Assembly: GCA_016932115.1 (NCBI GenBank)
Contig: JAFGDM010000247.1
Span: 1-42,318, forward strand
DNA from: Deltaproteobacteria bacterium
GTDB lineage: Bacteria > Desulfobacterota > DSM-4660 > Desulfatiglandales > HGW-15
Direction: 5' to 3'
DNA: 42,318 nucleotides
The first letter of the stretch is position 1. Each line of letters starts with the position of its first letter. The translations under genes were made by a program, and so were the position numbers. The notes below the pieces were generated by a model. That model did not search any database, had not been told where the DNA came from, and was given only the letters and a program-made list of their open reading frames with translations. This document shows, in pieces, positions 1 through 42,318 of the stretch.

Positions 1-51
1 CTCACCCGTTGCCCGAAGCATAACATGGCGATGTGGCTTCTTCGTTTTTGA

Positions 52-116
52 GTTTTAAGAGAGACCCCCATGCTCCGGGCCGCCGGCTTCAGCATTCTAA
101 AAACCTAAATTGTTAC
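52..116 (-). repeat. Dispersed repeat element, copy A
   Basis: Reverse complement reads GTAACAATTTA-N9-AATGCTGAAGCCGGCGGCCCGGAGCATGGGGGTCTCTCTTAAAAC. It matches copy C (21513-21572) with the same spacing, and matches copy B (20524-20556) over its 3' half. Confidence 0.75.
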
Positions 117-124
117 CCCAAGTG

Positions 125-547
125 TTATTTGATGGGCCATTCACCTCTCTCTTCAAGAACGTTACGGTAGACCTGAAGGGCCTCATTCACTGAGGGCATG
201 CCTGCGTAAGTGGCCAACTGGAAAAAAACCTCAGTCAGCTTTTTGGGATCACACCCCACATTGAGAGCTGCATTTACATGAAGCTTCAATTCGTCTTTAG
301 CGCCAAGAGCGGCCAGCATGGCGCAAGCGGCCATCTGTCTCTCAGGCGGAGTCAGTACGGTACGGGAGTATAGATTCCCTGTAATAAACATGGAAAAGTC
401 GTTTGCAAGATCTCTGTCGAACGCTTTCCAAGTTAAATATGGGGGATCCATTTTGATGCCTTTTCCAAAAAGTTTTTTTGCCTTTTCCTTCGTCTTTCTT
501 CGTGTATCTTCCGTGGTCAATCCTAATGCCCTCCTTTGCATCCACAC
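125..547 (-). CDS. Carboxymuconolactone decarboxylase family protein (AhpD-like)
   Basis: 140-aa ORF; the stretch TPPERQMAACAMLAALGAKDELKLHVNAALNVGCDPKKLTEVFFQLATYAGMPSVNEAL is typical of the CMD family. Confidence 0.85.
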   Translation of the reverse strand: MWMQRRALGLTTEDTRRKTKEKAKKLFGKGIKMDPPYLTWKAFDRDLANDFSMFITGNLYSRTVLTPPERQMAACAMLAALGAKDELKLHVNAALNVGCDPKKLTEVFFQLATYAGMPSVNEALQVYRNVLEERGEWPIK

Positions 548-651
548 GAGTATTAAAAAATATGTCTGAGGCGGCTGTCCCTCCGCGCAATTAGCCTTGC
601 TTTTAAATATCCATCTTGACTGTCATGCGCCGATCTGATAGATGGTATTTC

Positions 652-1008
652 ATGAAAGGAATTGTTATGCTCGAAAGCTGTATGCCCGATCAGATCATCG
701 CCACAATTACCAACACAGCCAATCCCTCCCAGGTGATCTCCATAAAATACCTGAAAGCTGAGAGTGCCTTTTGCACCTCGGGTATCCGGACATGTCTGGG
801 TATCAAGGAGATCCTCATTCCCGTATACATGGTTGCAAAGGATCTCCAGCTTGTTGGGTCCATCATTTCAGCCATCCTGGAGAGGATTTCCCAAGCAACC
901 GAGACAGGAATCGACTTCACCTATGCGGAGCGATTCGAAGTTTTGGGAAAACACTACACCCTTTCTGAAGAAGGCATCTACATGAAACTGGAAGACCAGG
1001 CGCAATGA
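652..1008 (+). CDS. Hypothetical protein
   Basis: Longest ORF in the gap between flanking genes (listed 616-1008; start at 652 or 667 is plausible). No family recognised. Confidence 0.5.
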   Translation: MKGIVMLESCMPDQIIATITNTANPSQVISIKYLKAESAFCTSGIRTCLGIKEILIPVYMVAKDLQLVGSIISAILERISQATETGIDFTYAERFEVLGKHYTLSEEGIYMKLEDQAQ

Positions 1009-1021
1009 GGCTGGAATCGCC

Positions 1022-1678
1022 TTATTTCAATTTGAGTTCAAAACGCTTTTCGTAGGTTCCCTCGCCCGAGATGACCACATCGGATTTTTCTTTTCTGTAC
1101 CCCCCCGCGTCCACTCGGAGTTTCCACTTGCCTTCCTTCAGATTGATGAGCTCATAGTAACCCGAAGCATTGGTCTCGGTCTTGAACTTCCCATCTCCTT
1201 TGCAGATCACTCGGGCATTCTTGATAGGTTTTCCTGTGTTCTGGTCCACAACGATTCCATAAATGGCTGTGATGTTAGGTGGTGGTATCCCTTGGTATTC
1301 TTCTGCCTCAACAAGACCGTTAGCTCTGTCTATGGCACGGTACATCTTGGTGTGACCTTCGAAGATGACCCCTTCCTCGATCACCACTGCGGGAGCATAA
1401 ATGTTGCCGAAAACTTTGGCCGGCGCATGAATATCCACCCGCTGATCCGCTGTGATATTGCCGTGCACTTCGCCGCTGATGGAGGCATAGGATACATGGA
1501 TATCGGCTTCGATCAGGGCTTCATCCCCTATAATCAGATTCCCCTTAGCTTCGATCTTCCCCTTCACATAGCCGTCTATTCGAATAAGTCCTTCGAATCC
1601 AAGCTTACCCTCAAATTTCGTCTCCTTCCCCAGAAAGGTGACACTTTTTTCAGCACTCTTCACGGGTGAGATCCTCAA
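1022..1678 (-). CDS. Bactofilin / polymer-forming cytoskeletal protein with C-terminal carboxypeptidase-regulatory-like domain
   Basis: N-terminal beta-helical repeats (GFEGLIRIDGYVKGKIEAKGNLIIGDEALIEADI...GEVHGNI); C-terminal IYGIVVDQNTGKPIKNARVICKGDGKFKTETNASGYYELINLKEGKWKLRV. Confidence 0.82.
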   Translation of the reverse strand: MRISPVKSAEKSVTFLGKETKFEGKLGFEGLIRIDGYVKGKIEAKGNLIIGDEALIEADIHVSYASISGEVHGNITADQRVDIHAPAKVFGNIYAPAVVIEEGVIFEGHTKMYRAIDRANGLVEAEEYQGIPPPNITAIYGIVVDQNTGKPIKNARVICKGDGKFKTETNASGYYELINLKEGKWKLRVDAGGYRKEKSDVVISGEGTYEKRFELKLK

Positions 1679-1792
1679 ACTTCTTGTCTGTCATTTCGGC
1701 CGTATAGAACCCCCTATGTCCCACAGCGGCAATAATGCATTTAAAAAAGCTGGAATGCTCATGGGAAAGTTATTTTTATAACCCGGAACATT

Positions 1793-4700
1793 TTATTTTT
1801 CAATCCTCTTCCGTCGATTTTTTAGGCTGTTTTCAAGGGAACACAGCACAGGCACGACTATCAGGGTAAGAATGGTGGCTACGCCGAGACCGAAGATTAC
1901 GGCTGAAGCCATAGGCCCCCACCACTGGGATGACTCGCCGCCGATATCCCACATAAGTTTGCGGAAGTCAAAGCTGATCCCAGTAGCCATGGGTAACAGA
2001 CCCAGGATTGTCGTAATGGCTGTGAGCATAACAGGACGGAACCGAACAACACCGGCCCTGATCAAGGCCTCCTGTGACGGCATGCCTCCGACCATTAGCC
2101 GGTGATAATAATCGATTAGAACAATCGCATTGTTGACGACGACGCCGGCCAGACTGATGACGCCTATGCCGGTCATAATCACACCAAAGGCTGTGCTTGT
2201 AACGAGTAGACCCAGGAAGATCCCGATCAAGGATAAAACCACGGATGCGAGAATAATGAAAGGCGTTGTGAAGGAATTGAACTGGGTCATCAAAACGATC
2301 AGGATAAGGAAAATGGCTGCTACAAAGGCCTTGGACAGAAAGGCCCGGGCTTTTTCCTGCTCCTTCTGCTCCCCCGTGAACCGGTAAGCATACCCCCTCG
2401 GCCATTCAAAATCCTCTTTGAGCAAGCCGTAGATATCACGGATCACATCATTTGCCAGTCGACCCATCACATCCCCGGTTATAGTCACAACCCGTTTTTG
2501 ATCCAGTCTCATAATAGCGCCCACTCCACTTTGCACCGAGACCTCAGCCACGCTCGTCAATGGGACGGGTTCGCCTTGCGGACCGGAGATCGTGATTCGT
2601 TTAAGACTTTCCAGCGAGTTGCGGTCTTTTACAGGAAGGCGGGCGAGAATATCATATTCTTCCTTGCCTTCTCGGAAAACGCCGACCTTCACCCCATTTA
2701 CGGCCGCCTTGACCGTGTAAGCAATCGTGTAGGCATCCAGGTTGAGAAGGGCCGCCTTTTCTTTGTCGATTCTCACCTGGATCTCAGGTTTGCCCTTTAC
2801 GAAGTTGTCCTTCAAATCGACAAGACCCGGAATATCGGCAATCCTGCTTCGTACCCGGGCCGCCAGCTCACCGAGGACGAAAATGTCCTTCCCTGTTATC
2901 TCGATGTTGACGGGGAGGCCGGTGGGCGGGCCCTCCTCCTCCTTTTCCACTTGGACCTCTGCGCCCTTGATTGCGAAAAGGATTTTGTTTCGAATCTCCC
3001 GGATCATTTCCGATGAGGGCCGGGTACGGTCGTGAAAATCCTTGAAATCCAGGGCTACCCGGCTGATATGGGTCCCTGTGCCGCCCTGGGAAAAGGGATC
3101 TCCTCCGACGGATCCGATGGTGGAGATCACATAGCGGATGTCTTCGTAGCCGGAAACGATTTTCTCTACATGAGCAACCAGTTGATCGGAAGCATCCAGG
3201 TTGGTCCCCTCCGGGGTCTTGATGTGGACATAAGCCCTTCGGGGTTCCGTCTCAGGGAAAAACTCGGTGCCCTTTCCGTACAAGACGAAGCTGCCTACGG
3301 ACAGGACCAGCATCAGAAAGGCAACAGCTAATACGGTGCCGCGATGACTGAGCGAGAGGATGAGAAGACGTTGATAGATCCGTTTGACGAGCGCTTCTTT
3401 GACCGGTTTCTTATCTTCCGTAACAATAGGCTTTACCCGCTGATAGCGGGCGGAGAGGACCGGGTTTATCACCAGGGCCACAAAGAGGGAGGCCGTCAAG
3501 GCCATGATCAGGGTCTTGGGCAAAAACCCCATGAACTCCCCCATGATGCCCGGCCAGAAAAGCATGGGAACGAAGGCCCCCAGGGTAGTCATGGTGGAGG
3601 TGATGACGGGCCAAGCCACCTGGTTGGTGCCGACATCCGCTGCTTCACTCCGTGACTTTCCCTGCTGCATGTGACGGTAAATATTCTCAACAATAACGAT
3701 CGCATTATCAACCAGCATGCCCAGTGCAAGAATCAGCGAAAAGAGAACCACCATGTTCAAGGTTTCTCCTGTTCCTGTGAGCAAAATGAAAGTGATGAAC
3801 ATGGAATAGGGTATGGCCAGGGCCACAAAAACGGCTGATTCCCCACCGATGAACAGAAAGATCACAACCAGAACCAGAATCAGGCCGGAAAGAATATTGT
3901 TCTCAAGATCGGCGACCATGAGGCGCACATCATTGGACATATCCGAAGTAAGGTCGATTTTGAGGGCGGGAGGCATGAGAGGCTTTATCTCATATACCAC
4001 CTTTTTGACCTCCTCGGTGACTCTCAGAATATTCTCTCCGCTCCGTTTCTGGATCGCCAAGGTGACGCTCTTTTCCCCATTGAGCCGGCTTCGGGTCAGA
4101 GGATCTTTGAAACGGTCATGAATAAATGCCACGTCCCTAAGGTAAACCGGCTTGCCGTCCCGGACAAAGGCTACAATGGAAAAAATCTCTGATGGATGTT
4201 TGAAATCTTCCGGAATCCTCACCAGGTATTTCCCCTCCCCGATGTCCATGCTGCCTCCGGGCATGTTCACGTTGCTCTTGGTTACCGCATTGATAAGACT
4301 TGAGAAAGGGACGTTGTACGCGCCTACGCGGTCAAGATCGAATTCCACATGGATTTCCCGCTCAAGGCCTCCGGTCAAGCGAGCATCCAGGACCCCGGGG
4401 ATCGACTCAATGTGATCTTCAAAGTCCTCTGCGAAATTTTGGAGGCGACGCAGGGAAAAAGGTCCGGACAGTACGACCCGAATAACCGGGATATCCGAAA
4501 AATTGACCTCTTGGATCACCGGATCATCAGGGAGATCGGCTGGAAGGTCCTGTTTGGCCTGGTCTACTTTATCTCTCACCTTCTGGAGGGCGTCGTCAAT
4601 TTCAACGCTCGGCAGAAACTTGACCGCAACCGTGGAAATTCCCTCGGCGGACGTGGAACGAATCTCTTCGACATCCGAGAGGCCCTTGAGTTTTCTCTCA

Positions 4701-4900
4701 ATGGGAATAGTGATCAGTTTTTCCATGTCCTCAGGTGAAACACCCTCGTAGGTAGTGCTGACGAATACATAGGGGATGGTTATATCGGGGAAGGATTCCC
4801 TGGGTAGGGTGATATAGCAATACAGGCCTGCTACAAGGATGAAAAATAAAAAAGCCAGGACCGTAACCTGGCGCTTCAATGCAAGTCGGTTGACGATCAT
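1793..4900 (-). CDS. RND efflux transporter permease (AcrB/HAE1-like)
   Basis: 1035 aa; RND motifs (LPRESFPDITIPYVFVSTTYEGVSPEDMEKLI, GMLVDNAIVIVENIYRH, GVVVNNAIVLIDYY). Overlaps the upstream adaptor gene by 4 nt. Confidence 0.95.
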   Translation of the reverse strand: MIVNRLALKRQVTVLAFLFFILVAGLYCYITLPRESFPDITIPYVFVSTTYEGVSPEDMEKLITIPIERKLKGLSDVEEIRSTSAEGISTVAVKFLPSVEIDDALQKVRDKVDQAKQDLPADLPDDPVIQEVNFSDIPVIRVVLSGPFSLRRLQNFAEDFEDHIESIPGVLDARLTGGLEREIHVEFDLDRVGAYNVPFSSLINAVTKSNVNMPGGSMDIGEGKYLVRIPEDFKHPSEIFSIVAFVRDGKPVYLRDVAFIHDRFKDPLTRSRLNGEKSVTLAIQKRSGENILRVTEEVKKVVYEIKPLMPPALKIDLTSDMSNDVRLMVADLENNILSGLILVLVVIFLFIGGESAVFVALAIPYSMFITFILLTGTGETLNMVVLFSLILALGMLVDNAIVIVENIYRHMQQGKSRSEAADVGTNQVAWPVITSTMTTLGAFVPMLFWPGIMGEFMGFLPKTLIMALTASLFVALVINPVLSARYQRVKPIVTEDKKPVKEALVKRIYQRLLILSLSHRGTVLAVAFLMLVLSVGSFVLYGKGTEFFPETEPRRAYVHIKTPEGTNLDASDQLVAHVEKIVSGYEDIRYVISTIGSVGGDPFSQGGTGTHISRVALDFKDFHDRTRPSSEMIREIRNKILFAIKGAEVQVEKEEEGPPTGLPVNIEITGKDIFVLGELAARVRSRIADIPGLVDLKDNFVKGKPEIQVRIDKEKAALLNLDAYTIAYTVKAAVNGVKVGVFREGKEEYDILARLPVKDRNSLESLKRITISGPQGEPVPLTSVAEVSVQSGVGAIMRLDQKRVVTITGDVMGRLANDVIRDIYGLLKEDFEWPRGYAYRFTGEQKEQEKARAFLSKAFVAAIFLILIVLMTQFNSFTTPFIILASVVLSLIGIFLGLLVTSTAFGVIMTGIGVISLAGVVVNNAIVLIDYYHRLMVGGMPSQEALIRAGVVRFRPVMLTAITTILGLLPMATGISFDFRKLMWDIGGESSQWWGPMASAVIFGLGVATILTLIVVPVLCSLENSLKNRRKRIEK

Positions 4901-5928
4901 CGAACCTGGACCTTCATCCCTTCTTCCACTTCTCTCTGGCCCGTGACAATCAGCCGATCTCCCGGTTCGAGACCCCTTATGATCTGGACACGGTCTCCTT
5001 CTATAACGCCGATGGTAACGGCTCGGGCATGAGCCACGCCCTCCTTTTCCACAAACACCATACGCTCTCCCCCTTTGTCGATGAGGGCGAAAAGAGGAGC
5101 CGAAAGGGCGTTGGGGATGAGCCTCCGCACAAAAACCACCCGGGCGATCATCCCTGGCCGGATGTCGTGACCCGGGTTAGGCATCAGCACTTTCGCAAGA
5201 AAAGTCTTGGTGGCCGGATCAGCTTTGTAAGCCAAGAAATCAATGGTGCCGACCATTTCGCGGTCAGGAAAGGCATCCACCCTGACCATCGCTCTCTGTC
5301 CCGTTTTCAGGAAACGGACATCCAGCTCCGGCACATTAACATTTACTTTTACTTGATCCACATTGACCATCTCGGCAAGGGGCTTGCCCCGGTCCAAAAA
5401 TTCTCCTTCCTCGACAAAGAGGTGGTTTACCACGCCGCTGATAGGCGCCCTGGTAAATCCCCGGTCATACTCAACACGGGCCTGCCTGAAGTCAGCCTTT
5501 GCAAGTGCCAGTTCAGCCACAACCCTGTCCAGTTCCTCCTGATTGATGATTTCTCTTTCAAAAAGCTTGACCCGCCTCCTGTAAAGGTCATCAGCCAGTT
5601 TCAAAGCAGCCTCGGACCTGTCCAAGGTGGCCTTGAGCGACGCGACGTCGACCCTTGCAATCAAGTCCCCCACCTTAACAAAATCCCCTTCTTTAGGCCC
5701 GACCCAATCGATGCGACCCCCTGTTTCAGCCGCCACGACTACATCCTGCCAGGCTTCCGTCTGTCCGGGAAGTATCAAAATATCTTTTATAGGTGAAGGG
5801 GTAACCTGAACCACTGATACCGGAACCAGCCGAACCTGTTCTTGATTGCTTCCGTGTTGCGTGCTGCTTTCGGAGCGGTCGCAGCCGTTTATCAAGGCAG
5901 CAGCCAGAAAAGCGCCCACGCAGGCCAT
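4897..5928 (-). CDS. RND periplasmic adaptor (membrane fusion lipoprotein)
   Basis: Listed ORF 4897-5940. The internal ATG at 5928 overlaps the upstream stop (TAATG) and gives a lipoprotein signal, MACVGAFLAAALINGC. HlyD-like hairpin and barrel sequence. Confidence 0.9.
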   Translation of the reverse strand: MACVGAFLAAALINGCDRSESSTQHGSNQEQVRLVPVSVVQVTPSPIKDILILPGQTEAWQDVVVAAETGGRIDWVGPKEGDFVKVGDLIARVDVASLKATLDRSEAALKLADDLYRRRVKLFEREIINQEELDRVVAELALAKADFRQARVEYDRGFTRAPISGVVNHLFVEEGEFLDRGKPLAEMVNVDQVKVNVNVPELDVRFLKTGQRAMVRVDAFPDREMVGTIDFLAYKADPATKTFLAKVLMPNPGHDIRPGMIARVVFVRRLIPNALSAPLFALIDKGGERMVFVEKEGVAHARAVTIGVIEGDRVQIIRGLEPGDRLIVTGQREVEEGMKVQVR

Positions 5929-6623
5929 TAGAGCTTGCATTTAAAATTCCCACTTAGATATTGCTTCAAAACGTCGCTATCTTTCCGGCCCATCTCAACA
6001 AACTTGACGCCCATGCCCGCCGGCTCTTTAGGTGTCGCCTCAGCGGAATTTCTCGACCAAACCACCTCGCAGGATATTCTGAGAGGCTCCGGGAAATCAG
6101 GAAGCTGCAAGCGCAGAAGGAATTGCTCACCTTGAGGAAGCGGTTTTTCGGTTTTGACGAAGAGTCCGCCGGTGCTGATGTTCCCGAGATAAGCCCGAAC
6201 AAAAGACATATTGTCCTTATAGGTAAGAGCCAAAGTCTTTTTAATTCGGACCTCGGATCGTGATGAAAAATCGATCACCCGGTTGACCATCTTCTCAAAT
6301 CGCTTTGCCATAGCCATCAGGATATTTCTGAGATCCGAGGAAAGTTCGTTGAACTCCACATCCAGCGCCGTTCGGTCAACAATGCCGAGGGTAACCTGCC
6401 CCACAGCCGTCGCAGTTGCGGTTCGTTTTGTACCTCCTAGGAAACCAACTTCACCAAATAGCTCTCCCTCCTTGAGAAGATCAATAACATGCTTCTTTCC
6501 ATTAATCATCTTGGAGATCTCCACGGTTCCTGAGAGCACAACATAAAGCCAGTCTCCGGAAGTCCCCTCCTTGATGATGACATAACCATCTTCATGGGTT
6601 TCTTCGGAAGCAAAAGTAAACAT
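5928..6623 (-). CDS. Cyclic-nucleotide-binding domain plus PilZ domain regulator
   Basis: ORF listed to 6710; MFTFASEE start near 6623 is plausible. cNMP fold (GDWLYVVLSGTVEI...GELFGEVGFLGGTKRTATATA), then PilZ signatures RSEVR (RxxxR) and NISTGG (NxSxxG). Confidence 0.85.
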   Translation of the reverse strand: MFTFASEETHEDGYVIIKEGTSGDWLYVVLSGTVEISKMINGKKHVIDLLKEGELFGEVGFLGGTKRTATATAVGQVTLGIVDRTALDVEFNELSSDLRNILMAMAKRFEKMVNRVIDFSSRSEVRIKKTLALTYKDNMSFVRAYLGNISTGGLFVKTEKPLPQGEQFLLRLQLPDFPEPLRISCEVVWSRNSAEATPKEPAGMGVKFVEMGRKDSDVLKQYLSGNFKCKL

Positions 6624-7027
6624 GAATTTTCCTCGCTCTTTATTACTGCTTGACTTGATGGTAGAAATTGGCAAGACTTTTAAGCAAGCGTCTTTTTGAA
6701 ATTCCGGCAAAACCGTTTAGAGGCCTTTGCGATTCGTTGCTTTTACCTGACTTGCCTATGAGTTACACCTCCGAATTCATTGCTCGGGTGTTCAAATCGC
6801 TTTGAGAAAACCAATTAGATCAAGGACCTGGGTACCTCCACCAAAGTTCTTTCCTATTTCAGTCAATCAGTCACTAAAAGCTCAGGAATCAGTCTCTTTA
6901 GACAATAGACTCTCGGAACAAGTCAATAATGATGAAAATATTATAAAAAAATCTTTATGATAAAAAAAGAAGAAAAGATCTCGACAAAGAAGATCAAAAC
7001 CTTTATGGGAACGACGTTTCATTTTAT

Positions 7028-8071
7028 ATGATTAAAGGGTTTTTCATCAGCGTTTTCGTTACATCGCTCGTTTTTACCTACGACCTGTCTTTTGCGGAAA
7101 AGAGGCCCCAGGATTATAGGACCCTTACCTTTTATCTTGAAAACGATGTTTTTACAGGAACGGACAGGGAATACACAAATGGAATTAAATTCACCTGGAT
7201 ATCCCAGGATTTGACGGAATATTCCAAAAACCCTCGTATTCCTAAATGGAGCTACCCCATTATCAAAAAGCTTCCCTTTGTAAATGAGCCGGGGTTTCAA
7301 AGAAATATCTCTCTCTCTTTGGGGCAGAACATGTATGCTCCGGAAGATCTTGAAAGGACGGACCTCATTCCTGACCAAAGACCCTATGCCGGTATCTCCT
7401 ATCTTGCCTTGGGGTTTCACAGCAAAGACAGCAGGCGCATGGATACCCTCGAGATTGATCTGGGCATAGTGGGTCCCCACTCATATGCCGAGGAAATACA
7501 GAAGACCTGGCACGAGTGGATTGACACCAGGCGCCCAAGGGGATGGGATCACCAGTTGAAGGATGAGCCTATTTTGAATCTTTTCTACGAACGCAAGAGG
7601 AGAGTGCTTCAATCCGAGATCGGGCATGGTTTCTCCTATGATCTGATCTCACATTTAGGGTGCTCCCTGGGCAATGCCTTCATCGGCGCCAACTTCGGAG
7701 GCCAGTTCCGATTTGGGTGGAACCTGCCAAACGATTTCGGCACCTTTCTCATTCGTCCAGGCTCCGATACCAATGCCCCCATGGATGAGAAAGATCCCCG
7801 GTTTTTAACTGCCTTTCAGCGCTTAGGAATCCATATTTTCGCAGGTTTTGATGCTCGCGCAGTAATAAGAAATATCCTGTTGGACGGCAACACCTTCAGA
7901 GACAGTCACAGCGTCCACAAAAGATTCTTTGCGAGTGATTTCATGGTGGGAGTGGGAGTTTTCATCCACCGCTTCAAAATCAGCTACGCCTATGTCTGCC
8001 AAACGAAAGAGTATGACACTCAAGGGGATCGACAGGAATATGGTGCGATCACCGTCTCTTTTTCTTATTAA
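7028..8071 (+). CDS. LpxR-like outer membrane lipid A deacylase family (DUF2219)
   Basis: Signal peptide; YRTLTFYLENDVFTGTDREYTNGIKFTWIS, DQRPYAGISYLALG, QKTWHEWIDTRRPRGWDHQLKDEP. Confidence 0.85.
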   Translation: MIKGFFISVFVTSLVFTYDLSFAEKRPQDYRTLTFYLENDVFTGTDREYTNGIKFTWISQDLTEYSKNPRIPKWSYPIIKKLPFVNEPGFQRNISLSLGQNMYAPEDLERTDLIPDQRPYAGISYLALGFHSKDSRRMDTLEIDLGIVGPHSYAEEIQKTWHEWIDTRRPRGWDHQLKDEPILNLFYERKRRVLQSEIGHGFSYDLISHLGCSLGNAFIGANFGGQFRFGWNLPNDFGTFLIRPGSDTNAPMDEKDPRFLTAFQRLGIHIFAGFDARAVIRNILLDGNTFRDSHSVHKRFFASDFMVGVGVFIHRFKISYAYVCQTKEYDTQGDRQEYGAITVSFSY

Positions 8072-8136
8072 ACCATGGATAATGCATTTTCAACAGCCCG
8101 TCGCCATCCATCAAAACGAAAAATGAGAAACTCCAT

Positions 8137-8895
8137 TCACTTTCTTGCCGTCCCCTGTTTGGCGACAGCCTCCGCGGCTTCCCTTACCTTATCGGGGTCT
8201 CCCAGGTAGCTGCTCCCTAAGGATTTCAGTTCCTGATCCAATTGATATACAAGGGGAACCCCGGTAGGAATATTGACCCCCGGGATATCCTCATCCGGAA
8301 TGGTGTCTAGATATTTGACCAAGGCGCGCAGGCTGTTTCCGTGTGCAGCAATAATGACCCTCTTTCCTGATCGGACGGCAGGCGCTATTGTCTGATGCCA
8401 GCAGGGAAGGAAACGCGCCACCGTATCCTTCAGACACTCTGTGAGAGGGATCTGATCCTTGTTCAGATCCGCGTAGCGAGGATCATTGGCCGGGCTTCCG
8501 GGATCGGTCTCTTCCAGTGCAGGGGGCCGAGTGTCATAGCTCCTTCTCCAGATATGAACCTGCTCCTCTCCGAATTTCACAGCCATTTCCGATTTGTTAA
8601 GGCCTTGAAGCGCACCATAATGCCGCTCGTTCAGGCGCCAGTCCCGGATGACGGGTATCCACATACGATCCATCTCATCCATAACTATCCACAGGGTCCG
8701 GATCGCCCGTTTCAAAACAGAAGTAAAGGCTATGTCGAAGCCGTATCCTTGCTCCTTGAGAATCCTGCCGGCTTCTTTTGCTTCTTCCATGCCTTTTTCA
8801 GAAAGGTCCACATCCGTCCAACCGGTAAACCGGTTTTCTTTGTTCCATGTGCTCTCACCGTGTCTCAGCAAAACAACTTCATACATTCCTTCCAA
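8137..8895 (-). CDS. gpmA: 2,3-bisphosphoglycerate-dependent phosphoglycerate mutase
   Basis: [49 protein letters not shown]. Start may be the second Met. Confidence 0.95.
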
Positions 8896-9034
8896 TCCTC
8901 CTGATGCGGTTTAATTGGTCAAATTTTTCTCATCCACTGGACGCATACCAAGCCGCAGAGCTCCTTTCTAATTTTTTTATGGGGAACTGTTACTCCCCCA
9001 CGCCTCTATCAAACAAAGAAGTACCGGACGCTTC

Positions 9035-10330
9035 CTAACTCATCTCTCTTGATTGTCCCGTACACGAGAGCACCGTACTCCAGAACCGGCCGTTGGGATC
9101 GATTCTTTTCCTGCTTGAGGCCGCCAGATCAATGGGCACATGGGTAAATTGGTTTTTCCAGCTCCCTACCAGCATCTTGGTTCTTCCCGACATTGCCGCA
9201 TGCACGGCGTGATGTCCCATCTGAAGGCAAAAAGCCGAATCATGGGGGTTTGCCGGAAGGCTTCGAATGGTATAGCTCGGGTCGATGTATTTCAAATTAA
9301 TTTCCATCCCTTCCTTTTTGAAGTGATTGCAGATCCGCTCTTTAAGGAAAAGGCCGATATCGTTGAAACGAACATTGCCCGAGGCGTCTTTTTCTCCGGT
9401 ATCTGCCATCAAGTCCTGTCCGGCCCCTTCACCGACCACAATCACGGCATGGCCGCGCCTTTCCAATCTTTCTTTGAGGGCCTTAAGAAGCCCTTCAAGC
9501 GTGAAGGGGACCTCCGGAACCAAGCAGAAGTTGACGTCATTGTTGGCAAGCGTGGCATAGGCCGCAATGAAACCGGACTCACGGCCCATAAGCTTGACCA
9601 AGCCGACACCGTTCTTGGCACCCACGGCTTCGGTGTTGGCTGACTCTATGGCCGTCCTTGACTCGGCCACCGCCGTCTCAAAGCCGAAAGAGGCCTCCAC
9701 GTAGGAAATGTCGTTGTCAATGGTTTTAGGGATGCCTATGACGCCGATCTTGAGACGCCTGATTTCAATTTCTTCTGCAATCGCTCGGGCACCTCTCAGG
9801 GTCCCATCCCCGCCTATGGTAAACAGAATGCCTACGTTCATTCGTTCCAGGGTGTCCACCATTTCAGAGACATCCTGGGGCCCGCGCGACGAAGCCAGGA
9901 TTGATCCTCCCATCCTGTGGATGTCCTTCACCGACTCCGGAGTCAGTTCGAAAGGAGTATGTCCGTGGCGGTAAGTCAACCCCTCGAACCCGTAACGGAA
10001 ACCGAAAACCGTTCTTACGCCATAGTGATGAAATAGCCCCAGAACAATGGCGCGGATTACATCGTTCAATCCCGGACAGAGGCCCCCGCAAGTAACAACA
10101 CCGCATTTCAACTTGGAAGAATCAAAGTAGATCCTCTCCCTCGGGCCGGCCAGCTCAAAACGCGGCGGCTTCTTTCCCGCCTCCAGAAAGGGTTCGATTT
10201 CCTTCAGTCGATCGTGAAAAAGCACATGCTCATCGTCACCGATGAAATCCCTTGTCAACATCGGTGAAGGTATTCTAGCCTCCCCGAGTTTTGAAATCGT
10301 AAGGTCAAGCTCGGTGTCGCCCATAGTCAT
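9035..10330 (-). CDS. pfkA: 6-phosphofructokinase (plant/trypanosome-like group, ATP-type motif)
   Basis: GGLCPGLNDVIRA, FTIGGDGTLRGA, GIPKTIDNDI, VGLVKLMGRESGFIA. Confidence 0.9.
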   Translation of the reverse strand: MTMGDTELDLTISKLGEARIPSPMLTRDFIGDDEHVLFHDRLKEIEPFLEAGKKPPRFELAGPRERIYFDSSKLKCGVVTCGGLCPGLNDVIRAIVLGLFHHYGVRTVFGFRYGFEGLTYRHGHTPFELTPESVKDIHRMGGSILASSRGPQDVSEMVDTLERMNVGILFTIGGDGTLRGARAIAEEIEIRRLKIGVIGIPKTIDNDISYVEASFGFETAVAESRTAIESANTEAVGAKNGVGLVKLMGRESGFIAAYATLANNDVNFCLVPEVPFTLEGLLKALKERLERRGHAVIVVGEGAGQDLMADTGEKDASGNVRFNDIGLFLKERICNHFKKEGMEINLKYIDPSYTIRSLPANPHDSAFCLQMGHHAVHAAMSGRTKMLVGSWKNQFTHVPIDLAASSRKRIDPNGRFWSTVLSCTGQSREMS

Positions 10331-11757
10331 CCTCTTAAATCAATCAGTTCCATTCTGTTATTAGCCTCAGGATGCTTCACAGAAGGCCCCTGCGTGAGAA
10401 TCACCAAATCCCCTTGCAACTGGTGATCATGGAGCCACGTCTTCGCATAGGCCCTCCAATCCTCCGGATGATCAGGCTCCCAAACCGGAAAGACACCGTA
10501 ACTGAACTGGAGTTTCCTGCAGGTCTCATCCTGGGAACTGAGGCCCAGGATCCACACCGGTGGTCTATAACGGGCAATGCTTCTGGCTGTCGCCCCACTC
10601 CGGGTGGGCACGATAACCACCGCAGGAGTGACCCTTTCCATCGCGGCTTCCACGCTGAAAGCAATCAACTCCGTCAGGCTGACTTTGTCTTTCCGGCGAG
10701 TCCGGTATAAAAACTCCCGGACACGCGACCCCGGTCGATGTGGCTCGATGGCAGATGCGATTCCGGCAAGCATCATTACGGATTCAACAGGATGCTTTCC
10801 CACGGCAGATTCGCCTGAAAGCATCACGCAGTCGGTGCCATCCAGGACGGCATTCGCCACATCCGTTGCCTCGGCCCTGGTAGGTCTGCGGTGGATTGTC
10901 ATGGACTCGAGCATTTGGGTTGCCGTGATCACGGGTTTGCCGAGCAGATTCGCCTGCCCAATCAATCGCTTCTGAACAACCGCAATCTGCTCGATCGGGA
11001 TCTCGACGCCCAGATCTCCTCGCGCGATCATGATCCCGTCCGCTTCGCGAAGAATGCTCTCCATGCACTCAAGAGCCCCCGCACGCTCGATCTTGGCTAT
11101 GATAAAAGGGGCATGCCCGAGTTCTTTGGCCGCTTTTCGAACTGCGGCAACGTCTTCCCCGGATTCCACGAACGACTGGCTGACCGCATCGACGCCCTGT
11201 TCAAGAGCAAAGCGAAGGCATTCCCGGTCACGCTCCGTAAAGGCCGATATGCCAAGGTTGATACCGGGCAAATTAACCCCTTTACGGGAGCGCAACTCTC
11301 CACCCACCACAACCTCGCACATAACCTCGTCACCGGTGACAGCAAGGACCTTCAATTGAATGAAACCGTCATTCAGGTAAAGAGCATCTCCACGTTTCAC
11401 GGCCTCGGGTAGCCCGGGAAAACTCACCGAGGCTCTGTCTTTATCTCCGATGACTTCCTTGGTCGTGAGGGTGAATCTCTCGTCTTTCTTAAGTTCCACA
11501 GGCTCCTGCCCGAGCTTTCCGATTCGCATTTTCGGTCCGCTAAGATCGGCCATGACCGCCAAGCGTCGCCCTGTTGAACGGGAAGCGGCCCGGAGGGCTT
11601 CAATACTTCTTTTGTGTCCTTCAAAGTCGCCATGGCTAAAATTAAGGCGAGCCACGTTCATCCCCGACAGAAGCATCTGTTCCATCACTTCCTGCGATTC
11701 AGAGGCAGGCCCAATGGTGCAAACGATTTTGGTTTTGTTCGGCGGCAGACCACTCAT
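10327..11757 (-). CDS. pyk: Pyruvate kinase
   Basis: KTKIVCTIGPASESQEVMEQMLLSGMNVARLNFSHG; IMIARGDLGVEIP; CVMLSGESAVGKHPVESV. Listed ORF extends to 11805; MSGLPPNKTKIV start preferred. Confidence 0.95.
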   Translation of the reverse strand: MSGLPPNKTKIVCTIGPASESQEVMEQMLLSGMNVARLNFSHGDFEGHKRSIEALRAASRSTGRRLAVMADLSGPKMRIGKLGQEPVELKKDERFTLTTKEVIGDKDRASVSFPGLPEAVKRGDALYLNDGFIQLKVLAVTGDEVMCEVVVGGELRSRKGVNLPGINLGISAFTERDRECLRFALEQGVDAVSQSFVESGEDVAAVRKAAKELGHAPFIIAKIERAGALECMESILREADGIMIARGDLGVEIPIEQIAVVQKRLIGQANLLGKPVITATQMLESMTIHRRPTRAEATDVANAVLDGTDCVMLSGESAVGKHPVESVMMLAGIASAIEPHRPGSRVREFLYRTRRKDKVSLTELIAFSVEAAMERVTPAVVIVPTRSGATARSIARYRPPVWILGLSSQDETCRKLQFSYGVFPVWEPDHPEDWRAYAKTWLHDHQLQGDLVILTQGPSVKHPEANNRMELIDLRG

Positions 11758-11871
11758 GGTTTTTCTCCCGGGAATGCAGCCGAAATCAGACCGCTTATCC
11801 CGCAAATCAAGCTGATCGCGGTGTCTCTGAACATGACACCTCTCAAGCCCCTGTTTTTTAGAGTGACAACT

Positions 11872-13812
11872 TCAGGAACGTCTCAGTTGTTCCTTCACGA
11901 AATTCAACGCTCCGCCCGCCAGCAGATGTTTTCGCTGACGCTCCGACACATCCAGAACGGTCATGATCTTTTGACCGCCGACCTCAACCGGGATATCCCC
12001 GTCTCTATTTTCAACACGCCTTCGAATATCCGGAAAAACAACTTTTTGCCCTTTTGTTAAGCGATCGTAGTCGGAGGGATCTTTGAACACCAACGGAAGG
12101 ATGCCGAAATTGCAGAGGTTGGCCTTGTGAATTCTGGCAAAACTCTTGGTTATCTTGACACGCACCCCAAGGTAGCGAGGACCTAGGGCCGCATGCTCCC
12201 TGCTGGATCCCTGACCGTAGTTTTCCCCACCAATGACCACAGCTTTTTCGGCCTTCTTGCTCTGCCTGTGGAACTCGGGATCGATTTGGTAAAAAACATA
12301 CGTGCTGATGGCTTCTATATTTGATCTAAGCGGAAGGACGGTGCTCCCTGCAGGCATAATCGTGTCCGTGGAGACATTATCCCCTACCTTGATGACGATA
12401 TTTCCTTCCAAGGTAGCGGGAAGCGGCTCCATGTTCGGGAGGGGCCTGATATTCGGCCCGCGAATCACCTCAGCCCGACCCGGGTCGGCACTCGGATAAA
12501 AAACAGACATCCTGTCGATCAGGTATTCTTCGGGGTCATGAACCTTTGGATAGGTCATCTCTTGAGCCAAATCACGAGGATCCGTGATGACTCCCTTAAG
12601 GGCCGCCGCGCCTCCCGTCTCCGGAGAGCAAAGATATACTTGGTCGTCTTTAGTCCCGGATCGGCCGGGAAAGTTTCTTGGAAAGGTGCGAAGGCTTATC
12701 TGTCCCGATCCCGGCGCCTGCCCCATACCGATACATCCCAGGCAGCCTGATTCATGAATCCTTGCACCGGCTGAGAGAAGAGACATGAGCCCCCCATGGT
12801 GCATGACGTTTTGCAAAACCTGCTTACTTCCGGGATTGATGTGCAAATCCGTCCCCGGGAATCTTCGTCGACCCTTTATGATATTCGCCACAACCATGAG
12901 ATCACGAAAAGACGAGTTGACACTGCTCCCGATGATAACCTGATGGACCTTGCGCCCTGCCACTTCACGCACGGGAACCACGTTTCCGGGCGAGGACGGG
13001 CAGGCGATGAGCGGTTCCAGGGAAGACAAGTCCATTTCACCGTGTTCGTCATAGGTTGCGCCCTCATCCCCCTGAAGTGCCTGCCATGCCTCTTCCCGAC
13101 CCTGAGCCTTCAAATAGGCCAGTGTGTTTTCATCAGAAGGGAAGACAGTGCTCGTGGCCCCCAGTTCGGTACCCATGTTACCGATTGTCTCCCGGTCCGT
13201 TGCCGAAAGGGCTTTCACGCCGGGACCATAGTATTCTACGACCTTCCCCACACAGCCTTTTACATCATAGCGCCTCAGCATCTCTAAAATCACGTCCTTG
13301 GCGCTGACCCAATCGGGCAGGTGCCCTGTCAATCTAACACCGAGCACTTTAGGGCATGGAAGGGAATAGGGCATACCCGCCATAGCCAAAGCCACATCCA
13401 GGCCCCCCGCCCCGATACCCAGCATGGACACTCCGGCAGCTCCGGGCGTATGGCTGTCCGCGCCTAAAACAATCTTGCCCGGGACCCCGAATCGCTCCAT
13501 GTGGACCTGGTGACAGATGCCGTTTCCCGGGGGGCTGAAATAAACGCCGTATTTGGCGCAGGCCGTTCGGAGAAACATGTGATCGTCGGCATTCTTGTTA
13601 TCGGTTTGAAGAATGTTATGGTCTACGTATTGGACGGCAAGCTCCGCTTTAACCCTTTCGATGCCGAGGGTCTCGAATTCAAGCATCGCAATTGTCCCTG
13701 TCGCATCCTGAAGAAGGGTTTGATCAATGCGGATGCTGATTTCCTCACCTTGTATAAGTCTTCCTTCAACAAGGTGAGACTCCAGGATTTTTTGAGTCAA
13801 GCTTTTTGGCAT
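11872..13812 (-). CDS. Aconitate hydratase
   Basis: 646 aa; LGADSHTPGAAGVSMLGIGAGGLDVALAMAG, SGCLGCIGMGQAPGSG, ENYGQGSSREHAALGPRYLG. Confidence 0.93.
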   Translation of the reverse strand: MPKSLTQKILESHLVEGRLIQGEEISIRIDQTLLQDATGTIAMLEFETLGIERVKAELAVQYVDHNILQTDNKNADDHMFLRTACAKYGVYFSPPGNGICHQVHMERFGVPGKIVLGADSHTPGAAGVSMLGIGAGGLDVALAMAGMPYSLPCPKVLGVRLTGHLPDWVSAKDVILEMLRRYDVKGCVGKVVEYYGPGVKALSATDRETIGNMGTELGATSTVFPSDENTLAYLKAQGREEAWQALQGDEGATYDEHGEMDLSSLEPLIACPSSPGNVVPVREVAGRKVHQVIIGSSVNSSFRDLMVVANIIKGRRRFPGTDLHINPGSKQVLQNVMHHGGLMSLLSAGARIHESGCLGCIGMGQAPGSGQISLRTFPRNFPGRSGTKDDQVYLCSPETGGAAALKGVITDPRDLAQEMTYPKVHDPEEYLIDRMSVFYPSADPGRAEVIRGPNIRPLPNMEPLPATLEGNIVIKVGDNVSTDTIMPAGSTVLPLRSNIEAISTYVFYQIDPEFHRQSKKAEKAVVIGGENYGQGSSREHAALGPRYLGVRVKITKSFARIHKANLCNFGILPLVFKDPSDYDRLTKGQKVVFPDIRRRVENRDGDIPVEVGGQKIMTVLDVSERQRKHLLAGGALNFVKEQLRRS

Positions 13813-13827
13813 AGGATCAACCTTTTA

Positions 13828-14187
13828 TCAAATAGCGATATAGACACCTCTACGGACGCTTTTTATCTTCTTCTGAGTTTTCAGTCGATTAATGGCATTC
13901 CATATTTTCTTGTTGTCGAATCCTGTCTTATCCCGAATTTGCGTGGTTGTTACGCCTTTGCGGCTCTTCCGGATGATAGAGTGAACGGCAATCATGGCCG
14001 TTCCTTCCTCTCTTATGCCGGACCTGACCCTTCTCACCACGACGGATCTTTTTCTCTTCGCTTTTATAACAGGAGCCTTATCGAGCTCTCTTTCAATTCG
14101 CTCCGTTTTCTTCAGAAGCGCTTTAAGACCTTTTACAATTGAATGCACATCCTTCTTCATGGCCTTCATTACAGTCAACCTCCTCAA
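13828..14187 (-). CDS. Small basic winged-helix-like protein (histone H1-like nucleoid protein candidate)
   Basis: Lys/Arg-rich linker KAKRKRSVVVRRVRSG, then HSIIRKSRKGVTTTQIRDKTGFDNKKIWNAINRLKTQKKIKSVRRGVYIAI, which resembles a winged helix. Confidence 0.65.
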   Translation of the reverse strand: MRRLTVMKAMKKDVHSIVKGLKALLKKTERIERELDKAPVIKAKRKRSVVVRRVRSGIREEGTAMIAVHSIIRKSRKGVTTTQIRDKTGFDNKKIWNAINRLKTQKKIKSVRRGVYIAI

Positions 14188-14310
14188 TTCTTGTCACAAT
14201 ATCTCAATCACATCTCTGTTTTTATCCTATGCGTTTTATCCTACCATGTCAAATGACAGGCTACTTGCGGAAAAAGGTCGAGCATAAGGAAATGAATCAA
14301 AGGAATGCTG

Positions 14311-15900
14311 TTATGGAATGAGAATGACAGGCTCCCTTCCGGGCGCGGTGATGCCTCGCCGCTCCAGCAGGGATCCCTCCAGCCTGTAAAGTGCGACCAA
14401 TGCTTTCAGGTAACCGACGACGGTACTAATCTCCTTGATCTGACTGGAGAGAAAATCCCGCTGAGCCTGCGAAACGAGGAACGCAGTGGACCTACCCACC
14501 CTTAGCTTTTCCGTCTCAATGCGCAGTTTCTCCTCCTGCAGTCTGCGGCTTGCCGAGGTGGCAAAAATCTGTTCCCTCGCTCTTGTTACTTCGATATACC
14601 CTGTCCGAACTTCCAGCTCGACTAGCTGTTCGAGGTTTTCAACCGCCTCGAGTCTCTGGTCTCTTGTCAAAAGCGAACGCCGGTACCGAGCCCCTGCGTC
14701 TCGATTCCTCAAAGGATACTGAAAGGTAATTCCCGCCGATGCATGATAGTGATCGTCCGTGATGTTGCCGACTGAAGTGCCGAAAGAGTCTGCATATCCT
14801 GTCTTTCCCAGGTAGATGAAAAAATCCATTTTAGGCAACAAGCCGTTCTTAGTTTGCACGATCTCCAGATCGCTGCTTCGCACGCCGAGCTTGGCTTCAT
14901 TAATCTCCGGGCGAAGGCGAAACGCAATTTTCACATGGTCCTGCACGGGGTCCAGAACCACTTCGGGCAGGCGGGGGGTTTCCGTAAGCTCAATCTCCGC
15001 GTCCCACAACCTTGGGCTTCTCGGATTGAGCAACCGCAACAACCGGAGTCGTGTGGTCTCGGAATTGCCTTTAGCCTCAATGAGCTCCTGGCGCTGCAGG
15101 GCTATTTCTGCTTGAGCGGCAGTAACTTCCGTCTCGGCAAGCCTTCCTACTGAGATCATCTCTTCAATTTCCTGCAACTGGTGCTCTGCCACGTTGAGGG
15201 ATTTCTCAAAAATCCGGATCCGCCTCAGAGCAAGGGCATAATCCAGGTAAGTTTCCTCCACCATCGCAACCATGGACTCCGAGAATCCTCTGAATTCGTA
15301 CTCCGAAATCTGGGTGGCTACCTGTGCCTGTTTAAGAGCGGCAAGGTTGACTTCGGTCCCCGCCCCTCGCAGCAATGCTTGAGTCACGGAAAAACCCAGA
15401 CGGGAAGCATATTGATCACTGTAAAAATCCGACCATGTTCTTTCCCCGGATAGGTTCACTTCTACCCCCGTGCCGGTGGGAAACAACTTTGATATTCCTG
15501 CCCGGGCGGTTATTTGATTGTCTGTATCTTCATAATCATCGGCGGTCCTGGACCTGTAAACTGCCTTTTGGCGGCCGTATTCCGCCCCCCACGCTAAAAC
15601 CGGATCAAAAACAGCCTCTTCCTGTTCCTCAAAAGTGCTCCGAATCGATCGATTATACTGCTCCACCCTGAGAGACCTGTTGTTCTCAAGCGCAAGCAAA
15701 ATAGCCTGCTCGATGGTAATGGCGATTGATGGCTTGGTCGATGAAGAATCCGGTTCTTGAACGAAAACCTCCACTTCCTTGGGAACGGCTTTTAGCTCAT
15801 AGACCGCGTTTGCCCTGAGCCGGCCTCCTTGCGCTCCCACTTCTACCCCCGGCATTAAAAAAACCGTTAATCCGATCAGAAATCCGGCCGGCAGCTTCAT
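14311..15900 (-). CDS. TolC family outer membrane efflux protein
   Basis: 529 aa; signal peptide, long coiled-coil repeats, adjacent to RND genes. Confidence 0.9.
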   Translation of the reverse strand: MKLPAGFLIGLTVFLMPGVEVGAQGGRLRANAVYELKAVPKEVEVFVQEPDSSSTKPSIAITIEQAILLALENNRSLRVEQYNRSIRSTFEEQEEAVFDPVLAWGAEYGRQKAVYRSRTADDYEDTDNQITARAGISKLFPTGTGVEVNLSGERTWSDFYSDQYASRLGFSVTQALLRGAGTEVNLAALKQAQVATQISEYEFRGFSESMVAMVEETYLDYALALRRIRIFEKSLNVAEHQLQEIEEMISVGRLAETEVTAAQAEIALQRQELIEAKGNSETTRLRLLRLLNPRSPRLWDAEIELTETPRLPEVVLDPVQDHVKIAFRLRPEINEAKLGVRSSDLEIVQTKNGLLPKMDFFIYLGKTGYADSFGTSVGNITDDHYHASAGITFQYPLRNRDAGARYRRSLLTRDQRLEAVENLEQLVELEVRTGYIEVTRAREQIFATSASRRLQEEKLRIETEKLRVGRSTAFLVSQAQRDFLSSQIKEISTVVGYLKALVALYRLEGSLLERRGITAPGREPVILIP

Positions 15901-15923
15901 GCCCTCTCTCCCCCCTGCGCTTT

Positions 15924-18900
15924 CTATATCCTGTTCAATGGATGAACATCTGCAACCTTAGCGGTTCTTTCCTGAAGCACTTCCTTTCTCGCACGACCCA
16001 CCTTAAACAAGGAATAGACCGTGGGCACCACTACCAAAGTGATCAGAGTCGAACTCAGCAGCCCGCCGATCACCACCCGTGCCATGGGTGCCTGTGTTTC
16101 GCCCCCTTCGCCCAGCCCGAAAGCCAGGGGCGTTAAGGCAAATGAAGTGGTCAGAGCCGTCATGAGAATAGGTCTCAGCCTTCTGCGGCCTGCCTCTTTT
16201 ATTGCCTCTTCAAAGGGCATTCCTCTTTTGAAAAGCAAATTGCTGTGATCCACAAGAAGAATGGCGTTATTGACGACAATTCCCCCCAGCATGATACATC
16301 CGATGTAGGACTGGATGTTGAAGGTTGTATGGCTGAGGAAAAGCATAAGTATGACTCCGATCGCAGCCAAGGGCACGGAAAACATCACGATGAGCGGGTC
16401 CAGCAAAGACTCGTATAAAGATGCCATCACCATATAAACGAGCACAAGAGCCAGAATAATGCTTATCAGCAATTCATGGAACGCCTTCTGCTGCTCTTCG
16501 TAATCGGTTCCAAACGCTATGGTGAAATCCCTCGGCACCGGAATGGAACGTAAGCGACTCTCGATGTCCTTTGTGATGGAGCCTAAATCCCGGTCGGTAG
16601 TGTTGGCGGAGACGGCGATCATCCGCTCCTGGTCTTTACGCTCGATAAACACCGGCCCTCTGCTCGGCCTGACCTCAACAAAATTGCGGAGCACCACGGC
16701 CTCGCCTTCGGCATTTAAAACCGTAAAGTCAAGGAGTTCACGGGTGTCCATCCGTTCCCCCTCCTTGAGCTTGACGAGTATAGTGTATTCTTTTCCTGCT
16801 TCTCGAAAATAGCCGGCCTCTTGCCCTGCAAGAATGGTCTTAAGCGTTTCCGCTATCTGAGAAACCGTCACTTTCATGCCCGCCGCTTTCTGTCTGTCCA
16901 CTATGATGTTTTCTTCGGGACTTCCGGACTCTCGACTCAATTGCACGTCGGTTACACCCTCAACTCGCTCCATCACGGATTTAACCTTCTGAGCAAGAAT
17001 TTCTGCCGTTTCGAGATCATATCCGCGAACCTCCACAGTGACACTTTCAATGTTGGATTGCCCCATCCGTAAAACAAACAGACCCTGGCCCGCCCTGGTC
17101 CGCACAATGGTACCGGGAATCCGGGAAAGCTTTTGACGCAAGTCGGCTGCGATCTCTTCGCTGGAGCGTGATCTTTCGGATTCGGGTTTGAGAGCAATCC
17201 GAAGTTCTCCGGTGTGAGAACCTTTGGCGCGCCAAGGTGTTCCGCCGATAAAACTAATGGTGTTCCTCACTTCAGGGACATCACGCGCTATGATTTTTTC
17301 AATAATATCAAAGCTTTTTTCCACCACGTCCACGCGGGTCCCGGTTTCCATTTCCGTATAGATCCTCACCTCACCTTCGTCCGCCTGGGGCATGAATTCC
17401 GAGCCCACCAGAGGAAAAAGAGAGAGACTGCCTGCAAGAAGCAGAAATGCCGCCGAGAGAACCCGCTTGGGATGGTTTAGGGCATATTCGATGATCCGCT
17501 TGTAGGTATCTTCGAGACTTTTCAGGGAACGACCGCTCATAAGATACATTTTTGCAAATACCCCGGGCCTCTCTAACTCCCCACGACTTACCGGCTTAAG
17601 AATCAAAGATGAAAGCATGGGCACCACGGTAAGCGCAGAGGCGAGTGAACATGCCAGGGCGAAACTCACCACGTAGATGAACTGCTTGAACATAACCCCC
17701 GCCATGCCTCTGACGAAGATCATAGGGAGAAAAACCACAAGAGTCGTAAGGGTACTTGCCAGGATGGCGGCGCTCACTTCCTCGCTCCCATCAATAGCCG
17801 CCCGGCGGGGAGGCGTTCCCGCCTCGTTCAGGCGAAAGATATTCTCCAGGACGACGATGGCGCTATCCACCAGCATCCCCACTCCAAGGGCGAGGCCGCC
17901 AAGGGTCATAAGATTCAGCGTGAAGCCGCCGAAATACATCAGCGTGAAAGTGGCGATCATCGAAATCGGTATGGCCGTGGAAACCACGAGGGTGCTCCGC
18001 ACATTTCTCAGAAAGAGGAAAAGAACAAACACAGCAAGGATTCCACCGTAGAAGATGGAGTTCCCTACATTATTGATAGCCCGTTTGATATAATCCGAGG
18101 TGTCGATAATCGGGCTTATGTGTATTTGAGGAAAATCCTGATTAAGCCTTTCGATTTCTTTCAGGACTCCTGAGGCAACCTCCACGGTGTTCATCCCGGA
18201 TTGTTTCATAACGGCCAAACGAACTCCCGGCCTGCCGTTCACTCGTACGATCCGCCTCACCTTCTGCCATGAATCTTCAACCTCGGCGATTTCCTTGAGC
18301 TGAATAGGAGCACCTGCTCTGACGGCAATTACTGTGTTTCGCAACTCCTCCAGGTCGGTGTACTCCCCGGGTGTGCGCAGCGTGACATCCATTACTCCAC
18401 GTTCAATCGTCCCTGCGGGAACAGTCACATTCTCCGCTCTGATCCTTAAAAGGAGTTGATCCAAGGGAAGTCCGAGAGCTTTAATCTTATCCCCGTTGAG
18501 ATTCACATGAATTTCCCGGTCCAATCCCCCTGCAACATCAAGAGTAGCCACGCCGGGCAATCTTTCGATACGGTACTTGATTTGTTCGTCGATGATGAGA
18601 CGCATTTGAACCGGGTCGAGCTTACTCGAAGCACCCAGGAAGAGAATAGGAAAACTGGCAAGGTCGAACTTCCTGAGAAAGGGCCTTTCAGCCTCGTCGG
18701 GAAGAACGGAAATCACTCTGTCCAGCCGGTCCCGCACGTCATTCGCGGCTGCGTCAAGATCTGTTGCCCAGGTGAAACTCACCCGTACCTGGCTTACCCC
18801 TTCAGCGGAAATCGAAGTGACCTGTTCGACTCCGGGTACGGCGCTCATAGCTTCTTCAATGGGACGGGTAATAAGTTCCTCGATTTCCTTGGGGCTTGCG

Positions 18901-19058
18901 TTTTCGTACTCCGTCGAAATGCTGAGAGTGGGATAGGTGATATCCGGCATCAGGTCGATGGGAAGGCGGGAAAGAGAAATTCCTCCCAAGATCATCACGA
19001 TAAACACCGACATGATAGTGAAAACAGGATAATTGACTGCGAAGCGAGAAAATTTCAT
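15924..19058 (-). CDS. RND efflux transporter permease
   Basis: 1044 aa; LPIDLMPDITYPTLSISTEYENASPKEIEELITRPIE, GMLVDSAIVVLENIFR, GGIVVNNAILLVDHSNLL. Confidence 0.95.
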   Translation of the reverse strand: MKFSRFAVNYPVFTIMSVFIVMILGGISLSRLPIDLMPDITYPTLSISTEYENASPKEIEELITRPIEEAMSAVPGVEQVTSISAEGVSQVRVSFTWATDLDAAANDVRDRLDRVISVLPDEAERPFLRKFDLASFPILFLGASSKLDPVQMRLIIDEQIKYRIERLPGVATLDVAGGLDREIHVNLNGDKIKALGLPLDQLLLRIRAENVTVPAGTIERGVMDVTLRTPGEYTDLEELRNTVIAVRAGAPIQLKEIAEVEDSWQKVRRIVRVNGRPGVRLAVMKQSGMNTVEVASGVLKEIERLNQDFPQIHISPIIDTSDYIKRAINNVGNSIFYGGILAVFVLFLFLRNVRSTLVVSTAIPISMIATFTLMYFGGFTLNLMTLGGLALGVGMLVDSAIVVLENIFRLNEAGTPPRRAAIDGSEEVSAAILASTLTTLVVFLPMIFVRGMAGVMFKQFIYVVSFALACSLASALTVVPMLSSLILKPVSRGELERPGVFAKMYLMSGRSLKSLEDTYKRIIEYALNHPKRVLSAAFLLLAGSLSLFPLVGSEFMPQADEGEVRIYTEMETGTRVDVVEKSFDIIEKIIARDVPEVRNTISFIGGTPWRAKGSHTGELRIALKPESERSRSSEEIAADLRQKLSRIPGTIVRTRAGQGLFVLRMGQSNIESVTVEVRGYDLETAEILAQKVKSVMERVEGVTDVQLSRESGSPEENIIVDRQKAAGMKVTVSQIAETLKTILAGQEAGYFREAGKEYTILVKLKEGERMDTRELLDFTVLNAEGEAVVLRNFVEVRPSRGPVFIERKDQERMIAVSANTTDRDLGSITKDIESRLRSIPVPRDFTIAFGTDYEEQQKAFHELLISIILALVLVYMVMASLYESLLDPLIVMFSVPLAAIGVILMLFLSHTTFNIQSYIGCIMLGGIVVNNAILLVDHSNLLFKRGMPFEEAIKEAGRRRLRPILMTALTTSFALTPLAFGLGEGGETQAPMARVVIGGLLSSTLITLVVVPTVYSLFKVGRARKEVLQERTAKVADVHPLNRI

Positions 19059-20275
19059 GGCTTGCGCCCCGTAGAGCCTGCCTGTCGGGACTCTTTCTCC
19101 GGCCTTTCTTGAGTTTGGCTCTCGCCCGGTAGAATAACGGGGGCATCTTCTTCAAGGAAATGATGACCTAACGTGACAACCTCCCCTGTCATTGGAGGCT
19201 CCAGCACCTGGACGAAGGTGTTATCCATCAGGCCGAACTTCACAGGCACAAATCTGGCCTTCATCTCTTCCATGTTAACATGGAAAACCCCCTGTTCCCC
19301 GTTCCTTTTCACGACGGCCGTCAAAGGCACGACCGTCGCCTCTTCAATCCTGGAGAACTCGATTTGGACGCGTATGAACATTCCGGGTTTCAGCAATTGC
19401 TCGGAATTGGGAATTTCGATTTCCACCCTGGCCGACCTTGAAACCTCTTTGATCAAAGGCGCGATTCTCACGACCCTGCCTGAAAATCCCTTGCCGGGAT
19501 AGGCGTCTGTCGCGACGCTCGCCCCTTGTCCGATATGGACCTTGGGATAATCCCTTTCGATAACGTGAATGACGCCCGTTAATGTTTTGATGCCCAGAAT
19601 GGACACGATCGGCGTATTCGGCGCAAGCATGGTCCCTTCGTCCACAAAACGCTCCCCCACCACCCTGGCATCATCTCCATCTTCCCAGGATGCATGGATC
19701 TTTGTATATGACAGGCGAATCTGTGCGGCCCGCAGCGCCGCTTCTTCCTGAGCAACCTGCGCGGCGGCCACCCTGTGCTTTGCCTCTTGAGCGCTGAGCT
19801 GAGCTCCGGCTGCATCCAGCTCCGACTCTGAAGCGATTTTCTTCTGCCGAAGGGCCTCTGCTCGCTTGAACTCCCGGCTTGCAACTTCAAGAGAACTGCG
19901 AGTTTCCGCAAAATTTGCTTTAGCCACTTCGAGCTCGGCTTTGGCCTGATCCACCTGTTGGCGGTATTCATCGCTTTCCAGCACCGCGATTAGCGCACCT
20001 TTTTTGACCGGATCACCTATTTTCACATAGAGCCTTTCCAGTCGGCCGGCCACCTTTGGGGCAACGACAAATTTTGACATCGCCTCGAGGGATCCGGTGA
20101 ATAGTCCGAGATCCCTCAGAGTCTTTTTTTGCACTGAGCTGACTTCGACGGCCACAGGAACAGAATGCCGCTGCCTGTTTTCAGATTTACCGGAAGCAGC
20201 CAGTCTCGCATATACCTGCCACCCCACCAGGCCCACAAGGAATAAGATGATAAACAGGACTATTTTATGCCTCAT
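19055..20275 (-). CDS. RND periplasmic adaptor (membrane fusion protein)
   Basis: 406 aa; VVAPKVAGRLERLYVKIGDPVKKGALIAVLESDEY plus alpha-hairpin. Overlaps the permease start by 4 nt. Confidence 0.92.
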   Translation of the reverse strand: MRHKIVLFIILFLVGLVGWQVYARLAASGKSENRQRHSVPVAVEVSSVQKKTLRDLGLFTGSLEAMSKFVVAPKVAGRLERLYVKIGDPVKKGALIAVLESDEYRQQVDQAKAELEVAKANFAETRSSLEVASREFKRAEALRQKKIASESELDAAGAQLSAQEAKHRVAAAQVAQEEAALRAAQIRLSYTKIHASWEDGDDARVVGERFVDEGTMLAPNTPIVSILGIKTLTGVIHVIERDYPKVHIGQGASVATDAYPGKGFSGRVVRIAPLIKEVSRSARVEIEIPNSEQLLKPGMFIRVQIEFSRIEEATVVPLTAVVKRNGEQGVFHVNMEEMKARFVPVKFGLMDNTFVQVLEPPMTGEVVTLGHHFLEEDAPVILPGESQTQERPEKESRQAGSTGRKP

Positions 20276-20523
20276 CGATAATTTCCTTCCCGCTCTCGGA
20301 AAGCCTTAGCCGGTTCAAAACAAACGCAATCTATAATAATTATATACAAATTTCTGGATTTGTCATTGATGCTACTACTCGACAACCTTTTTTCTCATGA
20401 ACAGGTCGCTCCTCTTTTCTTTTAAAAAGCGAAAGGGCACCAGACAGAGCAATGTAAAGGATTTCTTACCATCACATCGGGGATTTCAGGCCCTCCCCGG
20501 GAGATGCGATCCACAACGATCAC

Positions 20524-20556
20524 AGCGGCCCCGAGCATGGGGGTCTCTCTTAAAAA
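20524..20556 (+). repeat. Dispersed repeat element, copy B (3' half)
   Basis: AGCGGCCCCGAGCATGGGGGTCTCTCTTAAAA, two differences from copy A over 32 nt. Confidence 0.75.
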
Positions 20557-20624
20557 ATCATAGAATTACCGATGACCGGTTATATCTTCGAAAGCTCCGC
20601 TTACAGGGCTTGAAGGACGGCACC

Positions 20625-21467
20625 TCAGACAAGCTTCACTGATTTTGTATCCAAGCCTTGTTCCCTCAGCCAGTTCCGAACAGCCCTGTAGAGACGGCGA
20701 TAATAGTTGAGCGAGCCTCCCAATCCGCGCCTTCCAAAAAAATAATTGATTTCGAGAATCAGGGGTTCGGGATCAAGCACATTCATCGAAAAAACAAAAT
20801 CCATGGCCGCCAAATCGATACCCGATGCGTCACAGATCCTAATAGCCTGAGCAACGCCTTTTCGCTGCAGATCAGGTTTCCATCTTTTATCAATTTTTGC
20901 GCCTCTACTTACAGTTGTCACCATCTGGTCAGGGGCCTGAGGTCGCTTCCAGTAACAGGGAAATTTTTCTCCAAGAACAATAACCCTCAAAACATTTCCC
21001 CGGCACTCAATTATCTCCTGAGTGACAAAAGACGGTTTTCCCCATCTCTCCAATCTCTTCACTACGGATTCAAGCTCTTCCCGGTTTCGGATGAGCCACA
21101 CGCCTGCGCCTTCATGGCTTCCATCCGCTTTGATAAAGAATGGCATCCTTTGCTTTGGATTTTTCATCAAGGCTTCGGCAGATCGCCATCGCGTGGTTGC
21201 AGGATGGGGCCACTCCATCTTCTCGAACAGTCGACTCTGGCCTGTTTTCCCTTCATACTGAAAACGCTGGTCATAGTTGGGATAAAGAACGGCCGACGAG
21301 GTCTTGCATGCCCGGTAAAGGGTCCGGGAACAGGTCTGGGGAAGAATGATGGCCTTTGCTTTTCTGATCAAGGACATGTCGGTTGAATCGAGTTTTCGGT
21401 CACCGGGGATAATCTGGGCGTCAGCAACAAAGCAGGGATGAAAGGACAGAATCAATTTCAAATCCAA
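20625..21467 (-). CDS. ATP-grasp domain protein (RimK-like)
   Basis: MPFFIKADGSHEGAGVWLIRNREELESVVKRL..FVTQEII...LRVIVLGEK....GIDLAAMDFVFS..DPEPLILEINYFFGRRGLGG. Confidence 0.8.
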   Translation of the reverse strand: MDLKLILSFHPCFVADAQIIPGDRKLDSTDMSLIRKAKAIILPQTCSRTLYRACKTSSAVLYPNYDQRFQYEGKTGQSRLFEKMEWPHPATTRWRSAEALMKNPKQRMPFFIKADGSHEGAGVWLIRNREELESVVKRLERWGKPSFVTQEIIECRGNVLRVIVLGEKFPCYWKRPQAPDQMVTTVSRGAKIDKRWKPDLQRKGVAQAIRICDASGIDLAAMDFVFSMNVLDPEPLILEINYFFGRRGLGGSLNYYRRLYRAVRNWLREQGLDTKSVKLV

Positions 21468-21512
21468 GGTTTGACTTTAGACGCTGGAGTTTTTATACTA
21501 ATTTGTGAAAGC

Positions 21513-21572
21513 GTAACAATTTATCTGTTTGAAATGCTGAAGCCGGCGGCTCCGAGCATGGGGATCTTACTT
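21513..21572 (+). repeat. Dispersed repeat element, copy C
   Basis: GTAACAATTTA-N9-AATGCTGAAGCCGGCGGCTCCGAGCATGGGGATCTTACTT, collinear with copy A. Confidence 0.75.
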
Positions 21573-21698
21573 CGCTTACAATTGGAATAGTGGCAAGACG
21601 ATGTTGAAACGTTATACTGTCAGGATTCAAATGCCAAATCAATTCCGAAACCCCATGATTCGTTTCAAGCTTAAGGTATTTTGCCGAGGAGTATCAAC

Positions 21699-21941
21699 AT
21701 GCCGATATTTGAATTTCGATGTATACAGTGCGGAAACGTTTTTGAAAAGATTTTTTTGAAGTCCGATGAAACCTTTATAATGGAATGCCCCGAATGTAAG
21801 TCCCAATCCCTTGAACGGGTAGTGAGCAGGACCAATCATGTCATGGCAAGGGGCGCCGGTGAAAAGCCCACACTCACGACCCGATCCTGCGGGTCTGGAA
21901 GTTCCTGTATGACCCTGGACATTCCGGGTCCTACCAAGTAA
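21699..21941 (+). CDS. FmdB-family zinc ribbon protein
   Basis: MPIFEFRCIQCGNVFEKIFLKSDETFIMECPECKSQSLERVVS; paired CxxC motifs. Confidence 0.85.
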   Translation: MPIFEFRCIQCGNVFEKIFLKSDETFIMECPECKSQSLERVVSRTNHVMARGAGEKPTLTTRSCGSGSSCMTLDIPGPTK

Positions 21942-21973
21942 GATCCATGTTTTGCAGCGGTCGGCCAAAGCAT

Positions 21974-22204
21974 ATGCAGCCCACCCTCAGTGATGAGGAC
22001 CTTGGGCGCATCACGGATCTCTTCCACGAACAAATCGTCCCGAAATTGATCCGGCTTCATGCGCGTAACGGCATTGTCGGTTGCGAATTTGCCGGGCCGC
22101 GCTTCAAGCACTGGCAAATTCATTCGAGACCCAGGGGGGGTGATTTCGATATCGTCGATTTCGAGTATGATGAAGCAGGCTGCGGCCTTGACCTTGACCT
22201 TTGA
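21974..22204 (+). CDS. Hypothetical protein
   Basis: Collinear ORF between the FmdB-family and HEAT-repeat genes (listed 21947-22204). No domain recognised. Confidence 0.6.
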   Translation: MQPTLSDEDLGRITDLFHEQIVPKLIRLHARNGIVGCEFAGPRFKHWQIHSRPRGGDFDIVDFEYDEAGCGLDLDL

Positions 22205-22215
22205 GAAAGAAAATC

Positions 22216-23322
22216 ATGGAAAGTAAGTTTCGCGGAAAAGAGATCATTGAAAAACCTTCCTGCCCTTTTTGCGGGAGGCTCATTGAAAGGCCCAAGGAAC
22301 TGAAGACTCGGATGCCGACCGAAATGCCGGTTGGAGCCTGCGATTGTGGGGCGGTCTATGCCTGCGACGTGACAGGCCACAATCTGGGGGCAGCTATGAT
22401 CGAGGCCTTGGTTTTTGCTTGCAACGGTGAATGGGATCTGGCCTGGGATCTCTTGCCCGAAGATGATTACCTTGAAAAGCAGGTCGATAACTATGACGAT
22501 GAAAACCATCTCATAGTCCACAGCAGTGCTTATCAAGGAAGAAGGATCTCAGCAAAGCTCTATTTTATCAGACTGCACAAAGACATCCGGGAAGTGACCG
22601 AAGAAGGCTTCCGAAAGCAACTTGAAAAGTCCGCGCTCACTCAGGCTCGCTATAGTCCGAAAAAAAGAGAGAAAAGATTTTTTACGAAGAAGGATGTGGA
22701 AGATCTGGTCAGGGCTTATGATGTGAAATCTATTCTCAGCCTAGCCGAGAAAGATACAAGAATTCTCCCGGACCTCCGACGGCTCCTCTATTCGGCTGAA
22801 AGTCTTCTCCGTTGGAGAACGGCGGATATTCTGGGAAAAGCCTCAGCTCTCATCGCCGCCAGAGACCCCGGGGCTGTCTCAAAACTTCTCCGCGGATTGT
22901 TCACATCTATTGTCGATACAGCCGCATCAAGCTGGGGAGCTGTAGACGCCATTGGTGAGATCATAACGAATCGACCCGAGCTCTTTGCCGGGTACTTGCC
23001 TGAATTGGTGCAACTCACAAAAGAAAAAACCCTGCTCGTAGAAGTGCTCCGCGCACTCGGGAACATTGCCGAGGCAAACCCCCACCTGATGCAAAAAAGC
23101 ACCTTTCGTCTTATTCCCTTACTCGATGATTCCGATCCCGAGACCAGGGCTTATGCCGCCATACTAGTCGGCAACCTTCGAGCCAATGAGGTCAAGGAGG
23201 ACCTGACCCGACTGAAGGAAGATAAAGCCGCCATAGAAATCTATCGAAGCGGGGTATTGGAGAAGAGGACCATTGGTGAAATAGCGTCAGAGTCGATCGA
23301 GAAGTTATGCCTTGTATCTTAA
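22216..23322 (+). CDS. HEAT-repeat-like protein with N-terminal Cys-rich segment (DVU0298-like)
   Basis: CPFCGRLIERPKE....GACDCGAVYACDVTGHNLGAAM, then alpha-helical repeats (RWRTADILGKASALIA..., AYAAILVGNLRANEV). Confidence 0.65.
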   Translation: MESKFRGKEIIEKPSCPFCGRLIERPKELKTRMPTEMPVGACDCGAVYACDVTGHNLGAAMIEALVFACNGEWDLAWDLLPEDDYLEKQVDNYDDENHLIVHSSAYQGRRISAKLYFIRLHKDIREVTEEGFRKQLEKSALTQARYSPKKREKRFFTKKDVEDLVRAYDVKSILSLAEKDTRILPDLRRLLYSAESLLRWRTADILGKASALIAARDPGAVSKLLRGLFTSIVDTAASSWGAVDAIGEIITNRPELFAGYLPELVQLTKEKTLLVEVLRALGNIAEANPHLMQKSTFRLIPLLDDSDPETRAYAAILVGNLRANEVKEDLTRLKEDKAAIEIYRSGVLEKRTIGEIASESIEKLCLVS

Positions 23323-23340
23323 GCCTTGGCGGCATACCGG

Positions 23341-23973
23341 CTAACCAAAATTCCCGGACAGAATGCCCTCAGCCGGTGTCTTGAGCGCTTTTGAAACCGA
23401 TATGAGTAGTGAAGCTTTCTCCGTTTCTTTAGCCCCCCGCTCAACCAAAATTTCCCTAGAGAGTTGATAAAGCGCTTTATAAACACCATCCAGGTCAAAA
23501 ACAGGATAGGTCTCCTCCGGCTTAAAGGCGGCCAAAGGGCATACACGAGCTTTCCCATGAACCATGGTGGGAATCCCATAGACACGGCACGTGATAGGTC
23601 TCCAAGGATATAGAACACACCCCTGGCGCTCATCAAGCAAAGGACACATAACTCTTTCTCTGGCTAGGATCGACGCCCTCATTTGAGGGTCGCGGCTGTG
23701 AAGCTCAAGCTTCACTTCAACCTTTTTGAGGTCCCTATCCGCTTTATCAGCCCTTAGGAGCGCGGCCTGCCGCTCTCCTGCAGGCAGCTTTCGGAAATGC
23801 TCCTGCATGTAGGCCGCTTCAACGAGAAAAAGCCCGAAGAGAGCGTGGCAGCAATCGGAGCACTGGATCCCGCAGGCTATGCACTCCCCATAATCCGTTT
23901 CCATCCGGTGAAAGGAGGCATCAGCCTTTTGCGCCAATGCTTCATATCGCTGAAAAAGGTTCTCAAGGGTCAT
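23341..23973 (-). CDS. YkgJ family cysteine cluster protein
   Basis: CIACGIQCSDCCHALFGLFLVEA ... RVMCPLLDERQGCVLYPWRPITCRVYGIP. Confidence 0.85.
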   Translation of the reverse strand: MTLENLFQRYEALAQKADASFHRMETDYGECIACGIQCSDCCHALFGLFLVEAAYMQEHFRKLPAGERQAALLRADKADRDLKKVEVKLELHSRDPQMRASILARERVMCPLLDERQGCVLYPWRPITCRVYGIPTMVHGKARVCPLAAFKPEETYPVFDLDGVYKALYQLSREILVERGAKETEKASLLISVSKALKTPAEGILSGNFG

Positions 23974-24012
23974 AAGAAACAGACTCCTTTCAAGAGCCTG
24001 GGACCATAAATG

Positions 24013-24642
24013 TCATCCTTGGCTGCGATAAGGTTTTAGTTTTTCAAGAAATCCCTGATGGACTTCGAAACCCAGGTCAATAGCCTTGTCCACATGTTCG
24101 ACGGCCTTGGCGTATTCTTTGTTGTTGAAATAGGCGGCAGCCAGGTTGTTTTGGGCCAGGGCGAAGCCGGGGGCCATTTTCACAAGCTTTTCACCTGTCT
24201 CTATGGCTCTTTCCATATCTCCTATCTGCATATAGGCATTGGCTAGATTGCTCCACGCCTGAGCAATGTCCGGATTGAGCTCAATTGCTTTCTCAAGAGC
24301 CTCTATGGCCTTTTCCGTCTCAGCCATCTGAAGATAAGCGAATCCGAGATTAGCATAGCCTCTGGCATATCTGGGTTCAATCTCCACAGCTCTCATGTTT
24401 GCTTCAACCACCTTTTCGAGTTCCCCTTTCTTGAAATAGATGTAACCGAGGTTCACCCAGCCCTCAAACATGCGACCGCTGTTGGCGATCGCCTCCTGAA
24501 AAAAAGGAATAGCCTCATCCAGGCGGCCCTGCTCCAAGAGCACCACCCCTAGGTTGTACTGGGAATTGGCGCACTCCGGATTGTCTGCCAGCATCCGTTT
24601 TTGCTGTTCAATAAATTCCTCGAAACTTTGTGGCTCTTTCAT
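24013..24642 (-). CDS. Tetratricopeptide repeat protein
   Basis: Multiple TPR units (NSQYNLGVVLLEQGRLDEAIPFFQEAI; GYANLGFAYLQMAETEKAIEALEKAIELNPD). Confidence 0.92.
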   Translation of the reverse strand: MKEPQSFEEFIEQQKRMLADNPECANSQYNLGVVLLEQGRLDEAIPFFQEAIANSGRMFEGWVNLGYIYFKKGELEKVVEANMRAVEIEPRYARGYANLGFAYLQMAETEKAIEALEKAIELNPDIAQAWSNLANAYMQIGDMERAIETGEKLVKMAPGFALAQNNLAAAYFNNKEYAKAVEHVDKAIDLGFEVHQGFLEKLKPYRSQG

Positions 24643-24766
24643 GTAAATCCCCCCCCGATAGCAACAAAAAAAGGATGTCCGGAAATCCTAGGCTTCATAG
24701 GCCTTTTAACGCTGATTTAATTTCACCGCCTTCATGGATTCCATTATTCCCTGCGGGGTTGAAAGG

Positions 24767-24803
24767 AAAAAAGAGGCCGCACTCCATCCTGGAGTGCGAC
24801 CTC
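24767..24803 (-). terminator. Rho-independent terminator downstream of dsrABD
   Basis: Minus strand GAGGTCGCACTCC-AGGAT-GGAGTGCGGCCTC followed by TTTTTT; 40 nt past the dsrD stop. Confidence 0.85.
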
Positions 24804-24842
24804 AACTGTTTTATTACGATACAGACTACCACCAAATGCGGC

Positions 24843-25073
24843 CTAATGATCCTCGGTCTGACCCCGACCTTTCATGCCGTACATGGTTGTGCTGCCTGTG
24901 GAAAAGAACACCAGTTTTTCCTCGTTCACCAGGGCTGTAGCTGCCTTTTTGATCTCCCTGGCTTTGATATCGGGCATCACTTTCTTTACAGCCTTTTCCA
25001 TATCGTTGAAATAAAACTTGGTCTTCTTGCTTGTTTCGGCAAAGTCCAGGATGGCCTTTTTGATATCTTCCAT
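24843..25073 (-). CDS. dsrD: Dissimilatory sulfite reductase-associated protein DsrD
   Basis: 76 aa; TKKTKFYFNDMEKAVKKVMPDIKAREIKKAATALVNEEKLVFFSTGSTTMYGMKGRG-type sequence located just after dsrB. Confidence 0.93.
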   Translation of the reverse strand: MEDIKKAILDFAETSKKTKFYFNDMEKAVKKVMPDIKAREIKKAATALVNEEKLVFFSTGSTTMYGMKGRGQTEDH

Positions 25074-25106
25074 AATAATACTCCTTCGATTTGCAAGGGT
25101 TACAGG

Positions 25107-26294
25107 CTAATCAATGCCTCCCGCTGCCTTTGAGACCGCCCATGCTGCATCCGTGTATTTAAACAGGGTAGAGGTCCTGTACGTGTCATAGGCCAGCCGA
25201 TAGTCATCGATGAGATGCTCGGTAAAGGGAAGATTGCATTTCTCAAAGAACCGTTCCCAACCGATTCTTTCGGCCCAGTCCCCGATTCGCTCATACTTCT
25301 TGGCATCCTTGGCGTAAGCTTCGACAATCTTCTTCACGGATTCACAAACTTCCGGGAAGCGGGGGAAGTTATTGGGCACAGCCGGAACCACCACCTTGGA
25401 GAACCTGGGCGGATGAATTCGATTGGAGACCTTTCCTCCTGCCATGATGGTCACACAATCCCCTTCCTTGTCCGAAAGAGGAACGGCCATACACATGGTG
25501 TAACAGTTCCCGCAGAACATGCAGCGTTCCTCTTTAATCTTAACGGTTTTCTTGCCGTCCTCGGTTTTGGAAGGAGAAATAGCCGCTGTCGGGCAAGCCG
25601 CAATAACCAGCGGAATTTCGCAGAGGGAATCCATGACTTCGTGGTCTATGATGGGTGGTTTTCTGTGATAGCCCAAAAGCGCAATGTCTGAACAATGCAC
25701 CGCGCCGCACATATTCAGGCAGCAAGCCATGGAAATCCGAACCTGGGCCGGGAAGGTCATGCCCCGAAAATACTCGAATAGATCGTCCATAACCGCCTTA
25801 ACCATTGAAGACGCATCGGTCGCAGGGGTGTGGCAATGGAGGTACCCTTGAGTATGTACAATATTGGTCAGCCCTGCACCGGTCCCTCCGATCGGGAACT
25901 TGAAGCTTCCCGATACATGCTTTCGGCTCATGAGGTCTTTTTTTAGCGCCTCCATCTTGTCATGGCTGTCCACGATGAATTCGAGATTGTTTCGGGTGGT
26001 AAAACGCACATAGCCGTTACAGTATTTATCCGCAATTTCACAGATCTCCCGAACATGTTCCACACTCATGAAGCGGCAACCGCCGCATCGCACGGTAAAC
26101 GCTTTGTCTCCCGTCTCGGAGACGTGAACCAAAATTCCAGGTTCAAGGATATCGTGATAAAGCCACTTCCCGTAGTTGTTCTGAATAATAGGTGGAAAAT
26201 ATTGCCAGAAATGCCGGGGACCTAGGTCCGTAAGCCTATTTTCCATCGGTTTACTCGGATTATATAGTCCCAATCTCTCCGTAGATAATGCCAT
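25107..26294 (-). CDS. dsrB: Dissimilatory sulfite reductase beta subunit
   Basis: [65 protein letters not shown]; ferredoxin motif [11 protein letters not shown]. Confidence 0.97.
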
Positions 26295-26318
26295 AATGTT
26301 AACCCTCCTGTTCTGTGG

Positions 26319-27737
26319 CTATCTCTTGTGTCTTTTTCGGTAATCATCGATTGATCTCGTAAATCCGCCGGGCACGTCTTCCTCTTTCCAGAAGATGTAG
26401 GGGTTGCTTCGCGGTTCTCGCACCATCTGTGGCATAGGTGGAAGTTCCATGATCTCCAAGAACTTCGGCACGCCATACCGCTGAATGAGCTCGCCCAAAC
26501 GCTCTCGGTTTTTGCCCTCTTCCATCCACCAATCCCAGCACTTGTCCACGATTGCTTTCACGTTGTCATAGGGGTGCTCCACTTTCATAAAGGGGATGGT
26601 CAGCAGGGACATCTGCGCCCCTTCCAGGATGGGGGCCTTCGCTCCAAAGAGGATGCTGACGCCCGTATCGGCTCCCGGCCTCAAGGCCCGCGGCATGACA
26701 TTAATACAGTGCATGCAGCGGGTGCATTCCTTGTCATCGATCATGAGTTTTCCATCTTCCATCCACATGCACCGGGTAGGGCAAAGGTCGATGACTTCCT
26801 TCTGGATATCGAATTTGCCCCAGTCTTTTCCGGCATGGGCTCCGGCGTTCGGCGCGATATCCCCCTCGACATAAGCCTTCACGGCGTCTTGGTCGATGCG
26901 AATGTTGTCCCGCCAGGTTCCTATGAAAGACATGTCCGCCCGCGCAATAGAAGCCACACAGCAGTTGGGACAGCCGTCGAATTTGAACTTAAATTTATAG
27001 GGAAAAGCCGGGCGGTGCAACTCGTCCTGATAATAGTGGGTCAGCTCGTAGCACATAGCCTGGGTGTCATAACAGGACCACTCGCACCGAGCCCTGCCTA
27101 TACAGCAGGAAGGGGTACGCAAATTGGAGCCCGAGCCGCCAAGGTCCTGCTGCAGCACATGGCCCAGTTCATAAAAGATGGGCTCTAATTGTTCTGTTGT
27201 AGTACCAAGGAAAATGATGTCACCGGTAGAGCCGTGCAAGTTCATCAAACCGCTGCCCCGGTATTCCCAGAGGTCACAGATGCTTCTCAAATAATCGCTG
27301 CTGTAAAACTTGCTCGCAGGCTGATTTACACGCAGGGTGTGAAAATGGGCAATGGAAGGGTATTCCTCCGGCGAATCCGAATACCGGCCTATGACGCCTC
27401 CCCCGTAACCGAAGACACCCACGATGCCGCCGTGTTTCCAGTGGGTTTCACCATCTTTAAAAGAGCGTTCCAATTGCCCGAGCAAATCTTCGGCAACATC
27501 GCTATTCACCATCAACCGATCACCGGAGAGTTTTTTCCGGTGAAGCGCTTCCCGTTTGGTATCGGCAACAAAGCTAGGCCACGGTCCCTTTTCCAGCTCA
27601 TCGCACATGGGGGTTTTGTGCTTGATTTTGAAGTTTTTGAGCTCTTCTTCCGTGTAGTTTTTGAGCTCTTGATCAGAGTAAATCCTTAGGTCCTGATATT
27701 TAAGTTCCTTCTGTGGTTCTCGTGGTTCGAAAGCCAT
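26319..27737 (-). CDS. dsrA: Dissimilatory sulfite reductase alpha subunit
   Basis: THWKHGGIVGVFGYGGGVIGRYSDSPE; SGSNLRTPSCCIGRARCEWSCYDTQ; KFKFDGCPNCCVASIARADMSFIGTW; CTRCMHCINVMPRAL. Confidence 0.97.
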   Translation of the reverse strand: MAFEPREPQKELKYQDLRIYSDQELKNYTEEELKNFKIKHKTPMCDELEKGPWPSFVADTKREALHRKKLSGDRLMVNSDVAEDLLGQLERSFKDGETHWKHGGIVGVFGYGGGVIGRYSDSPEEYPSIAHFHTLRVNQPASKFYSSDYLRSICDLWEYRGSGLMNLHGSTGDIIFLGTTTEQLEPIFYELGHVLQQDLGGSGSNLRTPSCCIGRARCEWSCYDTQAMCYELTHYYQDELHRPAFPYKFKFKFDGCPNCCVASIARADMSFIGTWRDNIRIDQDAVKAYVEGDIAPNAGAHAGKDWGKFDIQKEVIDLCPTRCMWMEDGKLMIDDKECTRCMHCINVMPRALRPGADTGVSILFGAKAPILEGAQMSLLTIPFMKVEHPYDNVKAIVDKCWDWWMEEGKNRERLGELIQRYGVPKFLEIMELPPMPQMVREPRSNPYIFWKEEDVPGGFTRSIDDYRKRHKR

Positions 27738-28072
27738 TATTCACGCCTCCTTCTTGTTAATGAAAAGTTCTTACGCTGCTCAAAGGGGGATTACCCAAAA
27801 AATGTTTTCTATGCCTTAATTCACCTCCTCCCAGGATCATTTGCTTTTTTCCTCAAGATCCACGGTTCTCAACCGACCGGATGCAAGTCCTTGCCCGAGA
27901 ACTATTCGTTTAATTTTCAAAATCCTAGGCACCTCCCCCGCGAAATCCCGGAAAATTCCAAAAAGGGATACGGCAATTAAGTGAGCTGAGGGCCAAATTA
28001 TAATAGTGGTGGAATTCTGCGGGAGCGTCGGCAGAAGTCTCTTTCTATGCCCTATTTATGAAAAGTCAAATG

Positions 28073-28102
28073 CTTATAGTACGAATATTTTGTGCTTGTC
28101 AA
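28073..28102 (-). promoter_or_regulatory. Candidate sigma70-type promoter for dsrABD
   Basis: Minus strand TTGACA-N18-TATAAG, about 330 nt upstream of dsrA. Confidence 0.5.
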
Positions 28103-28224
28103 TAAAAAAACTGCCAAAAGCGGAGATTCCCCCCTACCGCTTGGACGCTGCACCCACCACCTACACCGAAGAAAGCCATCATTTGATTGACAATTCCGAC
28201 GGAGCGCTTTATAGGGCAAATCAT

Positions 28225-29649
28225 ATGCTCAATGACCGACCCCGCATCACCATCGCCGCCTTGAAAGGAGGCTCAGGGAAAACCATCCTTTCCCTCGGCC
28301 TAACCTCCTGCTGGCTCAAAGAAGGGTTAAACGTGGCGGCTTTTAAAAAAGGCCCGGATTTCATAGACTCCGGATGGCTCTCCTTCGCCACTCGAAGGCC
28401 GTGCTACAATCTGGACCCATTTCTCATGACCACTGAGCAAATCATTAATTCCTTCCTGATTCATTCCGCTGATGCCGACGTTTCCGTCATTGAGGGGAAC
28501 CGCGGACTTTTTGACGGCCTGGATCTGGAAGGTCGCTACAGTACTGCGGAACTGGCAACAATGCTCGACAGCCCGGTGGTCATTATTGTGGATGTGACCA
28601 TGGTTACCCGCACCGTGGCCGCGCTTATCATGGGATGCCTGCAATTTGACCCTTGTCTTAAGATCGCGGGAGTGATCTTGAACAAAGTGGCCGGAAACCG
28701 CCAGGAATCCCTTGTGAGACGTTGCATCGAACAATACTGCGGTCTCCCGGTAGTCGGCGCCGTGCCTAAACTGAAAGGGGACTTTTTCCCTGAAAGACAC
28801 ATGGGTTTGATCCCCCACCAAGAAAGGCAATTCGCGGAAAAGGCTCTTGATTGGGCCGGGACGGTGGTGGGAAAAAACCTGAATATTGAAACCCTCTTCA
28901 AGCTGGCCCGGGACGCAGACCCCCTGGCTTTCCCCGACGATTACGGACAGGCAGAAAAGCCTTCTGCTTCCGAGTCGTTATCGCCTCGAATAGGGGTGAT
29001 CCAAGACCATTCCTTCTGGTTTTACTATCCTGAAAACCTGGGACAGCTCAAAAATCTCGGAGCCACGCTTGTCGACCTTGATTCCATCAGGCACCGGGAA
29101 ATCCCGGACGTTGATGCGATCTACATCGGGGGAGGGTTTCCTGAAGTCCAGGCCCAGGCCCTGGCAGACAATAAGAATTTTAAACAAGCCCTAAAGCGGC
29201 GGATCGAAGCCGGGCTACCTGTTTACGCCGAGTGTGGCGGATTGATGTACCTCGGTGATCGTCTCGTTATTGAAGGAAATAATTATCCCATGGTCGGCGC
29301 CCTTCCCGTCGGCTTTGTGTTCACTAAAAAGCCTCAAGGGCATGGCTATACCGTTCTCCAGGCGCTCAGGCAAAACCCTTATTACGAGGTGGGCGACACC
29401 ATCAGGGGCCATGAATTCCATTATTCGAAAGCGGTGCTGGAAGATTCGGAAAAAATCAAGGCTGTTTTCAAGGTTCTGCGGGGATCAGGTCTTGACGGCC
29501 AAAGAGACGGGATTTGCAGGAAAAATCTTCTCGGTTTATACACCCATGTCCACGCAGGCGGAAACCGCCTGTGGGCTCAAACCTTTTTCAGACAAGCTGC
29601 TCTGTTCAAGCAACGGAAAATCTCAAATGACGTGAAAAAGAAGGATTGA
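28225..29649 (+). CDS. Cobyrinate a,c-diamide synthase family protein; DsrN-like siroheme amidase candidate
   Basis: ITIAALKGGSGKTILSLGLTSCWLKEGLNVAAFKKGPDFIDSGWLSFATRRPCYNLDPFLM and GATase motif VYAECGGLMYLGD. Listed ORF from 28006; ATG at 28225 (MLNDRPRITIAAL) matches the family N-terminus. Confidence 0.88.
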   Translation: MLNDRPRITIAALKGGSGKTILSLGLTSCWLKEGLNVAAFKKGPDFIDSGWLSFATRRPCYNLDPFLMTTEQIINSFLIHSADADVSVIEGNRGLFDGLDLEGRYSTAELATMLDSPVVIIVDVTMVTRTVAALIMGCLQFDPCLKIAGVILNKVAGNRQESLVRRCIEQYCGLPVVGAVPKLKGDFFPERHMGLIPHQERQFAEKALDWAGTVVGKNLNIETLFKLARDADPLAFPDDYGQAEKPSASESLSPRIGVIQDHSFWFYYPENLGQLKNLGATLVDLDSIRHREIPDVDAIYIGGGFPEVQAQALADNKNFKQALKRRIEAGLPVYAECGGLMYLGDRLVIEGNNYPMVGALPVGFVFTKKPQGHGYTVLQALRQNPYYEVGDTIRGHEFHYSKAVLEDSEKIKAVFKVLRGSGLDGQRDGICRKNLLGLYTHVHAGGNRLWAQTFFRQAALFKQRKISNDVKKKD

Positions 29650-29674
29650 CATCATTGGAAATTTAGTCTATACA
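29646..29674 (+). promoter_or_regulatory. Candidate sigma70-type promoter for dsrC
   Basis: TTGACA-N17-TATACA; the -35 box contains the TGA stop of the upstream gene (29647-29649). Confidence 0.65.
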
Positions 29675-29738
29675 GAAAAATCCTTATGAATAAAATGGTT
29701 AAGTTATCACGATCACTAATAAAAGGAGGGTGTGATTT

Positions 29739-30056
29739 ATGCCAACAGTAGAGTTCGAAGGAAAAACCTTTAACGTGGATGAAGACGGCTTCATCGATGA
29801 CTTCAACAACTGGAACGACTCGTGGATGCGTCACGTGAAGCAGACCGAAGGCATTGAGGAAATTACTGATGAGCATATTAAGGTCGTAAATGTGCTTCAG
29901 GATTATTACAAGAAGAACGGTATCGCTCCCATGGTAAGGATTCTTTCCAAGGTCACCGGTTTCAAGCTGAAGTATATCTACGAGCTTTTTCCATCGGGAC
30001 CGGGCAAGGGTGCCTGCAAAATGGCGGGTCTACCCAAGCCTACAGGCTGCGTCTAA
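29739..30056 (+). CDS. dsrC: DsrC, sulfite reductase-associated sulfur carrier protein
   Basis: 105 aa; C-terminus LFPSGPGKGACKMAGLPKPTGCV retains both conserved Cys (penultimate, and 11 residues upstream). SD AAAGGAGG. Confidence 0.95.
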   Translation: MPTVEFEGKTFNVDEDGFIDDFNNWNDSWMRHVKQTEGIEEITDEHIKVVNVLQDYYKKNGIAPMVRILSKVTGFKLKYIYELFPSGPGKGACKMAGLPKPTGCV

Positions 30057-30080
30057 AAGGGCTGCATTGTCGATAAAGCG

Positions 30081-30122
30081 AAAGGCACAGCGAGCGCTCT
30101 ACGATGCTCACGTGCCTTTTTT
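30081..30122 (+). terminator. Rho-independent terminator after dsrC
   Basis: AAAGGCAC...GTGCC followed by TTTTTT, with inner GCGAGC/GCTCAC pairing (one mismatch). Confidence 0.8.
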
Positions 30123-30357
30123 CTATGACCGGCTGTTCTAATGAGAATGCCGGGAGGCTCCAAAAGAGATAGCTTCGTGAATTTGATTCGGCGCCGGACA
30201 AGAGAAACCCTTCGCTTAGGCCTCGGATGCCTTAAAAACATATATACACATAATTCCCGGATTCTACCGAATTCTGCGTCTTTACAAAAACATTCTTACT
30301 GAACCGATCTTAAGATCCTTCGCGATGATTTTGCCGAACATGCCGCTTCGGCGAAAT

Positions 30358-30987
30358 CTATGGTTTGGAGCGTGCCTTGAGTTTCTTTGCAATCAAGATG
30401 TACTTGTCCGTCTGAAGGGTTTCTCCTGTTTCCAGCGTGTCGAATAATCTTCCCGGATACTTGTTTTTGCCGCTGAACAGAAGCTGGTACCCGGCCTTAC
30501 CAAGAACCACCTGGGCAGGGATATGATCGTTCAGCCAGAAGCTCGTGACAATCAGGGCGCCCTCATCAGCCAGAAGTGCCGCCGCTTCCTCGAAGACCTG
30601 CCGCCAGACCCTTGGCCCCTCAGGCGATGTAGTGAGATTTGGGTGTTCAACAATGATTAGATGGAATGAACCCTTCAGATAACGAGTAAGCCCGCGTGCG
30701 TCCGCGGCAATGAAATGTACGAGGCCGGCCATCACCTTTTTGGCTTGAGCAAATGATTCCTCCTTCACGTCCACGCCCACATAGTACGGCACACCCAGAC
30801 CCTGCTTCAAAAGGTAGCCGGTGACCCCTAAATAATTCCATTTGACGTTGTTGCCGCAACCCAGGTTCAGGACCCCGGGGTTCTGAGGGAGGCGAATCCC
30901 GCTCCTGTTGAGATAGTCATCGAGCATCGCCTCCCACCTTCTCTCAGGGGTCCATTGTTCCGAGTCAGGGTTCTTTTCATTCGTCAA
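30358..30987 (-). CDS. SAM-dependent methyltransferase
   Basis: GVLNLGCGNNVKWNYLGVTG....YYVGVDVKEESFAQAKKVMA...IVEHPNLT. Confidence 0.7.
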   Translation of the reverse strand: MTNEKNPDSEQWTPERRWEAMLDDYLNRSGIRLPQNPGVLNLGCGNNVKWNYLGVTGYLLKQGLGVPYYVGVDVKEESFAQAKKVMAGLVHFIAADARGLTRYLKGSFHLIIVEHPNLTTSPEGPRVWRQVFEEAAALLADEGALIVTSFWLNDHIPAQVVLGKAGYQLLFSGKNKYPGRLFDTLETGETLQTDKYILIAKKLKARSKP

Positions 30988-30990
30988 ACC

Positions 30991-32052
30991 TCACTCCCTT
31001 ATTCGCCCGGCCACCAGATCCCCGACCTCTTGTGTAGTAAATCCCATTCTACCGGCTTCGAGGCTCTTGAGGTCCTTCTTAAGAACAGCCTTGATGGCTT
31101 TGAGCAAAACCTCCGACGCCTCCTTCTCGCCAATATGGTCAACCATCATCTGGGCTGCGGCGATTGCAGCCATTGGGTTGATTTTGTTGAGACCGGCATA
31201 CTTCGGCGCAGACCCGCCTATAGGCTCGAACATAGAGACTCCCTCGGGGTTGATGTTCGCGCCTGCCGCAATGCCCAAGCCGCCCTGGATGATAGCCCCA
31301 ACATCGGTAATGATGTCCCCAAACATGTTGTTCGTCACAATGACGTCAAAAAACTCAGGATTTTTGATCATCCACATGCAGAGAGCGTCCACATTCTGGT
31401 AGCCGGTTTCAATATCCGGGTAATCAGCACCCACCTCCTGGAATACACGGTACCAGAGGTCCGACTCGTAGACAAGCACGTTGGTCTTGCCGCATAGGGT
31501 CAAGTGCTTTTTCTTGTTCCTGCGCCGGCAAAACTCAAAAGCATATCGAACACAGCGCTCCACGCCTTTCCGCGTGTTCACGGATTCCTGAACGGCAATC
31601 TCATCAGGTGTCCCCTTCTTGAAAAAGGCGCCCCCTCCTGCATACAACCCTTCCGTGTTTTCCCTTACCACCACAAAGTCGATGTGCTCCGGGCCTTTTT
31701 CCCGGAGCGGACTTTGAACCCCGGGGAATAGAACCACCGGCCTCAGGTTGATATACAGATCCAGTTCAAACCTCAGTTTCAGCAACACATCTCTTTCCAG
31801 AATCCCCGGTTTCACATCCGGATGCCCTATGGCACCCAGATAAACGGCATCCATTTCCTTCAGTTCCTTGATCACCCCCGTGGGAAGCAGGATGCCCTCC
31901 TTAAGATAAGCCTCCCCGCCGAGAAGAAATTCCTTGAACCGAAAATCAAGTCCGCAACGCTCGGCCAAAGCCTTCAGCGCCTTGAGGCCTTCCCGCATCA
32001 CCTCGGGTCCGGTTCCATCTCCGGGAATTACGGCGATTCTATAACTATTCAT
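30991..32052 (-). CDS. leuB: 3-isopropylmalate dehydrogenase
   Basis: MNSYRIAVIPGDGTGPEVMREG; VVRENTEGLYAGGG; DVIVTNNMFGDIITDVGAIIQGGLGIAAGANINPEG. Start refined from 32112 to 32052, overlapping ilvC. Confidence 0.92.
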   Translation of the reverse strand: MNSYRIAVIPGDGTGPEVMREGLKALKALAERCGLDFRFKEFLLGGEAYLKEGILLPTGVIKELKEMDAVYLGAIGHPDVKPGILERDVLLKLRFELDLYINLRPVVLFPGVQSPLREKGPEHIDFVVVRENTEGLYAGGGAFFKKGTPDEIAVQESVNTRKGVERCVRYAFEFCRRRNKKKHLTLCGKTNVLVYESDLWYRVFQEVGADYPDIETGYQNVDALCMWMIKNPEFFDVIVTNNMFGDIITDVGAIIQGGLGIAAGANINPEGVSMFEPIGGSAPKYAGLNKINPMAAIAAAQMMVDHIGEKEASEVLLKAIKAVLKKDLKSLEAGRMGFTTQEVGDLVAGRIRE

Positions 32053-33113
32053 AGACTTATCTTCTCCCTGTTCTCCGGTCTCAAGTTTCTGACCGCAGCC
32101 CCGGCTTTCCACATCTCCGAATTGTGCATATCCGCAAGCTCTTTTTCCAGTTTCTCCCGGTAATCAGGCGCACTGTTCGCCTGCAAAACAATCCGGGTTT
32201 CCTCACCCTTGACGACGCTCTCATAGAGCTCGTCGAACACGGGAGCCACCGCTTTCTTGAATTTACCTTTCCAGTCGAGGGCCCCCCTCTGTGCCGTGGT
32301 GCTGCAGTTCGCATACATCCAGTCCATGCCGTTTTCAGCCACCAGCCTGATCAAGCTCTGAGTCAATTCCTCCACCGTTTCGTTGAAAGCCTCACTGGGG
32401 CTATGGCCATGGCTCCGCAGCAGATCGTACTGGGCTTCCATCACCCCCGCCAGGCATCCCATAAGCACGCCTCTTTCCCCGGTCAGGTCGCTGTGCACTT
32501 CTTTTTCAAAGGTTGTAGGGAAAAGATATCCGGAGCCGATAGCCATTCCGAGAGCGAGAGTTCTCTCCTTCGCCCTTCCAGTGTAATCCTGAAACACCGC
32601 ATAACTGGAATTGATGCCGCTGCCGTCCAGGAAATTGGCCCGCACGGAGCGCCCTGATCCCTTCGGCGCCACCAGGATAACGTCAATGTTGTCAGGAGGA
32701 ATCACCGCGGTCTGCTCCTTGTAGACGATAGAGAATCCATGTGAAAAATAAAGGGCGTCTCCCTCCTTCAGGCACTTTTTGACATCAGGCCAGGCCGCCA
32801 TCTGGCCGGCATCCGACAGGAGATACAGCACCATCGTTGCCCTTTTTGCCGCATCCTCAATCGGGAAAAGGGTTTTTCCCGGCACAAAACCGTCCTGAAT
32901 TGCCTTGTTCCAATAGCGAGGCTCCTCTTCCCGCTGGCCCACTATCACCGGAAAACCATTGTCCCGCAAGTTAAGGGATTGGCCCGGACCTTGGACTCCA
33001 TACCCCAGAACAGCGATTGTCTCATCCTTGAGAATCTCTTTTGCCCTGGATAAGGGGAATTCCTCCGAGGTAATAACCTCCTCCACCACGCCGCCAAAAT
33101 CTATGTTCGCCAT
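32049..33113 (-). CDS. ilvC: Ketol-acid reductoisomerase, fungal Ilv5-like type
   Basis: LGYGVQGPGQSLNLRDNGFPVIVGQR; VAPKGSGRSVRANF; HGHSPSEAFNETVEELTQSL; CSTTAQRGALDW; PDYREKLEKELADM...AVRNLRPEN. Confidence 0.92.
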   Translation of the reverse strand: MANIDFGGVVEEVITSEEFPLSRAKEILKDETIAVLGYGVQGPGQSLNLRDNGFPVIVGQREEEPRYWNKAIQDGFVPGKTLFPIEDAAKRATMVLYLLSDAGQMAAWPDVKKCLKEGDALYFSHGFSIVYKEQTAVIPPDNIDVILVAPKGSGRSVRANFLDGSGINSSYAVFQDYTGRAKERTLALGMAIGSGYLFPTTFEKEVHSDLTGERGVLMGCLAGVMEAQYDLLRSHGHSPSEAFNETVEELTQSLIRLVAENGMDWMYANCSTTAQRGALDWKGKFKKAVAPVFDELYESVVKGEETRIVLQANSAPDYREKLEKELADMHNSEMWKAGAAVRNLRPENREKISL

Positions 33114-33128
33114 AATCGCTCCTTTCCT

Positions 33129-33635
33129 TCATTTTCGTTCTCTTGCAAGCGCAACTGCGCCCGTTCTTGCAATTTCCTTTATGCCCAGAGGCTTGAGCAG
33201 CTTCAGAAAAGCATTAATTTTCCCTCCGTCTCCCGTCACCTCCAGGGTGTAAAATTCAGTCCCCACGTCCACAACCCTTGACCTGAAAATATCGGCCATC
33301 CTCAAAATCTCGGCTCGGTTCTCCGGCTTTGCCCGAACTTTCACCAATGCGGTTTCCCTCTGGACATAGTCCGTTTCCGTAAAATCCATGACCTTGATCA
33401 CATTGATCAGTTTATTGAGCTGCTTCTTGATCTGCTCCAGAATGTTCATGTCGCCTTCCGCAACCAGGGTGATCCTGGAAACCAGAGGATCGGTCGTTTC
33501 AGAAACACAGAGGCTGTCAATGTTAAATCCCCGGCCGCTAAAAAATCCTGCGACTCTTGAGAGCACCCCGGGCTGATTATCCACCAGCATAGAGAGAATG
33601 TGTCGTCTCGATTCCTGATTATGGTTGTTGTTCAT
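33129..33635 (-). CDS. ilvN: Acetolactate synthase small subunit
   Basis: MNNNHNQESRRHILSMLVDNQPGVLSRVAGFFSGRGFNIDSLCVSETTDP (ACT domain). Start refined from 33782. Confidence 0.95.
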   Translation of the reverse strand: MNNNHNQESRRHILSMLVDNQPGVLSRVAGFFSGRGFNIDSLCVSETTDPLVSRITLVAEGDMNILEQIKKQLNKLINVIKVMDFTETDYVQRETALVKVRAKPENRAEILRMADIFRSRVVDVGTEFYTLEVTGDGGKINAFLKLLKPLGIKEIARTGAVALARERK

Positions 33636-33788
33636 GATGTACCTCCACGACTCGTTGAATCCTCCTTTGTACAAGCAGGCCGGTAAAGCCCGCCCCTGAG
33701 AGCCCATCGGAAAGGCGCACGGTGCAAGTAAAAGATGATAGAGGCAAGAGGGATTCCCGGCCGTGCACCTTGCGCAGCGCACCGCTTT

Positions 33789-35492
33789 TTAGACCAGCAA
33801 CATCTCCGTAATCGGTTTCCCTGACGGGACCATGGGATAGACGCACTCCTCTCTTTCAACCACAAAGTCCATTATGACGGCTTTGGGAGTCGAGAGCCCT
33901 TTTTTGATTGTCTTTTCGACTTCCGCAGGTTTCGTCGCCCTCAATCCAACCGCGCCATAGGCCTCTGCGAGTCTCACAAAATCAGGAGCCTCGATCATTT
34001 GCGTGCACGAGTAGCAACAATCGTAAAAAAGCTGCTGCCATTGGCGGACCATGCCAAGATAGCCGTTGTTGAGGATGACGACCTTGATAGGAAGCTTGTA
34101 CTGCATCACTGTGCCCATTTCTTGGATATTCATCTGGATGCTGCCGTCTCCGGCCACATCCACCACGAGCTTGTCGGGGCATGCAATCTGGGCGCCTATC
34201 GCCGCAGGCAAGCCGAAGCCCATGCACCCCAGACCCCCGGAGGTGATGAAATGATTGGGCTGATCAAAGTGATAATATTGAGCGGCCCACATCTGGTTTT
34301 GACCCACCTCAGTGGCGATGATCGCCTGACCCTTTGTCAGTTCCCAGAGCTTCTCCACCACGAACTGAGGTTTGATAGTATCCCTCTGCTCATAGGCAAG
34401 AGGCTTTGTCGCCTTCCATTGGTCGATCCGGCTTAGCCACGGTGCCCGGATCGTGCCCAAATCACCCAAGTCCTCATCAGCCAAAAGGCGATTCAGCTTC
34501 TCGAGTGTGATTTTGCAATCCCCCACAATAGGGACGGAAACCGAAATGTTTTTCCGAATGGACGTAGGGTCGATATCGATATGAATGATTTGCGCATGGG
34601 GAGCAAAAGCGTCAACCTTTCCGGTGACCCTGTCGTCGAAGCGGACGCCTACGGCAATCATCAAATCACATTCCGAAGAAGAGATGTTGGCGCGATAGGT
34701 CCCGTGCATCCCGATCATGCCGAGCCAGAGGGGATCACCGGCCGGATATGCGCCCAAACCCATTAGAGTAGAAGTCACAGGCGCATGGATCTTCCTGGCG
34801 AATTCAGTGAGTTCCTTGGAAGCTTTCGACAGGATGACGCCGCCTCCTGCGAAAACCAGCGGTTTTCTCGCCTCCTTGATCAACTTTATCACCTTGGGCA
34901 ATTGCTTCACGTTCGGCTCGTAAGTGGGGTTATATGATTTGAGCTGCACCTCTTTGATGGGCGTGTACACGGTTGATCCCTGCATGACATCCTTGGGGAT
35001 GTCCACAAGCACCGGACCGGGTCGACCGGAATGAGCGATATGGAAAGCTTCTTTCAGCATTCTGCCCAAATCTTCAACGCTTTTTACCAGGTAGTTGTGC
35101 TTCGTGCACGGCCTTGTGATCCCCACAATGTCGACCTCCTGGAAGGCGTCATTGCCGATCAGTTGAGTCGGAACCTGACCGGTAAGGACCACCACGGGAA
35201 TAGAATCCATGTAAGCCGAGGCAATGCCTGACACGGTGTTGGTGGCACCCGGTCCGGAAGTTACCAGACAAACCCCCACCTTTCCCGAGGCCCGGGCGTA
35301 TCCATCGGCCGCATGAACAGCAGCCTGTTCATGTCGTGTCATGATGTGACGGAGATCGGATTTGGCCAGTTGATCGTAAATGTCGATGACCGCGCCGCCC
35401 GGATACCCAAAAAGGGTGTCCACTCCTTCTTCCCGTAAAACGTCGATAATGATTTTTGCTCCCTTGGTTTTGATCTTTCTCACCCCTTTCAC
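33789..35492 (-). CDS. ilvB: Acetolactate synthase large subunit
   Basis: GAKIIIDVLREEGVDTLFGYPGGAVIDIYDQL; VCLVTSGPGATNTVSGIASAYMDSIPVVVLTGQVP; TPP motif VAGDGSIQMNIQEMGT. Confidence 0.97.
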   Translation of the reverse strand: MKGVRKIKTKGAKIIIDVLREEGVDTLFGYPGGAVIDIYDQLAKSDLRHIMTRHEQAAVHAADGYARASGKVGVCLVTSGPGATNTVSGIASAYMDSIPVVVLTGQVPTQLIGNDAFQEVDIVGITRPCTKHNYLVKSVEDLGRMLKEAFHIAHSGRPGPVLVDIPKDVMQGSTVYTPIKEVQLKSYNPTYEPNVKQLPKVIKLIKEARKPLVFAGGGVILSKASKELTEFARKIHAPVTSTLMGLGAYPAGDPLWLGMIGMHGTYRANISSSECDLMIAVGVRFDDRVTGKVDAFAPHAQIIHIDIDPTSIRKNISVSVPIVGDCKITLEKLNRLLADEDLGDLGTIRAPWLSRIDQWKATKPLAYEQRDTIKPQFVVEKLWELTKGQAIIATEVGQNQMWAAQYYHFDQPNHFITSGGLGCMGFGLPAAIGAQIACPDKLVVDVAGDGSIQMNIQEMGTVMQYKLPIKVVILNNGYLGMVRQWQQLFYDCCYSCTQMIEAPDFVRLAEAYGAVGLRATKPAEVEKTIKKGLSTPKAVIMDFVVEREECVYPMVPSGKPITEMLLV

Positions 35493-35499
35493 TTTCCCT

Positions 35500-35994
35500 T
35501 TATAATGAGCCTCTTGCCTTGATATAACTCACGAGGCCGCCGGCTTGAATAATTTCACGCATAAAAACAGGAATGGCTTTCGCAGAAACTCGAACGCCCG
35601 CGTTCGCACCCCTGATTTCACCTGTTTCAAGATCCACCGTCAATGTCTCACCTTCCGAGTAGATGTCAAAAGCTTCGTCGCTCTCCAGGATCGGCAACCC
35701 GATATTGAAAGCGCTCCTGTAAAAGATCCTTGCAAAGCTTTTCGCCACCACCAGGCCGATCCCTGCCGCCTTTATGGCCAGGGGCGCATGCTCCCTCGAG
35801 GAGCCGCAACCGAAATTCTTCCCGGCAACGATGATGTCCCCTTTTCGGACCTCTTTCACAAAATTAGGACTAAGATCCACAAAACAATTCTTTGCCAAGT
35901 CTTCCTTATCCGACACAGTGAGAAATCTTGCAGGGATGATAACATCCGTATCGACATTGTCCCCAAATTTCCAAACCTTTCCTATTAGTTTCAC
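35500..35994 (-). CDS. leuD: 3-isopropylmalate dehydratase small subunit
   Basis: GDNVDTDVIIPARFL; AGKNFGCGSSREHAPLAIKAAGIGLVVAKSFARIF. Confidence 0.95.
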   Translation of the reverse strand: MKLIGKVWKFGDNVDTDVIIPARFLTVSDKEDLAKNCFVDLSPNFVKEVRKGDIIVAGKNFGCGSSREHAPLAIKAAGIGLVVAKSFARIFYRSAFNIGLPILESDEAFDIYSEGETLTVDLETGEIRGANAGVRVSAKAIPVFMREIIQAGGLVSYIKARGSL

Positions 35995-36022
35995 TTTGCT
36001 TCACCCCCAACCTCTTGTTTTT

Positions 36023-37288
36023 CTACACATCCTCGGGCGACCCGATCCGTCCCAGTATCGCTGAGGCTGCGGCAATGGCCGGGCTAGCCAAATAGACTTC
36101 GCTTTTTGGATGCCCCATGCGGCCCACAAAATTTCTGTTGGTCGTTGAAAGGGCCTTTTCCCCTTCCGCCAGGATTCCCAGATGCCCGCCCAAACATGGA
36201 CCGCAAGAGGGCGGACCGACCACGGCGCCTGCGTCCAAGAACGTCTCAACGAGTCCTTCCTGGATTGCCTTTTTGAAGATCCACTGGGAACCGGGAAGCA
36301 CAATCAACCTTGTTCCCTTGGCCACTCCTTTCCCTTTCAAAATGGCCGCTACGATCCTTAGGTCATCCAGGCGGCCGTTTGTGCAAGATCCGATGAACAC
36401 CTGATCCAGCGTCACAAGCCCCACCTTCGACACGGGACGCACATTATCAGGGGAATGGGGAAAGGCGACCTGAGGTTCGATTTTTTCGGCGGGGATTTTG
36501 AGAACCCTCTCATAGACCGCACCATCATCGCTCTTGAACATCAAGGGTTCTCTCACGCTTCTTTCGGAGAAATAGTTTACCGTAATGTCGTCAGGTTCCA
36601 CAATCCCGTTCTTCGCCCCGCCTTCCACTGCCATGTTTGTCATGGTGAACCTTTGGTCCATGGGAAGATTTCGGATCGTCTCCCCGCAAAATTCCAGAGA
36701 TTTGTAGTTGGCGCCCTCCACGCCGATCTGACCCAGGGTGAAAAGAATCAGATCTTTTCCGCCTACCCAGGGCATGAGTTTCCCTTGATATTCCACCCGG
36801 ATGGTGGAAGGCACTTTCAGCCATGCCATACCCGTGGCCATCACGGCTCCAAGATCCGTGCTCCCGACCCCGGTGGAAAAAGCTCCCAGGGCACCGTAGG
36901 TGCAGGTATGACTGTCCGCCCCGATCACAAGATCACCAGGGCCGACCAATCCTTTTTCGGGGAGGATCACATGCTCAATTCCACCGTCCCCCATTTCGTA
37001 GTAATGGGCGATCTTGTGCTTGATAGCAAAGTTTTTCATCACCTTTGCCTGCTGCGCGGAAGGGATGTCCTTGTTGGGTACAAAGTGGTCGGCCACTAAA
37101 GCGATCTTCTCCGCATCAAACACCTTTTCGCGGCCGATCTCTTCGAACACCTGAATAGCCAAAGGCGCCGTAATGTCGTTTGCCAGAGCCAAGTCCACTC
37201 TCGCCTTGATCAGCTCCCCCGGTTTTACAGCCTTTAACCCGGCATGGAAAGCCAGTATTTTTTCCGTTATGGTCATGGGATGAGACAT
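36023..37288 (-). CDS. leuC: 3-isopropylmalate dehydratase large subunit
   Basis: VIGADSHTCTYGALGAFSTGVGSTDLGAVMATG; FIGSCTNGRLDDLRIVAAILKGK; VGPPSCGPCLGGH. Confidence 0.95.
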   Translation of the reverse strand: MSHPMTITEKILAFHAGLKAVKPGELIKARVDLALANDITAPLAIQVFEEIGREKVFDAEKIALVADHFVPNKDIPSAQQAKVMKNFAIKHKIAHYYEMGDGGIEHVILPEKGLVGPGDLVIGADSHTCTYGALGAFSTGVGSTDLGAVMATGMAWLKVPSTIRVEYQGKLMPWVGGKDLILFTLGQIGVEGANYKSLEFCGETIRNLPMDQRFTMTNMAVEGGAKNGIVEPDDITVNYFSERSVREPLMFKSDDGAVYERVLKIPAEKIEPQVAFPHSPDNVRPVSKVGLVTLDQVFIGSCTNGRLDDLRIVAAILKGKGVAKGTRLIVLPGSQWIFKKAIQEGLVETFLDAGAVVGPPSCGPCLGGHLGILAEGEKALSTTNRNFVGRMGHPKSEVYLASPAIAAASAILGRIGSPEDV

Positions 37289-37355
37289 AAACAGTCTTCC
37301 TTTCCGATCTTCTGTCTCCAGGATTCCGGATTCCCGGTTCTGTCTTCTTTTACCT

Positions 37356-38900
37356 TTAAAGCCCTCTTTCCTCCGCGGAAAGGGACGGGTTCCTCTTGAG
37401 ATATTCCAGGCGATTCAGGCCGTTGACATAGGCCTTGGCGCTTGCGATGAAGATGTCGGGATCCGCTCCTTTTCCGAGGGCCACAAATCCGTTTTCCTGC
37501 AGGCGCACCATGACCTCCCCCTGTGCATCCGTTCCTCCGCTGATGGCGTTGATTGAGAACCGAACAAGCCTGGACCTTGTCCCTGTCATTTTGGCTATCG
37601 TGTTGAAGGTCGCGTCAATCGGACCTACGCCGAACCCCGCACCCTGGGAATCCTGACCGTCGATCTTGAGTTTCACCGTTGCCGTCGGTACGGCCACCGT
37701 TCCACTCACCACATTTAAATAATCAAGTTGGTATATGTCAGGCACTCGAAGGATTTCCTCGGCCACGAGCACTTCGATATCTTCATCCAGGATCTCCTTC
37801 CTTTTGTCCGCCAATTCCTTGAAACGGGCAAAGACGCGATCCAAATCCTTTTCTAAAAGATCGTATCCGAGCGATGTAAGCTTCTGTCTGAAGGCATGCC
37901 GTCCTGAGTGCTTTCCCAAAACCAGACGGTTAGTAGAAAGTCCGACGATCTCCGGTTCCATGATTTCGTAGGTCATCCTGTTCTTGAGAACGCCGTCCTG
38001 GTGGATGCCCGCCTCATGGGCAAACGCATTGGCACCCACGATCGCCTTGTTGGGCTGAACGACGATTCCCGTTATCATGCTCACAAGCCTGCTTGCCGGA
38101 TGGATTTCCCTGGTGTTGACACTGGTGGTCAGTCCAAGATGCTCCTTTCGGGTGTAAAGGCCCATCACCACTTCTTCCAATGACGTGTTGCCCGCTCTTT
38201 CTCCAATGCCGTTTATGGTAACCTCCACCTGGCGCGCACCGCCTTTGAGTCCCGCAAGGCTGTTGGCTGTCGCCAGCCCCAGGTCGTTGTGGCAGTGAAC
38301 ACTCAAAACCACCTGCTTCATACCCGGGGTTTTCTCCCGCACATATGCCACGAGCCGCCCGAACTCATCGGGCATGGCGTATCCCACCGTGTCCGGCAGA
38401 TTGACAGTGGTAGCCCCTGCAGAAATAACCGCCCCGAAAACTTTGCAGAGAAAATCGGGATCGCTCCGGGAGCCGTCTTCGGCCGAGAACTCCACGTTAT
38501 CCGTAAGGCTCTTGGCATACTTTACCGCATCCACCGCAGCTTCCACAACCTGGTCGCGTGTCATTTTGAGCTTGTGTTCCAGATGAATGTCCGAGGTCGC
38601 AATAAAAGTGTGAATTCGGGGGTGGGTCGCCCCTTTGACGGAACCCCACGCTTTGTCGATGTCCTCTTTTGACGCCCGGGCAAGGGCGGCTATTTGGCTG
38701 TTCCGGATTCTGCCTGCAACCTCCCTGACGGCATCGAAATCACCCTGCGATGCAGCCGGAAATCCCGCTTCAATCACGTCGACCCCGAGTTTTTCAAGTT
38801 GAATCGCAAGGCGCATTTTTTCAGCCGTATTCATGCTTGCCCCCGGCGACTGCTCGCCGTCTCTCAGGGTCGTATCAAAAATCACAACTTTTTCTGTCAT
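37356..38900 (-). CDS. leuA: 2-isopropylmalate synthase
   Basis: [88 protein letters not shown]. Confidence 0.95.
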
Positions 38901-38911
38901 GAAATAACCTC

Positions 38912-40486
38912 CTATTTTCCATTCAACACTCTGGAAAGTTTATATTGCACACTATCCACCAGGGCCTGCCAGCTCGCTTCAATCACGTTCTCGGACACAC
39001 CGATGGTCGACCATATTTCACGGGCATCCCTTGATTCAATCTGCACCCGCACCTTCGCAGCCGTACCGTCGCTCCCGTCAATGACTCGGACCTTGAAGTC
39101 TACCAACTTCATTTCCTCCACCTGGGGAAAGAACTTTTGTAGCGCCTTTCGAAGAGCATTATCCATCGCGTTGACCGGACCCTCTCCTTCGGCCGCTGTG
39201 ATCTCGTAATCATCCGCTACGGAGATCTTGATAGTGGCTTGAGAAGAACTCGGGCCTGAGCGGTTTTTTTCAATGGTTATCCGCAGGGATTCGAGGTTGA
39301 AGGGATCTTCAAACTGGCCTGTCACTTTCTTTATGAGGAGTTCCAGAGATCCCTCTGCCGCATCGAACTGGTAGCCCTGATCCTCCAGCCTCTTGATCTC
39401 CTGGACGATTTTCTCGCTGCCCCAGCCTTCGCCTCCCACCTTCACACCCAATTCCCTTGCTTTGTACTCAATGTTGCTCTTGCCTGAAAGGTCTGAGACC
39501 AGCACCCGCCTGCGGTTGCCCACCTTTTCCGGATCGATGTGTTCATAGGCCGCAGGGTTCTTGAGGATGGCGTTCACATGAACCCCCCCCTTGTGTGCAA
39601 AGGCGCTCTTGCCCACAAAAGGGCGCTGATTGATGGGAGGCATGTTGGCCACCTCGCTCACAAAACGGGAGAGCTCGGTCAGTTTCCCGAGTGTTTCTTC
39701 AGGAATACAGCCGTATCCCATCTTGGCCTGTAGAGCGCCGATAACCCCCGTTAGATCGGTATTGCCGCACCGCTCACCATAGCCGTTCACCGTTCCCTGC
39801 ACCATCACGGCGCCGGCTTGGACGGCCTCCAGCGAGTTGGCAAGAGCCAGGCCGCAATCGTTGTGGGCATGAATTCCCAGGGCAGCCGTGACGAAAGGTG
39901 ACACCTTCTCGATAATCTTACGGATCTCATGGGGCAAGGTGCCGCCGTTGGTATCGCAAAGAACAATGAAATCCGCTCCGCCCCCCATTGCAGCCTGCAG
40001 AGTCCTGATCGAATAGTCGGGGTTGCTCTTGTAACCGTCAAAGAAATGCTCCGCGTCGTAAATCACCCGGCGGTCTCGTTTTTTCAAAAAGGAGACGCTG
40101 TCTTCGATCATGGCCAGGTTTTCATCCGTGTCAATACCCAAAATCTCCGTGACATGGAGGACCCAGCTCTTCCCGAAGATCGTTACCGTCTCCGTTTCGG
40201 TTTTCAGGAGAGCCTGGATGTTCAGGTCGATTTCAGGTCGCATATTGGGTCGCCGGGTGCTCCCGAATGCCGTGAGGCGTGCCTTATTGAGCCGGGCGCT
40301 CCGTGCCATCTCGAAGAATCGTTCATCCTTCGGGTTTGACCCGGGCCATCCCCCCTCCACGTAGTGGACCCCGAATTCATCAAGCTTTCCGGCGATCCGG
40401 AGTTTGTCTTCCGCCGAGAAGTTCACCTGCTCGCCCTGTGTTCCGTCACGAAGGGTGGTGTCATAGAGGAGGATTTGCTTTGCCAT
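38912..40486 (-). CDS. cimA: (R)-citramalate synthase
   Basis: [91 protein letters not shown]. Confidence 0.93.
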
Positions 40487-40500
40487 AGCTTCTCTCCATC

Positions 40501-40543
40501 AAAAAAAAGAACCGTTATCAGCTCTGGGCTGATAACGGTTCTT
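40501..40543 (-). terminator. Attenuator terminator upstream of cimA
   Basis: Minus strand AAGAACCGTTATCAGC-CCAGA-GCTGATAACGGTTCTT then TTTTTT; perfect 16-bp stem ending 15 nt before the cimA ATG. Confidence 0.92.
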
Positions 40544-40560
40544 CGCGGATCTTTTTGCTG

Positions 40561-40680
40561 CTACGTCATTACCAGGCCCCGGGGTCCAAGGTCGACGACC
40601 TCGACAGGAAGAAGCAGTAGGGATAGGAGAAACCCTACTGCGCCGATAATGACGATAATGTCGTTCCCGAAATTCATCAT
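40561..40680 (-). CDS. Branched-chain amino-acid leader peptide (39 aa)
   Basis: MMNFGNDIIVIIGAVGFLLSLLLLPVEVVDLGPRGLVMT; 18 of 39 residues are I, L or V. SD AGGAAG upstream; terminator directly downstream. Confidence 0.85.
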   Translation of the reverse strand: MMNFGNDIIVIIGAVGFLLSLLLLPVEVVDLGPRGLVMT

Positions 40681-40714
40681 GCTAAAAAATGCTTCCTAGA
40701 ACTTATTTAGGCTG

Positions 40715-40743
40715 ACAGTAGACCCGTTCTTTCCCCATGTCAA
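40715..40743 (-). promoter_or_regulatory. Promoter for the BCAA leader and operon
   Basis: Minus strand TTGACA-N17-TACTGT, about 35 nt upstream of the leader peptide start. Confidence 0.75.
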
Positions 40744-40800
40744 GCTTTATTTTAGGTCCCGACAAAAGAAGGCAAAAACCGGCACTAAAACAAAAAATGC

Positions 40801-41466
40801 TCAGGGTTCAAATACACACAGTCCTCTGATGCTTCCCGCACCGAACTGCTCCATGGTTTCAGCCGCAACCGTCAATCCTTCTTTAAGATAGACCGCATCG
40901 ATCCCGGGCACCGCATAGGTATAAAAAAGTACATTGGCCGAGTCGTCTTTCACCCTGGTTTTTTCATCCGCGCCCTGGCACAAAATACAGATGATGTCCT
41001 TTTCATCCCGGAGAACGATCTCTCTCTCTTTGGTCGTGAACCGACGGCCTCCCATTCCTTCGCCCGTCTCTCCCTCCCGCGCTATGTCCAGGGTTAACCG
41101 GCCCTCGATCCGATCGTAATCCGTAACAGCCACCAGAATTCCCGCACACATCTCGGCCATGAAGTGGGCGTCCACCGGAAGGTTGTACCGAGGGAATCCG
41201 CTGTTCACCGTTCTCTTCAAATGCTTCGACAGGGGACACTCAAAGCCGAAGCTTTGAAAAAACTCGTCGTACCTATTGATTCGCTGCGTTATTTCAGCAA
41301 GTGTATCCCGCTTTCGCATTTTTCGCAGGAGCTTTCTTTTGTATTGGTCATACCCATGCTGAGCGGCCATGGCTTTGCAGCCGGTGATGAGTGTCAGCCC
41401 GAAAGCCACACCCGGGTACCTGGCCTGATAGGCGGCTGAAATCGAGAAGTCTATCCACGAACCCAC
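40801..41466 (-). CDS. Stand-alone B3/4-domain protein (PheT B3/B4-like)
   Basis: INRYDEFFQSFGFECPLSKHLKRTVNSGFPRYNLPVDAHFMAEMCAGILVAVTDYDRIEGRLTL... ILCQGADEKTRVKDDSANVLFYTYAVPGI. GTG start at 41466 has SD AAAGGAG; listed ORF extends to 41514. Confidence 0.7.
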   Translation of the reverse strand: MGSWIDFSISAAYQARYPGVAFGLTLITGCKAMAAQHGYDQYKRKLLRKMRKRDTLAEITQRINRYDEFFQSFGFECPLSKHLKRTVNSGFPRYNLPVDAHFMAEMCAGILVAVTDYDRIEGRLTLDIAREGETGEGMGGRRFTTKEREIVLRDEKDIICILCQGADEKTRVKDDSANVLFYTYAVPGIDAVYLKEGLTVAAETMEQFGAGSIRGLCVFEP

Positions 41467-41528
41467 GACGTTATCTCCTTTCACGACATTCCCTTCTCGC
41501 AATCCTTGCCACAATATCTCCCATAGTT

Positions 41529-41735
41529 CGCGAGGTGGCTGAGTAATCCCTCAACCTCCTTCTTACCCATGTCTTTGGAATGAGTTTTCCCCCCGTAAAA
41601 TTCCACGAATTGGAGAATCCGGTCGCAATATGTTTGTTCCGTCCGATATGCATAGCGGCAGAATCTCAGCACGTGCTTCACCTGGTCCATCAGATGTAAG
41701 CTGCTGTCAGGCCTAAATTTTGGCTTGTTTTCCAT
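41529..41735 (-). pseudogene. Truncated integron-integrase (IntI-like tyrosine recombinase), N-terminal SAM-like domain only
   Basis: MENKPKFRPDSSLHLMDQVKHVLRFCRYAYRTEQTYCDRILQFVEFYGGKTHSKDMGKKEVEGLLSHLA, then unrelated residues and a stop; catalytic domain absent. Confidence 0.78.
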
Positions 41736-42011
41736 ACCATCAGTTTGTAAAATAAAAAACTGGAAAATTGCACTATCCTTTTCCGCATTTATAGATTCTA
41801 AATTTAATGCGAGAATATTTGGATTTTTTACCATGCTATAAAGGCAATATCAAGGAAACTCCTCCATCCATCCAAACTGTTCGACAGGGATGCAACAAAT
41901 TGAAGGTTTTGAAAATACAAACTCTGGAGAAGGGCTGGTGTGACAAAGATCTTGTCATGTTACACGCCGTCTTTTAGCTTCCGATCAGGCAGTTCCTGTG
42001 GAGTTAAGAAT

Positions 42012-42068
42012 GCCTAAGCCTCAATCCAGATGATGCCGCAAGGCGCCCCGCTGATTTCGACGTTAAGC
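42012..42068 (+). other. attC-like integron recombination site
   Basis: Imperfect inverted repeat GCCTAAGCCTCAATCCAG...GCC-GCAA-GGC...CTGATTTCGACGTTAAGC; ends with GTTAAGC, matching GTTRRRY. Confidence 0.5.
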
Positions 42069-42085
42069 CTGGGAGATAAAAAGAG

Positions 42086-42318
42086 ATGAAAAAACTATCA
42101 ATAGTAATTGTATTATTCTTCGCGGGGTGTGTTGGGATACCTGACAATGTATCACCCGTTGATAATTTCAAGTTAGAGAGATATCTGGGTAGGTGGTACG
42201 AAATAGCGAGGTTGGATCATTCGTTCGAACGAGGTTTGAGCCGGGTAACAGCAGATTACAGTTTGCGGGATGACGGTGGTGTAAAGGTACTGAATCGCGG
42301 GTACTCTGCCAAAGAAAA
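42086..42318 (+). CDS. Lipocalin family lipoprotein (Blc-like), partial at window end
   Basis: Direct translation: MKKLSIVIVLFFAGCVGIPDNVSPVDNFKLERYLGRWYEIARLDHSFERGLSRVTADYSLRDDGGVKVLNRGYSAKE; lipobox FAGC and GRWYEIAR. Confidence 0.85.
   Translation, partial: MKKLSIVIVLFFAGCVGIPDNVSPVDNFKLERYLGRWYEIARLDHSFERGLSRVTADYSLRDDGGVKVLNRGYSAKE

Follow-up and report, generated by a model that had tools for sequence, protein, structure and literature searches.

An integron relic with a truncated integrase gene beside an amino-acid operon in a deltaproteobacterial contig

At the right end of the analysed window, a stretch of 42,318 nucleotides that is the entire contig C290 of the source assembly G000 (3.73 Mb, 323 contigs, 95% complete, 3.35% contamination), a short minus-strand reading frame resembles an integron integrase and ends close to the start of a gene of a BCAA locus. 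The locus raises the question of whether an integron has decayed at this place, what is left of it and how often the same has happened in related genomes. The end of the window is an integron relic beside an amino-acid operon, and its integrase is dead. The elements keep the order usual in integrons: attI separates the truncated intI, which is encoded on the minus strand, from a cassette side that reads on the plus strand. Taken as a whole, the locus is very probably a sedentary chromosomal integron relic in which intI has been cut short, attI is still recognisable and the adjoining lipocalin gene is probably a captured cassette.

The integrase remnant and its junction with the B3/4-domain gene

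The features of the left part of the locus are as follows:

40801..41483, minus strand: B3/4-domain gene (stand-alone PheT-type B3/B4 domain), start GTG 41483 or 41466
41516..41517, no strand: junction between the end of intI homology and the sequence upstream of the B3/4 gene, placed by comparison with relatives
41517..41735, minus strand: integron integrase remnant, codons 1-73 (MENKPKF...LSHLANYGR), from profile matches and comparison with relatives

The open reading frame check of the window showed the frame at 41481-41834 on the minus strand. The first-pass annotation had read it as encoding the N-terminus of IntI, and this was confirmed by matches to Pfam PF13495 (44.4 bits, cut-off 27) and to the NCBIfam integron-integrase models NF011946 (37.7 bits) and TIGR02249 (33.3 bits). 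The last two matches cover the N-terminal part of the models only, roughly the first 57-71 positions. The similarity of the IntI part of the frame is far above chance. Its origin from an integron rather than from another phage integrase was likewise upheld, as the best matches are integron models, intact relatives of 331 aa and annotated integron integrases. The best PDB match was the IntI4 structure 2a3v (E = 0.004). Most of the matches in plasmid and phage records were annotated as integron integrases, class 1 and class 3 enzymes included, and the remaining features had no annotation or a generic name. ATG 41735 is the start of the gene (MENKPKFRPD...), as it is in intact relatives, and the remnant is 65% identical to the closest intact IntI found.

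According to PF13495, the integron-integrase models and its nearest homologues, which are IntI, the remnant carries the N-terminal core-binding domain of the IntI type. The catalytic domain is missing: the remnant stops at codon 73, the residues R..H-x-x-R..H..Y are absent, and so is the IntI-specific insert of the C-terminal half. When the G000 assembly was searched with the full IntI, the best match comprised residues 1-73 only, which agrees with the earlier view that no catalytic domain is encoded downstream in any frame. The further matches seen in G000 were ordinary Xer-type or degenerate recombinases, and no intact intI able to act in trans was found in this 95% complete assembly. The similarity had been described as ending right after LSHLA; the abrupt stop was correct and the exact end point was not, as the homology goes four codons further, to 41517 (NYGR after LSHLA in the window vs ATHGR in G076 and G058).

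Intact IntI proteins of the same lineage (331 aa) are present in G029, G080, G047, G066 and G076. All five have R146, H277-x-x-R280, H303 and Y312 (G029 numbering), and intact relatives carry the IntI-specific insert ..LPGALARKYPNA..FGWQYVFPS... Intact members of the lineage were also found in many named genomes, mostly Desulfobacterota; carriers outside this group include Auribacterota, a KSB1 genome, Kiritimatiellales (among them Pontiella sulfatireligans) and a methanotrophic endosymbiont of Bathymodiolus.

The conservation of single residues was compared at 37 positions, each kept in at least 93% of 29 intact IntI copies. Seven of them are changed in the remnant, while the 29 intact copies have a mean of 0.8 and a maximum of 3 changes, and the changes at invariant or near-invariant IntI positions include HH to CR and W to R. 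The fragment is a pseudogene. An open frame across 73 codons and a partly preserved domain would also fit a stand-alone core-binding domain that was retained as a functional small protein or as a regulator; this is nevertheless highly implausible, as positions invariant or nearly so in intact IntI have been altered, remnants elsewhere stop at varied codons, from 0 to 97, several of them containing stop codons, and the final codons of the frame are read from foreign DNA.

Beyond the junction, the B3/4-domain gene is followed by citramalate/2-isopropylmalate synthase-like genes. Its start had been placed within about 60 nt of the remnant, and both candidate codons, GTG 41483 and GTG 41466, do lie 34-51 nt past the end of the intI homology. 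Eighteen other genomes of the order carry conserved copies of the gene (61-74% identity), and one more has a distant copy; no intI was found at the start of the gene in those relatives. In G007 and G015 it is likewise situated upstream of a citramalate/isopropylmalate synthase-type gene, and an aldo/keto reductase lies beyond its start. Since the gene is conserved in relatives without intI beside its start, the integron side is foreign to the locus, and the proposed junction between a dead integron and the BCAA locus is supported.

We infer that a deletion or rearrangement took out intI codons 74 to about 331, by which codon 73 would have been fused to the DNA immediately upstream of the B3/4-domain gene. 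The junction may have formed by one deletion or in several steps. A native B3/4 leader might start exactly at the junction, but the window leader resembles those of G007 and G015 only weakly (p about 0.02 against shuffled sequence, and no convincing local alignment), which is too little to date the join.

A misjoin of the end bearing intI, attI and the lipocalin gene to a BCAA contig might be suspected in a metagenome-type assembly of 323 contigs with 3.35% contamination, all the more as the integron sits at a contig end. However, when the assembly was searched for the junction sequence, it occurred only once, and with a single-copy junction a repeat-driven misjoin is unlikely. The fragment also bears independent signs of decay, and truncated copies are the rule among relatives, so that an assembly artefact is quite improbable.

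The attachment site and the lipocalin gene

The other side of the fragment, which the first-pass annotation had not covered, holds a recognisable attI and a probable lipocalin cassette:

41725..41753, plus strand: candidate cassette promoter Pc, TTGTTT, 17 nt, TAAAAT, weak (8/12 matches), overlapping the intI start
41740..41889, minus strand: attI-like region with three TGGAAAA/TTTCCA-type motif groups (nhmmer profile, 62.8 bits, E = 6e-19)
41879..41885, plus strand: putative attI crossover core GTTCGAC, within AAACTGTTCGAC (from 41874), where the conservation between genomes stops
41886..42061, no strand: interval from the attI core to the R'-like box, no attC-like palindrome detected in palindrome searches
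42062..42068, plus strand: GTTAAGC, in agreement with the attC R' consensus GTTRRRY, located 17 nt ahead of the lipocalin ATG
42086..42318, plus strand: gene for a lipocalin (Blc-like lipoprotein), incomplete at the contig end (PF08212, 55.8 bits)

Eight genomes of the order, the genome of the window not among them, supplied the sequences for the nhmmer profile of attI, which gave only one match in the window; model R2 scored 59 bits at 41745-41887. The profile also matches directly upstream of intI in about 26 named loci. About 150 nt upstream of intI are conserved across genomes and end sharply at AACTGTT on the cassette-ward strand, and in the window, too, attI is present next to and upstream of intI. 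Given the profile match at 41740-41889, the first 33 codons of the frame as annotated earlier (41736-41834), are attI sequence in a chance open frame and not protein. At the attI sites examined in the order, the ORF after the AACTGTT point varies from site to site, as is expected for first cassettes, and in most measured cases it starts 18-60 nt further on. In G046, this arrangement belongs to a related array that has three attC-like sites and an intI that is truncated.

Right beside attI, upstream of it, a hairpin-like stretch GATARG(G/C)(C/G)(G/A)GACCGCTCG was observed in G028, G007 and G002 (L007, L010 and L014), and it may belong to a first attC.

By analogy with known integrons, before its decay IntI would have inserted circular cassettes at attI by recombination with their attC, and the first cassette would have been expressed from a Pc promoter situated between the integrase gene and attI. 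The boxes of the candidate Pc point toward the lipocalin gene, and 6 of 10 relatives had comparable boxes, in which the end of the -10 lay 17-19 nt before the intI ATG; a generic promoter scan of the window did not pick up the candidate at 41725-41753. Transcription of the lipocalin gene may come from this promoter at the attI/intI boundary. In V. cholerae, Pc and Pint overlap (PMC3948777); unlike the V. cholerae Pc, the promoter in the window is a weak sequence match only. Retention of Pc was also considered as the reason for keeping the stub and rejected, as the candidate lies at the very start of intI and cannot account for 73 codons.

The lipocalin gene is the first ORF past attI in the window, and its ATG lies 208 nt from the attI core, as against mostly 18-60 nt at other sites, a distance that speaks against the integron reading. 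Of the attC features, the window shows the R'-type box GTTAAGC at 42062 and no palindrome; no attC palindrome was found in the window, and an attC beside the lipocalin gene was rejected because no structure there was better than shuffled sequence. With model R1, no attC was found elsewhere in G000; R1 likewise fails to detect the divergent attC-like repeats in contig C453 of G058. The stretch of 176-183 nt that separates the attI core from the R'-like box has neither an ORF of its own nor an attC structure, and it is possibly the leftover of a lost first cassette.

The homologues of the lipocalin gene occur in a cassette-type context. The ATG of the G058 homologue (79% identical over the compared part) is situated 19 nt behind the last of three near-identical 65-nt attC-like repeats, and the box equivalent to GTTAAGC of the window is GTTAGGC, the end of an attC-like repeat. 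The G025 homologue (66%) lies between two attC-like sites, one 15 nt upstream and the other 4 nt downstream of it, of which the downstream one is only weakly supported by model R1 (E = 0.03). Within the order, the lipocalin gene has a patchy distribution (11 of 85 genomes), and its copies are highly similar from one family to another. Lipocalin-type cassettes, vlp, are found in the V. cholerae superintegron too.

From its position and its relatives, the lipocalin gene of the window is probably an integron cassette gene. The competing view that it is an ordinary chromosomal gene, and that only the intI/attI piece comes from an integron, has a modest chance of being right, as attC stands neither before nor after the gene in the window, the far side being lost at the contig end, and the homologues in G014, G023 and G074 have no nearby attC-like site above the stringent level; it is the location on the cassette side of attI, in cassette orientation and directly behind an R'-type box, together with the attC-like sites flanking the homologues in G025 and G058 and the patchy distribution, that speaks for a cassette. 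The stub, being without active-site residues, can no longer insert or excise cassettes, and the lipocalin gene, probably a captured cassette, would now be immobile. Since the integrase is dead, the array can no longer be altered by the window copy. In the terms of IntegronFinder, In0 is an intact intI without attC and CALIN are attC sites without intI; the window integron is incomplete like these, but it retains attI and an intI stub, a state covered by neither class.

Palindromes like the attC-like repeats of G058 were also noticed in G025:C3 (L201:3407-3504 and L202:9837-9934). They adjoin pairs of a transposase-like and a tyrosine-recombinase-like gene (L201:3750-5800 and L202:10180-12227), as if this gene-pair element were linked to attC sites.

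Integrase loss at attI sites of the order

The attI model search of 85 genomes of the order revealed 22 sites at E ≤ 1e-10 in 14 genomes, and these counts are lower bounds for weak sites, as only part of the candidates was scored. G000 was not in the training set of the survey model, and 6 of the 22 sites were. Intact intI was present at only three strong sites (G029:C254, G080:C188 and G066:C309), and the other 19 retain 0-97 codons of the intI 5' end. G065:C171 keeps codons 1-33 plus about 271-331, G045:C12 keeps codons 1-59 plus 313-331, and the remnant of G031:C26 is scrambled. The deleted copy of G065 and the intact copy of G066 occupy the same chromosomal site beside a lepA-like gene, which shows decay of intI in place by internal deletion. 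At two further loci, G047:C338 and G076:C286, intI is intact and no attI is present in the assembled sequence. At G047:C338 (L028:1-233), the first codons of a near-complete IntI (83% identical) and attI have been swapped for unrelated sequence; thus, intact integrase genes can lose attI too.

Two other explanations of the truncated copies were rejected. As G065 and G045:C12 keep both ends of intI, MITE-like transposon derivatives were considered. A mobile element was rejected on two grounds: intact copies share no conserved DNA beyond the 3' end of intI, and the G065 remnant has the chromosomal position and the neighbouring gene of the intact copy in G066. The recurrent breakpoint near codon 70 suggested by the first survey was given up, since the wider attI-based set ends at 0 to 97 codons, and no hotspot is claimed.

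The high decay of intI is already known, and the window is a fresh instance of it. Nearly one third of the surveyed intI genes are pseudogenes (PMC2426708), Xanthomonas lineages have lost intI through frameshifts, stops and large deletions (PMC12444791), and in an evolution experiment an active class 1 integrase, which was costly in fitness, disappeared through mutations (PMC3510236). It is thus known that losing integrase activity is favoured (PMC3510236, PMC2426708, PMC12444791). With three intact genes at 22 attI sites, the loss exceeds that in intI searches, where roughly one third were pseudogenes (PMC2426708), the two figures being not directly comparable because the attI search also catches sites with intI wholly gone. 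The window is a case of ordinary integron decay, and its only unusual point is the frequency of such decay among close relatives.

The locus is similar to the sedentary chromosomal integrons with inactivated intI of Xanthomonas (PMC12444791) and of the survey (PMC2426708) in that intI has been deleted or truncated, the recombination site and cassettes remain and the rate of integrase decay is high. It differs from them in its host group and its IntI/attI lineage, and it shows one probable cassette only, because the contig ends. With the Vibrio cholerae superintegron (IntIA, attI, Pc; PMC3948777) it shares divergent intI and cassettes with attI between them, whereas the superintegron keeps an active integrase and a large array.

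It is conceivable, although we consider it rather doubtful, that attI outlives the integrase in this order. Most platforms would then be integrase-less attI sites with a first gene; they would be retained because they serve as promoters or landing pads, and an intact IntI of the lineage would act on them in trans in the genomes that have one (G029, G080, G066 and G047). If this were true, integrase-based surveys would overlook many integron platforms. The use of the present case is a lineage-specific attI profile, as, to our knowledge, standard tools find attI for only a few integron classes, and integrase-less platforms like that of the window would then be missed.

Among the individual sites, attI with little or no intI was observed at G029:C50:7522-7651, G029:C246:11327-11451, G080:C17:13832-13971, G066:C141:1831-1969, G058:C314:1394-1528, G031:C37:52819-52937, G045:C80 and G045:C85. 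There are sometimes several such sites per genome, most of them with an ORF start close to the attI point, and three genomes with such sites have an intact IntI of the same lineage elsewhere.
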